57,555 nt of DNA. Origin: Endomicrobium sp. (GTDB lineage: Bacteria > Elusimicrobiota > Endomicrobiia > Endomicrobiales > Endomicrobiaceae). The stretch is from NCBI GenBank assembly GCA_031286985.1, contig JAITTL010000032.1, forward strand, positions 1 to 57,555, in the 5' to 3' direction. The notes under the pieces are model-generated. The model was not told where the DNA came from. It saw only the letters and a list, made by a program, of their open reading frames with translations, and ran no database searches. Position 1 is the first letter of the stretch. The number at the start of each line of letters is the position of its first letter. Shown piece by piece: positions 1 to 57,555 of this stretch. A program made the translations under genes and the position numbers.

Positions 1-717
1 ACCTAAAAACTCCGATCTAACTTTTGATGATTGGATGTTCACAATGGCGTGATTTTATCAAAAATTCTGTTCTAACTCAAATGATAAATGTTATGAATGG
101 TAAGGATATTTTTCCCTCATGAGTCGCAGAAAAATTTGGCCAATCATTTGGTTTGTAACCGCAAAAAATCTATAAAAATCCCAAATTTGCTACACCATTC
201 AGAAGTACAGTATGTTATGGACCCTTACAGAAAGTAGTTGAATTTTAATTAAAAAGTGGAAATTTCATCATAGAATAGAAAAGAATGACAATAATAGATC
301 AAATAATTGTGGTGGTGTTGTCAGATGAATGAAAAGGAGCTATAAGGGATATAGCAAGTGTATTATTTATGAATAAAGAGATGTTTAAGAAAGGTGGTAA
401 TAAAACAAAAAAGAAGCTGAGTATAGAATCGCAAGGAGCAGAGAGTAGGAGATAGTACGATAGATGCTTGATATACTAATTGGGTGTCAGTGACGGTTGT
501 GAATATGGGAGAAAGATGAAAGAAGGAAGAAGGATGAGGAGAAAAGGAAAAGGAGTTTAATTAAAGATGTTGAAAAAGAAGAGAAGGAAGAATTTTTAGA
601 CGACAAAAGGCCAATGGGTTGTAGAATAGATTGTAAGGTTTAGAAGAGGATGAGAGAGTTGTTAATAGAGAAGAAGATAAAAAGATAGAGAATAAGAAAG
701 GAAATGGAGGAAGTAAA
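1..717. other. Leader region of the giant surface-protein gene; possible decayed coding DNA
   Basis: There is no intact gene. About 105-290 reads on the plus strand as short coding-like stretches broken by several in-frame stops, which looks like a decayed gene I cannot name. From about 480 onward the plus strand becomes strongly purine-rich. One frame gives a roughly 40-residue Lys/Glu-rich stretch ending at a TAG near 637, in the style of the coiled-coil part of the downstream protein. The last bases hold a strong ribosome binding site (GGAGG, 706-710). Confidence 0.4.
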
Positions 718-3700
718 ATGATAGTAGATATGGAGATAGTAAACAGGAAGGTAAGGGGCTGTGTAATTTTGGGTATAGTGTATATAATAGGATTTGGTTT
801 ATCGAAGAGTGCGATATCGAGTTGTCAGTCTAGTAGAGATATGGAGATGGAGGAAAGAGCAAGAAGAGTCTTAGTTGATTTGGTTAATTTTGTAGGAGGA
901 CCGGACGTTAGAGGGATGATAAAAGAGTGTGCCCGAGTAAAGGCTATTAAGGACGCTCTGCAGACGATCCATAATAGATTTGAAGAAGCAAACGAAGAGA
1001 AACAAGCTCGATTATACAATAATAGACTTGAAGAAGTAGACGAAGAAGGAGGAAGGGTGACCGCTGGCAAGGCTATCAATGAGAAACAAGCTCGATTATA
1101 CAATGATATAATCACCGTCGCCTTCGATATCCGCGCCGCCGTCCGCGCCGAAGTCAGCCAGATTCGCACTTGCAACACTGCCTACAGCAGTCTCCTCCGT
1201 GACGTTAGCGAATGGTTAATTGCTGCTGCCATCGATCACGCCAACGCCGCTGCTATTACCGGCAATACCATCGCCCGCGCCCTCGCCGATGCCGCATGGA
1301 CTAACGTCGGCATCACTCGTGCTGCCATCATCAACGCTGGCGTTCAAATTGCCACCGATTACGACAACACCGTCAACTCCAGCGTCTGTTGCAGCATCGG
1401 CGCCGTCCGCGCTGTCCGTGTTGGCATCAGCGCTTCCATCGCCCGCGCCTACTGCGCTGCCGTTAACGGAACCGCCATTGCCCGCGCCATCAACGCCGCC
1501 GGTGCCAATATTGCTGCCGTCTACAACGCCGCCTTCAAACACACTTACCGTGCTTCAGCTAACGTCCCTAGCACCATTGTCCCAGTTCCCTACGCCGCCA
1601 TCCGCGCCGTCATCGCCACCGTCTACAATGCCGCCTACAACGCCGCCCTCGCCAGCGGCGCCACCCGCGACGACGCCATACACGCCGGCATCGTCATCGC
1701 CATCAACCAAGGCGCCGCCGGCATCGTCGCTTCCAAGTTCTACGACAATGCCGCCGACATAGCCCGTAATGCCGTCGCCGTCGGCATCGCCGCCGCCTAT
1801 GACAACACTGCTGGCAACGAATCCCACATCAGTATCGCCCGTATCCACATCAACGCTTTAGCAGCCGACGGCGCCGGCATCATCGCCTATGTTCGCGCCG
1901 CTTTCGTTGACGCTTACAACGTTGCCTACCTCGCCGCACTCAATGGGGACATCACATTCGACGACGCCATTAGAACCGGTATTTTAGCTGGCCGCGCCGC
2001 CGCCCTCGCTGCCGCCATCACGGGGGCCAAAGTCGCATACGTCATCGTCACTGATAGTGCCTACCTCGCCGCCTATGCCGTTGTATTCAGCAACTTCGTC
2101 GGATACATCGCCACCAAAACCGACCGTGCCGCCCTCGCCCCCAACGACCTCGATACCTACGACGTCGCCCGAATCGCCCGCGCCGCCGCCGGCGCCAACG
2201 CCCACGTCGCCGTCGTCAATGCTCTCGCCGGTGTCAACGTCGTCGCTGACATCGCTGAGGCCTACAACGCCGCTCGCGCCGCTGCTGGCAACGTCGCCAC
2301 CATCGCAGTCGACGCTGGCATCACCGCCGCCATTGCCTGCGCCACCCGCATCGCCATTACTGGCGCCAGCATCGCCGCCATCATCGACGCCGGAGTTTCC
2401 ATCTTTTTTGGTGGGAAGGGCATCGCCAGCAGCAACGTTATCTTCAACAGCACCCGCAACGTCGCTGACGCCTACACCGGCGGCGTCACAGCCGCCATCG
2501 CCGCCGGTGTCCATGACATCGCCGCCGTCAACGCCGGTATTGACGCCGCCGTCATCGCTGCTGTCCCCGCCGCCGCCGACACCGTCATCGACGCTGCCCG
2601 CTGCGCCGCCAATAAATACGTCACCGCCGTCCGCCATGTCGTTGCCAATATCATTTCCAGGGCCACCGGCGCAGCGGACGCCGCTGCCCACATTGCTGCC
2701 GCCGCCGCCGATGCCTACGTTATCGCCGTCAACACCGATTTCGCCAACGGCAGCGTCGCAGTCAACGCCGTCAACGCCTGCGTTACCGCCGCCATCGCTG
2801 TCGCCGCTCACGCCCCTCTCACAGCAGATCAGGTTCAAGCTTACAATGAGTACAAAGAAGCTCTGAGAATAGCATTAATAAACTATAGAGAAAGGTTTGA
2901 TGAAGCAAACAAAGAACTAGTAAAGGAGTTAGGATGCGAGTATGATGCAGTGCAAGATATGGAGGAAAAAGCTCAAAGAGTTTATGGAGACCCTTGTGTT
3001 GTAGGTATAGGTACAGGGTTAATAGCCGATTGGCTCAAGGGTAAACAAGATTTGAGAGATGCGATACGTAGTAATGATCAAGCAAGAATCACACAACTGA
3101 CAAAATCAGTAGCTGACCTAGAGGAACAATATAACAACGCGTCATCGGATTTAAAATTTGCAGCAAGAAAGCTAACAGCAGCTCAAGAAGTGAATTTTGC
3201 AAGGGAAGATGTTGAAAAGAAGGAAAAAGAGTTGAGAAGGCGAGTGAAAGCATTGGAAAATGTAATAAAAAACGCCTCGGAGGATTATGCAACAAAAAAA
3301 GACATTGTACTAGAAGAGAGAAAGAAATTTGAATTTGAAGTTGCGGAGTCGAGGTTAAAGTTAAAAGAGAAAGACCGATATTTGAAAGCAGTGAATGCTG
3401 AGGAGATAGAAAGAGTGAAAATTGAACTAGCAAGAGAAGCTTATGAAGCAGCGGATAAAGCTTTGAAAACTGTGAAAGGAGCAAATGCACCAGCAGATGA
3501 AATAGCGCGTGCGGAAAGGGATGAGGCTACAAAGGAGAGAGAGCTTAAAGCCGTGGAAGTAAATTCAAAAATAAGAGGAAGGATTGTAGATGTTTTATCA
3601 AGGTTAGAATATATAGATCAGGAGTGTGTTCGAGTGGAGGGATGTTTGAGATTTTTGACCGCCCAGAAAGGAATGTTGATGGGGATACAGGATTCGGATC

Positions 3701-6330
3701 CAGAGAAAAAAATAATGGAACATACAGATATGAAAACGAAGTTAGGGAAAGAGAAAGAATCAATACTTAAAGTGGTAGAAGATTTAGAAAGTGAGATAGA
3801 AGAAAGAAGAGGAATTAGGCAAATAGAAGCGAGTTTATATGATAAAGGCATGGAGTTGGAAGTCTTGAAAGCGTCCGTGAATCCTAATAAGGATCGTCTG
3901 GACAGTCTGCAAAGAGAGAGAGACCAGATAAAAGAGGAGCTTACGGAAGCAAGATTTAAATTAAAGGTAAAGAAGATAGGGACGCAGAAATTAATAGCAG
4001 AGATGGATGTAGAAGACCAAAGAAGAGAGGTTGTTTTTAGGGAAGAAGCACGGGATAAAAAGAATAGAGAGTTGGCCCAAATGAAAGCACGGAACACAGC
4101 CGACGATTTAGTAAAGGCTAAAGAGAGAGAAATAGTTGTGCTAGAGGGAGTAGTAGTGGATGCGCAGAAATATTTAGAGATAAAAAAGATAGAATTTAAG
4201 AATTTGAGAAGAATGGAAGAAGGAGTAAAAGAGGTTGATAAAAAGAGAAAAGAGTTAGCAGAAGCGAAGGCTCAGGATCCTGAATCTAAAGAGGTAGAGG
4301 AGCTAGAGAAAGGGAAGAACTTTTTGGAAGAACGGTTAAAATCAGAAAAAGATTTAAGGGAAGAAGTTGTAAAATGTGTAGGAGCAGGTGATAGGCTTGA
4401 GCGTATGACAAAAAAAGCTGTCGAAATATTGGGAAGGTTGTCAATAGAGGACGGCAGCGAAGGTAGCCCCGCTGGCTCCGCTGATCGAGATAGACTGGAA
4501 GGAGAATTAAAAGTACTGCTGGAAAGCGCAACAGAATTTAGAGAGGTTCGTGATTTGAAAGAATTAGAAGTAAGAAAGTTGCTTGCAGAAGCGGACGTAA
4601 CAATAAAGGCAGCGGCAGTAAAGGGTGGGAGTGATGATGGTAGTAAAACAGGCAAAGGGGACACAGTTTCAGATAAGGAAATAGAAGGAGTAATAAAAGG
4701 ATATAGGGTAAGAGAAGGAACAATAAAGGCAGCGATGAGAGGAGCGGAGATAACAGCGACAGAAGAGAACAGAAAGAATTTACAAGAAGGGTACAGAGAG
4801 CTGGAGAGTCTTAAATCGAAGGTAGACGTAGCAGTGGATGGAACAGCGAAAGAGGAAGCAAAGAAAGCAGTAGAAGAGTGGTGGGATGAATTAGCAGTGC
4901 TCAACGAAAGGAATAAGAGATTGATAAAAGAACAAGAGAAAGCGTTCGATAGAGAGATGGAAGAGTTTTTAAAGAAAGATAAAGGATATGTAGATCTTAA
5001 AGGCGAGATAGAAACGATTAAAGAAAAGATCAAAGGTGCAAGTGGTACACCAACACCAACATCAGGAACAGGATCAGCACCAGGAACACAACCAGCAGCA
5101 GGAGACCAACCAATATTGATAGGAGGAGGGGAAGACGAAGATAAGATGGTTGAGCTAAAAAGGCAACAAGAAGACATAGCGATAGCGTATAGAGAGAAGA
5201 TTAAACTAAAGTTAAGTATGGATGTAAGTTTATCAACGGATCCAGATTCAAGAGGACAAGCAGAAGGGAGTTTAGGATTTGTGGGGAACATGGTAAGAGG
5301 AGTAGGAAGTGTAAGTTATGGAGAAGAAGTATTTAGAGAGATGGTGAGAGTGGAGAAAGGGGAAGCAGAGAAAGCAGAGAAAGGAGAGAAGTGGAAGGTA
5401 TATGGGAAAGGGAAGTACAAGTATGTGACATTAGAAGGTACAGAGAAGTCGCCAGGAGAGTATAAGGATAGCCAAGTAGGAGGAGTAATAGGAGTAACGA
5501 AATGGTTGAGAGAAGAAAGAGAAAGAGGATTTGTGATAGGGGCGTTTGTGGGGATTGATGGTCATAGCATGACGCAGAAGAAGAAGGTGTACAAGAAAGA
5601 AGAGAAAGAAAAGGAGAAAGGAGGAGAAGCAGTAACACCAGCAGCAGAAGAAGGAAGAAAGGAATTGGAAGTGAATGTAATGAGAATGGAAGATAGTAAA
5701 GGTAAAGTAAGGAGCGTAGTATTAGGGATGTGTGGAGGGTATATAGATCCGAATTTTGAGGTAAGGATGTTATTGAGAGGAAGGATAAATAAGTACGAGG
5801 TAGAGAGACTAGGGAATAAAGTATTTATGGAGAAAGAAGGGACAAAGTTTAGCGGAAAAGGGATAGGAGGAGAATTAGAGGGGAAGTATAGGATAAGAGT
5901 TAGTGATGTTGTGGTAATAGGCCCGTGGATAGGGATAGAAGTATCGCAAGAGAATTATGATGGGGATGATGAGAAGATAGTAAAGGATGGAGGTTACGGC
6001 AGGTCGTTATTAGGGATAGGCTGGGAAGCAAGGACGAGGGTAGGAGAGGTAGGAGTGATAAGTTTGAAAGCAGGGTACAGGAGACTGTTAAGTGGAGAAG
6101 TACCGAAGATAAAGATAGGAGAGATAGCGGATAGTAAGAAGGAGAAGTACAAGAAGAATAAGGAGATAGAAGGAGAAGGTATAGAAGAAGGGAAGGACGT
6201 AGTGGAGGTAACGTTAGGATTAAATTTGGACTTAGGGAAAGGATTTGGGACATCAGGGATGGTGAAATACACGAAAGCAGAGCATTTCCAGGACATAGGA
6301 GCGAACTTAGGATTTAGTTATAAGTTTTAG
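718..6330 (+). CDS. Giant autotransporter-like surface protein with alanine-rich island, coiled coil and C-terminal beta-barrel
   Basis: This 1870-residue protein probably sits in the outer membrane and displays a long fibrous passenger. The start is set by GGAGG 7 nt before the ATG. Residues about 12-34 form a hydrophobic signal-like segment. Residues about 130-704 are extremely rich in Ala, Ile, Val, Asn and Asp. Residues about 705-1440 are charged, Glu/Lys-rich and strongly coiled-coil-like. A Pro/Thr/Gly/Ala linker follows (about 1440-1465). The last ~380 residues alternate polar and hydrophobic strands and end in Phe (GFSYKF), as outer-membrane beta-barrels do. Composition switches sharply inside the gene. 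In the line 2221-2280 I count 41 of 60 G+C and 19 of 20 codons ending in a pyrimidine; in 4681-4740, 19 of 20 codons end in a purine. The family is assigned by architecture, not by a recognised passenger domain. It could also be called an adhesin. The island looks inserted or expanded. Confidence 0.75.
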   Translation: MIVDMEIVNRKVRGCVILGIVYIIGFGLSKSAISSCQSSRDMEMEERARRVLVDLVNFVGGPDVRGMIKECARVKAIKDALQTIHNRFEEANEEKQARLYNNRLEEVDEEGGRVTAGKAINEKQARLYNDIITVAFDIRAAVRAEVSQIRTCNTAYSSLLRDVSEWLIAAAIDHANAAAITGNTIARALADAAWTNVGITRAAIINAGVQIATDYDNTVNSSVCCSIGAVRAVRVGISASIARAYCAAVNGTAIARAINAAGANIAAVYNAAFKHTYRASANVPSTIVPVPYAAIRAVIATVYNAAYNAALASGATRDDAIHAGIVIAINQGAAGIVASKFYDNAADIARNAVAVGIAAAYDNTAGNESHISIARIHINALAADGAGIIAYVRAAFVDAYNVAYLAALNGDITFDDAIRTGILAGRAAALAAAITGAKVAYVIVTDSAYLAAYAVVFSNFVGYIATKTDRAALAPNDLDTYDVARIARAAAGANAHVAVVNALAGVNVVADIAEAYNAARAAAGNVATIAVDAGITAAIACATRIAITGASIAAIIDAGVSIFFGGKGIASSNVIFNSTRNVADAYTGGVTAAIAAGVHDIAAVNAGIDAAVIAAVPAAADTVIDAARCAANKYVTAVRHVVANIISRATGAADAAAHIAAAAADAYVIAVNTDFANGSVAVNAVNACVTAAIAVAAHAPLTADQVQAYNEYKEALRIALINYRERFDEANKELVKELGCEYDAVQDMEEKAQRVYGDPCVVGIGTGLIADWLKGKQDLRDAIRSNDQARITQLTKSVADLEEQYNNASSDLKFAARKLTAAQEVNFAREDVEKKEKELRRRVKALENVIKNASEDYATKKDIVLEERKKFEFEVAESRLKLKEKDRYLKAVNAEEIERVKIELAREAYEAADKALKTVKGANAPADEIARAERDEATKERELKAVEVNSKIRGRIVDVLSRLEYIDQECVRVEGCLRFLTAQKGMLMGIQDSDPEKKIMEHTDMKTKLGKEKESILKVVEDLESEIEERRGIRQIEASLYDKGMELEVLKASVNPNKDRLDSLQRERDQIKEELTEARFKLKVKKIGTQKLIAEMDVEDQRREVVFREEARDKKNRELAQMKARNTADDLVKAKEREIVVLEGVVVDAQKYLEIKKIEFKNLRRMEEGVKEVDKKRKELAEAKAQDPESKEVEELEKGKNFLEERLKSEKDLREEVVKCVGAGDRLERMTKKAVEILGRLSIEDGSEGSPAGSADRDRLEGELKVLLESATEFREVRDLKELEVRKLLAEADVTIKAAAVKGGSDDGSKTGKGDTVSDKEIEGVIKGYRVREGTIKAAMRGAEITATEENRKNLQEGYRELESLKSKVDVAVDGTAKEEAKKAVEEWWDELAVLNERNKRLIKEQEKAFDREMEEFLKKDKGYVDLKGEIETIKEKIKGASGTPTPTSGTGSAPGTQPAAGDQPILIGGGEDEDKMVELKRQQEDIAIAYREKIKLKLSMDVSLSTDPDSRGQAEGSLGFVGNMVRGVGSVSYGEEVFREMVRVEKGEAEKAEKGEKWKVYGKGKYKYVTLEGTEKSPGEYKDSQVGGVIGVTKWLREERERGFVIGAFVGIDGHSMTQKKKVYKKEEKEKEKGGEAVTPAAEEGRKELEVNVMRMEDSKGKVRSVVLGMCGGYIDPNFEVRMLLRGRINKYEVERLGNKVFMEKEGTKFSGKGIGGELEGKYRIRVSDVVVIGPWIGIEVSQENYDGDDEKIVKDGGYGRSLLGIGWEARTRVGEVGVISLKAGYRRLLSGEVPKIKIGEIADSKKEKYKKNKEIEGEGIEEGKDVVEVTLGLNLDLGKGFGTSGMVKYTKAEHFQDIGANLGFSYKF
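997..1104 (+). repeat. 24-bp exact direct repeat, 84 bp apart, at the left edge of the GC-rich island
   Basis: Positions 997-1020 and 1081-1104 are identical (they begin GAGAAACAAGCTCG and end TACAAT). They are spaced 84 bp apart, so the reading frame is kept (28 codons); both copies encode EKQARLYN. The GC-rich, pyrimidine-ending codons begin directly after the second copy. A shortened relative (CAAGCT then TACAATGA, encoding QAYNE) lies at about 2836-2850, just past the right edge of the island. Confidence 0.8.
1105..2830 (+). other. GC-rich, C-ending-codon island inside the surface-protein gene
   Basis: This block encodes residues about 130-704 of the surface protein. Codons are mostly of the form purine-any-pyrimidine (GCC, GTC, ATC, AAC, GAC), with many Ala. 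That form is its own complement, so the minus strand and another plus frame also stay open over long stretches: Gly/Asp/Val-rich at 1984-2838 minus, Pro/Ser/Thr-rich at 2057-2866 plus. Only the main frame joins both flanks without a stop, so it is taken as the real one. Repeats at protein level are loose (AG..IA, YNAA, AAI.AG patterns) rather than exact tandem units. Confidence 0.7.
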
Positions 6331-6831
6331 GGAAGAAGGGTTAGAGAGTATAGTAGTAAGAAGCATGTATATGAAAATGAACGGCAATGCTTGAGGTGTT
6401 GGCTTATTGCTTGCTGTAATGCCACCCACCGTGTATGGCAGTTTATTGGTATTCTTGGTTTGTATATTTTGTAATTGAAGAAATAGTATTGTGTTGACTT
6501 ATAGATTATGGATTTTTATCGTTTAATTTGATAGCTTTACTGGAACATTTATGGCAAGATTTTTCTTATTAAGCTAAACCCTTTTAACTTGAAATCATAT
6601 CTTTTAGATTTTTTTTCGTTTTTGTTGAGTCCTTTTTAGCCTTCTTTATTTTACTAAAAAGGACCATATCTACCATGCCCTTGGAACACCAAACTAATAT
6701 CTGTTAGAAAGCAACTATTTTGCATTTTTTTCACAATTGCTGGTTTATTGTACATTGTTTTCTTGTATAATAGAAAGGAGTGTGTTGTGATAAATTAAAC
6801 GAGCATTAATTATGTGATTATGGCGTATTTA
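6331..6831. other. Gene-free stretch with a hairpin and a TATAAT box
   Basis: I see no gene. A hairpin lies at 6629-6664. TATAAT at 6766-6771 is a good -10 box, although no clear -35 stands at the usual distance; it lies outside the left arm of the inverted repeat that precedes the transporter. A 44-codon frame (6820-6954) runs through that arm and is probably accidental. Confidence 0.4.
6629..6664. repeat. Perfect 11-bp inverted repeat, possible hairpin
   Basis: GTCCTTTTTAG (6629-6639) pairs exactly with CTAAAAAGGAC (6654-6664) across a 14-nt loop. It could help end transcription of the surface-protein gene, but it is about 300 bp past the stop and lacks a clear trailing T run. Confidence 0.4.
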
Positions 6832-6916
6832 GGAGTATTTGTCACCAACAAAACTGACAACAGCAAACAAATATTACTTTGTATGAACAACTTTAAGCAC
6901 GCACATAAGCACATAT
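6832..6916 (+). repeat. Left arm of an 85-bp inverted repeat around the symporter gene
   Basis: This arm is the reverse complement of 8279-8363, with one mismatch by my alignment (6905 against 8290). It carries an inverted copy of the last 13 codons and stop of the symporter gene plus about 42 bp of downstream DNA. Confidence 0.9.
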
Positions 6917-6995
6917 TTGTCAATTTAATGCGATTAACAAAGCAAATAGTTTAGTTTTGCAAGTTGACAAAGAAATTTTTCTACTGGAGAAAACA

Positions 6996-8321
6996 ATGAG
7001 TCTCAAAGATTCTTTTTCGTCTAAATGGGGTTTGATTTTTGCTGCTGCTGGTTCTGCTATAGGTTTAGGGAATATTTGGCTTTTTCCATATCGCGTAGCT
7101 GAAGGAGGAGGAGCTACGTTTGTTATCCCTTACGTTGTCTGTTTGTTAATTTTTGGTCTTATAGCGGTGATTGGTGAAGTGACGATAGGAAGACTTACTG
7201 GTGCAGGACCTGGAAGTGCTTTTGCGAAAGCTTTGCAACTACACAACAAAAAAGGCGCTGTTGGACTTGCATTCGGTTGGATTTGTATCTTGGTTGCTTT
7301 GATTCAAGCCATCGGGTACATTCTTGTTTTTTCATGGGTTATACGTTTTGCTTTAGGTTCGATAACTGGCTCTGCATTTGTTTCAGCTGATAGTAGTCAA
7401 TATTTTGGAGCTATTTCTAGCAATGTGCATATTATAATGTTTTGGATCGTAATTGGGGTATTGATAGCAGCTGTGACGATAGTTAGAGGTATTGAGAAAG
7501 GTGTTGAAAAATGTTGTACTTTTATGATTCCTGCTATCATAGTATTATTGTTGATTTTAGCAATTAGAGTAGCTTTTCTTCCAAATGCAGTAGAAGGCTA
7601 TAAATATCTTTTGACTCCAAACTGGGATTACTTGTTTGATGCAAGAATCTGGATGTTAGCTCTTGGACAAACTTTTTATTCTTTGTCCTTGAGGGGATCT
7701 ACAATGGTAGTGTATGGATCTTATGCCAAGAAAACTCAAGACATAATTTCTTCAGCAAAGCACGTCGTCATACTTGATACGATTGCGTCATTAATTGCGG
7801 TATTTTTAATTATCCCAGCCGTATTTGCTTTTGGCAAAAATTTAAATAAAGGTCCGTCACTGCTATTTATAACAATGCCTGATGTATTCAAGGCTATACC
7901 TCTTGGTCGGATCTCGATGTTCATTTTCTTTATGGCGGTGTTTTTTGCATCGTTGACATCCTTAGTAGGTATGCTAGAGGTAGTAGTTGAAGCATTGCAA
8001 GATAGGTTTAAATTGTCTCGGTTTTGGGCTGTCACATATACTTCGCTGGCTGCTGCAATATTATGTAGAATTTTTGTGGTAGGGAATATAAAAAATGTGA
8101 TAGATTTGTTGTCATTACATTTAATACCATTGTGCGCGCTTGGTAGTGGTATATTTTTGTTTTGGGTGGTTCCAAAACATCTTGTTTTACAGGAACTTCA
8201 AAGCGGGTATTCAAAACCTATAGGTAAGTGGATTATTCCTATGGGGCGGTATATCCTTTGTGGGAGTGTAATACTCATATATGTGCTTACGTGCGTGCTT
8301 AAAGTTGTTCATACAAAGTAA
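6996..8321 (+). CDS. Sodium-dependent amino-acid/neurotransmitter symporter (NSS/SNF family)
   Basis: This is an inner-membrane secondary transporter that couples sodium entry to uptake of a small amine, most often an amino acid in bacteria. The family hallmark is at the N-terminus: GSAIGLGNIWLFPY followed by a glycine-rich GGGATF, which forms the sodium and substrate site in helix 1. About eleven to twelve hydrophobic helices fill the 441 residues, a normal bacterial size. I chose the ATG at 6996 because GGAGA stands 5 nt before it; an upstream in-frame TTG at 6957 lacks such a site. The last 13 codons lie in the right arm of an 85-bp inverted repeat whose other arm is 80 bp upstream of the start. 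Substrate cannot be read from sequence. Amino-acid uptake from a host cell is a reasonable inference. Confidence 0.9.
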   Translation: MSLKDSFSSKWGLIFAAAGSAIGLGNIWLFPYRVAEGGGATFVIPYVVCLLIFGLIAVIGEVTIGRLTGAGPGSAFAKALQLHNKKGAVGLAFGWICILVALIQAIGYILVFSWVIRFALGSITGSAFVSADSSQYFGAISSNVHIIMFWIVIGVLIAAVTIVRGIEKGVEKCCTFMIPAIIVLLLILAIRVAFLPNAVEGYKYLLTPNWDYLFDARIWMLALGQTFYSLSLRGSTMVVYGSYAKKTQDIISSAKHVVILDTIASLIAVFLIIPAVFAFGKNLNKGPSLLFITMPDVFKAIPLGRISMFIFFMAVFFASLTSLVGMLEVVVEALQDRFKLSRFWAVTYTSLAAAILCRIFVVGNIKNVIDLLSLHLIPLCALGSGIFLFWVVPKHLVLQELQSGYSKPIGKWIIPMGRYILCGSVILIYVLTCVLKVVHTK

Positions 8322-8363
8322 TATTTGTTTGCTGTTGTCAGTTTTGTTGGTGACAAATACTCC
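8279..8363 (+). repeat. Right arm of the 85-bp inverted repeat
   Basis: It overlaps the last 13 codons and stop codon of the symporter gene and continues 42 bp downstream. It matches 6832-6916 in inverted orientation, 84 of 85 positions. The arms are separated by 1362 bp. Confidence 0.9.
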
Positions 8364-8640
8364 AATACTCCGAAGATACTTCAATGGTATGTCAACTTTT
8401 TTTGCATCGGTTGACTCCGGATGCTGACTTGCCGTTTTTATAGTTTCCTCTGAAATTTCAATTTCTTCATCAATTTCATGGTATAAATGCTTTTCTCCTC
8501 TAAAGTAGCGATATATTTCTCAAGGTCTGAAATTGCCATCGGCATGCATATCATTCGACTCTACTTTTTTATACCTCTTCTTATGTAAAATTTGATCTTT
8601 ATATTCTTTTATAGTCTATAAACAGCGATATTTAATTCTG
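8364..8640 (-). pseudogene. Decayed gene fragment of unknown family
   Basis: Read on the minus strand, one frame stays coding-like from about 8620 down into the right repeat arm. It includes stretches such as GEKHLYHEIDEEIEISEE and KTASQHPESTDAKKVDIP and is broken by at least two stops, one near 8525. No start or family could be recognised. The frame continues into the repeat arm, so the arm may have come from the tail of this gene or simply be open by chance. Confidence 0.35.
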
Positions 8641-8925
8641 TGTTATCAAAAAGCTTAAAAATCGTTGCTATACATTTTGCAGACCAACTCACCCCAGCAA
8701 AAAGAAGGATACCTCTTAAACAGCTCCACGCTTCATGTTTCGTTTCTTATTCTTAAGAGAGGTGCTTTTAAACTGTTATTTTTTGGTTTGCTACTAAGAT
8801 TGAGCTTGCAGATAACGACAGTACAAATTTTGTAGCGGACATATACATATCAAAGATAATGAATTTTAATGAGAAATGTAAAATGTTTCCTATTTATTTT
8901 ACCAAAAAGGGACACATTTTATTTG
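8641..8925. other. Gene-free stretch
   Basis: Nothing coding is seen on either strand. An imperfect inverted repeat (ACCTCTTAA near 8710 against TTAAGAGAGGT near 8753) is too irregular to call. Confidence 0.4.
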
Positions 8926-8953
8926 TTGAGCACAGAGCCAAGTCCTATATAAT
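8926..8953 (+). promoter_or_regulatory. Candidate promoter upstream of argH
   Basis: TTGAGC (8926-8931), a 16-bp spacer and TATAAT (8948-8953) match the sigma-70 pattern. It lies about 150 bp before argH. Confidence 0.45.
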
Positions 8954-8993
8954 TTGAGACTGTGCATCTAAACAAATACACGCGTACACGCGG

Positions 8994-9022
8994 TTGTTTC
9001 AATCTTGGTTTTATATTATAAT
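8994..9022 (+). promoter_or_regulatory. Second candidate promoter upstream of argH
   Basis: TTGTTT (8994-8999), a 17-bp spacer and TATAAT (9017-9022), about 80 bp before the argH start. This is the better placed of two candidates for the argH-TolC-patatin-TPR run. Confidence 0.5.
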
Positions 9023-9100
9023 GATCCGCGATAGTGCACATGGTTTTGCTGGTACAGGTAGTTATGTATGCTGTATGTTTTATCTAACATGAAGTAATTA

Positions 9101-10450
9101 ATGGATAAAGTGGAGCTTGAGATGCAAGATTATGAACATTTTATAGGTTCGTTTTCTTTTGATATTAGATTGGCAGAGTCAGATATTGTTGGTTCGATAG
9201 CTCATGCTGAGATGCTTACAAAAACTAAAATTATAAGTACTCGTGATGGCAAAAGAATTATCTCTGGATTAAAACTGATTTTAAAAGATTTAAAAAGAGG
9301 ATGGAAGATCCCGAGGGAAGAGGATATTCACTATGCCGTTGAAAAAGAGCTCATACGTAGAATAGGTCCGGTTGGTGGAAAGCTTCATACAGCAAGAAGT
9401 AGAAATGATCAAGTTGCGACTGATTTAAGAATTTATTTAAAACAAGAAATTGAAACTGTAAGAGACCTTATAAATAATTTTCAAAAAACACTTGTTGAGA
9501 AAGCTTCTGACAATATTGATGTCATAATGCCTGGCTTCACGCATTTGCAACCTGCACAACCAATTTTAGCAGCACATCATCTTCTTGCTTATGCGTGGAT
9601 GATGCAAAGAAATAAAGATAGACTTTTGGACTGTTATAAAAGAACTGACACTTTACCTTTAGGAAGTGCTGCTCTGGCAGGAACGTCCTTTAAGATTGAT
9701 AGGCAATATTTGGCAAAGCTTTTGGATTTTAGCAATATCAGTGAAAATTCACTGGATGCCGTGAGTGATAGAGATTTTGCAATTGAGTTCGTGTTTTGTG
9801 TATCTATGATTTCTTTGCATTTGACAAAATTTTGTGAAGAAATGATTTTATGGTTAAATCCAGCGTTCAATTATATAACGATAGGTGCTCAATTTACGTC
9901 GGGTTCATCGATAATGCCTCAAAAGAGAAATCCTGATTGTGCCGAGGTTGTAAGAGGAAAATCAGGTATGATTTTTGGTGATTTAATTGCTCTTCTTACG
10001 ATGGCAAAGTCTTTGCCTCTTGCGTACAACAGGGATTTGCAGGAAGATAAACTTCCAGTCTTTGACGCCTTGGATAATATCAAAACGTGCCTTGAGGTTA
10101 TAAACAAAATGACAGATAGCTTGAAATTTGTTAAAGATAAAACATTGAAAAGTGCTAAAAAAGGTTTTATTGCAGCGACGGAAATAGCCGATTATCTTGC
10201 AAAGAACAATATTCCCTTTAGAACGGCACACGGAATAGTTAAAGATATTGTTCTGTATTGCCAAAAAAATTCTAAAACATTGGAAGAACTTTCATTGGAG
10301 GAATATAATAAATTTTCCCCTATGTTTAAAAAAGATATATTTGTACACCTTGATTTTGAAAATATCATAAGTATGAAAGCTTCTTATGGTGGTACTTCAA
10401 AAAAATCTATCTTACGCCAAATAGAAAATATTAAACGAAATTTAAAATGA
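9101..10450 (+). CDS. argH: Argininosuccinate lyase
   Basis: It splits argininosuccinate into arginine and fumarate, the last step of arginine synthesis, in the cytoplasm. The fumarase/aspartase-superfamily signature GSSIMPQKRNP starts at residue 268, and the substrate-binding TARSRNDQVATDL block is intact. At 449 residues it is near family size (about 460). The usual N-terminal LWGGRF block is missing: the frame has a stop directly upstream of this ATG, so the protein starts a few residues short. The start has a weak ribosome site; an alternative ATG at 9122 follows a GGAG. The gene overlaps the next one by 4 nt (ATGA), which suggests coupled translation. argG and the other arginine genes are not in this window. 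Confidence 0.95.
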   Translation: MDKVELEMQDYEHFIGSFSFDIRLAESDIVGSIAHAEMLTKTKIISTRDGKRIISGLKLILKDLKRGWKIPREEDIHYAVEKELIRRIGPVGGKLHTARSRNDQVATDLRIYLKQEIETVRDLINNFQKTLVEKASDNIDVIMPGFTHLQPAQPILAAHHLLAYAWMMQRNKDRLLDCYKRTDTLPLGSAALAGTSFKIDRQYLAKLLDFSNISENSLDAVSDRDFAIEFVFCVSMISLHLTKFCEEMILWLNPAFNYITIGAQFTSGSSIMPQKRNPDCAEVVRGKSGMIFGDLIALLTMAKSLPLAYNRDLQEDKLPVFDALDNIKTCLEVINKMTDSLKFVKDKTLKSAKKGFIAATEIADYLAKNNIPFRTAHGIVKDIVLYCQKNSKTLEELSLEEYNKFSPMFKKDIFVHLDFENIISMKASYGGTSKKSILRQIENIKRNLK

Positions 10451-11661
10451 AAACAAGTAGAATTTTAATTTTTTCACTCTTATTTATTTCAGCTCAGTCT
10501 TTGTTGGCTATCGATAATACAGTGGAAAAGATTTTGACGGAGGAGTCAAGTATCCAGATGGCCTTAACGCTGAATCCTGAAATATTAGGATGTTCTTGTG
10601 GTGTCAAAAATGCTAAAGAAAGAGTTAGAGAGGCAAAGGCTTTACGTTTACCAACTTTGAGTGTGGATGCCACTTTTGCAGAATTTAACGGAAGATGTAG
10701 CTCCTCGCTTGTTTCTGTGCCATCGCAGACATCGGTCTCTTATGTACAAATGGACAAAGAAGAAAAATTTTCAGTAAGGCCCCTAATATGGAGTTATATT
10801 TACACTGGAGGGAGGATAAGCACTACAATTAGACTTGCCAATATGGATTTTGAGAAAATGAAAATGGAAGAAAACGCTAATAGATATAAATTAAAAAATA
10901 TGATTAAAGTGATATTTAATGATTGTTTATACCATAAGGCACTATTAGAGTATTACGTTTCACAAATAAAAAAATATAAACAACAAAACTCGCAATTTTC
11001 GAACGTAAAACTTGAAGAGTTTAAAAGAAAAAGCGTTATAGAACAGTTTAATTATGAAAAAGTTTTTTTAGATTTGTTGAATAACATTGGGATCGAATTG
11101 AATACGATTGCAAGTATTTCTGGAGAGTTAAAACCAAAAATTAAAAACATTGATTTAGAAAATTGTTTATTACTTGCTTATCAGTATAAACATGAGCTGA
11201 AGATAACGCAACAACAAGAAATAATTGATGGGGTGATGCTTAATTATCTGATGTCAATGCGAAAGTATCCAACTATTTCGGTTGTGGCTGGTACGGAGGT
11301 TTTTATTGGAAAAGGAAAAACTTGTAAATCTGTTGGTAACAAAGCGAAAGAAAATGTATACTTGGCGATAAATTTAAATTGGCCTATTTGGGATGGAGGA
11401 TCGGTGTTTACTAGAATAAAACAAGGAAAAATCAAAACAAGAAAATCAACTATCGATAGGGTAAAATTAGAAAATACGGTGAGACTCAACATCAACAAAT
11501 CTTGTTTGGAATATGATTTTTGGAAAAAACAGGCAATATCTGCAAAAATAGAAGAAAAAAATGGACAATATGATGAATTTGATATTGAAATAATTCACAA
11601 ATTAAATAAAAGCTATTATGAACTCGAGTTTGCTGTAGGAACAGACCTTGACTCTTACTAA
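10447..11661 (+). CDS. TolC-like outer-membrane efflux protein
   Basis: It is a predicted outer-membrane channel that works with an inner-membrane pump and a periplasmic adaptor to export small molecules or proteins. A signal peptide with a hydrophobic core and an Ala-rich cut region fills residues 1-21. The early segment, with IQMALTLNPEI followed by an alpha-helical VREAKALRLPTLSVDA block, is typical of the OEP family; a second similar half begins near residue 250 (YPTISVVAGTEVF). At 404 residues it is slightly short for TolC. Translation is coupled to argH (4-nt overlap) and it overlaps the patatin gene by 14 nt. No pump or adaptor gene is adjacent. The ABC exporter at 30599-32218 is the only exporter in the window, and any link is speculation. 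Confidence 0.75.
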   Translation: MKTSRILIFSLLFISAQSLLAIDNTVEKILTEESSIQMALTLNPEILGCSCGVKNAKERVREAKALRLPTLSVDATFAEFNGRCSSSLVSVPSQTSVSYVQMDKEEKFSVRPLIWSYIYTGGRISTTIRLANMDFEKMKMEENANRYKLKNMIKVIFNDCLYHKALLEYYVSQIKKYKQQNSQFSNVKLEEFKRKSVIEQFNYEKVFLDLLNNIGIELNTIASISGELKPKIKNIDLENCLLLAYQYKHELKITQQQEIIDGVMLNYLMSMRKYPTISVVAGTEVFIGKGKTCKSVGNKAKENVYLAINLNWPIWDGGSVFTRIKQGKIKTRKSTIDRVKLENTVRLNINKSCLEYDFWKKQAISAKIEEKNGQYDEFDIEIIHKLNKSYYELEFAVGTDLDSY

Positions 11662-12637
11662 AAAGAATATCATTTCGATATTTTTTGTTTGCACACTGTT
11701 ATGTTGCGTGTGTGATTTTGGTTTTTCTGATACTTCGTTGTTTGATTATGAAGAAGATAGAGATGGGGAAGATTTATTGGTAGAGTTTTTGTGGCCTTTT
11801 GTTAGCTCAAAACCAGTAGAACAAAGACCAAGGGTAGCGTTAGTACTTAGTGGTGGAGGCGCAAGAGGAATCTCGCAGGTAGGTGTTGGTCGTGTGATAC
11901 AAAGAGAGAAGATTCCAGTTGATTTAGTTGTGGGAACAAGTGTGGGGGCTGTAGTAGGGGCTTTTTACTGTGCTGGTGTATGTTTTGAAAGACTTGATGA
12001 TCTTGCAAAAAATCTCAAATTGACAGATATTTCAGATTTTAGTTACTTATCGTTTATTCGCGTATTTTTAGTTGAAAAGATTTTTTCTAATGCAAATCTT
12101 GAAAAATTTGTAAACAAAAATATTGGTGAGATTAGTTTTGATCAACTACAAATTCCGTTGATATGTGTTACTACAGATTTAAATACAGGAGAAAGGGTTT
12201 TATTGAAAGAAGGAAGTGTTGCTTTTGCGGCACGAGCTAGCACAGCGATCCCTGGCGTTTGTAGGCCAGTTGAATATAGACAGCGTTATTTGGTTGATGG
12301 TGGTATTTCTGAAAATATTCCAGTGAGTGTAGCTAGGATTTTTGGTATGGATGTTATTATTGCTGTTGCTGTTGATCCAAATATAACTAAGAATAATGTC
12401 GGTAAAGTGTTTCAAACTTTCGTACAGGCTATGTATATTCAAGGAAATATTATGAATCAAAACAGCTTGAGTATGGCAGATATTGTAATCAGACCGGAAG
12501 TGGGTTCATTGTCCATATTTGACTTTAAAAATGCTTATGAAACTGTTGATAACGGGTCTGCTGCAGCAACATGTTGTGTAAAAGACATAAAAAAAATAAT
12601 AATTAATAAAATGGCGGAGAAATATTTACTTGAATGA
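11648..12637 (+). CDS. Patatin-like phospholipase (RssA/NTE type)
   Basis: This is a predicted serine acyl hydrolase acting on membrane lipids. Its Ser-Asp catalytic dyad is complete: oxyanion loop SGGGARG (from residue 68), nucleophile elbow GTSVG with Ser98, and DGG with Asp217. A hydrophobic N-terminal segment (about residues 8-27) suggests secretion or membrane anchoring. The start is a TTG at 11648 with AGGA about 6 nt upstream; there is no nearby ATG in frame. It lies inside the argH-TolC-patatin-TPR run and ends in a 4-nt overlap (ATGA) with the TPR gene. The outer-membrane neighbour hints at envelope lipid remodelling, but the substrate is not known. Confidence 0.85.
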   Translation: MTLTKKNIISIFFVCTLLCCVCDFGFSDTSLFDYEEDRDGEDLLVEFLWPFVSSKPVEQRPRVALVLSGGGARGISQVGVGRVIQREKIPVDLVVGTSVGAVVGAFYCAGVCFERLDDLAKNLKLTDISDFSYLSFIRVFLVEKIFSNANLEKFVNKNIGEISFDQLQIPLICVTTDLNTGERVLLKEGSVAFAARASTAIPGVCRPVEYRQRYLVDGGISENIPVSVARIFGMDVIIAVAVDPNITKNNVGKVFQTFVQAMYIQGNIMNQNSLSMADIVIRPEVGSLSIFDFKNAYETVDNGSAAATCCVKDIKKIIINKMAEKYLLE

Positions 12638-13674
12638 AAAAAACTGTAATAAATACCATTTTTATGTTGTTATTTATAGTTTCTTTTCTTGTTTCTATAT
12701 CTGTCAGTAACGTTATCGGGTTTTCTGGCGAACAATCTTTGGAGGCTAATGAAATTTTTACAAAAATAGATATGCCAGAAAATGGAAAGCAGAAAATAAA
12801 ATTTCTTGAAGAACTTGCACAAAAATATGTACGTTTTGATAAATATGATCTTGCTGTGATTGTTTATAAAAAGCTTTTAAACTTGAGAACGACAAAGAAT
12901 AAAAAAATTGAATACCATATTAAACTTGGAGATGCGTATGATTTGCAAAAAAATTATGTTCTAAGTGTAGAAAGTTATAAAAATGCCTTACTGTTTGACA
13001 AAAAAAATGTTGACATCAACCTTAAGATTGGAAATATATTTTTAAAAAATAATTTGTATGATTTTGCGAAAACAAATTTTATCGCTGCGCTAGCGATTGA
13101 TAAAAATTCAAATGCAGCTAAAAGAGGTCTTGGTGACGTTTTTTTCTGCCAAAATATCTATACGAAAGCTGTTGATTATTATAGTCAAGTAGCTTCTGAA
13201 ACTTATGATAAACAAATTGTTATGAGAATTGCGAAGTGTTATCGTAGTTTAAATAAGATTGATAATGCGATCGCTATATTAAAGGCATTTATGGCAGCAA
13301 AAGACATAGATTTAGAAATGATTTTTTTACAAGGTTTGTTGTATATGGATAAAAAAGAGTACGTGAAAGCTAAAAATTTGTTTTCATATTTGGTAACAAA
13401 TGGAGTAAAAAATTTCAAGGGATGCGTCTACCTTGCACTGCTTTACGATTTAACTGGAGAAACTTTGAAAGCAAAAAAAATGTTTGATAAATCATATGAG
13501 ATAAATCCTTCTTGTTCTGCTGTTGATTTTATGCGTGCAAAAATATCTTATAAATTGGGTCGAGTTTATGAAGCTAAAGAATTTGCAAATAGTGCCTATG
13601 GAAAGGCAAAAACAGTTTTCGTGAAACAACAAGTGCAAAAACTGATTAATTTTTTGAATAATTTAAATAAATAG
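12634..13674 (+). CDS. Tetratricopeptide-repeat protein, exported or membrane-anchored
   Basis: It is probably a scaffold for protein-protein contacts in the periplasm or at the membrane. One hydrophobic segment (about residues 8-30) is followed by roughly six to seven degenerate TPR units, visible as repeated helix pairs such as YVLSVESYKNALLFDKKN, YDFAKTNFIAALAIDKNS and YTKAVDYYSQV. There is no catalytic motif. It is translationally coupled to the patatin gene, so the two may act together. Lys-rich, AT-rich codon use matches the surroundings. Its partner and exact role cannot be read from sequence. Confidence 0.75.
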   Translation: MKKTVINTIFMLLFIVSFLVSISVSNVIGFSGEQSLEANEIFTKIDMPENGKQKIKFLEELAQKYVRFDKYDLAVIVYKKLLNLRTTKNKKIEYHIKLGDAYDLQKNYVLSVESYKNALLFDKKNVDINLKIGNIFLKNNLYDFAKTNFIAALAIDKNSNAAKRGLGDVFFCQNIYTKAVDYYSQVASETYDKQIVMRIAKCYRSLNKIDNAIAILKAFMAAKDIDLEMIFLQGLLYMDKKEYVKAKNLFSYLVTNGVKNFKGCVYLALLYDLTGETLKAKKMFDKSYEINPSCSAVDFMRAKISYKLGRVYEAKEFANSAYGKAKTVFVKQQVQKLINFLNNLNK

Positions 13675-13775
13675 ATAGCATTGTTGAAATATTTACGTTT
13701 TGACTATAGATATTAAAATTTAGTAGAACTAACAACGTGTGGTGGCTTTTAAGATGTATCCCAATTGGAGAGGGA

Positions 13776-15008
13776 ATGCTTAGATTCAAGAAAAACGATT
13801 TATACGTGGAACAAGTTAGATTGTCAGATATTGCAAAAAAGTATGGAACCAGTGCGTATATATATTCAAAAAACAAGATTGTAAACAATTTTGAAAATTA
13901 TAAAAAAGCGCTAGGCGCTAAAGATGGATTCATATGTTTTGCTTGCAAGACAAATTCTAATGGAACAATTTTAAAATTGCTTTCAAAGCTTGGAGCAGGA
14001 GCTGATACGACGTCAGGTGGTGAAATATATAGATGTTTGAGTGCTGGTTTTTCTTCGTCAAAGATTGTCTATGCAGGCGTTGGGAAAACAACTGAAGAGA
14101 TAGAGTATGCTTTAAAAAGTAAAATTTTTATGTTTAATGTTGAATCTTTTGAGGAACTTGATGCAATAGATAAAATAGCTTCAAAAATTAAAGTTAAGGC
14201 AAAAATTTCGTTTAGGATAAATCCCTATGTTAATTCCAGTACACATTCTTATTTGGCCACCGGGAAGAAAGGAGCAAAGTTTGGAATTCCTTATGAGAAT
14301 GCTGTGGAAGCATATTCTGTAGCAAAGAGAAAAAAAAATATTGTAATTGTAGGAATACATTCACATATTGGTTCACAAATTTTAGATATAGGCTCGTTTA
14401 GACTTGTCGCTCAAAAGATTAAAAAGATTGTTGATGCTGTAGAAAAAAATGGTATAAAATTGGAGTACATAAATTGTGGAGGTGGTCTTGGAATCAGTTA
14501 TGAAGAAGGCCAAGAAGCGCCATCTCCAAAACAGCTTATGGTGGAATTGTTTCGGATATTCGATAAAGATAAAAAATTTATTTTTGAACCAGGTCGTTCA
14601 ATAATCGGAAATGCCGGATATCTTCTCACGAAAGTTATATATAGAAAAATTTCCGGAGGTAAGAATTTTCTTATTGTGGATGCCGGAATGAATGATTTGA
14701 TAAGGCCGACTTTGTATGAAGCTCATCATGAAATAGTGCCAGTGAAAAAGACAAATGCTAAAAAAGTTAAGACAGACGTTGTGGGCCCGATATGTGAAAG
14801 TGGTGATTTTATGGGTAAAGATAGGATGCTTCCTTTGATAAATCAAGGAGAATATCTTTTGGTAAAATGCGTCGGTGCTTATGGTGCTGCAATGTCGTCA
14901 GAATACAATTCAAGGCCGTTAATACCTGAAATTTTAGTTGATGGTTGTACAATTAAGTTGATAAGAAAAAGAGCGTGCAACAGAGACTTATTGGCAAATG
15001 AAATTTAG
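13776..15008 (+). CDS. lysA: Diaminopimelate decarboxylase
   Basis: It removes CO2 from meso-diaminopimelate to give lysine, the last step of lysine synthesis, using pyridoxal phosphate. Key features are the cofactor lysine in FACKTNSNG (Lys58), HSHIGSQI, GGGLGI, EPGRSIIGNAG and the substrate cysteine block CESGDF. The 410 residues agree with the family. The ATG at 13776 follows GGAG by 5 nt; an upstream GTG (13737) would add an unlike 13-residue leader and has no such site. It heads the lysA-dapF-dapA-dapB-dapL series, all on the plus strand with short gaps. Confidence 0.96.
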   Translation: MLRFKKNDLYVEQVRLSDIAKKYGTSAYIYSKNKIVNNFENYKKALGAKDGFICFACKTNSNGTILKLLSKLGAGADTTSGGEIYRCLSAGFSSSKIVYAGVGKTTEEIEYALKSKIFMFNVESFEELDAIDKIASKIKVKAKISFRINPYVNSSTHSYLATGKKGAKFGIPYENAVEAYSVAKRKKNIVIVGIHSHIGSQILDIGSFRLVAQKIKKIVDAVEKNGIKLEYINCGGGLGISYEEGQEAPSPKQLMVELFRIFDKDKKFIFEPGRSIIGNAGYLLTKVIYRKISGGKNFLIVDAGMNDLIRPTLYEAHHEIVPVKKTNAKKVKTDVVGPICESGDFMGKDRMLPLINQGEYLLVKCVGAYGAAMSSEYNSRPLIPEILVDGCTIKLIRKRACNRDLLANEI

Positions 15009-15084
15009 TTTATGAATATTTGTATAATCTTTACAAGGCTTAAATTTCTGCAAAATAATGTAAGTTTTTTGGAGGATGTTTTTT

Positions 15085-15897
15085 GTGAACGTAGATTTCG
15101 CAAAATTTTCTGCTGCCGGAAATGATTTTATTTTAATAGATAATAGAGAACTCATTATAAAAGAAAAAGATTGTCAGTTTGTTGCAAAAAAACTTTGCAA
15201 CAGAAAGTATTCAATAGGTGCTGATGGTTTGATTTTACTTGAAAAAAGTATTTGTAAAGATTTTAAAATGAAGTATTTTAATTCTGATGGATCACACGCT
15301 TCTATGTGTGGTAATGGTGGGAGAGCTGTTTCTAGGTTTGCGTATGATTTAGGTGTGGCAAATCTTAAAATGGCATTTGAAACTGATGCAGGTATTATAA
15401 ATGCTGAGATTTTGGCACATGACAAAGTGAAACTTAGCTTGTATAATCCTAAGGACTTCAAGCATAACATTAAAATTGATATTGGTGGAAGGAAAGTTAA
15501 AGTGGATTGTATAGACACTGGTGTCCCTCATGCAGTCATGTTTGTTAAAGATATTAGAAAAATTAACGTTTTAAAATGTGGTAAAAGTATAAGATATCAT
15601 GAATTTTTTGCACCTGTAGGGACGAATGTTGATTTCGTTGAAATTGCAAGGGACAATACTCTTTTTGTGCGTACTTACGAAAGAGGTGTTGAAGATGAGA
15701 CTTTAGCTTGCGGTACAGGAATAACTGCCTGTGGAATTGTTTCCGTGGTTAAAGGTTTTACAAAATCCCCTGTTAGTGTATTTGCGGAAAGTGGTGATAG
15801 ATTATCTGTATCTTTAAATTTTTTTAGCGATAAAGTAAGTGATGTTGTTCTTGAAGGTCCTGCTATTTTAACTTTTAAAGGCACAGTTGGAATTTAG
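15085..15897 (+). CDS. dapF: Diaminopimelate epimerase
   Basis: It converts LL- to meso-diaminopimelate, which feeds both lysine and peptidoglycan. Both catalytic cysteines are present: Cys75 in SMCGNGGRA and Cys209 in ACGTGITACG. The GTG at 15085 is preferred over the ATG at 15076, because the strong GGAGG (15071-15075) touches that ATG but sits 9 nt before the GTG. The resulting N-terminus (MNVDFAKFSAAGNDF) matches the family's usual start. Length is 270 residues. Confidence 0.95.
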   Translation: MNVDFAKFSAAGNDFILIDNRELIIKEKDCQFVAKKLCNRKYSIGADGLILLEKSICKDFKMKYFNSDGSHASMCGNGGRAVSRFAYDLGVANLKMAFETDAGIINAEILAHDKVKLSLYNPKDFKHNIKIDIGGRKVKVDCIDTGVPHAVMFVKDIRKINVLKCGKSIRYHEFFAPVGTNVDFVEIARDNTLFVRTYERGVEDETLACGTGITACGIVSVVKGFTKSPVSVFAESGDRLSVSLNFFSDKVSDVVLEGPAILTFKGTVGI

Positions 15898-15943
15898 TTG
15901 CAAATTAAGTATGTGATTGACCTAAAGCCGTTATGGGGGTGTT

Positions 15944-16819
15944 ATGTTTTCTGGAGTGTTTACGGCCTTGATTACACCGTTTAGGGGTAACACTGTTGAT
16001 TTCGATGCGTTTGGAAAGCTGATTGAGTGTCAATGCAAACATGGAGTTGATGGTATTGTCCCATGTGGAACTACTGGAGAATCACCTACTTTATCATATG
16101 AAGAACACGAAGAGGTTATAGCTTTTTGCGTTAAGAACGCAAAAGGGAGAGTGAAGGTTCTTGCAGGAACAGGATCTAACTCCACTGATGAGGCAATACA
16201 TTTTACGCAATTTGCAAAAAAAGCTGGATGTGATGGAGCATTAGTGGTTTCTCCATACTACAACAAACCAACACAAAATGGTTTGTATTTGCATTTTAAG
16301 TCTATAGCGGATGCAGCGGATATTCCTATTGTGCTTTACAATATTGCTGGTAGGACGTCTGTAAACATTGAACCCGGCACTATAGCAAAACTTTTTAATA
16401 GTTGCAAAAATATCGTTGGCGTGAAAGAAGCATCAGGGTCTTTGACTCAAGTAAGTGCTATAAAGTCCTTAGTACCTGATATAGAACTCTTTTCTGGTGA
16501 TGATGCGCTTACCCTTCCTTCATTATCGGTAGGTGGAGTTGGAGTTGTTTCTGTTTTGTCAAATATTATCCCTTCAGAAGTAGTGTCTCTTGTAGGGGCT
16601 TTTGAAAAAGGTAATATTAGAGAAGCGATAAAGATTCACTACAAACTTTTGCCTTTAGTTAGGATGATGTTTATGGAGACAAATCCAATTCCTGTGAAGA
16701 CTGCTGCTTTTTTGCTTGGCATGTGCCAACAGGATTTGAGACTTCCGATGTGTGAAATGGAAAATACAAATAAAATAAAATTACAAAAAGCATTGGAAGA
16801 TTTTGGTCTTTTAAAATGA
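15944..16819 (+). CDS. dapA: 4-hydroxy-tetrahydrodipicolinate synthase
   Basis: It condenses pyruvate with aspartate semialdehyde, the committed step of the diaminopimelate/lysine route. The Schiff-base lysine is Lys161 in GVKEASG; GTTGESPTLS and YYNKPTQNG are the usual active-site blocks, and YNIAGRTSV carries the conserved Arg. The 291 residues are normal. A G-run (GGGGG) lies 4 nt before the ATG. It sits between dapF and dapB in the lysine cluster. Feedback regulation by lysine is typical of the family but not visible here, and there is no room for a lysine riboswitch in the 46-nt gap. Confidence 0.96.
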   Translation: MFSGVFTALITPFRGNTVDFDAFGKLIECQCKHGVDGIVPCGTTGESPTLSYEEHEEVIAFCVKNAKGRVKVLAGTGSNSTDEAIHFTQFAKKAGCDGALVVSPYYNKPTQNGLYLHFKSIADAADIPIVLYNIAGRTSVNIEPGTIAKLFNSCKNIVGVKEASGSLTQVSAIKSLVPDIELFSGDDALTLPSLSVGGVGVVSVLSNIIPSEVVSLVGAFEKGNIREAIKIHYKLLPLVRMMFMETNPIPVKTAAFLLGMCQQDLRLPMCEMENTNKIKLQKALEDFGLLK

Positions 16820-16898
16820 TAATAATCAGGTTTATTTTGATTTTTGAATAAAATTTTTGAGTTTTTAACCACACAATAAAGTAATTGGAGTTTCTGAT

Positions 16899-17672
16899 AT
16901 GAGAATAATCGTTTGCGGTGCAGCTGGGAGAATGGGACAAGCTATAATTGCTGTCGCGAAAGCAGACTCGGATATTCAAATAGTTGGAGCTTTAGAGCAT
17001 GATGGGAATAGGGCGATAGGTTTAGGCGATCCGAAAGTATCTCCCGCAAGTGATTTAGAAGAATTTTTAAAAAAAACGGACGTTTTAATAGATTTTACAA
17101 ATCCAAATAGTGCTTTGGAAAATTTAAAATGCGCAAAAAAACACGACGTGCCTGTCATTGTTGGGACAACAGGATTTAACGACGAGCAAAAGAAAAAAAT
17201 ATCTGATATTTCTAAAATTATTCCTATTGTTTTTTCACCGAATACGTCAATAGGTGTCAATATTTTATTTAAACTTATTGAAATTGTAGCAAAACAAGTT
17301 CCTGATTATGATATTGAAATAGTTGAACTGCATCACAATAAAAAAAAAGACTCTCCATCAGGAACAGCGGCAAAATTGGCAGAAATTGCAGCATGTTCAA
17401 TTGATAAAGATATTAGTAATGTTGGTGTTTATGGTAGGCATTCTTTGGGTACAGCAAGAAAAAAGGGTGAGATAGGAGTTTTTTCTGTAAGAGCTGGAGA
17501 CATTGTTGGAGATCATACTGTATATTTTGCAGGTCCCGGCGAAAGAATAGAATTGACTCATAGAGCACATTCTAGAGATACTTTTGCGACAGGTGCTGTT
17601 AAAGCTGCCAAGTGGGTGATAAATCAAAAATGTGGTCTTTATGATATGTCTGATGTTTTAAATTTAAAATAA
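16899..17672 (+). CDS. dapB: 4-hydroxy-tetrahydrodipicolinate reductase
   Basis: It reduces the DapA product with NAD(P)H to tetrahydrodipicolinate, the substrate of DapL. The N-terminal nucleotide fold is VCGAAGRMGQ, and the catalytic block is ELHHNKKKDSPSGTA with the conserved His and Lys. The 257 residues are normal. It stands 79 nt after dapA and 21 nt before dapL in the same direction. Confidence 0.96.
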   Translation: MRIIVCGAAGRMGQAIIAVAKADSDIQIVGALEHDGNRAIGLGDPKVSPASDLEEFLKKTDVLIDFTNPNSALENLKCAKKHDVPVIVGTTGFNDEQKKKISDISKIIPIVFSPNTSIGVNILFKLIEIVAKQVPDYDIEIVELHHNKKKDSPSGTAAKLAEIAACSIDKDISNVGVYGRHSLGTARKKGEIGVFSVRAGDIVGDHTVYFAGPGERIELTHRAHSRDTFATGAVKAAKWVINQKCGLYDMSDVLNLK

Positions 17673-17693
17673 GATGTAAATTGGAGATTGAGA

Positions 17694-18860
17694 ATGGAAA
17701 TTTGCTACAGCGAAAAATTGAAAAAATTGCCGCCTTATCTCTTTATTGAAATAGATAGAAAAAAGAAAGTAGCAATTGAAAAAGGAGCGGATATAATATC
17801 TTTTGGTGTTGGTGACCCTGATTTGCCCACACCTGCTCATATAGTAGAATCCATGCAGAAAGCTGTGGTAAACCCTGAGTACCATCAGTATCCATTTGGT
17901 GCTGGAATGATTTCGTATAGAAATGCCATCATAAAGTGGGTTAAACAAAGATTTGACGTCGATTTGGAAGTAGATGAAGTTTGTGCTCTCATAGGGACAA
18001 AAGAGGGTATAGGACATATGCATTTAGGATTTATAAATCCTGGAGATGTAGTTTTGATTCCAGAACCTGGGTATCCTGTGTATAATACTGGTACAATTTT
18101 TACAGATGGAGTTTTGCACTTTATGCCTTTGCTCGAAAAGAATAATTTTTTGCCTGATTTGGACTCAATTCCAAATTACATTGTCGAAAAAGCGAAATTA
18201 ATTTTTGTAAATTATCCTAATAATCCAACAGCTGCAGTTGCTTCTAAAGAATTTTATGGTAAACTCATAGATTTTGCGAAAAAAAATAACATAATTGTAG
18301 CAGCAGATGCTGCGTATTCTGAGATATACTATGACGAAAGTGATAAACCGTCAAGTTTTTTGGAATTCCCAGGAGCCAAAGATGTTGGTGTAGAGTTTCA
18401 TTCTTTATCAAAAACCTATAATATGACTGGTTGGCGTATAGGTTGGGTATGTGGTAATAAAGAAATTGTTGAAGGTATTGCTAAAGTTAAAGATAATTAT
18501 GATTCAGGGGTATTCCAGGCTGTTCAAGAAGCTGCTATCACAGCTCTTACATCTTCACAAAAATGTGTTGAAACTTCGAGGAAAATATATAAGGAACGTA
18601 GAGATGTATTAGTTGAAGGCTTAAGAAAATTAGGATGGGACGTAAATTTACCGAAAGCTTCATTTTATGTTTGGGCAAAAATTCCAAAAGGATATACATC
18701 TTCACAAGTTGTTTCCAAATTGCTTGAAAACGCTGCTATAGTTTCTACTCCTGGTAATGGTATGGGAAAGAGTGGTGAAGGATATGTAAGATTTGCTCTT
18801 ACCGTTGCTGTGCCAAGAATTAAAGAAGCGATGAAACGTATCAGCAAAATAACATGGTAG
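17694..18860 (+). CDS. dapL: LL-diaminopimelate aminotransferase
   Basis: It converts tetrahydrodipicolinate directly to LL-diaminopimelate with glutamate as amino donor, bypassing the succinylase and acetylase steps. The fold-type I PLP features are YPNNPTA, DAAYSEI and cofactor Lys240 in SLSKTYNMTGWR. FGVGDPDLPTP near the N-terminus fits the DapL/MJ1391-like group of class I aminotransferases. The ATG at 17694 follows GGAG by 8 nt; a TTG at 17688 is too close to that site. DapL rather than another aminotransferase is inferred from its place right after dapA-dapB, with no dapC/D/E nearby. Confidence 0.88.
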   Translation: MEICYSEKLKKLPPYLFIEIDRKKKVAIEKGADIISFGVGDPDLPTPAHIVESMQKAVVNPEYHQYPFGAGMISYRNAIIKWVKQRFDVDLEVDEVCALIGTKEGIGHMHLGFINPGDVVLIPEPGYPVYNTGTIFTDGVLHFMPLLEKNNFLPDLDSIPNYIVEKAKLIFVNYPNNPTAAVASKEFYGKLIDFAKKNNIIVAADAAYSEIYYDESDKPSSFLEFPGAKDVGVEFHSLSKTYNMTGWRIGWVCGNKEIVEGIAKVKDNYDSGVFQAVQEAAITALTSSQKCVETSRKIYKERRDVLVEGLRKLGWDVNLPKASFYVWAKIPKGYTSSQVVSKLLENAAIVSTPGNGMGKSGEGYVRFALTVAVPRIKEAMKRISKITW

Positions 18861-18882
18861 GTCGTGATTTTTGGGATTTTTT

Positions 18883-19296
18883 ATGAAATTAGATTTGTCG
18901 AGTTTTAAAAAAGCGGTTGTGTCATTTGAACAGGCTATAGAATTTTCTGATAAATTGATAACTGGAGATGTGATTACTCCTGAAGAAAAATTTTTCCGCG
19001 CAGGTGTGATACAAAATTTTGAATTTACTTATGAGCTCTCATGGAAAATTATGCAGCGGGCACTTAAAATGTATGCTAATGTAAATGAATATTTAAATAA
19101 AAAAGAGTTATTTCGTTCTGCTTTTAAAAATAAGTTAATCACGGATGCTGCACGGTGGTTTGATTATTACGAAGCGAGAAATATAACAGCTCATACTTAT
19201 GATGATGTGAAAGCAGATTTGGTTTATAAAACTGCAAAATTTTTTCTAAAAGATGTAAGGGTTTTGTTAGCTAATTTAGAAAAGCTTAATGATTGA
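18883..19296 (+). CDS. hepT: HepT-like HEPN toxin (HI0074 family)
   Basis: It is a predicted small HEPN-fold ribonuclease toxin, held in check by the neighbouring nucleotidyltransferase. The RX4HXY motif is exact: Arg99, His104, Tyr106 in RNITAHTY. In studied MntA-HepT pairs this tyrosine is AMP-modified by the antitoxin. FEFTYELSWK is typical of the HI0074 'substrate-binding' group. The ATG at 18883 follows GGGA by about 7 nt; a TTG at 18871 is less likely. It begins 22 nt after dapL and overlaps mntA by 8 nt, so it is probably read from the lysine operon. Confidence 0.85.
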   Translation: MKLDLSSFKKAVVSFEQAIEFSDKLITGDVITPEEKFFRAGVIQNFEFTYELSWKIMQRALKMYANVNEYLNKKELFRSAFKNKLITDAARWFDYYEARNITAHTYDDVKADLVYKTAKFFLKDVRVLLANLEKLND

Positions 19297-19612
19297 TAAT
19301 AAAATTATAAATTTAGAACAAGAATATTTAGATATGGTTAAAAACATTTTGTCACTTGCACTAAAAGATAAGAATGTTAAGGTGTATGTTTTTGGCTCAA
19401 GAGTAAAAGGATCAGTAGAGAAGGCTTCGGATATAGATTTAGCTTTGGATGCAAATGGGATAAGTCTGGACTATTTTTTTATTGCAAATATCAAATATCG
19501 TTTTCAAGAAAGTGGTATACCCTACAGTGTTGATATAGTAGATTTGAATAAGATTTCGAATGATTTTAGAAAATGCATAAGAGGTGATTTAGTTGAAATA
19601 AAGTACAGGTAA
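19289..19612 (+). CDS. mntA: MntA-like minimal nucleotidyltransferase antitoxin
   Basis: It is a predicted adenylyltransferase that neutralises HepT by adding AMP. The minimal-nucleotidyltransferase motif GSX10DXD is exact: Gly36-Ser37 in FGSRVKG, Asp48 and Asp50 in SDIDLALD. The 107 residues are normal. Its start overlaps the end of hepT by 8 nt, the usual toxin-antitoxin arrangement. All key residues of both partners are intact, which is notable in a region with several broken genes. Confidence 0.85.
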   Translation: MIDNKIINLEQEYLDMVKNILSLALKDKNVKVYVFGSRVKGSVEKASDIDLALDANGISLDYFFIANIKYRFQESGIPYSVDIVDLNKISNDFRKCIRGDLVEIKYR

Positions 19613-19686
19613 GTGTAACTATGAGGTTGTTATTGTTTTGTAGTTGATTTTTGAGAATTAAATAATTCACGAAAGTTTTACCGTTA

Positions 19687-19974
19687 ATGTTGTCTTTTAT
19701 TGGTACTGATATAGTACAATACGTGCGCGCGTGTATGAGTGTAAATAAGATTGAAAAAAGAATATGTCTTGGACCAATATTGCACATAGTACTTTTTATA
19801 CCTGTAGCTTTAGGTGTAAATGGGAAAAGGAGAGATGTTTCAAGTGCGAGGGTAATTTATCCTCGTTGGATGTATAATTCGGACTATGGCTGTGCACCTA
19901 AAGTAGCAAACGTAGCACAAATTGGTTTAAAAATCTCGTTTAATTTGTGTTTCAGATTTTACAGCTGCTCTTAA
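19687..19974 (+). CDS. Doubtful 95-residue open frame
   Basis: It is an open frame with ATG but no convincing ribosome site. It carries one modest hydrophobic stretch (about residues 27-43) and resembles no family I know. It fills most of the gap between mntA and queF (19613-20100). Cys, Tyr and Arg use is odd for this chromosome, so it may be non-coding. Confidence 0.2.
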   Translation: MLSFIGTDIVQYVRACMSVNKIEKRICLGPILHIVLFIPVALGVNGKRRDVSSARVIYPRWMYNSDYGCAPKVANVAQIGLKISFNLCFRFYSCS

Positions 19975-20004
19975 TTTACGTTGTAGAACATAAAACTTTT
20001 ATGT

Positions 20005-20031
20005 TTGTTTATCTTAAAAATCACATATACT
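20005..20031 (+). promoter_or_regulatory. Weak candidate promoter before queF-murC
   Basis: TTGTTT (20005-20010) and TATACT (20026-20031) are separated by 15 bp, shorter than ideal, and lie about 70 bp before queF. No better candidate is seen in the gap. Confidence 0.25.
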
Positions 20032-20100
20032 AGTTTTACGCATGATTTTTTGTGTTTAGTTTTTACAAATTAATTATTCAAAAAGAGATAAAAGAGATAT

Positions 20101-20493
20101 ATGAAAAATAAGTTACATGTTTTTAATAAGGTCATACCGTCTCTGCTTGAGGGAATGCCTTATGAGTATATTGGCAAAACGATAAACGTGTGCATTGAAA
20201 CAGAGGAATTTACCTGTCTTTGTCCATGGACAGGGCTTCCTGATTTTGCCCATATTACGATAAATTATACCCCTGACAAAACTGTGATAGAACTCAAGTC
20301 TTTAAAATTGTATTTACAAACTTATAGAATGGTTGGGATAGTACATGAAAGTGTTATAAACAGTATTTTGAATGATTTAATACTGATAACAAGACCACAA
20401 AAAATGGAAATAATTATTAAATTTGGAATACGTGGTGGAATTATTACAACCGTGAGCGCCCAATACAGTAAAAACAAAAAAGGTGGAAAATAG
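20101..20493 (+). CDS. queF: NADPH-dependent 7-cyano-7-deazaguanine reductase
   Basis: It reduces preQ0 to preQ1 in queuosine (tRNA wobble base) synthesis. The catalytic cysteine is Cys41 in LCPWTGLPDF. The family's ESLK-type NADPH block appears as ELKSLKLYLQTYR, followed by the conserved HES (usually HED/HEN). At 130 residues it is the short unimodular form. It abuts murC with no gap, so the tRNA-modification gene is probably read with the cell-wall genes. Other queuosine genes are not in the window. Confidence 0.92.
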   Translation: MKNKLHVFNKVIPSLLEGMPYEYIGKTINVCIETEEFTCLCPWTGLPDFAHITINYTPDKTVIELKSLKLYLQTYRMVGIVHESVINSILNDLILITRPQKMEIIIKFGIRGGIITTVSAQYSKNKKGGK

Positions 20494-21846
20494 GTGTTTC
20501 GGAAAAATCAAAATATACATTTTGTAGGGATTGGCGGATCTGGAATGTCAGGGATAGCTGAAGTTTTAATAAATTTAGGATATGGTGTTTCAGGTTCTGA
20601 TCTAAAAAAGACGGATGTTACTGAACACCTTGAAGATATAGGGGCAAACATTCGCATTGGACATAATGTAAAAAACATAAAATACGCAGATGTTGTTGTT
20701 ACTTCAACAGCGATAGGTAAAAATAACTGTGAGGTTGTTGCTGCACTGAAAAATAAAATTCCTGTGATACCACGTGTAGAAATGCTTGCAGAGTTGGCAA
20801 GGTTAAAATATGCTGTAACTATAGCAGGAACTCATGGTAAAACGACAACTACATCTTTTACTGCTCTTATTTTAGATGAAGGTGGATTTGATCCAACAGT
20901 CGTTATAGGAGGTAAGCCTAATAATTTTAAAACAAACGCAAAATTTGGAAAAGGTGACTATATTGTTGCAGAAGCCGATGAATCAGATGGATCTTTTTTA
21001 AAACTTACACCTGCTATTGCTGTTGTGACAAATATAGATAATGATCATTTAGATTATTATGGTAGCATGGAAAAACTTAAAGAGGTTTTTATAAAGCATA
21101 TTAATTCAATTCCATTTTACGGTGTTGCCATAATTTGTTCAGATGATAAAATTGTAAAAGAAATAATACCTAAAATTACAAGAAAATATATTACTTATGG
21201 AATTACTGGAAAACCTGACATTAAAGCTTCAGGTATAAAAACATTAAAAAATTGTACAAGCTTTGACGTTGTTTATATGGAAAAACTGCTTGGAAACGTT
21301 TGCATAAAAATTCCAGGCAAACACAATATATTAAATTCTCTTGCTGCGGTGGGTGTTGGTTTATGGTTGGGTATTCCTTTTAATTCAATTGTTAAGTCTG
21401 TAAATAAATTTGACGGCGTTGGTAGACGGTTTGAAATAAAGGGAGAAAAGAATGGTATTGTGATTATTGATGATTATGCGCATCATCCTACAGAAATAAG
21501 GGCTACTTTAAAAACCATAAAACATTCTTGGCCTAAACGTAGGATTATTGTTTTATTTCAACCCCATAGATATTCAAGGACGATTAATCTTTTTAGTGAG
21601 TTTGGTAAGAGTTTTGAAGATGCTGATTTTGTAAAAATTTTAGACATTTATTCTGCAGGAGAGCAAAAAATTAAAGGTATAACTTCTGATTTAATATTGA
21701 AAAGTTTGATAAATAATAAATGTAAAGCTGAAAAATTTGCAAATCTACAAAGATTTTCGAAAACACTTCAGTGTGATGATATAGTGGTAACATTAGGTGC
21801 TGGTGATGTATGGAAGCAAGGAGAAAAATTATTAACTCTGATTTGA
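20494..21846 (+). CDS. murC: UDP-N-acetylmuramate--L-alanine ligase
   Basis: It adds L-Ala to UDP-MurNAc with ATP, the first amino-acid addition to the peptidoglycan stem. The three-domain Mur-ligase layout is seen as HFVGIGGSGMSGIAEVL at the N-terminus, the ATP loop AGTHGKTTTTS, ADESDGS, and DDYAHHPTEI in the last third. The 450 residues are normal. It starts with GTG directly after the queF stop, with GGTGG upstream. It overlaps murB by 37 nt, an unusually long overlap. Confidence 0.96.
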   Translation: MFRKNQNIHFVGIGGSGMSGIAEVLINLGYGVSGSDLKKTDVTEHLEDIGANIRIGHNVKNIKYADVVVTSTAIGKNNCEVVAALKNKIPVIPRVEMLAELARLKYAVTIAGTHGKTTTTSFTALILDEGGFDPTVVIGGKPNNFKTNAKFGKGDYIVAEADESDGSFLKLTPAIAVVTNIDNDHLDYYGSMEKLKEVFIKHINSIPFYGVAIICSDDKIVKEIIPKITRKYITYGITGKPDIKASGIKTLKNCTSFDVVYMEKLLGNVCIKIPGKHNILNSLAAVGVGLWLGIPFNSIVKSVNKFDGVGRRFEIKGEKNGIVIIDDYAHHPTEIRATLKTIKHSWPKRRIIVLFQPHRYSRTINLFSEFGKSFEDADFVKILDIYSAGEQKIKGITSDLILKSLINNKCKAEKFANLQRFSKTLQCDDIVVTLGAGDVWKQGEKLLTLI

Positions 21847-22721
21847 TTAAAGAATTGTCTTCTCTCGATTGTAAAATTTTAGAAGATGAACCCCTTTATA
21901 AACATTGTTCGTTTAAAATTGGTGGTCCAGCTGATTTTTATGTTGAAATTCCAAGTGAACAGGCTTTGCTTGTTTTCTTAAACAATGTTATATCGCGCAG
22001 TTATTTTGTGTTGGGAAGTGGGACGAATGTCCTTTTTTCTGATGAAGGATACAGAGGAGTGATTATTTCTCTTGTAGGAGAATTTAAAAAAATCTCTATT
22101 TTGCAAGAAAAAATCGTAAGTGGCGGTGGCGTATTGCTTTCAAAAGTTTTAGATGTTGCTGTTAAAAATAATTTGACAGGTATTGAGTGCATTACTGGGA
22201 TTCCTGGTACTGTCGGAGGGGCTGTTTGTGGAAATGCAGGGACTAAGGATCAGTGGATATGTTCAGTTGTGAGTAATGTAGAGGTTTATAGAAATTCAAT
22301 AAAAGAGGTTATAAGTAAAGAAAAAATTGTATTTGGCTACAGAGAAAGTGGATTACAAAATTGCATTATTACAAGAGTTGCTCTTCACTTGAAAAAAGAT
22401 GTGAAAAATGATAGCCTGCTTGACACGTTACGTGGCGATATGATGCGAAAACGCTTAGAAACACAGCCGTTAAATGTACCTAGCGCTGGTAGTGTATTTA
22501 AGAATCCTGATGGTTTTGTCGTTGGAAGACTTGTTGAAGATAGTGGTTTGAAAGGAACTCGCATAGGTGGTGCACAGATTTCAGAACTTCATGGAAATTT
22601 TATAGTAAACACTGGGGGAGCTTCATCCGGTGATGTTTTGTCTTTAATTGAGGTGATAAAAGACAAAATAAAAGAGAGATTTGGTATAAATCTTGAAACT
22701 GAGTTGAAACTAATAAATTGA
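21810..22721 (+). CDS. murB: UDP-N-acetylenolpyruvoylglucosamine reductase
   Basis: It is an FAD enzyme that uses NADPH to complete UDP-MurNAc. The FAD blocks are GSGTNVLFSDEG and GIPGTVGGAVCGNAG; GYRESG and PSAGSVFKNP, with the catalytic Ser, complete the active site. The 303 residues fit the shorter MurB type. The start ATG lies 37 nt inside murC; a TTG at 21843 is the alternative but lies 19 nt past AAGGAG. Confidence 0.95.
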   Translation: MEARRKIINSDLIKELSSLDCKILEDEPLYKHCSFKIGGPADFYVEIPSEQALLVFLNNVISRSYFVLGSGTNVLFSDEGYRGVIISLVGEFKKISILQEKIVSGGGVLLSKVLDVAVKNNLTGIECITGIPGTVGGAVCGNAGTKDQWICSVVSNVEVYRNSIKEVISKEKIVFGYRESGLQNCIITRVALHLKKDVKNDSLLDTLRGDMMRKRLETQPLNVPSAGSVFKNPDGFVVGRLVEDSGLKGTRIGGAQISELHGNFIVNTGGASSGDVLSLIEVIKDKIKERFGINLETELKLIN

Positions 22722-23668
22722 AAAAACATAACATATTGTCGAAATTGAGAAATAAAAAAATAGGCGTTCTATATGGTGGTTTATCCAGAGAAAGGGATAT
22801 TTCTGTGATATCTGGTAAAGCTGTTTTGAATGTGTTTGAAAAATTAAAGATTAATGCGTGTGGTATAGATGTTGATAGAAATGTTTGTGATAAAATAAAG
22901 AAAGAAAAAATAGATATAGCTTTCATAGCTTTGCATGGCTACGTTGGAGAGGATGGGGTGATCCAGGGTATGTTAGAGATGTTGGGTATTCCTTATACTG
23001 GTTGTGGTATTTTTGGAAGTTCTGCTTCCATTAATAAGGATATTTCAAAGCAATTTTTCCAATTTAATGGCATTTTAACACCAGAGTGGAAAGTTCTTAA
23101 AAAATCAGAAGCACTCCCTGAAATAAAACAATATCCAATCGTTGTAAAGCCTGTGCTTGAAGGATCTACTATAGGTGTGTTGATGGTAAAGAAGGCGTCA
23201 CATTTTGCAGCAGCTGTAAAAGAGGCGTTTAAGTATGGTGAAGAAATTATTATTGAACAGTTTGTAGATGGTAAAGAGATAACAGTAAGTGTTTTAAACG
23301 GAAAAGTCTTACCCATTATAGAAATATTGCATAAAGGGGACCTTTACGATTTTAATTCAAAGTACAAAAAAGGGTTTTCAAGGTACGTAATTCCTGCTGA
23401 TATCACTAAAAAATCTTATAAAAAAGCGCGAGATTTTGCAGAAAAAATATATAAGATTTTCAAATGTAACGGGATGTGTCGTGTGGACATGGTTGTAGAC
23501 AAAAAAGATAAGGTATGGGTGCTGGAAAACAATACTGTTCCAGGAATGACAGAAAATTCCTTACTGCCAGCTGCAGGTGCAGCAGCAGGATATGATTTTG
23601 AAAGTTTAGTTTTGGAAATTGTAGAGAGTACGTTGAAAAATGGCAAAAAAAAGGCGCTATGTTTATAA
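22718..23668 (+). CDS. ddl: D-alanine--D-alanine ligase
   Basis: It joins two D-Ala for the peptidoglycan stem, in the ATP-grasp superfamily. Conserved blocks are YGGLSRERDISVISG, LHGYVGEDGVIQGMLE, KPVLEGSTIGV and ENNTVPGMTENSLLP near the end. The 316 residues are normal. It starts with TTG at 22718, overlapping murB by 4 nt (TTGA), and overlaps ftsQ by 29 nt. Confidence 0.95.
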   Translation: MKKHNILSKLRNKKIGVLYGGLSRERDISVISGKAVLNVFEKLKINACGIDVDRNVCDKIKKEKIDIAFIALHGYVGEDGVIQGMLEMLGIPYTGCGIFGSSASINKDISKQFFQFNGILTPEWKVLKKSEALPEIKQYPIVVKPVLEGSTIGVLMVKKASHFAAAVKEAFKYGEEIIIEQFVDGKEITVSVLNGKVLPIIEILHKGDLYDFNSKYKKGFSRYVIPADITKKSYKKARDFAEKIYKIFKCNGMCRVDMVVDKKDKVWVLENNTVPGMTENSLLPAAGAAAGYDFESLVLEIVESTLKNGKKKALCL

Positions 23669-24440
23669 GTCTGTCCATATAGGTGTGGGTTATTCAAATC
23701 AACGCAAAGACAACAGAAATGCAGTTAGGTTCTTTTTCTATTTTTTGCTTCTTTGTGCGTTTGTGTCTGGCGTTTATTTTAGTGGCAAAAAATTGCTTGA
23801 TATTGCTAGTAGGTCAGATAAAATAATTGTGAAAGATATAGATATTGTTGGAACCAAAAATATTACCAAAGCTGAGATAAAAGAGCTGCTTCCTTTTAAG
23901 ATTGGAGATAATCTTTTAAAAATCAATTTATCAGAAGCGGAAGAGGAAATAAAAAAGCTGAAGCCAGAATTAAAAAAAATTGTAATTAAGCGGCGCTGGC
24001 AAAAAGTAAAAGTTAGACTTTATGAAAGGACACCCGAAGCGTTTGTGGTTTGTAATAGTGAAAAAGAGGGTATAGATTTTGATAACAGACCGTTCCCTCT
24101 ACGTGGTTTTATGAGCGCGATGAAAGTTCCAAAGATTATTTATCAATCTGATGGTGAGCGGTGGAAAATATTAAATTTCATTAAAAGGTTTAAACGCATT
24201 TGCGGGGAGTTTCTTGATAATATTTCGGAAATAAAGTTTAGTAGTACAGGAGATTTAATTTTTGTTATGAATAGCAACACGGTAATTTTTTGGGGTGACG
24301 AGATTCCAGAACGGTTGTCACCTAAATTCAAAAAATTTCAAAAAATTTATGTTGATGCAATGGCTAAATATAAACAGATAGAATACATAGATATGACTCT
24401 TTATTGTTCAGGAAAAGCAACTGTAAAACCTTATAAATAA
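23640..24440 (+). CDS. ftsQ: Cell division protein FtsQ/DivIB
   Basis: It is a membrane-anchored divisome protein that links FtsB/FtsL and late proteins. A short basic cytoplasmic tail is followed by one membrane helix (about residues 30-50, FYFLLLCAFVSGVYF). A POTRA domain then begins with IVKDIDIVGTKNITKAEI and has the usual VKVRLYERTPEAFV end strand. The 266 residues are normal. Position between ddl and ftsA is the classic one. Confidence 0.9.
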   Translation: MAKKRRYVYKSVHIGVGYSNQRKDNRNAVRFFFYFLLLCAFVSGVYFSGKKLLDIASRSDKIIVKDIDIVGTKNITKAEIKELLPFKIGDNLLKINLSEAEEEIKKLKPELKKIVIKRRWQKVKVRLYERTPEAFVVCNSEKEGIDFDNRPFPLRGFMSAMKVPKIIYQSDGERWKILNFIKRFKRICGEFLDNISEIKFSSTGDLIFVMNSNTVIFWGDEIPERLSPKFKKFQKIYVDAMAKYKQIEYIDMTLYCSGKATVKPYK

Positions 24441-24465
24441 AAATAGTATGACAAGGATTTAAACA

Positions 24466-25707
24466 ATGTCTAAAAAAGAGCTTTTGGCGGGTCTTGATAT
24501 TGGTAGCAGTCAAATGTGTTGTGTTGCTGGCATCCACGATGAAGATGCAAGAATTGTAAAAATTTTAGGGGCGGTTTCTGTATCCTGCGATGGGATAAAA
24601 GCTGGAGCGGTAATTAACATACAAGAAGCAGCAGTGGCTATCGGTAAGGCATTTGAAGAAATTGAAAAAATTGTAGGAAGTCAAATAGGAAATGTTATTG
24701 TTGCTATGAGAGGAAATTTTATTAAAGCTAAAAGTTCCAAAGGTGTCGCCAATATAAATTATTCTAATAGAGAAGTTTCGGGTGAAACCATTGAAAATGC
24801 TGTAGAGAGCGCGAAAAAACAGATAAAAATGGACCCTGACCATGAGATACTTCAAATAGTTCCGCGAGAATATATATTAAATCAACAAAGAGGTATACAG
24901 AATCCTATAGGTATGGAGGGGACGTATATTGAGGTTGATATTCATGCTTTTATAGCCTCCAGTAGTAACCTAGGTAATATAGCCAAAGCCATGAGTTCTG
25001 TAGGCGTTAACTGTGATAATAGGGTATATGGATATCTTGCGGCAAGTGAGATTTTGGTTACAAAAGAAGAAAAAGAGTTGAGTTGTCTTGTGATTGATTT
25101 TGGAGGGCTCACAACTGGGCTTGTTCACTATGTTGACGGCATTATAAGGCATACAGATGAACTTTCTGAAGGATCTGATTACATTACAAGGGATATTGGT
25201 CACAAATTGCGGGCAGCATATTCTGTCTCAAAAAAAATTAAGGAAATTTATGGTGCTGCTTTTGTTTATTCCGATTTTAAAAATGAAGAATTTGAATATA
25301 AAGCTGCTGATGGAAGAAATATAAAAAAATGTGATAGACTTGAACTTGTAAATGGTATAATCACTCCGAGAATAGATAGAATTCTATATGAAATAAAAGA
25401 AGTTATAGAAAAAAATAATTACGGTGATGAATTTTTATCCGGTGGAATAATTCTTTCTGGAGGTGGCAGTAACCTTTCGGGTCTTGCAGAAGCTTTTGAA
25501 AAGGCGTTTGGTTGTTCTGTTAGAACTGGAATACCTAATTCAGATAAGGTTGTTGGGCCAAATGAAGTATTATTAAATCCATCTTATACTACGTCTATAG
25601 GTGCGGTAACGTCAGTTTTTTCGAATTTAAATAATTATTTACAAGAAAAATCATCGAGGACTGGTATAGCTTCAAAAGTATCGAAATGGTTTGAGGAAGT
25701 TTTTTGA
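24466..25707 (+). CDS. ftsA: Cell division protein FtsA
   Basis: It is an actin-like ATPase that tethers FtsZ to the membrane. The N-terminal phosphate loop is LAGLDIGSSQMCC; the SHS2/1C domain follows, then VIDFGGLTTG and ILSGGGSNLSGL. The C-terminal end KVSKWFEEVF is amphipathic, like the FtsA membrane anchor. The 413 residues are normal. It stops 1 nt before the ftsZ start. Confidence 0.95.
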   Translation: MSKKELLAGLDIGSSQMCCVAGIHDEDARIVKILGAVSVSCDGIKAGAVINIQEAAVAIGKAFEEIEKIVGSQIGNVIVAMRGNFIKAKSSKGVANINYSNREVSGETIENAVESAKKQIKMDPDHEILQIVPREYILNQQRGIQNPIGMEGTYIEVDIHAFIASSSNLGNIAKAMSSVGVNCDNRVYGYLAASEILVTKEEKELSCLVIDFGGLTTGLVHYVDGIIRHTDELSEGSDYITRDIGHKLRAAYSVSKKIKEIYGAAFVYSDFKNEEFEYKAADGRNIKKCDRLELVNGIITPRIDRILYEIKEVIEKNNYGDEFLSGGIILSGGGSNLSGLAEAFEKAFGCSVRTGIPNSDKVVGPNEVLLNPSYTTSIGAVTSVFSNLNNYLQEKSSRTGIASKVSKWFEEVF

Positions 25708-25708
25708 A

Positions 25709-26812
25709 ATGAGTATAAAGATAGTATTGCCTCCAAAAGAAATGAATACAGGACAGCCTGCAGTGATCAAAATTGTTGGCGTTGGCGGCGGTGGATGTAA
25801 CGCTGTTAACAGGATGATTGCTGCAAATGTCGGCAATGTTGAATTTGTGGCCATCAATACCGATGCTCAGGCTTTGTTAAAATCCTCAGCTCCGGATATA
25901 CTTCAGATTGGGGAGAAGATAACGAAAGGTCTCGGTGTTGGTGGGAACCCTGATGTGGGTAGACGTGCTGCTGAAGAGAATTTGGAAGAAATAAGAGGGA
26001 GACTTATTGGGGCAGATATGATTTTTGTTACTGCCGGAATGGGAGGTGGGACAGGTACAGGTGCAGCTCCGTTGGTTGCTAAACTTGCAAAAGAGGAAGA
26101 AATACTTACAGTTGGTGTTGTAACGAAGCCATTTGAACATGAAGGCAAGATTAGAATGACTCAGGCGGAGGAAGGAATTAAAAATCTTAAAGAGTATACA
26201 GATGCCTTGATCATTATTCCAAACGAAAGAGTTTTTAATGTAATAAATGAACGTATTGCTCTTGACGCTTTTTATCAAATCATAGATGATGTTCTGAGAC
26301 AGAGTATTCAAGCAATTACCGATGTTATAACGGTTACAGGTGAAATTAATAGAGATTTTGCGGATGTAAAAAATATTTTAAGTAAAGCAGGTACGGCGCT
26401 GATAGGAATAGGTGAAAGTACGAGTGCAGATGTTAAAGAAGCTGTGAAAAAAGCGGTTGTAAGTCCGCTTCTTGATAATTGTGATATTTCAAAAGCTAAA
26501 AAAATTCTTATCAATATAACGACGAATTCTAGTATTACGGCGGTAACTTTACAAGAAATATTTAACGATATAAAGAGTTATGGCATTAATGGGCATGTAT
26601 TTTTTGGACACACTATAGATGATAGAATTGATGATAAAATTAAAGTTACAATTATCGCCACAGATTTTAATACTGACGACTTAAGTAGTTTGGTGGAAAA
26701 TAAGGTAGAACCACAGCCAGATTTTTTTTTACAACAAAATTTACTGCAAGTTGAAAACATGGATCCTTTGAAGCCAGCATATACATACTGGAAACCCAAA
26801 TTTTTGAAATAG
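25709..26812 (+). CDS. ftsZ: Cell division protein FtsZ
   Basis: It is a tubulin-like GTPase that forms the division ring. The GTP-binding core is VGVGGGGCNAVNRM at the start, NTDAQAL, and the tubulin signature GMGGGTGTG from residue 111; NERVFNVINERI and REINRDFAD-like DFADVKNIL follow. The ATG at 25709 is supported by GAGGAAG 10 nt upstream; a TTG at 25691 overlaps that site. The 367 residues include a short C-terminal linker. The tail (YWKPKFLK) only loosely resembles the usual D-IPxFLR peptide that binds FtsA. Confidence 0.97.
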   Translation: MSIKIVLPPKEMNTGQPAVIKIVGVGGGGCNAVNRMIAANVGNVEFVAINTDAQALLKSSAPDILQIGEKITKGLGVGGNPDVGRRAAEENLEEIRGRLIGADMIFVTAGMGGGTGTGAAPLVAKLAKEEEILTVGVVTKPFEHEGKIRMTQAEEGIKNLKEYTDALIIIPNERVFNVINERIALDAFYQIIDDVLRQSIQAITDVITVTGEINRDFADVKNILSKAGTALIGIGESTSADVKEAVKKAVVSPLLDNCDISKAKKILINITTNSSITAVTLQEIFNDIKSYGINGHVFFGHTIDDRIDDKIKVTIIATDFNTDDLSSLVENKVEPQPDFFLQQNLLQVENMDPLKPAYTYWKPKFLK

Positions 26813-26842
26813 TGGTTGTCAAAAATATCGAACGAATACACT

Positions 26843-27539
26843 CTATGTCAAAAACTCAGACCAATTTTCTTTGTTTATGACTCTAAAACTTGTAGATTGA
26901 TATTGCGTAAGAAAGTTTTTTGAAGGTTTTGCTTTTTCTTTTCCGTATTTAAATTCATATCCGTCGAGTTTCCCGTCATACTCTTCTATGTAGTCTACTT
27001 CTTCGCCCCAATGTGTTCTATAAAAATACTGATTCGCAAATTTTTTTTTGCTTGATTTATTTTTCTGCGTTCAACAATACAAAAATTCTCCCATTTTATT
27101 GAAAAAGGATACAATATAAAAAAGATTGCTCTACCTGTAAGAGGTTCAAAAATTTTATTTGCCAAATCAAAACTTGAAGAACCTGTCGCTATAAGCTGAA
27201 CTTGTGGGATATGATCGTGAATAATTTTAAGCGCTTTCCCTATATCTTTTATTGTTTGGGCTTCATCTAAAACAATCAATTCATTGTTACCTATTGCTTG
27301 ACGTAAAGATTTTTCATTTGTTGTTTCAAAAAGTAATTTAATAGAAGGCTCTTCACAATCAAAATATTGTGTTTTTTAGTTTTTGAATATTTATCTATAA
27401 TTTGCTTGCTTAGAGTAGTTTTTCCTACTTGTCTTGCCCCATAAATTAAAATTACCTGATTTTTAAAGAGCAATTTTTCAATTATTGACTGCAAATCCCT
27501 TATTATCGTTTTAATTCCCTCCAAAAGTTGCAATATCAT
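26843..27539 (-). pseudogene. Broken AAA+ ATPase of the DUF4143 family
   Basis: Reading leftwards from 27539, the N-terminal part has a Walker A loop (IYGARQVGKTT). After a frame change near 27285 the Walker B and sensor part follows (IVLDEAQTIKD, LIATGSSSFDLAN, LTGRAIFFILYPFS). Downstream of another break near 27000 lies the family's C-terminal end (WGEEVDYIEEYDGKLDGYEF, then VINKENWSEFL), stopping at 26843. Much of the middle, between the ATPase and the C-terminal part, is missing. Intact members are about 380-400 residues; here only pieces remain. They are often mobile, phage- or toxin-related ATPases of uncertain role. Confidence 0.85.
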
Positions 27540-27650
27540 TTTTTAATAATAAATACAATTTTTATTAAATTTTTTTGGCAATTTTACATAAATACTAAAC
27601 AATTCCATGAAAAAAATAAAGTAATTGAAAAGATACAGATATTTTTAAAA

Positions 27651-27745
27651 GTGATAATAAGAATATTATTATTATCATTTCAGTCCTTAAATGACAATAA
27701 GAATATTCTTATTGCTATTTCGGATCAAAAATGATAATATAAAGG
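27651..27745 (+). promoter_or_regulatory. Operator-like array: three units at 40-bp spacing with palindromes
   Basis: Similar units begin at 27651 (GTGATAATAAGAATATT), 27691 (ATGACAATAAGAATATT) and 27731 (ATGATAATATAAAG), exactly 40 bp apart. Unit 2 holds a perfect 20-bp palindrome at 27695-27714 (half-site CAATAAGAAT). Unit 1 holds GATAATAA and TTATTATC in inverted order at 27653-27676. The third unit is a half. They lie 45-140 bp before the Fic gene, on top of or just upstream of its promoter, and look like repressor sites for a dimer, possibly the Fic protein's own winged-helix domain. Confidence 0.65.
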
Positions 27746-27757
27746 CCAGAAAAATAG

Positions 27758-27774
27758 TATAATTTTTTTATAAT
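27758..27774 (+). promoter_or_regulatory. Candidate -10 boxes of the Fic gene
   Basis: TATAAT occurs twice, at 27758-27763 and 27769-27774. The upstream operator-like units cover the -35 area (third unit, 27731 onwards). Confidence 0.4.
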
Positions 27775-27791
27775 GTTAAGGGGCATGTAAA

Positions 27792-28910
27792 ATGTTTAAG
27801 GCAGGTACTTATAAACAACAATATGAATATAAAAGTTTCTCACCTACTTTTATAAATCAAACATACATTGTTGAGGATAGAAAAATATTATTGCAACTTG
27901 AAGATGCAATGAGATATATTGGTGAATTAAATGCATATTCTACTTTAGTACCGGACATAGAATATTTTATACGTATGTATATTGCAAAAGAAGCAGTTAC
28001 ATCAAGTAGAATAGAAGGTACAAAAACAAATATAGATAATGCTATTTTGCCTGAAAATGAAGTTGCTCCTGAGACAAAAAATGATTTTTCTGAAGTAACT
28101 AATTATATTGAAGCAATGAACTATGCTATAAAAGAACTTAAGAATCTGCCGGTTTCAATAAGACTTATAAAAGACACTCATAAGATTTTACTGTCTAATG
28201 TACGTGGTAAATATAAACTTCCAGGTGAAATTAGAAGAAGTCAAAATTGGGTTGGTGGTTCTAATTTAATAAATGCGCTATATATACCTCCGCATAATGA
28301 CGATCTTCCTGATTTACTTACTGATTTGGAAAAATTTTGGCATAATAAAAGTTTAGATATACCCATTTTAATAAAAATTGCGATTGGGCATTATCAATTT
28401 GAAACAATACATCCTTTTTGTGATGGCAACGGCAGATTGGGCAGACTTATTATAACTCTTCAATTAGTGGATTTAAAATATTTGGTAAAGCCTGTTTTGT
28501 ATCTTTCCGATTTTTTTGAGAGAAATAAAGGCTCGTACTATGATTCTTTAACTTATGTAAGATCTTCAAATAATTTGGATCAATGGATAATGTTTTTTTT
28601 GAGCGGAGTGATTGAAACTGCAAAAAGCAGCAAAGAAGTTTTGCAAAATATTGTTAGTTTGCGCAGAGAATATGAACGTAAAATTATAAATATGGGACGT
28701 AAAGCAAATATTGGGCAAAAACTTATAATGTATTTATTTTCTAATCCTATAGTATCTGTTAATGATATTTCAGATCATTTAAATATTGGCTTTTCCGCGG
28801 CAGCAAGATTACTTTCAGATTTTGAAAAAGTAGATATTATCAGAGAGGCTACAGGCAATACGCGAAATAGACTTTTTAAACTTTACGAATACGTAAATTT
28901 ATTTAGGTAG
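27792..28910 (+). CDS. Fic-domain AMP-transferase with inhibitory helix and C-terminal winged helix
   Basis: It is a predicted enzyme that adds AMP (or a related group) to a hydroxyl side chain of a target protein. The catalytic Fic motif is complete: HPFCDGNGRLGR from His207. An N-terminal inhibitory motif of the (S/T)xxxE(G/N) form is present, SSRIEG with Glu75, placing it in the self-inhibited class II group. Residues about 305-365 form a winged-helix DNA-binding domain (VSVNDISDHLNIGFSAAARL), common in this Fic subfamily. The 372 residues are intact. Ribosome site GGGG lies upstream of the ATG. The palindromic array before the gene suggests autoregulation. The target protein is unknown. 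Confidence 0.9.
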   Translation: MFKAGTYKQQYEYKSFSPTFINQTYIVEDRKILLQLEDAMRYIGELNAYSTLVPDIEYFIRMYIAKEAVTSSRIEGTKTNIDNAILPENEVAPETKNDFSEVTNYIEAMNYAIKELKNLPVSIRLIKDTHKILLSNVRGKYKLPGEIRRSQNWVGGSNLINALYIPPHNDDLPDLLTDLEKFWHNKSLDIPILIKIAIGHYQFETIHPFCDGNGRLGRLIITLQLVDLKYLVKPVLYLSDFFERNKGSYYDSLTYVRSSNNLDQWIMFFLSGVIETAKSSKEVLQNIVSLRREYERKIINMGRKANIGQKLIMYLFSNPIVSVNDISDHLNIGFSAAARLLSDFEKVDIIREATGNTRNRLFKLYEYVNLFR

Positions 28911-28941
28911 AAATTTCACAAAAATTGTATAGCAAGCAAAT

Positions 28942-30192
28942 ATGAAAAAACCAGAACTTTTGTTACCTGCAGGATCTTTTTCAAGATTAAAAACAGCGTT
29001 TCTTTACGGAGCAGATGCTGTTTATGCAGGGATACCAGAAATGTCGTTAAGAGCAAAATCAAGATTTTCTTTAGAAGAAATGGAAGATGGTGTTTCATTT
29101 GCTCACGATATTGGTAAAAAAGTATATTTAACACTTAATTTATTTTCACATAATAAAGATACTTCCCTACTTGAAAATTTTGCAAAAACAATCAAAATAT
29201 TAGATCCTGATGGTATCATAATTTCAGATCCGGGAATATTTCAGTATATAAAAAATGAAATTCCGCAAATTCCCATACACATTTCCACACAGGCAAATGT
29301 ATGTTCTTGGCTTACTGTTGATTTTTGGAAAAAACTTGGCGCTTCTTTGTGTGTGCTTGGCAGAGAAGTTAGTTTTGAAGAAGTGAAAGAAATAAGAAAA
29401 AAATGCAATGATATAAGGTTAGAGATTTTTATTCATGGCGCAATGTGTATAAGTTATTCAGGAAGATGTTTAATGTCTGCATTTATGGCATCGCGAAGTG
29501 CAAATCAAGGAGCGTGCGCTCACTCTTGCCGATGGAAATACAAAAGTAAATTACTTTTAGAAGAAGAGCAAAGACCTGGAGAATATTTTGAAATGGAAGA
29601 AGATAATAATGGCTCATATATTTTAAACTCTAAAGATTTATGCCTCATGCCAAAATTGAACAAACTTATGGACATAGGTATAGATTCTTTTAAAATAGAA
29701 GGACGTAACAAAAGCGAATATTATGTGGCACAAACAGCAAGAGTGTACCGCAGAGCAATTGATGATTATTTTGATAATTCGCAAGATTGGAATTCCGATA
29801 AATACATGAAAGAACTAGTAATTCTTCAAAATCGAGGATACACTTTAGGTTTTTTTGATGGTATTCCAGGACAAGAAGCTCAAGGATACACAGATACAGC
29901 AAGTAAAAGCGATTGGCGAAATGCAGGTGTTATAAGAGATAATGCTAATGGCATGCTCACAATAGAACTAAGACATAAACTAAAAAAAGGTGATGAAATA
30001 GAGATATTATCTCCATTTAGGTTTGAACCTGTAAAAATTATTTTGAATGAAATTTATAATAAAGATAATGATAAACTTGTTAAAGAACTTGCACCTGGCA
30101 AAACTAACCAATCCGTAAAAATTCCTATCAGCAGAGATTTTTCACTTTTTCCTCAAAATTCAGTAATAAGAATCAAAATAAAGCGATATTAA
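28942..30192 (+). CDS. Peptidase U32 family protein (TrhP/YegQ-like tRNA hydroxylation factor)
   Basis: Despite the family name, the best-studied members of this branch (TrhP/YegQ) help make 5-hydroxyuridine in tRNA, using prephenate, and carry an Fe-S cluster. The family signature is EIFIHGAMCISYSGRC, and CAHSCRWKY further on supplies more cysteines of the cluster set. The N-terminal PELLLPAGSFSRLKTA is typical. The 416 residues match. It follows the Fic gene by 31 nt and is convergent with the ABC operon. Assigning it to TrhP rather than another U32 branch is inference; prephenate would be available from the aromatic pathway encoded at 34607-40163. Confidence 0.8.
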   Translation: MKKPELLLPAGSFSRLKTAFLYGADAVYAGIPEMSLRAKSRFSLEEMEDGVSFAHDIGKKVYLTLNLFSHNKDTSLLENFAKTIKILDPDGIIISDPGIFQYIKNEIPQIPIHISTQANVCSWLTVDFWKKLGASLCVLGREVSFEEVKEIRKKCNDIRLEIFIHGAMCISYSGRCLMSAFMASRSANQGACAHSCRWKYKSKLLLEEEQRPGEYFEMEEDNNGSYILNSKDLCLMPKLNKLMDIGIDSFKIEGRNKSEYYVAQTARVYRRAIDDYFDNSQDWNSDKYMKELVILQNRGYTLGFFDGIPGQEAQGYTDTASKSDWRNAGVIRDNANGMLTIELRHKLKKGDEIEILSPFRFEPVKIILNEIYNKDNDKLVKELAPGKTNQSVKIPISRDFSLFPQNSVIRIKIKRY

Positions 30193-30217
30193 CACGTCAT
30201 TTACTTTATGACATATT

Positions 30218-30577
30218 TCATTTTCTTCGTTTTAAAACATAATTCATAATACTTTTTTTAAATCTATAAAATATCTTTATGTCGTCTTTTATATCAAACT
30301 GATTCATATCTAAAATAATTTGGTCTCTTTGAGTGTCGCGTTTATTAATCTTAACTTCACCAATGCTTTTGTTTATAATCAATATATTTTTCTTAAATTG
30401 TATAAATATAGCTTCTTTCATATCCAAATCTTTTACGTTTATTATCAAGGTATCGTTATTCATCCTATAATTTAATGGAATATCAATTGTAAATATCGGG
30501 ACAAAGAAGAAGCATATGAATATCAAAGATGCAACTATAATCAATTTATTCAAAAAAAATATTTGTTTTTGGAGCAT
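30218..30577 (-). CDS. Small membrane-anchored protein next to the ABC exporter
   Basis: I do not recognise this family. The 119 residues begin with a basic tail and one strong membrane helix (about residues 12-33, LIIVASLIFICFFFVPIF). A roughly 85-residue beta-rich, Ile/Lys/Asp-rich part follows, predicted to face the periplasm. A good ribosome site (GAGGAA) stands 5 nt before the ATG. It starts 21 nt after the ABC gene ends, so the two share an operon. It may be a short adaptor for the exporter, in the way HlyD-type proteins work, but it is far shorter than those. Confidence 0.6.
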   Translation of the reverse strand: MLQKQIFFLNKLIIVASLIFICFFFVPIFTIDIPLNYRMNNDTLIINVKDLDMKEAIFIQFKKNILIINKSIGEVKINKRDTQRDQIILDMNQFDIKDDIKIFYRFKKSIMNYVLKRRK

Positions 30578-30598
30578 TGATTCCTCAAAGATGATAAT

Positions 30599-32218
30599 TT
30601 ATAACTGGATTTTTTTATCAAATAAATTTGTAATGCTTGTTCTATGTGAAACGGCCACAATAATTTTATTTTTATAAAAATTTAGCAAATCATTACAAAT
30701 TTCTATTGCCATGTTCTCATGAACAGAATTCCCGAACTCATCTAATAATAAAATTTCAAAATCTTTCATTAAACATCTCGCTAAAGCTATTCTTTGTTTC
30801 TCGCCGCCTGAAACAAATATGCCTTTGTTGCCTACAACTTTTTTATCATCTAAATTCTCAAGTCTGCATATTTTTAAAACTTCTAAATATTTTTGTTCTG
30901 CCATCGAATTGTCAGTACGCTCTAAATCTAATAGGATATTTTCTTTGACAGTCGCATTAAACAGAAATGAGTCTTGAGTGAAATATGCTATTTTACTTCT
31001 CAAGCCTTTGATGTCTATATCGTACAAATTCTTGCCATTTATTAGAATTTTGCCTGAAGATATACCTCTATCAAAAAGTACTATTAAATTTAAAATTGTC
31101 GTTTTGCCAATTCCTGTTTTCCCAATTAATGCAAGTTTATCATTTAAATTAATATCTAAATTTAGATTTTTAAATATAATTCTATTATTTTTTTCTAGTG
31201 AAACGTTTTGAAAAATTATACTGTTGATTTCTTTAATTTCGCCATTGTTATATTTATAATTTTTATTTTCATCTTCTTTAACCAAGAATTTTTTAATTCT
31301 TCTCCAAGGCACCTCAGAATTCTTAGTAGAAAAATAAAGACTCCAAAAATCATTAATGACATAGAAAAGACTATCTGATATATTATAAATAAAGATTGCT
31401 TGCCCTAAAGTAATCGTATTCTGCTGAACTTGGTATCCCAACAAACCAAGTAAAATACCAATGACAATATGCTGTAGAGCTATGCTGAACTGTCCGGATG
31501 CAAATCCCCAAAAAAGTCTTTTTATATTTATAAAAATTAAGTTTTCGGCATTAGAGTCGAGTTTAGTTATTTCTTTTTGATACATATCAAACAATTTTAT
31601 TTCTTTAACAGAATCTATCGTATCGGATAAATTTGAACAATATGTAGCAAGTATCTCTTGATACTTAGATGTAAAATGCCTATTTTTCTTATTAAAAAAG
31701 GAAGAACATGATGATGGAATGATGGAACTTAAAATAACTAATAAAATAATTAAAAAATTGAATTGTAAAAAGAACGGTAATAAACAAACCAAAAGAAATA
31801 TAGAACTTAAACTTTTGGCTATCGGTTCTACAAATAAATTATTTATAAGTTTTGTATCGCCTATGATTCTTTGAGATAAATATGCTCCTCTATTAAATTT
31901 ACTGGCAGGGTTGTATTGAGATTTTAAGAATCTTATTAGAACAGTTTTTCTAAAATCAAACAGAACTTTATTTTCCAATAAATATAAAGTGAGTGTTTTA
32001 AATAAAACGGATATCGAACTAAAAATTAATACAGAAATATACAGAACTACAAATATCAAAATAAAATTATTACCAATATTGACAGTATCAATAAAAATCA
32101 TCAAGAAAAAAGCAGTGATTATATTTATGAATTTTAAACAAAAATCAATACATAAATATTGGGCAACTTCCGCTTTATAACTCTTCAAAATATTAAATAC
32201 AAAATCAATTTTTCTCAT
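30599..32218 (-). CDS. ABC exporter, fused membrane and ATPase domains
   Basis: This is a predicted half-transporter that works as a dimer to export a lipid, peptide or drug. Residues about 10-300 form five to six membrane helices; residues about 335-539 form the ATPase. Walker A is GKTGIGKTT (from about residue 366), the signature is VSGGEKQRIALAR, Walker B ends in LLLDE (Asp493, Glu494) and the switch histidine is in VAVSHR. After Walker B the usual ATSALD stretch is replaced by FGNSVHE, so the D-loop is unusual. The 539 residues are slightly short. It is the first gene of a two-gene minus-strand operon. The substrate is unknown. Confidence 0.85.
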   Translation of the reverse strand: MRKIDFVFNILKSYKAEVAQYLCIDFCLKFINIITAFFLMIFIDTVNIGNNFILIFVVLYISVLIFSSISVLFKTLTLYLLENKVLFDFRKTVLIRFLKSQYNPASKFNRGAYLSQRIIGDTKLINNLFVEPIAKSLSSIFLLVCLLPFFLQFNFLIILLVILSSIIPSSCSSFFNKKNRHFTSKYQEILATYCSNLSDTIDSVKEIKLFDMYQKEITKLDSNAENLIFINIKRLFWGFASGQFSIALQHIVIGILLGLLGYQVQQNTITLGQAIFIYNISDSLFYVINDFWSLYFSTKNSEVPWRRIKKFLVKEDENKNYKYNNGEIKEINSIIFQNVSLEKNNRIIFKNLNLDINLNDKLALIGKTGIGKTTILNLIVLFDRGISSGKILINGKNLYDIDIKGLRSKIAYFTQDSFLFNATVKENILLDLERTDNSMAEQKYLEVLKICRLENLDDKKVVGNKGIFVSGGEKQRIALARCLMKDFEILLLDEFGNSVHENMAIEICNDLLNFYKNKIIVAVSHRTSITNLFDKKIQL

Positions 32219-32230
32219 ATTTTTTGCAAA

Positions 32231-32401
32231 TTATACTGAAATTAAAGTGCGTTCCTTGCCATTATAACAAGTAATAATGAGCAATACCTGTAACAACATT
32301 GTGAGAAATGTTATCATTGTTTTCTGATGTTCTCTTAACGCCTGCGTAACATGTTCTATTGTTTCTTTATCAACTTGAGGAGGCGATCGAGAATTGAATC
32401 G
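32231..32401 (-). other. Open stretch encoding a helix-plus-membrane-segment peptide, no clear start
   Basis: On the minus strand just before the ABC exporter, 57 codons are open. They read as VDKETIEHVTQALREHQ, a charged helix, followed by a hydrophobic helix (MITFLTMLLQVLLIITCY) and a basic end, stopping at 32231. There is no good start codon at the left of the charged part; an internal ATG would give a 28-residue hydrophobic peptide. It may be the tail of a decayed gene, or a short peptide belonging with the exporter. Confidence 0.25.
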
Positions 32402-32504
32402 TTAAAAGGATGTTTTTGGAAAACTCTTCCTTAAAAACAAAGTATAATTTAAGTGTGTAAAGGTGTTTACGAAACAAAGAATAAACAGTATTGTACTGTA
32501 ATTA

Positions 32505-32904
32505 ATGACAAAAAAGGAATTTGTTGCTACACAAGATAAAACGAAGTTCAGCTCTTTTAATGCTTATAAACTTAACCAGGGGCTGTAGAAAAGAAGCAGT
32601 TAACGAATTCAGTGCAAACAGTTTAATGTTCATAGAGCAGAAGGAGAAAAAGTAGACGAATTTACAAAGGGTTTTTGGAAAAAGCCAAAATTGATAAAAT
32701 AGACGCCAGAATACTAATAATTTAGAGAGCGACAATAAGCACTCAAAAAAGCTTAAGGCCTGTCGGTAAGATAAAAAAGAGCTTATAGGCTGTAGAAAAA
32801 ACCTTAAAGATATGTTGCAAAAATACAACCGTAAAGGTCGTTTTGAAGATAAAGCAACTAAACGTTTTATATCAAAAGCCATAAATGTATTACAAGCATG
32901 CTAA
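32505..32904 (+). pseudogene. Decayed gene of unknown family
   Basis: Beginning at ATG 32505 (MTKKEFVATQDKTKFSSF...), coding-like Lys-rich stretches continue in shifting frames and are broken by several stops. The last part reads DMLQKYNRKGRFEDKATKR and ends with a TAA at 32904. The gap from 32219 to 33059 holds no intact gene besides this and the peptide before it. Confidence 0.35.
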
Positions 32905-33059
32905 CGCCTAGATTATACTTTTTTCATTTTTTGAGTTGGTTGATTGTTCTATCAGCAAATGAAAATAGGCTAGTTAGCTAGGCGGTAAAAATTATTGTAT
33001 TAAATAATAATAGATGTTGTATAAGTATAAAATGCATTTTTTAAATATTTGGAGTGAAA

Positions 33060-34223
33060 ATGTTATATAAATATCCGTCTTTAGAAAATGATGAAGTTTT
33101 TGAAAAAAATCAAATTAGGATTCGTGAAATTCTTGCAAAAGGAAATAAAATCACTCAAAAAAGCAATGGTTTTAAAAAATTAGAGCATTTTATCAAGTCT
33201 GTATTTCGAAGTTTTTTAAAACTAGTTGCGGTTTTTTTATTAAAGAATAGAAAAAATATTTATGTAGCTTTTACTATTCATGGCGGATTTGGTGATATGT
33301 TGAGAGAGAGAAGTGTTATAATAGAAGTTGCAAAGATGTTTCCGGATGTTGTTATGGATATTTATAATAAAAAATCGCATTTTGTTCTCAAAGACATAAA
33401 AAACATAAGATTTTTTTTAGATGCCGATTTGATTGCTTTGACAAAAAAACAATACGATGTAGTATTTGCCTTACCTCTTAATTATCAATCTAAAACTCAA
33501 GATCTTGTATATACTAAGCATGGTAAGCGCAGGTTGGAAGTTGATAGAATTTTTAAGAATCTTGCTAGTTATAATAAATATTTTTCTCCAGGTAATAAAG
33601 TTAAACTGCATTACGTCGGTATGCAAAAAGCCAGGGCGGGGGTCGATAATGTAGAAGATATTTCTCTTAGTATTAATTATAAGAAACTATCTTTAGAAAA
33701 ATTTGGAATTACTAAGGATATGAAATATATAACTTTTCAATATGGTTTTGGCGGAGATGGAAATAATGATGATCCTAAATGCTGGAGAGTTGAACATTGG
33801 GAAAAATTGTTACATATGTTGAAAGGCAAACTGAAAAATATACGTATTGTTCAAGTCGGTATTTCTGATTATCATTTTCAAGAAGTTGATATAAATACTG
33901 CAAAAAGGACATCTTTGGATGAACTTTGTAGTATTTTAAAAGATTCGTTGTTGCATATTGATATTGATGGAGCATGTACGCATATTGCAGAAGCCATTGG
34001 TACTAAATCTATAGTGATATTTGGTCCAACAACTGCAGAGTATATAGGGTATCAAAAAAATATTAATATTACTTCTTCTTTGTGTAGAGGTTGTTATTGT
34101 ATTGCTGATAATTACTGGTGGGGTAAATGTTTTTTAGGGTATGACAAATCGTTTTGCATGGATTCTATAACTCCTGAATTTGTGGCAGAAAAAGCAATGG
34201 AATATTTGAAAACACTTCAATGA
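33060..34223 (+). CDS. Glycosyltransferase family 9 (heptosyltransferase-like)
   Basis: It is predicted to transfer a sugar, heptose in the best-known members, to a lipopolysaccharide core or other surface glycan. The N-terminal glycine-rich loop is TIHGGFGDMLRER. The C-terminal nucleotide-sugar part has LLHIDIDGACTHIAEAIG followed by SIVIFGPTTAEYIGY, the GT9 pattern. The ATG at 33060 follows GGAG by 5 nt; a GTG at 33054 overlaps that site. The 387 residues are normal. A hydrophobic segment near residues 50-60 may touch the membrane. A cysteine-rich end (CRGCYCIADNYWWGKC) is unusual. It stands alone among decayed DNA and the aromatic operon. Confidence 0.8.
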   Translation: MLYKYPSLENDEVFEKNQIRIREILAKGNKITQKSNGFKKLEHFIKSVFRSFLKLVAVFLLKNRKNIYVAFTIHGGFGDMLRERSVIIEVAKMFPDVVMDIYNKKSHFVLKDIKNIRFFLDADLIALTKKQYDVVFALPLNYQSKTQDLVYTKHGKRRLEVDRIFKNLASYNKYFSPGNKVKLHYVGMQKARAGVDNVEDISLSINYKKLSLEKFGITKDMKYITFQYGFGGDGNNDDPKCWRVEHWEKLLHMLKGKLKNIRIVQVGISDYHFQEVDINTAKRTSLDELCSILKDSLLHIDIDGACTHIAEAIGTKSIVIFGPTTAEYIGYQKNINITSSLCRGCYCIADNYWWGKCFLGYDKSFCMDSITPEFVAEKAMEYLKTLQ

Positions 34224-34475
34224 TTGAGTTGCTAAAAAAATAAAGTAAATGTGTTTGGGGGTGTAGGTTTTTTAGTGCTAACAGTTGTTTTTCTAAATTA
34301 TTGCAAAAAATAGTAAAATCTTCTTATTCAAATGTTTATCATATCACAGGAATAAATCTCCGCAAATTAAAAAATGAAGTAACATCAAAAACGGTTTAAC
34401 AGCCTGATAATTTTGTACGATCGTGAAGTTTGTTTTTATTTAAAATGTTTGGTCTGAATGAGTATTTTTCGGTTT

Positions 34476-34503
34476 TTGAATAATTATTTGAATTTTATAC
34501 AAT
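34476..34503 (+). promoter_or_regulatory. Candidate promoter of the aromatic operon
   Basis: TTGAAT (34476-34481), a 16-bp spacer and TACAAT (34498-34503) lie about 100 bp before the pheA start. No attenuator-like hairpin or leader peptide rich in Phe/Tyr is evident in 34224-34606, which holds no gene. Confidence 0.4.
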
Positions 34504-34606
34504 GGGTGTCCGGCGTGTTTTATTGATGGATGTATGATTAAATTGTTTGATAGGTCGTTCGGTTTTTGATTATTTGATCTTGTATCAGAGGTTTCAAGGA
34601 GGGGCG

Positions 34607-35689
34607 GTGTCGTTAAAGTTGAAACAAACGAGACAGTCTATAGACAAAATTGACAGAGAAATAACAAAACTTATTAACAAAAGAGCATTGCTTGCTTTGG
34701 ATGCCGCCAAAGTGAAAAATGGAACTTACAATAAAGGGGATACTGTCATTTATGTGCCGTCTCGTGAAAGAGAAGTCTTAAAAAAAGTTACTTCTATCAA
34801 GGGAATTTTGGAAAAAGAAGCGCTTAAAAATATATATACTGAAATAATCAGCGCCTGTAGAAATTTAGAAAAACTAACCAAAGTTGCATTTTTAGGTCCT
34901 TGGGCTTCATTTACCCATCAGGCTGCGATTAGAAATTTTGGATCTTCCGTATGTTTTGTCCCAGTTGCAACTGCGCAGGAAGTAATCACAGAAATTGAAA
35001 GCGGTAGAGTAAGTTTTGGTGTTGTCCCTGTTGAAAATTCCAATGAAGGATCTGTAAATATCGTTCTTGATACGTTTGTCGAAACAGAATTAAAGATATG
35101 TGCTGAAGTTAGTTTAAAAATAGAGCAATGTTTCCTTGTGAAAGAATCTAAATCCAAAATAGTAAGAATATATTCACATCCGCATGCTTTAGCACAATGT
35201 AATAATTGGGTTACAAAAAATTATCCTGATGTAGAGCTTATTTCAGTGTGTTCTACGGCGGAAGCAGCTAAAAAAATAGCTAAAGAAGGTTTTGCCGCTG
35301 CAATTGCATCAGAAGCAGCTGCAAAGATGTACAATCTGCGTGTTTTGCAAAAAGGGATTCAAGATAATGTGGAAAATTTTACAAGATTTTTTGTCATAGG
35401 AAAGAGTTTGGCTAAACCTAGTGGTGGTGATAAGACAAGTTTAATTTTTATGGTTAAAAATAAGGTGGGAGCATTGCATAACATACTTGGGATTTTCAGT
35501 AAGCATAATGTGGACTTAACTAAAATTGAATCCCGTCCAACTAAGAAAAAAGCATGGGAATACGTGTTTTTTATTGATTTTAAAGGACACGTTAATGATA
35601 AAAGTATAATGAAGATGGTGAAAATTTTGAAACAGAACTGTGTTTTTATGAAAATTTTAGGAAGTTACCCAATCGCGTGGGGTTTGTAA
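34607..35689 (+). CDS. pheA: Bifunctional chorismate mutase / prephenate dehydratase
   Basis: It turns chorismate into prephenate and then phenylpyruvate, leading to phenylalanine. Residues 1-85 are an AroQ mutase helix bundle (IDKIDREITKLINKRALLAL). Residues about 93-270 are the dehydratase, with VPVENSNEGSVN and the catalytic Thr-Arg-Phe in NFTRFFVIG. An ACT regulatory domain (GALHNILGIFSKHNVDLTKI, ESRPT) closes the protein, so feedback control by Phe is likely. The start is GTG 34607, set by AAGGAGGGG just upstream; the family N-terminus begins there. In the first dehydratase block the usual GPEGTF is GPWASF. It heads the pheA-hisC-aroF-tyrA-aroA run. Confidence 0.94.
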   Translation: MSLKLKQTRQSIDKIDREITKLINKRALLALDAAKVKNGTYNKGDTVIYVPSREREVLKKVTSIKGILEKEALKNIYTEIISACRNLEKLTKVAFLGPWASFTHQAAIRNFGSSVCFVPVATAQEVITEIESGRVSFGVVPVENSNEGSVNIVLDTFVETELKICAEVSLKIEQCFLVKESKSKIVRIYSHPHALAQCNNWVTKNYPDVELISVCSTAEAAKKIAKEGFAAAIASEAAAKMYNLRVLQKGIQDNVENFTRFFVIGKSLAKPSGGDKTSLIFMVKNKVGALHNILGIFSKHNVDLTKIESRPTKKKAWEYVFFIDFKGHVNDKSIMKMVKILKQNCVFMKILGSYPIAWGL

Positions 35690-35725
35690 GTGAGAAAATT
35701 GGAACAATTAAGTAAGGAACCCAAA

Positions 35726-36847
35726 ATGGATATATTGAAAATGGTTAGAAAGTCATGTCTAAGGTTTCAGCCTTATCTTTCTGGAAGATCTGTGGAATCG
35801 CTTAAAAGAGAGTGTGGGCTTAAATCAATTATAAAACTTGCTTCTAATGAAAATGCTTTAGGTCCTTCAAAGAAGGCTATTAAATCTATAAAAACAAATG
35901 TGGAAAAAGTGTTTACTTATCCAGATTCGACTTCTTATGAGCTTAAAAAAGCTCTATCAGAGAGGTATCAGCTACCAGTTGGAAATATTTTTACAGGTGC
36001 TGGCGGAGATGAAATAATAGAATTGATAGCTAGATTATTTTTTAATCCAGAAGATGAAATAATAGTTTCAAAGCATTCTTTTATCAGGTATGCAATGGCA
36101 GTAGAATTAATGGGTTCAAAGGCGATTGTAGTCCCAATGAAGGATGGATTTAGGTATGATTTATTAGCCTTAGCAAAAGCGTGTAATGAAAATACAAAGG
36201 CGGTCTTTGTAACTAATCCAAATAATCCTACAGGGACGTATGTTACGAAGGCTGAAATTGCAGAATTTTTTGAGAAGTTGCCTGTGAATAAATTTGGTGC
36301 TAAACCGATTGTTGTACTTGATGAAGCATATTTTGAATATGCTGTCTTAGAAAAAGATTATCCAAATGGACTTGATTTTCTAAAAGATAATCCAAACTTG
36401 ATAATTTTTAGAACTTTTTCAAAAATCTATGGACTTGCCGGCTTAAGGGTAGCTTATGGTTTTGCAAATGAAGAGATAGTAAATTACATTGAAAGGATAA
36501 GGCCTCCGTTCAATGTTAATCTTTTAGCACAGGTTGCGGCGGTTGCATCAATAACAGATAATGAGCAAGTTAAAAAAAGTCAAAAGCTTATAAAAAAAGA
36601 AAAGGTGTATCTGTACAAAGAATTTGAAAAGCTAAAAATAAAGTATATTAAGACTGCCGCAAATTTTATTCTATTTGATTCGTCACCGTTGAAAGGTATA
36701 GAGTTGTTTAGGGAATTTCTTAAAGGGGGGGTGATAGTAAGAGCAATGGACGAATATGAGCTTCCGTATTGGGTAAGGGTAACAGTTAGTATTCATGAAG
36801 AAAATGAGTTGTTTATAAAAAAATTGAAGAAGTGTGTGAAGGTATAG
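35726..36847 (+). CDS. hisC: Histidinol-phosphate / aromatic aminotransferase
   Basis: It is a PLP aminotransferase of the HisC family. The family motif IKLASNENALGPS is present, with NPNNPTGTY, DEAYFEY and cofactor Lys233 in TFSKIYGLAGLR. The 373 residues are normal. The ATG at 35726 is supported by AAGGA 7 nt upstream; a GTG at 35690 directly after pheA would add an unlike leader. Set between pheA and tyrA, it probably also or mainly makes Phe and Tyr from their keto acids. Its classical role is histidine synthesis, and of the his genes only hisG is present elsewhere in the window. Confidence 0.9.
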   Translation: MDILKMVRKSCLRFQPYLSGRSVESLKRECGLKSIIKLASNENALGPSKKAIKSIKTNVEKVFTYPDSTSYELKKALSERYQLPVGNIFTGAGGDEIIELIARLFFNPEDEIIVSKHSFIRYAMAVELMGSKAIVVPMKDGFRYDLLALAKACNENTKAVFVTNPNNPTGTYVTKAEIAEFFEKLPVNKFGAKPIVVLDEAYFEYAVLEKDYPNGLDFLKDNPNLIIFRTFSKIYGLAGLRVAYGFANEEIVNYIERIRPPFNVNLLAQVAAVASITDNEQVKKSQKLIKKEKVYLYKEFEKLKIKYIKTAANFILFDSSPLKGIELFREFLKGGVIVRAMDEYELPYWVRVTVSIHEENELFIKKLKKCVKV

Positions 36848-36895
36848 AATTATAGAATAGAAAGTATTGTTAAAATATAAAATAAGGATAAGACA

Positions 36896-37915
36896 ATGAT
36901 AATAGTGTTAAAAAAAAATGCGAAAAAGAAGGAAATAATGACAGTGACAAATAAGATTAAAGCTTTAGGGTATAAACCACATATTTCGGTTGGTAAGGAT
37001 ATTACAATCATAGGAATGATAGGAGATTGTGCTGAGAAATATAGAAATGCTTTTGAAGCTATGGATGTAGTTGAACATGTAAGTGAGATACAAAAACCTT
37101 ATAAACTTGCTTCAAGGGAATTCAGAAAAGAAAATACGGTGATTAAAATAAACAAAAGTATTGAGATTGGCAACAAAAAAGTTTACATTATGGCAGGGCC
37201 ATGTTCCATTGAAAGTAAAGAATTGTTGTTTGAAACTGCAAAAATGGTTAAAGATGCGGGTGCTACGATACTACGTGGAGGTGCGTTTAAACCAAGAAGT
37301 TCTCCTTATGCTTTTCAGGGTCTTGGAGAGAATGGTTTGAAATATATGAAAATGGCTAGTGCAAAATTGTATATGCCAACGGTTAGTGAAGCTATGGCTG
37401 TTGAACAGGTTGGTCTTTTATCAAAATATTGTGATATAGTACAAATAGGTGCAAGAAATATACAAAATTACGAACTTTTGAAGGCAGTAGGTAAGCAACA
37501 AAAACCTGTTTTGCTCAAAAGGGGTATGGCTACGACAATAAAAGAATTGTTGTTGTCAGCGGAATATATTTTATCGCAAGGCAATTATAATGTTATGTTA
37601 TGCGAAAGAGGTATCAGAACTTTTGAGGATTCTACAAGGTTTACTATGGATTTAAGTGCAGTGCCCGTGCTTAAAAAACTTACGCATTTGCCAATAATTT
37701 TAGATCCATCACATGGGATAGGGATAAGAGAGCACGTTGGAGCAATGGCAAAAGCGTGCGTGGCAGTTGGTGCTGACGGTCTTATTATAGAGGTTCATCC
37801 TCGTCCAGAAGAAGCTCTTTCTGATGGTCAGCAAAGTTTATTGCCAGATCAATTTAAAATTTTAATGAAAGAGCTTGATTTGGTTGCAAGGGCAGTTGGC
37901 AGAGAGGTTTTTTAA
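36896..37915 (+). CDS. aroF: 3-deoxy-7-phosphoheptulonate synthase (DAHP synthase, Ibeta type)
   Basis: It condenses phosphoenolpyruvate with erythrose 4-phosphate, the first step of the shikimate pathway. Residues about 1-70 form the N-terminal ferredoxin/ACT-like regulatory domain found in the Thermotoga-type enzyme. The catalytic barrel begins with [12 protein letters not shown] and has [12 protein letters not shown] and ILDPSHGIG. The 339 residues match that type. AAGGAT lies 6 nt before the ATG. It is followed 3 nt later by tyrA. Confidence 0.95.
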
Positions 37916-37918
37916 TTG

Positions 37919-38749
37919 ATGTTAAGCGTTTGTATTGTTGGATTAGGGCAAATAGGTGGTTCTTTGGGCTTGGCTTTAAAGCGTAGATCTTTAAAACGAT
38001 GTTATCATGTGGTTGGTGTAGATAGAAATAGGGATATTTTAAGTGCTGCTCTTAAACTGAGAGCAGTTGATAAAGCGTCTTTGGATTTGCAGTCTGCGAA
38101 AACTGCCGATATTGTTGTCATATGTACGCCTGTAGATAAGATAGTGTATTCATATGAGCTACTATCCAAAATAGTAAACAAAAATGCGATAATTACAGAT
38201 GTTGGAAGTGTAAAGTATCAAATTGAGAAAGATGTAGCGATTCTTTACAAAAAGAATAATTTTGTCCCGTTTGTGGGGGCTCATCCTATGGTTGGAAAAG
38301 AGAAAAGCGGAATATTTTCAGCTGATATAAATATGTTTGAAAATTCAAATGTTATTCTAACTAGTTCCAGAAAAGCTTCGGTACTTGTAGCACAGATGTG
38401 GAAAGATGTTGGAGCAAATATTGTTAAAATATCTGCCAAAAAACACGATGAGATCGTTGCTTTTACAAGTCATTTGCCTCATGTCATAGCTTTTTTGATA
38501 AATAAAATCTATAAGAAAATAAAAAAAAGAAATCACACAATAGATGCGTTCATAGCAGGTTCTTTTGAAAGCGTAACTAGGGTTGCGGTTTCAAGTTCGG
38601 ACTTGTGGGCTCCAATTTTTTTATCAAATGGTAAAAATGTGGAAAAATATTTGAACGAATTTGTGAAAGAACTTAATTCTTTTAAAAAGATTTTAAAAAG
38701 TAAAAATAAGCAAAAAATAAAAAAAGAAATTTTAAAAATACAGGAATGA
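37919..38749 (+). CDS. tyrA: Prephenate dehydrogenase
   Basis: It oxidatively decarboxylates prephenate towards tyrosine with NAD(P). The Rossmann loop is VGLGQIGGSLGLAL, and GAHPMVGKEKSGI carries the conserved His and Gly of the active site; SHLPHVIAF is the next family block. The 276 residues agree with the single-function form. The ATG at 37919 is chosen; a TTG at 37916 directly after aroF is possible. It shares prephenate with pheA in the same operon. Confidence 0.93.
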   Translation: MLSVCIVGLGQIGGSLGLALKRRSLKRCYHVVGVDRNRDILSAALKLRAVDKASLDLQSAKTADIVVICTPVDKIVYSYELLSKIVNKNAIITDVGSVKYQIEKDVAILYKKNNFVPFVGAHPMVGKEKSGIFSADINMFENSNVILTSSRKASVLVAQMWKDVGANIVKISAKKHDEIVAFTSHLPHVIAFLINKIYKKIKKRNHTIDAFIAGSFESVTRVAVSSSDLWAPIFLSNGKNVEKYLNEFVKELNSFKKILKSKNKQKIKKEILKIQE

Positions 38750-38867
38750 AAATCATGGGTGAATTTTTTAAAAATTTTGTGAGTTTCGTTTTTAAAATAT
38801 AACAAAGATGGTCATAGAAAATAAAAGTATATTTCAAAATGTGAATTTGGTTGGAATCTAAATCTAC

Positions 38868-40163
38868 ATGAATATAAAACTTAAAAGAATCAATTCTATC
38901 TCAGGTGTGATCGAAGTTCCTTCAGATAAATCCATAACGCATAGGGCTGTTATGCTTGCGTCCATTGCTCGTGGTAATTCCATTGTGAGAAATTATTTGC
39001 AATCTGATGATTGTAATAGAACAATTGAAGCGTTTCGCCAATTTGGAGCAAAAATTACGATCGATAAAGGCACACTTTTTATAGAAGGTGCAGGATTAAA
39101 ATTTGCTAAAAGAAAAAGCAGTAGATATAACATTTATGCTGGAAATTCTGGAACAACAGCAAGACTTTTTCCAGGAATTTTAGTTGGTCAAGATTCAGAA
39201 GCAATTGTAACAGGTGACAGTAGTCTTTCAAAAAGACCTATGCAAAGAATAATAGATCCATTATCTAAAATGGGTGCAAAATTTGAATCGGCAAAAGGTT
39301 TTTTGCCTTTAATAGTAAAAGGCACATCCCATTTAAAAGCAATAAGTTACATAAATACTAAATCTACAGGACAGGTAAAATCTGCAGTTTTATTTGCAGG
39401 TTTGTACGCTGATGGAATAACAACTTATAGTGAACCTATAAAATCCAGAGATCATAGTGAGAGGATGTTGAGAACTTTTGGTGCTGATGTTAGGGTTTGT
39501 GGTAATATTGTAAATATTTCTCCTGTAGAAAAGCTGATAGCTCAAGATATTTCAGTACCAGGAGATATTTCTTCAGCGGCATTTTTCATTGTTGCAGCAT
39601 TAATTGTTACTGGTTCAAATTTAACAATAAAAAATGTTGGTGTTAATCCTACAAGGGATGGATTAATTGAGATTTTGAAACAAATGGGTGCAGACATTAC
39701 TTTGACTAATATGAGAGAAATTTCTCATGAGCCGGTGTGCGATATAGTTGTAAAATATTCAAAACTTAAAGCTGTAAATATTGATGCTTCTGTCGTTCCT
39801 AGAATGATTGATGAAATCCCGATATTTGCTCTTGTTGCAACGCAGGCAGAAGGAATCACCAAAATTTCAGGTGCTAAAGAGCTTAGAATAAAAGAAAGTG
39901 ATAGAATATCAGCTGTGGTAAGCCAGTTTAGGAAACTTGGTGCGGAGATTGAGGCTCTTGAAGATGGGTTTGTCATAAGTGGTTTTGGTGGAGCTCATCA
40001 TTTTACGGGAACTGTTCTTGATAGTTTTGAAGATCATAGAATCGCTATGACATTGACCATTGCTTCCTTAATTGCAAGAGGTGAAACCGTAATAAAAGGT
40101 TCGCATTGTGTCAATATATCTTTTCCAGGTTTTTATGAGGTGTTGAAAGCTATATGCAAGTGA
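38868..40163 (+). CDS. aroA: 3-phosphoshikimate 1-carboxyvinyltransferase (EPSP synthase)
   Basis: It adds enolpyruvate to shikimate 3-phosphate, the sixth shikimate step. Conserved blocks are PSDKSITHRAVMLAS, AGNSGTTARL, RDHSERML, KESDRI and DHRIAM. The 431 residues are normal. It overlaps plsC by 10 nt. In many bacteria cytidylate kinase (cmk) sits between these two genes; it is absent here. Confidence 0.96.
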   Translation: MNIKLKRINSISGVIEVPSDKSITHRAVMLASIARGNSIVRNYLQSDDCNRTIEAFRQFGAKITIDKGTLFIEGAGLKFAKRKSSRYNIYAGNSGTTARLFPGILVGQDSEAIVTGDSSLSKRPMQRIIDPLSKMGAKFESAKGFLPLIVKGTSHLKAISYINTKSTGQVKSAVLFAGLYADGITTYSEPIKSRDHSERMLRTFGADVRVCGNIVNISPVEKLIAQDISVPGDISSAAFFIVAALIVTGSNLTIKNVGVNPTRDGLIEILKQMGADITLTNMREISHEPVCDIVVKYSKLKAVNIDASVVPRMIDEIPIFALVATQAEGITKISGAKELRIKESDRISAVVSQFRKLGAEIEALEDGFVISGFGGAHHFTGTVLDSFEDHRIAMTLTIASLIARGETVIKGSHCVNISFPGFYEVLKAICK

Positions 40164-40744
40164 GAGAAAAATCATCAATTTTATTCTTATTTGGTAAGCA
40201 AATGTTTAGAGTGATGTTTGGTTTATTCTATAGATGGCATATTGAGGGTATAGAAAATATTCCAAAATCAGGTGGAGCGATCATTGCTCCCAATCATATC
40301 AGTTGGTTTGATCCTCCTTTGACAGGATCTGCAATGAGACGTGATCTGTATTTTATGGCAAAAAAAGAGTTATTTAATATTCCTGTTTTAGGATGGATAA
40401 TTAGATTCACAAATGCGTTTCCTGTTAAAAGGTTATCAGGGGATATTTCTGCGATGAGGCATGCGTTTGCTCTTTTAAAAAGTGGGCATTTACTTTTAAT
40501 GTTTCCGGAGGGGACGCGTTCAAAAAATGGTAAAATAGGCCCAGCGAAAGCGGGCACTGGGATGGTGGCGTGCAATGCTCAGGTGCCATTGGTTCCTGTA
40601 AAAATAGAAAATACAAATGCAATGCTAAAATTTAAACAAATAAAAATTAAATATGGACCACCGATATATCCTCCTGAAAAATTTTTAAAAAGTGATTATA
40701 TCAACTTGTCTCAAAAAGTGTTAGATGCGGTAAGTGAAATGTAG
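40154..40744 (+). CDS. plsC: 1-acyl-sn-glycerol-3-phosphate acyltransferase
   Basis: It adds the second acyl chain to make phosphatidic acid for membrane lipids. The catalytic HX4D motif is NHISWFD (His48, Asp53), and the acceptor-binding motif is FPEGTRS. One hydrophobic N-terminal segment fits inner-membrane attachment. The 196 residues are normal. It overlaps aroA by 10 nt and is followed after 26 nt by ispH. Confidence 0.92.
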   Translation: MQVREKSSILFLFGKQMFRVMFGLFYRWHIEGIENIPKSGGAIIAPNHISWFDPPLTGSAMRRDLYFMAKKELFNIPVLGWIIRFTNAFPVKRLSGDISAMRHAFALLKSGHLLLMFPEGTRSKNGKIGPAKAGTGMVACNAQVPLVPVKIENTNAMLKFKQIKIKYGPPIYPPEKFLKSDYINLSQKVLDAVSEM

Positions 40745-40770
40745 AAAAGGGGAAATGGTACGTTTGTATT

Positions 40771-41640
40771 ATGTTTAAAATTAAGATAGCAAAAAATGCC
40801 GGTTTTTGTTTTGGAGTTAAAAGAGCTGTAGATTTAGTAGAGACAACAGCAAAAAAAAAATCTGGGACGGTGTGTACATTGGGTCCAGTTATTCATAATC
40901 CGCAAGAAGTTGAACGACTTGCAAAACAAGGTATAAAAATTTTAAGCGATCCAAAAGAAATTAAAAACGGTTACCTGATTTTGCGTACGCACGGAATCCC
41001 GTTTGAACTGCGTGAAAAACTTGAAAAAAATAAATTGATTAATGTAATAGATGCCACGTGTCCATTTGTAAAAAGAGCACAAAATATAGTTAAAGTATTA
41101 AGTTCAAATGAAAAATATAAAGGTGCAACAATAGTGTTGGTTGGTGAGAGAGTTCATCCTGAAGTAGTGGCTCTTGTATCTTATTGCAGAGGGAGGTGTA
41201 TTATTATCGAAAATACAAGAGAAGCTAAAATGTTTAAAGGCAGTGGAGATTTGCATATTGTAAGTCAGACAACACAGAATCCTAAAAGTTTTGCTAGTAT
41301 TGTTAATGTTCTGAGAGAACGCCATAATTTGGAAGTTCATAACACGATATGTGAAGCAACCATCAACAGACAAAAATCTGCTGAAGCACTCGCAAAAGAT
41401 GTTGATTTAATGATAGTGATCGGTGGAAGAAATTCTGGTAACACAACAAGGCTTGCTCAAATTTGTTCTGCTAAAACAAGGACATATCATGTTGAAACAG
41501 TTACTGATTTAAAGGATAAATGGTTTAAAAATGTAGAAAGTATCGGTTTAACCGCTGGAGCATCTACACCGGATTGGATAAGAAATGAAATTGAGACCAT
41601 GGTAAAAAAAATTGGCTTAAAGAATCAAAAAAAAATTTAG
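40771..41640 (+). CDS. ispH: 4-hydroxy-3-methylbut-2-enyl diphosphate reductase
   Basis: It makes isopentenyl and dimethylallyl diphosphate in the last step of the MEP isoprenoid route, using a Fe-S cluster. The three cluster cysteines are in place: Cys13 (GFCFGVKRA), Cys97 (DATCPFV) and Cys194 (NTICEAT). SQTTQNP and TAGASTPDW are further family blocks. The 289 residues are normal. The plsC-ispH-rpsA order is shared by many bacteria. Confidence 0.96.
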   Translation: MFKIKIAKNAGFCFGVKRAVDLVETTAKKKSGTVCTLGPVIHNPQEVERLAKQGIKILSDPKEIKNGYLILRTHGIPFELREKLEKNKLINVIDATCPFVKRAQNIVKVLSSNEKYKGATIVLVGERVHPEVVALVSYCRGRCIIIENTREAKMFKGSGDLHIVSQTTQNPKSFASIVNVLRERHNLEVHNTICEATINRQKSAEALAKDVDLMIVIGGRNSGNTTRLAQICSAKTRTYHVETVTDLKDKWFKNVESIGLTAGASTPDWIRNEIETMVKKIGLKNQKKI

Positions 41641-41687
41641 ATTTGAAATAGTTAGGAGATAGATTTCAATTGAAGAGGGGAAGTTTT

Positions 41688-43367
41688 ATGGTAGAAAGAG
41701 ATTTGGGTACAAAAATAACAAGTTTTGAAGATTCAGAGAAAGTCAGTATGGCGGATTTGATGGCAAGTTGTGGGGGTCATGCTGGTATTAGTTTGGGAGA
41801 AGAGATTGAAGTGGCAATTGTTGAAGAGAATTCAGATGGCTTCATGGTTGATTTAGGTACGAAATTTGAAGGAATCATTCTTAAAAAAGAGTTTGAAGAT
41901 ATGGAAATTCCTTCTGAACTTAAAGTTGGCGCAACAGTAAAAGTAAAGGTCATAAATACTAATGGCCAACCTATTCTTTCTTATAGAGAAATTATTGAAA
42001 AATTAAAATGGGATGCTATAGATGAGGGTTTTAAAAATAAGAGACGTGTCACAGGTACAATATTGAAAGCTATTAAAAATGGGTTTGTTGTAGATATTGG
42101 GGGAATAAATGCATTTTTACATATATCGCAAGTTGATACGCATTTTGTAGAAAAAACAGACCAATACATTGGCAAATCGTATGAGTTTGTGATTACAGAT
42201 TTTGATAAAGGAAACAAAAATTTGATTGTTTCGCGTAGAAAGATAATTGAAGATGAAAAAAATATGGCAAAAAAAGCCACATTAGAAAGCATCGTTGAGG
42301 GGCAAATATTAGATGGAACTGTATCAAAAATTGTAAATTTTGGAGCTTTTGTTGACATTGGAGGTGTAAATGGATTATTGCATATCAATGATCTTGCTTG
42401 GTATAAAATTAAAAAAGTAGAAAATTTATTACATGTTGGGCAAACAGTAAGGGTCCGGATTTTGAAAATTGATAAGGTTAACGAGAAAATTTCTTTAAGT
42501 ATAAAAAATCTTACACCGCATCCTTGGGATTGTGTTACCGAAAGGTTCCCAGTTGGGCTTGTTGTAAAAGGCAGGGTGACATCGATTGTTGATTATGGTG
42601 TTTTTATTGAGTTAGAACCTGGGGTAGAAGGCTTGCTTCATTTTAGTGAATATGCATGGAGTGACAGTGAGTTGGCCATAAAGAAAGAAGTGAAAGAGGG
42701 ACAAGAAATAGATGTGAAAATTATAAATATTGATGAAAAAAATAAGAAGATTGCTTTGTCTGTTAAAGCAATGCTTCCAAATCCTTGGGGCCAGGTGCTC
42801 AAACATTATACTCCTGGAACTGTCTCTAATGGGATAGTTCAAGATTTTATGCCTTTTGGTGCGTTTGTAAGGCTACCTGATGGAATTACTGGCCTTGTAC
42901 ACATTAGTAATTTTTCTTGGGTAAAAAAAATTAAGCATCCTGAAGATGTTCTTAAAATCGGTGATGAAGTTAAAGTTGTTGTTTTGGAGATTGATTCGAT
43001 GAACGAAAAAATTTCTCTTTCATTGAAACATACTAAACCTGATCCGTACAAAAAGTACAGTGTAGGCGACGTCGTAAATGGTAAGGTTGTAAAGATTGCA
43101 GATTTTGGCTCTTTTATGGAACTTGAACCTGGAATAGAAGCTTTAATAAGAAATAACGAGGCATCTTCAATAAAGATTGGAAAATCGCAATTGATATTGA
43201 AAGAGGGTGAGGAAATTGAAGCTAAAATAATAAAGATTGATGTTAGAGGTAGAAAGATAGATGTATCTATAAAAAAACTTGAAATCGATAGAGAAAAAGA
43301 ACTTGTTAAACAATATGCAAACCAGGATAACAAATTGACATTGGGAGAAATTCTTTCAGAAGAATAA
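41688..43367 (+). CDS. rpsA: 30S ribosomal protein S1
   Basis: It binds mRNA at the 30S subunit and helps start translation. Six S1 RNA-binding domains follow each other, recognisable by repeated cores such as VDIGGVNGLLHI, IELEPGVEGLLHF, VRLPDGITGLVHI and MELEPGIEALI. The last is less typical. The ATG at 41688 follows GAGGGG by 7 nt; an in-frame TTG at 41670 is weaker. The 559 residues match the six-domain form. Confidence 0.95.
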   Translation: MVERDLGTKITSFEDSEKVSMADLMASCGGHAGISLGEEIEVAIVEENSDGFMVDLGTKFEGIILKKEFEDMEIPSELKVGATVKVKVINTNGQPILSYREIIEKLKWDAIDEGFKNKRRVTGTILKAIKNGFVVDIGGINAFLHISQVDTHFVEKTDQYIGKSYEFVITDFDKGNKNLIVSRRKIIEDEKNMAKKATLESIVEGQILDGTVSKIVNFGAFVDIGGVNGLLHINDLAWYKIKKVENLLHVGQTVRVRILKIDKVNEKISLSIKNLTPHPWDCVTERFPVGLVVKGRVTSIVDYGVFIELEPGVEGLLHFSEYAWSDSELAIKKEVKEGQEIDVKIINIDEKNKKIALSVKAMLPNPWGQVLKHYTPGTVSNGIVQDFMPFGAFVRLPDGITGLVHISNFSWVKKIKHPEDVLKIGDEVKVVVLEIDSMNEKISLSLKHTKPDPYKKYSVGDVVNGKVVKIADFGSFMELEPGIEALIRNNEASSIKIGKSQLILKEGEEIEAKIIKIDVRGRKIDVSIKKLEIDREKELVKQYANQDNKLTLGEILSEE

Positions 43368-43474
43368 GGTAGTCCAATATTTTAACATAGGCAAAATGTA
43401 GTTAAGGAGAAAAAATTGTAAAAAATTACGCAAAGAAGAAGCTTTTGTTAAATTTAGTGGTTTTTTATCCATAT

Positions 43475-43774
43475 TTATAACCTGCATGTTCTCCATTTTT
43501 GGATTTGTGGCCAAGGTGGTGAGCACATGCAATGTAGAAGAGCGCGCCCAAGTGCGGTTGCATCATAAGATTTGTAAGCTATGACAATAAGTACGCAGTT
43601 GGCAGTGATTGTAAGACTGCGTTTCCATGTATCATAAAGTGTCGCATATGTATCTACCAAAAGTGTTTTGACAATATTACAGCATTTTTGTAGAATCGGC
43701 TGCTCGGTCTGCATTGCAGTAGTTGGGTTGGTTTGAAGATGCTCAATGCTACGAAGATGTATATAATCATACAT
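43475..43774 (-). pseudogene. Possible transposase remnant or spurious frame
   Basis: A 99-codon open frame on the minus strand fills the gap between rpsA and the CvpA-like gene (43368-43920). Its end, VIAYKSYDATALGRALL then CSPPWPQIQK, resembles the D-K-G/A-Y-D...I-P-P block of IS5-type DDE transposases, and the base composition differs from the neighbours. No ends, terminal repeats or earlier catalytic residues are seen. I give it little weight. Confidence 0.25.
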
Positions 43775-43920
43775 AATTAGGTGATGTTTTAGAAAGAGGT
43801 AGTACCTGGTTTTGTGTTATGTTTTTGTTGTATTTTAAATTAATGGATAAGAGTGAGTTTTTTAAGATTTTAATTTTCGTGTTACCTGAGTTAAAACTAC
43901 ACTGAAGGACGTTGTCGTTG

Positions 43921-44250
43921 ATGATTGATGTTTTTTTAATGATTAGTTTAGTTTTGATGGTTTGGCTTGGATGGGTTGTAGGCTTTTTTCAGGCTTTTTT
44001 TGCTGTTTTAGCTGGGTTTATGGCTGTTTTTGCAGCTACGAAATATCCATATCAAGAGGGTTTGAATTTTTATTTAGTTTTTGTGATAACTGGATTGTTT
44101 GTTTCAATGTTGGGAAGGGTTGCTTTAAAATTAGTTGGTTTGTTATGTCTCAGTATTTTGGATAGAATTGGCGGGGTAATACTAAGCACATGTGTTTGGC
44201 TTATAGTATCTGTGAGTGTGGTGGTTCCTACAATCATCCGCAAAATGTAA
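43921..44250 (+). CDS. Small CvpA-like membrane protein
   Basis: It has 109 residues with three to four membrane helices and a WLGWVVGFFQAFFAVLAGFMA start like the CvpA/colicin-V-production group. It is shorter than usual CvpA (about 160). The exact start is uncertain: AAGGA at 43905-43909 fits the ATG at 43921 or the TTG at 43918. Function in this family is poorly known. It precedes hisG by 113 nt. Confidence 0.6.
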   Translation: MIDVFLMISLVLMVWLGWVVGFFQAFFAVLAGFMAVFAATKYPYQEGLNFYLVFVITGLFVSMLGRVALKLVGLLCLSILDRIGGVILSTCVWLIVSVSVVVPTIIRKM

Positions 44251-44363
44251 AGTGTACGTTTGAGTAAAAGTTACCAGCGACGTGCAGGGGGGTGTTTTTC
44301 TAGTAGTGAATCATCGAAGATAAAATTTATTATCGTGTCGAGAAATGGTATTTAGGGGATCTG

Positions 44364-45236
44364 ATGAAAAAGTTAAAGCTTGGTTTCCCAAAGGGAAGTC
44401 TTTACGATTCAACTGTGAAATTATTCAAAAAAGCAGGAATAAAAATCAGTGTATCGTCGAGATCATATTGTCCGATATCGGATGACGATGAATTGGAAAT
44501 AATGCTCATTCGTACTCAGGAAATAGCAAGATATGTTCAAGATGGTTTTTTTGATGTTGGTCTTGCAGGCTATGATTGGATTTGTGAAAGCCAAGCAAAA
44601 GTTAAAGAAATTTGTGAATTAAATTATGCAAGGTCCGGGTTTGGATCTGTAAAATGGGTGTTGGCTGTGCCAGATAGTTCCGAAGTCAAATCGATAAAAG
44701 ATTTAGAGGGAAAACGTGTTGCTACAGAACTTCTGAATTATACAAGAAAGCATTTTGCTAAAAATAAAGTTAAAGCGAGTATTGAGTTTTCATGGGGAAC
44801 AACTGAGGGGAAAGCTGGGAAATTTGTTGATGCAATAGTTGAACTTACTGAAACAGGAGAATCGTTGAAGGCAAATAAGTTAAGAGTAATTGACGAAATG
44901 TTTACTTCTACCACTAGATTGATTGCGAATGCAAATGCATTTGAAGATGAATGGAAAAGAGAAAAAATTGAAAATTTGGCAATGCTTTTAAAAGGGGCTC
45001 TTGCCGCTGAAGGGATGGTTGGTTTAAAAATGAATGTTGCAGTAGAATTTTTGGAAAAAATTATGGCACTTCTTCCAGCTCTTAAAAAACCTACTGTATC
45101 GTATTTAAGTGATAAAAAATGGGTTGCACTAGAAATTATTCTGGAAGAAAAGACTGTGAAAAAAATAATACCTGCATTGAAGAGATCAGGAGCTACAGGT
45201 ATTATTGAATACCCACTTAACAAAATAGTCTACTAA
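44364..45236 (+). CDS. hisG: ATP phosphoribosyltransferase, long form
   Basis: It joins ATP and PRPP in the first step of histidine synthesis. The catalytic part has LGFPKGSLYDST, DVGLAGYDW and the PRPP-type region around VELTETGESLKANKL. Residues about 215-290 form the C-terminal PII-like domain of the long, histidine-inhibited type that needs no HisZ. The 290 residues match. AGGGGATC precedes the ATG. No hisZ, hisD or hisB is near; hisC is 8 kb away in the aromatic operon. Confidence 0.93.
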   Translation: MKKLKLGFPKGSLYDSTVKLFKKAGIKISVSSRSYCPISDDDELEIMLIRTQEIARYVQDGFFDVGLAGYDWICESQAKVKEICELNYARSGFGSVKWVLAVPDSSEVKSIKDLEGKRVATELLNYTRKHFAKNKVKASIEFSWGTTEGKAGKFVDAIVELTETGESLKANKLRVIDEMFTSTTRLIANANAFEDEWKREKIENLAMLLKGALAAEGMVGLKMNVAVEFLEKIMALLPALKKPTVSYLSDKKWVALEIILEEKTVKKIIPALKRSGATGIIEYPLNKIVY

Positions 45237-45295
45237 ACAGACGTGCAGTAAACGATATGTTTTTTGGGATTGTTTTGCAAAAAGGGAAAAAGTAA

Positions 45296-46777
45296 ATGAG
45301 TAACGTGAGAGTAAGGTTTGCCCCATCTCCAACAGGGGATTTGCATATTGGTGGTGTTCGTACAGCTTTATTTAATTGGCTTTTTGCCAAAAATAAAAGT
45401 GGAAGGTTTCTTTTGAGGATTGAAGATACTGATGAAGTACGTTCAACGGAAGAATCAGTACAGGTTATTTTAGATGCTATGCAGTGGTTAGGTCTTAATT
45501 GGGATGAAGGTCCTGGGAAGGAAGATCCTAAATATTTACCATATTATCAGATGAAACGTAAAGAACATGGGATATATCAAAAATATGCAGACAAACTTGT
45601 AGCGCAAGGGTCTGCGTATTGTTGTTATTGTACACAAAAAGATGTTGACGAAATGAGAAAGCAAGCGCAAGCTAATAAGCTTCCTCCCAAATATAGTGGT
45701 AAATGTAGGCATCTTACTGTTGAACAAAGAAAGCAAGAAGAGGCATGTGGAAAGAAGGCAGTTGTGAGATTTAAAATGCCAGATACTGGATTTATAATTT
45801 TAAATGATCTTATAAGAGGTAAAATTGAATTTGATAATTCTTTGCTTGACGATTTTGTGATCGTAAAGGCAAATGGTGTGCCAACATATAATTTTGCATG
45901 TGTTATTGACGATTATCTTATGGAAATAACTCACGTTTTGAGGGGGGATGATCATATTTCGAATACGCCTAGGCAAATGCAAATTTATAGTGCTTTGGGT
46001 TGGGAGGTACCAAAATTTGCACATACGGCTATGATTTTGGGGCATGATGGGACAAGGCTTTCGAAGAGACATGGTCATACGTCTGTTTTAGAGTATAGAA
46101 AGGAAGGATATCTACAAGAGGCATTGATAAATTATCTTGCGTTGCTTGGTTGGTCCACTGAGAATAGTCAGCAGATTTTCAAAATAGATGAGTTAGTAAA
46201 TAAATTTTCTGTTGAAAGGTGTGGTGTAAGTCCATCAATTTTCGATCCAGAAAAATTGTTGTGGCTTAACAGCGAAAAAATTCGTTCAAAAACATCAGAA
46301 CAAATATATGAATTGTTCATCGATTGGTTAAAATACACCAATAACGAAAATTTGATAAAAGGTTGGGATGTAGAGTTGTTAAAAAAAGTTATTGCTTTAG
46401 AGCACGATAAGATAAATCTTTTAAAAGATATTTATGATCTTGTTGATTTCTTTTTTAAAAGAGAAGTCGATTATAAAGAAGAAGCTGTAGAAAAAGTGCT
46501 ACTTTCAGACAAAGCAAATGGTACCGCCAGGGTTGTTTTAACTGAAAGTATAGTAAGGCTTAGGAATCAACAAGATTTTTCAGCTCAAGCTTTGGAACAA
46601 TATTCAAGAAATTTAGCTGTAGAAAAAAATATTAAAACCGGTCAAGTATTCCATCCAATCAGGGTTGCAATTTCAGGCAGAACACAAGGTCCCAGTTTGT
46701 TTCATATGATGGAGCTCATGGGGAAAGAAGAAGTTGTAAAAAGGATTGATATGGCAATAAATAAATTTTTCAGATAA
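45296..46777 (+). CDS. gltX: Glutamate--tRNA ligase
   Basis: It charges tRNA-Glu. The class I HIGH motif is HIGG in [15 protein letters not shown], and the KMSKS equivalent is LSKRHG. A complete zinc motif CxC-x24-CxH is present in the acceptor-binding insert (CYC ... CRH). The 493 residues are normal. Ribosome site AGGG stands before the ATG. Whether it also charges tRNA-Gln, as in bacteria without GlnRS, cannot be seen here. Confidence 0.96.
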
Positions 46778-47230
46778 TTTTTCCAAACAGATGGCAATTC
46801 GCGAAGTTTTTGATGTTGATTGATTGCCAAGTTTTGTTGCAACGTTAACTTCTTTTTTACGTTGGCTGTTTCTGGAAATGCCACAAACGTCAAACTGGCC
46901 CGTACTTTTCACGCTGAAAATCGTAAATATCATAATTTGTTATCGAAACAATACGGTGATAAAAACCAAATGATGGCTGATAGTTATACTAAAGAAGGTT
47001 GGGTTAATGATGAAATAATAGGATTTTTTCGGTTTTATAATGGTACTTAAGGATAAAAGATAAACTGTACTTCCATAAATGAGATCATATATCGATAAAA
47101 TGTTTCGTGTGTGTCTAATCAATCGTAGTATTTAATATCAATAGCATTTTTTCCGAAAATATAGTACAATCCCGAGGTCTATACCATAGACGTAAAAAGA
47201 TGTTTAATGCTCGGTAAAGCAATTTTTTAT
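46778..47230. other. Gap before the tRNA cluster
   Basis: Open frames on both strands (46820-47050 plus; 46673-46933 minus) are short, lack ribosome sites and match nothing I know. The plus frame ends in a coding-like stretch (YTKEGWVNDEIIGFFRFY) that could be a gene scrap. TACAAT at 47164-47169 may be the -10 box of the tRNA transcript. Confidence 0.35.
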
Positions 47231-47316
47231 GGGCGGATGGCGGAACTGGCAGACGCACAGGACTTAAAATCCTGAGGCTCGCAAGAGCCGTGAGGGTTCA
47301 ATTCCCTCTTCGCCCA
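47231..47316 (+). tRNA. tRNA-Leu (UAA)
   Basis: The 86-nt class II cloverleaf has acceptor GGGCGGA paired with TTCGCCC and discriminator A. The anticodon stem is CAGGA/TCCTG with loop CTTAAAA (anticodon TAA), and there is a long variable arm. CCA is not encoded. Confidence 0.96.
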
Positions 47317-47347
47317 TTCCATTGCTAGCGTTGTTTCAGTTTTTGGT

Positions 47348-47420
47348 GCGCTGCTAGCTCAATTGGTAGAGCAAACGACTCTTAATCGTTAGGTTATAGG
47401 TTCGATTCCTATGCAGCGCA
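47348..47420 (+). tRNA. tRNA-Lys (CUU)
   Basis: The 73-nt cloverleaf has acceptor GCGCTGC paired with GCAGCGC and discriminator A. The anticodon stem is AACGA/TCGTT with loop CTCTTAA (anticodon CTT), and the T arm is ATAGG/CCTAT. CCA is not encoded. Confidence 0.96.
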
Positions 47421-47475
47421 TACAGCACGTGGTTCGTTATTTGTTTTCTGGGCTTAAACTTAAATTAAATATGAT

Positions 47476-47558
47476 GCGGGCGTGGCGGAATTGGCAGACG
47501 CGTATGGCTTAGGACCATATACCTATACAGTGTGGGGGTTCGAGTCCCTTCGCCCGCA
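47476..47558 (+). tRNA. tRNA-Leu (UAG)
   Basis: The 83-nt class II cloverleaf has acceptor GCGGGCG paired with CGCCCGC and discriminator A. The anticodon stem is TATGG/CCATA with loop CTTAGGA (anticodon TAG), and there is a long variable arm. CCA is not encoded. Confidence 0.96.
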
Positions 47559-47625
47559 TTGGCGGTATTGGTGCATCTTCTTTTATAAATTTAGGTTATT
47601 TTTGTGAGTTGAGTGAGGAAAATGA

Positions 47626-48966
47626 ATGATTCAAAAATTAAAAACAATTGATTTTAAATCTAGTGTTGTCGATAGGAAAGCATGTTCAATAACTATTGAT
47701 GTTGAGGTTTCGGAAGATATTGTGTCCGATGAGATTAAACTTGCTTTTAGCCGTATACAACAACGAGTTAAAATACACGGATTTAGACAGGGTAAAGTTC
47801 CAATGAATACTGTGAGCCAGAAGTTTTCTTTAGAGGCTAAAAATATGGCTGTAGAGGATATTATAAAAATAACCATATTTCGTGCACTTGAGAAGGAATT
47901 TTTTGATTTAGTAGGCTCTCCTGTTGTGGAAAAATTTGATTATAAATTAGGACAGATTTTTAGGTATAGATTTACTGCAGAATGTCACCCAAAAATTAGC
48001 GTGGTAGATTACAAAAATATTTTTATAAAAAAAGAAGTTTTTAAAATTACTGATGATAATTTGTTGGTAAATCTTGATGCTTTAAGAGAAAAAAGTGCAA
48101 AAATTATTCCGTCTAAATCATGTAAAGTTACTGCAAAAAGTTTAGTTGTGATTGATTATGATGCTTTTGATGTTGATGGTAACATTTTGGCGGAAATTAC
48201 AGCAAAAGGGTACATGCTGGACATGGATTCTGAAGATACTTTAAAAGGGTTTAAAGAAGCTTTTGTTGGCGCAAACATAGGAGATAAAAAAGATATAAAA
48301 ATAGATTATCCTACAAATTATCAAAACGAAACCTTAAAGGGGAAAACAGTAATTTTTAAGACAAAAATTGTTGAAGTAAAAGAGAAAGAACTTCCTAATC
48401 TTGATGATGATTTTGCAAAAAAAATGGGAGTTGAAAATCTTGAAAATTTAAAGGCAAAAATTAGAAAAATGATTGAAATCAAAGAAAAACATCGACAAGA
48501 TGAGGAAATTAATAAGCAAATTGTTAATCATTTACTTGAAAAAAACAATTTTGAAGTTCCCAAATTTGCTGTAGAACAACAAAAGGAATTTTTGATAGAA
48601 AAATTGATTAAATACATGCGAGATGAAAATTGCGAAGAAAAAAGTATTGAAGAGCAAACTAAATTTGCAAGATTTAAATCTGTAGAATTTCAAAAAGAAT
48701 CCGAAAAAATGGCAAAACTTTCTTATGTCTTGAAAGCAATATATTTTAGTGAAAACCTTAAGGTGACTGACGCTGATATTGTTATGGAAAAGAATAGGGT
48801 AAAAGCTTCTAATCCAGGGAAAGAAACAAAAATTGACAATTTTTTTACAAAAATGGAGAAAGATGTAGTACGCCTTTTAGAAAATAAGAAAACTTTTGAT
48901 TTTTTGATCCGCAATGCAAAAATTGAAATAGAAGAGAAAAACATGTCTTTTAAAAAAGATCAATAA
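47626..48966 (+). CDS. tig: Trigger factor
   Basis: It is a ribosome-bound chaperone that meets new chains at the exit tunnel. The ribosome-docking signature is GFRQGKVP near residue 50. A middle FKBP-like domain (about 150-245) and a long helical C-terminal part follow. The 446 residues are normal. GAGGAA lies 6 nt before the ATG. It is followed 15 nt later by lon; the clpP-clpX pair often found between them is missing. Confidence 0.93.
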   Translation: MIQKLKTIDFKSSVVDRKACSITIDVEVSEDIVSDEIKLAFSRIQQRVKIHGFRQGKVPMNTVSQKFSLEAKNMAVEDIIKITIFRALEKEFFDLVGSPVVEKFDYKLGQIFRYRFTAECHPKISVVDYKNIFIKKEVFKITDDNLLVNLDALREKSAKIIPSKSCKVTAKSLVVIDYDAFDVDGNILAEITAKGYMLDMDSEDTLKGFKEAFVGANIGDKKDIKIDYPTNYQNETLKGKTVIFKTKIVEVKEKELPNLDDDFAKKMGVENLENLKAKIRKMIEIKEKHRQDEEINKQIVNHLLEKNNFEVPKFAVEQQKEFLIEKLIKYMRDENCEEKSIEEQTKFARFKSVEFQKESEKMAKLSYVLKAIYFSENLKVTDADIVMEKNRVKASNPGKETKIDNFFTKMEKDVVRLLENKKTFDFLIRNAKIEIEEKNMSFKKDQ

Positions 48967-48981
48967 ATTTAAGGAGATCGC

Positions 48982-51408
48982 ATGAGTGAATTAGATAGAT
49001 TTAGCAGTGATAAAATTGAAAATCTCAAAATTCCAGATACCCTTCCACTTCTTCCTGTAAGAGATATTATTTTGTACCCAGCTATGGTTCTTCCTCTTGC
49101 TGTTGGCAGAGAAAAGTCTATTAAGGCTTTGGAAGAGTCTATGGCTACAAATAGGCTTGTTTTCATCGTTACTCAAAAAAATATTCAAGTTGAGGATCCT
49201 ACGCCAAATGATATCTATAACATCGGGACAATATGTGAAGTTCTTCAAATATTAAAGATGCCGGATGGAACGCTGAAAGCGCTTGTGGAAGGAATAAGCA
49301 GAGCGCAATGGACAGATTTTAGATTAAATGATAACGGTTATATCGAAGTAGGGATAAAACTTTTTGATGAAAAAGTTGAAAAAACCCCTGAAGCTGAAGC
49401 TGTTATGAGAAGAACAATTGCTCTTTTTGAACAATATGTAAAATTAAATCCTAGAATGCCAATGGAAATTTCTATTTCTGTAAGTAATATTGTTGATCCT
49501 GCAAGGCTTGCAGATATCATAGCATCGCATCTTGCAATAAAAAACAACGATAAACAGGCAGTTTTAGAACTTGTAAATCCTCTTGAACGTTTGGAGAAAA
49601 TAATACAAGTACTAAACTCAGAAATAGAAATATTAAACATAGAAAAACGTATTCAAAGCAGGGTGAGAAATCAAATAGAAAAGACGCAGAAAGAGTATTA
49701 TCTTACCGAGCAGATGAAAGCTATTCAGAAAGAGCTCAAACAAAAAGACGATATACAAAAAGATGTTGATGAACTAAAGGAAAAATTAAAAAAGATAAAA
49801 ATACCTCAAGCTGCTAAAGATATTGTTGACAAAGAAATGATTAGGCTTGAAAAGATGATGCCAATGTCTCCTGAAGCCACGGTTGTAAGAAATTACATTG
49901 AGTGGATTTTAGATTTACCATGGGAAAAATCGACTTCAGATAATTTGGATTTAAAAAGAGCTGAAGAAATTTTAAATCAAGATCATTATGGATTGGAAAA
50001 AATTAAAGATAGAATATTAGAGTATCTTGCGGTTTTGTCAAGAGTTCAAAAAATTAAAGGCCCTATTCTTTGCTTTATAGGTCCTCCTGGCGTTGGTAAA
50101 ACTTCTATTGCGAAATCTGTTGCAAGGAGTCTTGGAAGAAATTTTGTAAGGATATCGATGGGAGGAGTTAGCGATGAATGTGAAATAAGAGGACACAGAC
50201 GCACTTATATAGGTTCGATGCCTGGAAAAATTATACAATCAATAAAAAAGGCAGGTTCGAATAATCCGGTGTTTATTTTGGATGAAATAGATAAAATGGG
50301 ATCTGATTGGAGAGGTGATCCTTCTTCTGCTTTACTTGAAGTTTTAGATCCTGAACAAAATTATGCTTTTGGGGATCATTATCTTAATATGGACTTTGAT
50401 TTGTCGAACGTTATGTTTATAACTACTGCAAATGCATTGAGTAGTATTCCAATTACTCTGCTTGACAGATTAGAACTGATAAGATTTTCTGGTTATACAG
50501 ATGTAGAAAAACATAAAATAGCGGAAGATTTTATAATTCCCAAACAATTAAAAGAGCATGGGTTAAGCTCTAATGAGTTCATTTTTGCTGAAGGGACGCT
50601 TGATGCTATAATCAAGAATTACACATATGAAGCTGGTGTTCGTAATTTAACTAGAGAGATTGCAAATCTTTGCAGAAAAGTTGTAAAGGAGCTTGAATTT
50701 GATAAAGGGTTAAAAACTATAACAATTACGATGCAAAATCTGAATAAGTATTTAGGTATAGCTCACTATGAAAGAGAAAGAATTGCAGAAAATGACGTAG
50801 GTGTAGTAACTGGGCTTGCATGGACAGAAATTGGAGGTGAGACGCTTACGATAGAAGTAAATAAGATGCAAGGTAAAGGCGCTTTGGTACTTACGGGAAA
50901 ACTTGGTGATGTTATGAAAGAGTCTGCTCAAGCAGCTTTAACGTATGTACGGTCAGCATCTAAAAAACTTGGTATCGATGAAAATATGTTTCCAAGCACA
51001 GATTTCCATATCCATGTTCCTGAGGGTGCTGTACCAAAAGATGGACCTAGTGCCGGAATAGCTTTAGCAACTTCGCTTGCTTCAGTTTGTATGAATAAGC
51101 CTGTAAAGAAAAAAATTGCAATGACTGGAGAAGTTACTTTAAGAGGAAGGGTACTTGGTATAGGTGGTCTTAAAGAAAAAGTTCTTGCGGCTTACAGGGA
51201 AGGTGTGACAACTGTGTTATTTCCTGAAAGCAATAAAAAAGATTTAGTTGACATTCCAAGTGATGTTAAAAATAATTTAAAAATGATCCCAGTTTCTCAT
51301 ATGGATGATGTAATTTCTTTGGTTATAGAGAAAATTTCAAAAAAAGAAAGTAAAGCAAAAAGAACCAGAAATGAAAAACAAAAGGATAAAAAAACTAAAA
51401 AAAGATAA
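48982..51408 (+). CDS. lon: ATP-dependent Lon protease
   Basis: It degrades misfolded and regulatory proteins in the cytoplasm. The N-terminal substrate domain opens with LPLLPVRDIILYPAMVLPL. Walker A is GPPGVGKT (from residue 367) and Walker B is FILDEIDKM. The serine-lysine protease site has Ser690 in DGPSAG. The 808 residues are normal. AAGGAG precedes the ATG. The C-terminus is a long Lys/Arg-rich tail. Confidence 0.97.
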   Translation: MSELDRFSSDKIENLKIPDTLPLLPVRDIILYPAMVLPLAVGREKSIKALEESMATNRLVFIVTQKNIQVEDPTPNDIYNIGTICEVLQILKMPDGTLKALVEGISRAQWTDFRLNDNGYIEVGIKLFDEKVEKTPEAEAVMRRTIALFEQYVKLNPRMPMEISISVSNIVDPARLADIIASHLAIKNNDKQAVLELVNPLERLEKIIQVLNSEIEILNIEKRIQSRVRNQIEKTQKEYYLTEQMKAIQKELKQKDDIQKDVDELKEKLKKIKIPQAAKDIVDKEMIRLEKMMPMSPEATVVRNYIEWILDLPWEKSTSDNLDLKRAEEILNQDHYGLEKIKDRILEYLAVLSRVQKIKGPILCFIGPPGVGKTSIAKSVARSLGRNFVRISMGGVSDECEIRGHRRTYIGSMPGKIIQSIKKAGSNNPVFILDEIDKMGSDWRGDPSSALLEVLDPEQNYAFGDHYLNMDFDLSNVMFITTANALSSIPITLLDRLELIRFSGYTDVEKHKIAEDFIIPKQLKEHGLSSNEFIFAEGTLDAIIKNYTYEAGVRNLTREIANLCRKVVKELEFDKGLKTITITMQNLNKYLGIAHYERERIAENDVGVVTGLAWTEIGGETLTIEVNKMQGKGALVLTGKLGDVMKESAQAALTYVRSASKKLGIDENMFPSTDFHIHVPEGAVPKDGPSAGIALATSLASVCMNKPVKKKIAMTGEVTLRGRVLGIGGLKEKVLAAYREGVTTVLFPESNKKDLVDIPSDVKNNLKMIPVSHMDDVISLVIEKISKKESKAKRTRNEKQKDKKTKKR

Positions 51409-51504
51409 AAGGTTGTTTGTGTATGTGTGAGAGAAAATATATTAATTGGGTAGATGCAGAAAAGCTGCTGACAGTTTAACAAAAAACAAGTCAAGGGAAA
51501 GATA

Positions 51505-52005
51505 ATGTTGAGATCGTTTTCAATAATATCTAAAGATTGGGTATTGGTGGTCAGTGTAGTTGTCGGTGTGCTGTTGTCAATTGGATTGTTATTTGTTAAG
51601 AGAGTGTATTGTAATTTAATTACAATTACGCCTAAAGAACATACCGCTTTACTTATTTATATTGAAAATAGAAGAGAATATTTTGTTAAACTACCAAATG
51701 TGAATAGTCGTTCTGTTACTAGAGTTGTAAATGATATGTGCAATCGCGTTAATAATGCCCGACGTGGTAAAGACGAAACAGAACTTGTCACGAGTCTTAC
51801 TTTTCTACAGCTCAGTATGTTGTCTGACATGTTGAAAATGCACCCAGACCGACAATTAGTTAATGTAAAAATGCAGCTTGTACGACATTTGCAATTCATC
51901 GAGACTAAACGTAGTTCCCGCGCCAAACATGTTAAAGTGAAATGTGCTAAAAGATTAAATCAAGTACGAAAGGTCAGTTCCAAGAAATTAACGGGCTTAT
52001 CATAA
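51505..52005 (+). CDS. Membrane-anchored basic protein of unknown function
   Basis: I do not recognise this 166-residue protein. One membrane helix (about residues 12-31) is followed by a soluble part with many Arg/Lys, Val and Asn residues and a highly basic last third (RHLQFIETKRSSRAKHVKVK, then KRLNQVRK). AGGGA precedes the ATG. It stands between lon and pgsA in the same direction, with about 60-100 nt on either side. The basic tail could bind nucleic acid or acidic lipid; this is a guess. Confidence 0.6.
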   Translation: MLRSFSIISKDWVLVVSVVVGVLLSIGLLFVKRVYCNLITITPKEHTALLIYIENRREYFVKLPNVNSRSVTRVVNDMCNRVNNARRGKDETELVTSLTFLQLSMLSDMLKMHPDRQLVNVKMQLVRHLQFIETKRSSRAKHVKVKCAKRLNQVRKVSSKKLTGLS

Positions 52006-52067
52006 GAAAAGCTAAAAAATTCATTTATGTGTTTGTACGAATGTGGTTTTAGCAAATTGGAATAACA

Positions 52068-52694
52068 ATGAATTTAGCAAATAAATTTACCACGATAAGA
52101 ATATGTATGGTTCCATTTTATGTCTTGCTAATGGGACTTGGCGGTTTCTACAATATGATACTAGCTTTTGTTGTTTTCTTCGTGGCGGCAGTTACGGATT
52201 TTTTTGATGGACAAATAGCAAGAAAAAGTGGTACTGTAACGCCTTTGGGAATATTTTTAGATCCTCTTGCAGACAAATTGTTAACATCTGCTGCTTTCAT
52301 ATGGTTTGTTGGTATCCCAATGCTTGGTGTTTCTCCATGGATGGTTATAACAATAATATTGCGAGATTTCATAATTACTGGGTTTCGTTTTATAGCTGTT
52401 TCTCAAAATGCTACAATAGCTGCGGATAAATCAGGAAAATTTAAAACTGTATCGCAACTTGTTGTGATAATGGTGATAATGGTGATTTTAGTAATAAATG
52501 AAGCTCTTTTGAAATTTGCAGGTGCAACAATAGATATTCTGGCTCGTGATTGTGGAGACTATTGTGCATTGGCTGTTGTAATGAAGAAAGCTCCTTTTTG
52601 GGCGATTTTTTGCATCGTTATTTTCACAGTTCTTTCAGGCTTAAATTATATGTGGAAATATAGAAATTTATTGAGTCAAAATGACAATAAATAA
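52068..52694 (+). CDS. pgsA: CDP-diacylglycerol--glycerol-3-phosphate 3-phosphatidyltransferase
   Basis: It makes phosphatidylglycerol phosphate in the inner membrane. The CDP-alcohol transferase motif is complete: TDFFDGQIARKSG, then GIFLDPLADKL, with the last two metal-binding aspartates. About five to six membrane helices fill 208 residues. It overlaps pgpA by 14 nt, so the two successive enzymes are co-translated. Confidence 0.93.
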   Translation: MNLANKFTTIRICMVPFYVLLMGLGGFYNMILAFVVFFVAAVTDFFDGQIARKSGTVTPLGIFLDPLADKLLTSAAFIWFVGIPMLGVSPWMVITIILRDFIITGFRFIAVSQNATIAADKSGKFKTVSQLVVIMVIMVILVINEALLKFAGATIDILARDCGDYCALAVVMKKAPFWAIFCIVIFTVLSGLNYMWKYRNLLSQNDNK

Positions 52695-53163
52695 AATCGT
52701 ACTGTTTGTTTCATCGGCTTTTGGTGCAGGGTATATAAAACATATGCCTGGCACGTTTGGTGGTTTGGTTGGAATTTTACTGTGGGTATTATTCGTTCCA
52801 GATATGTGTGCATTTCAATTTTTATCATTGATTACGATAAGTGTTGTCTCTATTTTGTTTTCTTCTTGGGCTGAAAAAATTTATGGTAAAAAAGATGATC
52901 AAAGAATAGTTATAGATGAAGTTGCTGGATCGTGGTTTGCTGTTGCGTTTTTACCAAAAACATTTATATTTTTATTTTTAGGGTTTTTGTTATTTCGTGT
53001 TTTCGATATAAGTAAATTTTGGTTTATAAAAAACTTACAAAATGTCAAGGGTGGTCTGGGTGTCACGATAGATGATGTTGTTGCTGGTGTATTTGCAAAT
53101 GTAATGCTACGATTTGTATTGTTAGTTTGGTCTCTTCTGATTCTGCAGTTTTTAAACATATAA
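52681..53163 (+). CDS. pgpA: Phosphatidylglycerophosphatase A
   Basis: It removes phosphate from the PgsA product to give phosphatidylglycerol. Family blocks are HMPGTFGGLVG at the N-terminus, VIDEVAGSW in the middle and GGLGVTIDDVVAGVFAN near the end. It has 160 residues with membrane helices. The start lies inside the pgsA end. Confidence 0.93.
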   Translation: MTINKIVLFVSSAFGAGYIKHMPGTFGGLVGILLWVLFVPDMCAFQFLSLITISVVSILFSSWAEKIYGKKDDQRIVIDEVAGSWFAVAFLPKTFIFLFLGFLLFRVFDISKFWFIKNLQNVKGGLGVTIDDVVAGVFANVMLRFVLLVWSLLILQFLNI

Positions 53164-53261
53164 ACTAGAGATTAAGAAACACAAAAATGAGTGTGGATGT
53201 TGTGCTTGCAGGATTTGGAACTTGTGTTTATAATTAACTATTAAATGTTTAAAAGGAAACT

Positions 53262-53891
53262 ATGACGGTGCAAGTAAAAAAGATATTATCAGGTGCTTTG
53301 GATACCAATTGTTATGTAGTGTATGATCCTGAAAACTTACATGCAGCAATTGTAGATCCTGGAGAAGACGGCGTTAAGGTAATTTCTGAAATAGAAAGAG
53401 AAAAATTCAAACCAGAAATTCTTATAAACACACATGGACATTACGATCATATACTTTCAGATGATGAAGTACGGTCAAGATTTAAAATCCCGCTGGCAGT
53501 GCATAAAGATGAAGTTTCGATGCTTTTTGACGCTTATAAAAATGGCTCTAGTTTATTTAGTAATGTTGGCGCGAAAATCGTTAAAAACCCTGATATGTTG
53601 CTTGAAGATGATCAAAAAGTGAACTTATCTTTTACATCTTTTAAAATTATGCACACCCCAGGACATACAAAAGGTGGTATATGTCTGTTATTTGACGATT
53701 TCTTGATTACTGGTGATACCCTTTTTGCAGGAACAATAGGAAGAACTGATTTGTATGGTGGTGACGACGAAAAAATGAGGGAGTCTTTATCTGAATTAAA
53801 AAAATTGGAAGCCTCTCTTATTATTTATCCTGGACATGGAAGTAGAACCACATTGTCCAATGAATTACGCCATAACCAATATCTAAAATAA
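53262..53891 (+). CDS. Metallo-beta-lactamase-fold hydrolase (glyoxalase II-like)
   Basis: It is a predicted two-metal hydrolase. The metal motif HXHXDH is THGHYDH (His58, His60, Asp62, His63), followed by HTPGHTKGG and TGDTLFAGTIGRTD. This pattern belongs to the YcbL/glyoxalase II-like group that acts on thioesters. The 209 residues match that short group, lacking the C-terminal domain of true glyoxalase II. AAGGAA precedes the ATG. Confidence 0.85.
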   Translation: MTVQVKKILSGALDTNCYVVYDPENLHAAIVDPGEDGVKVISEIEREKFKPEILINTHGHYDHILSDDEVRSRFKIPLAVHKDEVSMLFDAYKNGSSLFSNVGAKIVKNPDMLLEDDQKVNLSFTSFKIMHTPGHTKGGICLLFDDFLITGDTLFAGTIGRTDLYGGDDEKMRESLSELKKLEASLIIYPGHGSRTTLSNELRHNQYLK

Positions 53892-53930
53892 AAAATATGA
53901 TAAATTTATTACTTTGAACAAATAATAGAT

Positions 53931-53964
53931 ACAGCAACCCTAGAAAGCCTTTTAGTTTTGCTGT
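53931..53964. terminator. Inverted repeat after the hydrolase gene, possible terminator
   Basis: ACAGCAA (53931-53937) pairs with TTGCTGT (53958-53964), with a small inner CTA/TAG pairing. No clear T run follows, so termination is only possible. Confidence 0.3.
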
Positions 53965-54054
53965 TTGATGGTGCGTTTTTGCACGTTGCAGGTTTAATAA
54001 TTAGTTATGCAAGAGATTTGGTAAAGGATTGTTATCTAAAAGGATTTTATTGAT

Positions 54055-54939
54055 ATGTTAGATTATCAAAAAACGTTTCATGATTTTATTTCTTATATAT
54101 TGGTTGAAAAAGGTTTATCAAAAAACACGGCGTTGGCTTACAAAGCTGATGTTTTAAAATTTGTTACGTTCGCACAAGGTAAACAGATACCTATTGAAAA
54201 ATTTCAACATCAAGATATAACTGATTTTTTATGGGAAATAAAAGCCAAAGGATTGAATCCAAGGTCGATTTATAGACTTGTGGAATCTCTAAGGCAGTTT
54301 TATAAATTTTTGATTTCTGAAGATTTATTAAAGAATAATCCTACTTTGTACCTAACACCCCCCAAAATACCGGAAAATTTACCAGCGATGCTTACATTTG
54401 ATGAGGTAATGCTTTTGTTGAACTCTGTAGGTGCTCATAATGAAATAAGTATAAGAAATAGAGCAATGCTTGAACTTCTATATGCTACAGGTCTGAGAGT
54501 TTCGGAGTTAGTGAATCTCAAATTCTCAAACATAGATTTACAAGATTGTTTTTTGAAAATTGTGGGAAAAGGGTCTAAAGAAAGGCTTATTCCTTTTGGA
54601 GAAAAAGCTAAAAATTTTGTCAATATTTATATTTCAAAAAGAAAAAAAGCATTAAGTATAAATGATAATTTGTTCATTTCAAGACTTGGTAAGAAACTTT
54701 CAAGAATAGAATTTTGGAGACAGCTTAAAAATATTGCCAAAAATGCTGGTATTGTCAAAAACATCACGCCACACACCTTAAGGCATTCTTTTGCAACTCA
54801 CATGCTTGTAAATGGAGCGGATATTAGATTTGTTCAGGAGATGCTTGGGCATGCTTCAATAGCAACGACGCAAATTTACACACATCTTGATAAGAATAAA
54901 ATTATACAACAGCATAAAACATTTCATCCAAGATATTAG
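54055..54939 (+). CDS. xerD: Tyrosine recombinase XerD-like
   Basis: It resolves chromosome dimers at dif sites with a partner. The N-terminal SAM-like DNA-binding domain fills about residues 1-90. All catalytic residues are seen: Arg148 (ATGLRVSEL), the beta-hairpin Lys in VGKGSKERL, His240 and Arg243 (HTLRHSF), His266 (LGHAS) and Tyr275 (QIYTHL). The 294 residues and the C-terminal HPRY ending fit XerD better than XerC. AAGGA stands about 10 nt upstream. No integrase-like genomic context is present. Confidence 0.88.
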   Translation: MLDYQKTFHDFISYILVEKGLSKNTALAYKADVLKFVTFAQGKQIPIEKFQHQDITDFLWEIKAKGLNPRSIYRLVESLRQFYKFLISEDLLKNNPTLYLTPPKIPENLPAMLTFDEVMLLLNSVGAHNEISIRNRAMLELLYATGLRVSELVNLKFSNIDLQDCFLKIVGKGSKERLIPFGEKAKNFVNIYISKRKKALSINDNLFISRLGKKLSRIEFWRQLKNIAKNAGIVKNITPHTLRHSFATHMLVNGADIRFVQEMLGHASIATTQIYTHLDKNKIIQQHKTFHPRY

Positions 54940-54988
54940 CGATGACAAAGTGTGATCCTACCTATGCAAAAAAGTTTAAAAGATCTGA

Positions 54989-55013
54989 AAAAATTGTCGT
55001 TCATGCAATTTTT
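54989..55013. terminator. Hairpin between convergent xerD and lptG genes
   Basis: AAAAATTG (54989-54996) and CAATTTTT (55006-55013) form an 8-bp stem with a 9-nt loop; T-rich and A-rich flanks make it usable from both sides. It sits in the 120-bp gap between two genes that point at each other. Confidence 0.4.
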
Positions 55014-55059
55014 GCCTATACTTTTTGGTAGCATTGCAGCTCCGTGAAGATTTATGATA

Positions 55060-56142
55060 TTACTTTCTTATTTTAACAAGGAAGTAAACACCAATTATCG
55101 AAAATATGGCATTTGGTAGCCAAGCAGCAAGAAATACAGGCAATATAAAATTTTCACCAAAAGCTTGTGTTATTGCTTGCATTCCCCAATAAGTGAAAGC
55201 AACCCCTAGAGCGAGTGAAAAACTTAGCATTTTGTTCAATTTGCTTCCGAAACCGATTGTAAAAGGTATGCCGATCATCATCACTATAATGTGAGAAAAA
55301 ATAGCAGAAAATCGAATATATAAAATAATTTTTGCTTTGGTGGCAGTTTGTCCAAAAACCTTTAGTTTATTAATATATTTTTTAAAGTCTCGAATATTCA
55401 TGGCGTGATAAGGGATATCTTCTATTGTCAAATCTTTCGGTGTTACATGTATGGCAGAATCATGACTTTTAAAATAAATTTCGTGCCAGGAGTTAATGTC
55501 AAAATCTCTGATAACCCCATTTGTTAAAATCCAAGTATTATTTACCCAAGATGCTTTTTCGGCTAAGATAAGACGCTTTATTGTAAAATTATCGTTGTAT
55601 TTTTCCACAACAACGTTCTTCATTGTACACGCTTTTGTATCAAAATGTCCCATTATAATTTTTATATGATTTGGCAAACTGACTATTTGATTGTAAAAAT
55701 CAGTGTGTATCCGTGTTTTTTCTTTTTTTACTTTTTCTCTTTTTACATCCTGAGCATACAAACTTGTTTTTGGAAGAATAAATTCTCTAATGGCAAAATC
55801 ACACAATCCTATAATGAAGCCTGTCATAAGGAACAGTGTAATAATCCTCCATGTATTTATTCCTGAAGCTTTTATTGCTGTTATCTCATTTTTTTTTGAC
55901 AAATTGCCAATGGAAAACAAGACAGCTAAAAGTGTTGCTATTGGAAGTCCCTGAACAAGCCATTCAGGGAGATTTGAAATTAGATGCAATAATATAGCAT
56001 CAAAAGAGGCCTTGTATTCTATGTAAAGTGGCATGTAAGTAAATAATTCAGACGTTATTATTACAACGGATAGAGCTGCTATCGTGAATAAAAAAATTTT
56101 TGCAAAAATTTTGATAATGTATTTGTAAAGAATTTTTATCAT
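55060..56142 (-). CDS. lptG: LptF/LptG family permease (LptG-like)
   Basis: It is part of the inner-membrane LptB2FG complex that lifts lipopolysaccharide towards the outer membrane. Three membrane helices at each end enclose a periplasmic beta-jellyroll-like part (about residues 120-255). The N-terminal VQGLPIATLLAVLFSIGNLSKK block is a family mark. The 360 residues are normal. It overlaps the upstream gene by 4 nt (ATGA). LptF and LptG are paralogs, so the letter is assigned by gene order. Confidence 0.8.
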   Translation of the reverse strand: MIKILYKYIIKIFAKIFLFTIAALSVVIITSELFTYMPLYIEYKASFDAILLHLISNLPEWLVQGLPIATLLAVLFSIGNLSKKNEITAIKASGINTWRIITLFLMTGFIIGLCDFAIREFILPKTSLYAQDVKREKVKKEKTRIHTDFYNQIVSLPNHIKIIMGHFDTKACTMKNVVVEKYNDNFTIKRLILAEKASWVNNTWILTNGVIRDFDINSWHEIYFKSHDSAIHVTPKDLTIEDIPYHAMNIRDFKKYINKLKVFGQTATKAKIILYIRFSAIFSHIIVMMIGIPFTIGFGSKLNKMLSFSLALGVAFTYWGMQAITQAFGENFILPVFLAAWLPNAIFSIIGVYFLVKIRK

Positions 56143-57302
56143 TTTTTAACCATTCTTCTCAATAGATAAATTCCCAATGCGGTAATTACAACATTAGGCG
56201 TCCACACTATAATTTTCAACGGAATATATTCCTTTTCCCCTAAATTTAGAGTAAGCATAAACAGTGCATAGTAAATTAGAATTATTATCAAACTTATTAC
56301 AAAACCAATAGCTTTTCCGTTTTTGCCGATCATTATTCCTATTGGTAAAGTAATCAACGATAAAGCAAGCGGAGCAAAAGCAAAAATCCATCGGATCCAA
56401 AGCTCTCGTTCGTATTCAATAGTACTAACCTTTTGTTTTTTATATTCTTTTATAATTTTAAGCAATTCATGTGACTGCATACTATCTGGGTTTAGGGCGT
56501 ATTTTTTTATTACATCTGCCAGCGGGATAAATACAACAAAAGTTTTAAAAGTAACATGTGTCATTTCGTTCATGTTCGATGGATCCACATTTTGCAAACA
56601 ACCCTTATAAAACGTGAATTGTACGCCATCTGAATATACTTTGAGAGTTGCTAATGGGGCGGTTATACGGCATTTTTCTTGGTTATTTTGAGGTGAAATA
56701 CTTTTTGCTCCTCTTTTTACGTTTAGTGCAGTACCTTTATTAAAAATATTATTATCTTTACCCGTAAATACATAAGCACTAACACCGTAGAGAACGTTAC
56801 CTTCATTGTTTACTCTATCTGCGTATAAACTGTATGAGCCAAGGTTTATTGTTGACTTTTCATTAAATTTAACAAGAGGTTTTTGCATCATAATTTCTTC
56901 AAAAATAGTCATGTAGCGTGAATTGATTGCAGGTGCTAAAAAATGATTAAAAAACATAAGAAAGCAAGAAATTATGCAAACAAAAATTATTATTGGCATT
57001 GTTAGTGTAGTATAACTTACACCGGAAGATTTCATTGCTGTAAATTCGTTGTCTGCAGATATTTTTCCATAGGAAAGAAGTATGCCAAAAACCACAGACA
57101 TAGGTATAGCCAATGTCAAAAATTTTGGTATAGATAAAGCAAACATTTGCAAAACGGATAAAAATCCGATTCCTCTTGAAATTATAAAATCTGCAATATC
57201 AAATACTAAATTTAAAATAAGTAAAACAGAGAAAACAATTACACCTAAAACAAAAGATCCAAAAAATTCCTTAAGAAGGTATAAATGTAACTTTTTTATC
57301 AT
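56139..57302 (-). CDS. lptF: LptF/LptG family permease (LptF-like)
   Basis: It is the partner subunit of the lipopolysaccharide transporter. The same fold is seen: N-terminal helices with LAIPMSVVFGILLSYGKIS, a periplasmic middle (about residues 110-270) and C-terminal helices beginning LALSLITLPIG. I chose the ATG at 57302, where the family N-terminus begins (MIKKLHLYLLKEFF); a GTG at 57377 would add 25 unlike residues. From this start the protein has 387 residues. It is the first gene of a two-gene minus-strand operon; a promoter probably lies in 57303-57430. Confidence 0.8.
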   Translation of the reverse strand: MIKKLHLYLLKEFFGSFVLGVIVFSVLLILNLVFDIADFIISRGIGFLSVLQMFALSIPKFLTLAIPMSVVFGILLSYGKISADNEFTAMKSSGVSYTTLTMPIIIFVCIISCFLMFFNHFLAPAINSRYMTIFEEIMMQKPLVKFNEKSTINLGSYSLYADRVNNEGNVLYGVSAYVFTGKDNNIFNKGTALNVKRGAKSISPQNNQEKCRITAPLATLKVYSDGVQFTFYKGCLQNVDPSNMNEMTHVTFKTFVVFIPLADVIKKYALNPDSMQSHELLKIIKEYKKQKVSTIEYERELWIRWIFAFAPLALSLITLPIGIMIGKNGKAIGFVISLIIILIYYALFMLTLNLGEKEYIPLKIIVWTPNVVITALGIYLLRRMVKK

Positions 57303-57430
57303 ATTTACTATGACCTGCGAAAGATGTCTATCATAAAAACCAATTTTCGTTCTATGTTCAGTTGTAAATAATTTCACTATTGAGATATTTCTGTATTTTT
57401 AACGTTTCTACGGTAATTGTATCAAAATTT

Positions 57431-57555
57431 ATGAAAGAGTTAACAAGGGAAGAGATAGAGGAGGCAATAAAAAAAGGGGAAGAAGAGGAGAAAGAATGGG
57501 TGGAGAGATGTGAGCCAGAATTGCCGGGATTTATAGAGATGTGCTGGCAAAAATG
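57431..57555 (+). CDS. 5' end of a purine-rich, Glu/Lys-rich gene, cut by the window edge
   Basis: The first 41 codons are open from ATG 57431 to the end of the window, starting MKELTREEIEEAIKKGEEEE and continuing with WVERCEPELPGF. Almost all bases are purines, as in the coiled-coil part of the surface-protein gene and unlike the neighbouring lpt genes. There is no clear ribosome site before the ATG. The family cannot be told from this fragment, and no signal peptide is seen. Confidence 0.5.
   Translation, partial: MKELTREEIEEAIKKGEEEEKEWVERCEPELPGFIEMCWQK

Follow-up and report, generated by a model that had tools for sequence, protein, structure and literature searches.

The gene at positions 718-6330 of the window (57,555 nucleotides, the entire contig C6 of a 0.98 Mb draft genome) probably encodes a type Va autotransporter that shows an alpha-helical rod to the cytoplasm of its flagellate host, in the manner of the Rickettsia and Orientia Sca proteins. 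Its new features are an Ala-rich, differently coded island in the passenger, with sequence lost and style retained, and a passenger-swapping family with ADP-ribose-type domains in the Elusimicrobiota. The bacterium belongs to Candidatus Endomicrobiellum and lives as a symbiont inside the flagellates of termite guts: Lon (48982-51408) is 85% identical to that of Ca. Endomicrobiellum devescovinae and 84% identical to that of Ca. E. cryptotermitis, and the intracellular lifestyle of Endomicrobiellum has been described (PMC11257099), so that the protist endosymbiont supposed in the preliminary description is borne out. A full-text literature search for Endomicrobium together with autotransporter found no paper, and the main comparative study of the Endomicrobiaceae does not mention autotransporters (PMC11257099). 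We likewise found no description in the literature of the contact of Endomicrobiellum with its host inside termite flagellates; some 20 barrels with coiled-coil, polyglutamine and ADP-ribose-related (Macro, NUDIX) passengers are candidates for that interface. The island is, in addition, a clear example of retained codon style with lost sequence, and the explanations considered below account for it incompletely.

Architecture of the gene

The open reading frame is intact on the plus strand, where all its features lie: an ATG, 7 bases downstream of a ribosome-binding-site-like GGAGG (706-710), opens 1870 codons that end in a stop at 6328-6330. The composite protein read earlier from this DNA, with signal-like, Ala-rich, coiled-coil, Pro/Thr and barrel blocks in one frame, is thus confirmed, and its description as a passenger made of island and coiled coil is supported. 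Residues 1-34 (718-819), with a basic start and the hydrophobic stretch CVILGIVYIIGFGL, form a putative signal peptide, called by eye and by its conservation in the paralogs C29, C20 and C4, which share the segment at the protein level and partly at the DNA level. A Glu/Arg-rich N-terminal spacer in ordinary codons follows (820-1098), and within it stands the first copy (997-1024, reading KQARLYN) of a 28-bp direct repeat; the second copy (1081-1108), 96% identical to the first, marks the 5' edge of the island and is kept in C29. The putatively helical Ala-rich island occupies codons 128-701 (1099-2820), delimited by segmentation, by its C and T fractions and by helical periodicity. Beyond it lies a 3' edge motif (2833-2850, reading QVQAYNE) that is also kept in C29 and resembles the 5' edge motif.

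The remainder of the passenger is a Glu/Lys/Arg-rich predicted coiled coil with purine third bases (residues 720-1440; 2875-5037), the hydrophobicity of which has a heptad-like period of 3.46 residues (z 4.1 above shuffles), and a Pro/Thr/Gly linker (residues 1441-1475; 5038-5142) that contains a short tandem array at 5055-5112. A predicted pre-barrel helix corresponding to the autotransporter alpha-linker (residues 1509-1530; 5242-5307) and a 12-stranded barrel (5392-6327) with Phe-1870 as its last residue complete the protein.

The leader 5' of the gene (1-717) is purine-rich, with a GC skew of about 0.75-0.8, and at 486-600 and 643-717 it resembles the C29 leader, with a similarity of about 70-73%; it is possibly a regulatory or recombination-relevant sequence.

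The barrel and membership in type Va

An autotransporter barrel had been proposed for the C-terminal end, with structure prediction and a profile search as the checks, and both find it. The Pfam family Autotransporter (PF03797) matches residues 1656-1845 at 8.8e-13, over the cut-off, and the AlphaFold model, built on an alignment of 11 paralogs (pLDDT 77, pTM 0.77), consists of a helix at residues 5-26 of the construct (the 1509-1530 helix of the full protein) and 12 long strands that reach the penultimate residue. When this model is compared with the PDB by Foldseek, EstA comes first (9.6e-17), followed by AaaA, EspP, AIDA-I, Hbp, NalP and BrkA; the best 16 PDB matches are all autotransporters. 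The C-terminus reads ...GFSYKF, and the terminal Phe is kept in those paralogs whose end is present. With dN/dS of 0.24-0.31 among paralogs, the barrels are under purifying selection. Barrel, alpha-linker, each as modeled, and terminal Phe place the protein in type Va. The Pfam scan of the passenger gave no beta-helix repeat and the passenger has helical periodicity instead; a beta-helix passenger is common in type Va autotransporters and not obligatory.

Proposed working and relation to known systems

The type Va pathway is established: Sec export, BamA-assisted insertion of the barrel and passage of the passenger to the surface. By analogy, the protein would be exported by Sec, its barrel would be inserted by BamA and its passenger would pass to the outside, where residues from about 35 to 1475 would make a long, mostly alpha-helical exposed rod, with Ala-rich amphipathic helices towards the tip, the heptad coiled coil as a stalk and the Pro/Thr segment as a hinge. 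Such a rod would face the flagellate cytoplasm and might bind a host structure or form a coat. The variety of passengers may arise by recombination between conserved ends together with rapid replacement of low-complexity blocks, of which the island would be one, its sequence turning over faster than the barrel while helicity and C-ending style stay. The genome has its own BamA-like (Omp85) gene (match 1.3e-47). BamBCD and LptD are reported to be absent from the Endomicrobiaceae (PMC11257099), a point against the proposed export, which may not be efficient.

Alpha-helical passengers are known: they constitute the described autotransporter Group 14, with Sca1, Sca2, ScaC and Aae, of which Sca2 is linked with intracellular invasion and motility (PMC9289746), and Orientia ScaC is an alpha-helical, dimeric, coiled-coil autotransporter that recruits dynein adaptors (PMC12229497). 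Of the earlier remark that no described passenger was known to join such an island to a long coiled coil, what stands is the novelty of the Ala-rich, differently coded island. The likeness to Group 14 is claimed as one of working: a type Va barrel bears a passenger predicted to be alpha-helical or coiled-coil, and the Sca members likewise reside on intracellular bacteria. Our protein differs in coming from the Elusimicrobiota, in the deviating codon style of its Ala-rich island, and in belonging to a passenger-swapping family of about 20 members. EstA of Pseudomonas aeruginosa (PDB 3kvn), the best structural match of the barrel, also has a passenger without a beta-helix joined to the alpha-linker, but that passenger is a compact lipase and identity in the aligned region is 13%. 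The beta-helix autotransporters of other Endomicrobiellum genomes (L148-L157), with chlamydial Pmp-like repeats, belong to the same barrel family by profile; their passengers are mostly GGAIY beta-helices, some of the proteins have a C-terminal OmpA domain, and a C-ending island is present in none of those inspected. Variants of Ag43 resemble the family in shuffling passenger domains (PMC10058404), but Ag43 shuffles related passenger pieces, whereas the passengers of this genome are unrelated in content.

Codon style and predicted helical character of the island

The codon counts that first drew attention to the blocks are exact on recounting: in frame, third bases are pyrimidine in 19 of 20 codons at 2221-2280 and purine in 19 of 20 at 4681-4740. 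Maximum-likelihood segmentation on third-base purine flips at nucleotides 1099 and 2820 (log-likelihood gain 400), the purine fraction being 0.63 before the island, 0.077 inside it and 0.754 after it. Third bases of the island are 72% C, 20% T and 8% A+G, and its GC content lies at 56-69%, where the window as a whole has 34%. Beyond composition, the choice among synonymous codons shifts too. Ala is encoded by GCC in 127 of 170 instances in the island, 7 of 93 in the rest of the gene and 21 of 291 in the housekeeping reference (nine other genes of the window), Asn by AAC in 30 of 39 in the island against 37 of 208, and a C-ending shift is seen in Val, Thr, Ile, Asn, Asp, Tyr and Phe alike; Lys, Glu, Gln, Met and Trp, which need a purine third base, account for 2.7% of island residues and for 31% in the rest. 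Further long open reading frames within the island (269 aa on the plus strand and 284 aa on the minus strand) are due to the purine-any-pyrimidine pattern of its codons, so that an open frame by itself is weak evidence, and a gene in another frame or on the opposite strand was rejected on that ground. What supports the frame assigned here is that it runs without a break into both flanks and that a paralog has the same arrangement.

Hydrophobicity in the island has a period of 3.67 residues (z 3.5 above shuffles), which supports an alpha-helical structure, as does the similar alpha-helical periodicity of the C29 island. Structure prediction, the check proposed for this segment, failed: from an alignment of only 2 sequences AlphaFold gave no usable model (pLDDT 35), and the helical assignment rests accordingly on periodicity and composition.

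The paralog in question, C29 (L017:5092-9102, on another contig of the same genome), has signal, Ala-rich C-ending island (third-base purine 0.185), coiled coil and barrel start in the same order, the block order that was to be sought elsewhere. Both island edges are kept in the two genes (5' KQA(R/Q)LYNDI, 3' QV(Q/K)AYN); the 5' motif is duplicated in C6, as the direct repeat described above. An assembly join or binning artefact could be suspected, since the composition edges are sharp, the genome is a draft and many contigs break off at barrels of the family. It was rejected as very improbable: the conserved order and edges of C29 show that the C6 island is no join, the frame is continuous, and the same contig carries Endomicrobiellum housekeeping genes.

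The barrel starts of C6 and C29 are approximately 86% identical in DNA (dS 0.37), and the two islands align no better (E 0.43) than shuffles do (0.03-4.7). Codon style and helical character thus appear to persist in the islands, their sequence having evidently been lost. The C6 island has no homolog in the genus or in 16 more distant genomes and no convincing one in the PDB, and a Pfam scan over it gives no match. Nevertheless, the island is not the one-off that it was first taken to be: besides C29, a congener (G049) has three inspected proteins (L160, L161 and L163) with Ala-rich, GCC-dominated stretches, although none of these aligns with the C6 island.

In one of the three (L161:3265-5673, minus strand of G049:C13) the Ala-rich C-ending stretch adjoins a RING-finger-like motif of the C3HC4 type (Pfam 7.7e-05, under the cut-off), and the protein is possibly a eukaryote-like effector. 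Another (L163:3827-5539, minus strand of G049:C15) has a lipoprotein-like start (LSSC), GGSSTDTDSNKGSG tandem repeats, PDDPDV repeats and Ala-rich C-ending stretches.

Origin of the island

Where such a segment might come from was considered under four explanations. Acquisition from the host flagellate, a phage or a bacterium with C-ending codons, followed by joining into the passenger, would account for the use of C-ending codons for almost all amino acids where the housekeeping genes have an AT-rich usage, for the high GC content and for the like stretches in secreted proteins of a congener, one of them beside the RING-finger-like motif. It is nonetheless rather unlikely: purine-ending codons of the islands prefer A, as in the genome itself (AAA 15 and AAG 4, GAA 7 and GAG 0 in C29), which is not expected from a donor with high GC3; G-ending fourfold codons are nearly absent (GCG 1 of 170); and the searches described above gave no convincing homolog and no domain. 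That the island grew inside the lineage, NNC codons multiplying by triplet slippage and duplication and then changing at positions 1 and 2, is slightly likelier than acquisition, and still doubtful. The C29 island contains an 80-codon duplication, the copies of which differ at 8, 12 and 4 sites of codon positions 1, 2 and 3; the family has plain triplet and dipeptide tracts (polyglutamine in C20, PT in C28), and there is an AAC/AGC/GGC/ACC tract in the genome of a congener. On the other hand, repeated codon words in the C6 island are not above codon shuffles (z -0.3 to 1.0) and tandem repeats are almost missing from it, so that slippage as the sole origin was rejected. In the C29 duplication dN (0.125) exceeds dS (0.059), an excess that is not significant (Fisher p 0.34); positive selection, although suggested by these values, was for this reason not accepted.

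Translational selection would favor C-ending codons, read by exact pairing, in a long, abundant and slippery Ala-rich protein. tRNAs with G34 were found for Ala, Val, Thr, Gly, Asn and Asp, so that C-ending codons for these residues are read by exact pairing, and the preferences of the island for C over T and for A over G both fit that rule; yet coiled coil and barrel, on the same mRNA, have no C-ending preference (the 7 of 93 Ala codons cited above), so that the translational demand would have to be local, and we regard this explanation as distinctly unlikely. A diversity-generating retroelement that randomizes codon bases 1 and 2 (AAY to NNY) would match third bases that are almost fixed with variable first and second positions. 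The usual target region of such elements is more than 10 times shorter than the island. No reverse transcriptase (PF00078) was found in 42 genomes of the genus, in a search that detected its positive control, nor was a template-like second copy; this candidate was rejected as exceedingly improbable. Of these explanations, the first three each account for some of the observations and fail on others. It is conceivable, if rather speculative, that the surface and secreted proteins of Endomicrobiellum carry renewable Ala-rich helical modules, in which sequence is replaced or diversified fast and a foreign C-ending style is maintained or regenerated; if true, this would imply an undescribed mutational, recombinational or translational process that makes new helical modules for host contact.

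The congener tract just mentioned (G013:C1:2586-2919) is more than 300 bp of in-phase triplets, encoding Asn, Ser, Gly and Thr if read in that frame. A pattern for third-base-C tracts has 32 matches in the genome of C6, with 21 in the polyglutamine gene C20, 4 in C28 and 5 in the C6 island, and several matches in G021 are the antisense of purine-rich frames. Such counts are confounded by polyQ, PT and polyC; inspected loci were relied on instead.

A barrel family with exchangeable passengers

A profile search with the barrel finds 28 places in the genome, many of them at contig ends, as is to be expected when a repeated family breaks an assembly, and we estimate about 20 barrel loci or fragments. 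The same profile matches 15 of 41 congeners, with 1 to 5 hits each; a barrel scan against genome_contigs gave zero matches. In BLASTN comparisons among C6, C29, C20 and C4, DNA is common in the leader and signal and in the barrel, not across passengers, a pattern that an exchange of passengers between conserved ends would produce. The passengers within the genome are mutually unrelated: polyglutamine, Pro/Thr and acidic repeats (C28, C4), coiled coils (C21, C14), NUDIX, Macro and DUF1810.

Polyglutamine tracts are rare in bacteria; the passenger tract of C20 (L011:3407-5701, plus strand) is about 60 residues long. C16 (L016:1-1008, minus strand) opens with a signal-like segment and a Macro domain (PF01661, 1.7e-19; its nearest solved relatives are DR_2288 and MACROD1/2), to which the first part of the same barrel is fused before the contig end cuts the gene. 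In C9 (L020:195-1697, plus strand) a NUDIX domain (PF00293, 3.4e-08; NUDIX box by eye) is fused to a barrel, the last strands of which continue in another frame, through a frameshift or a sequencing error, and in C23 (L015:4766-6613, minus strand) a DUF1810 domain (PF08837, 9.9e-45; nearest to Rv1873) is joined via KESAPPIGSAPPGP repeats to a complete barrel.

In the congeners, GGAIY beta-helices prevail among the inspected passengers, and some of the proteins have an OmpA-like C-terminus. Three of these autotransporters, L148 (1-5985, plus strand of G056:C1), L150 and L153, have an OmpA peptidoglycan-binding-like domain after the barrel (by a Pfam match in L148 and by eye in the other two), an unusual order.
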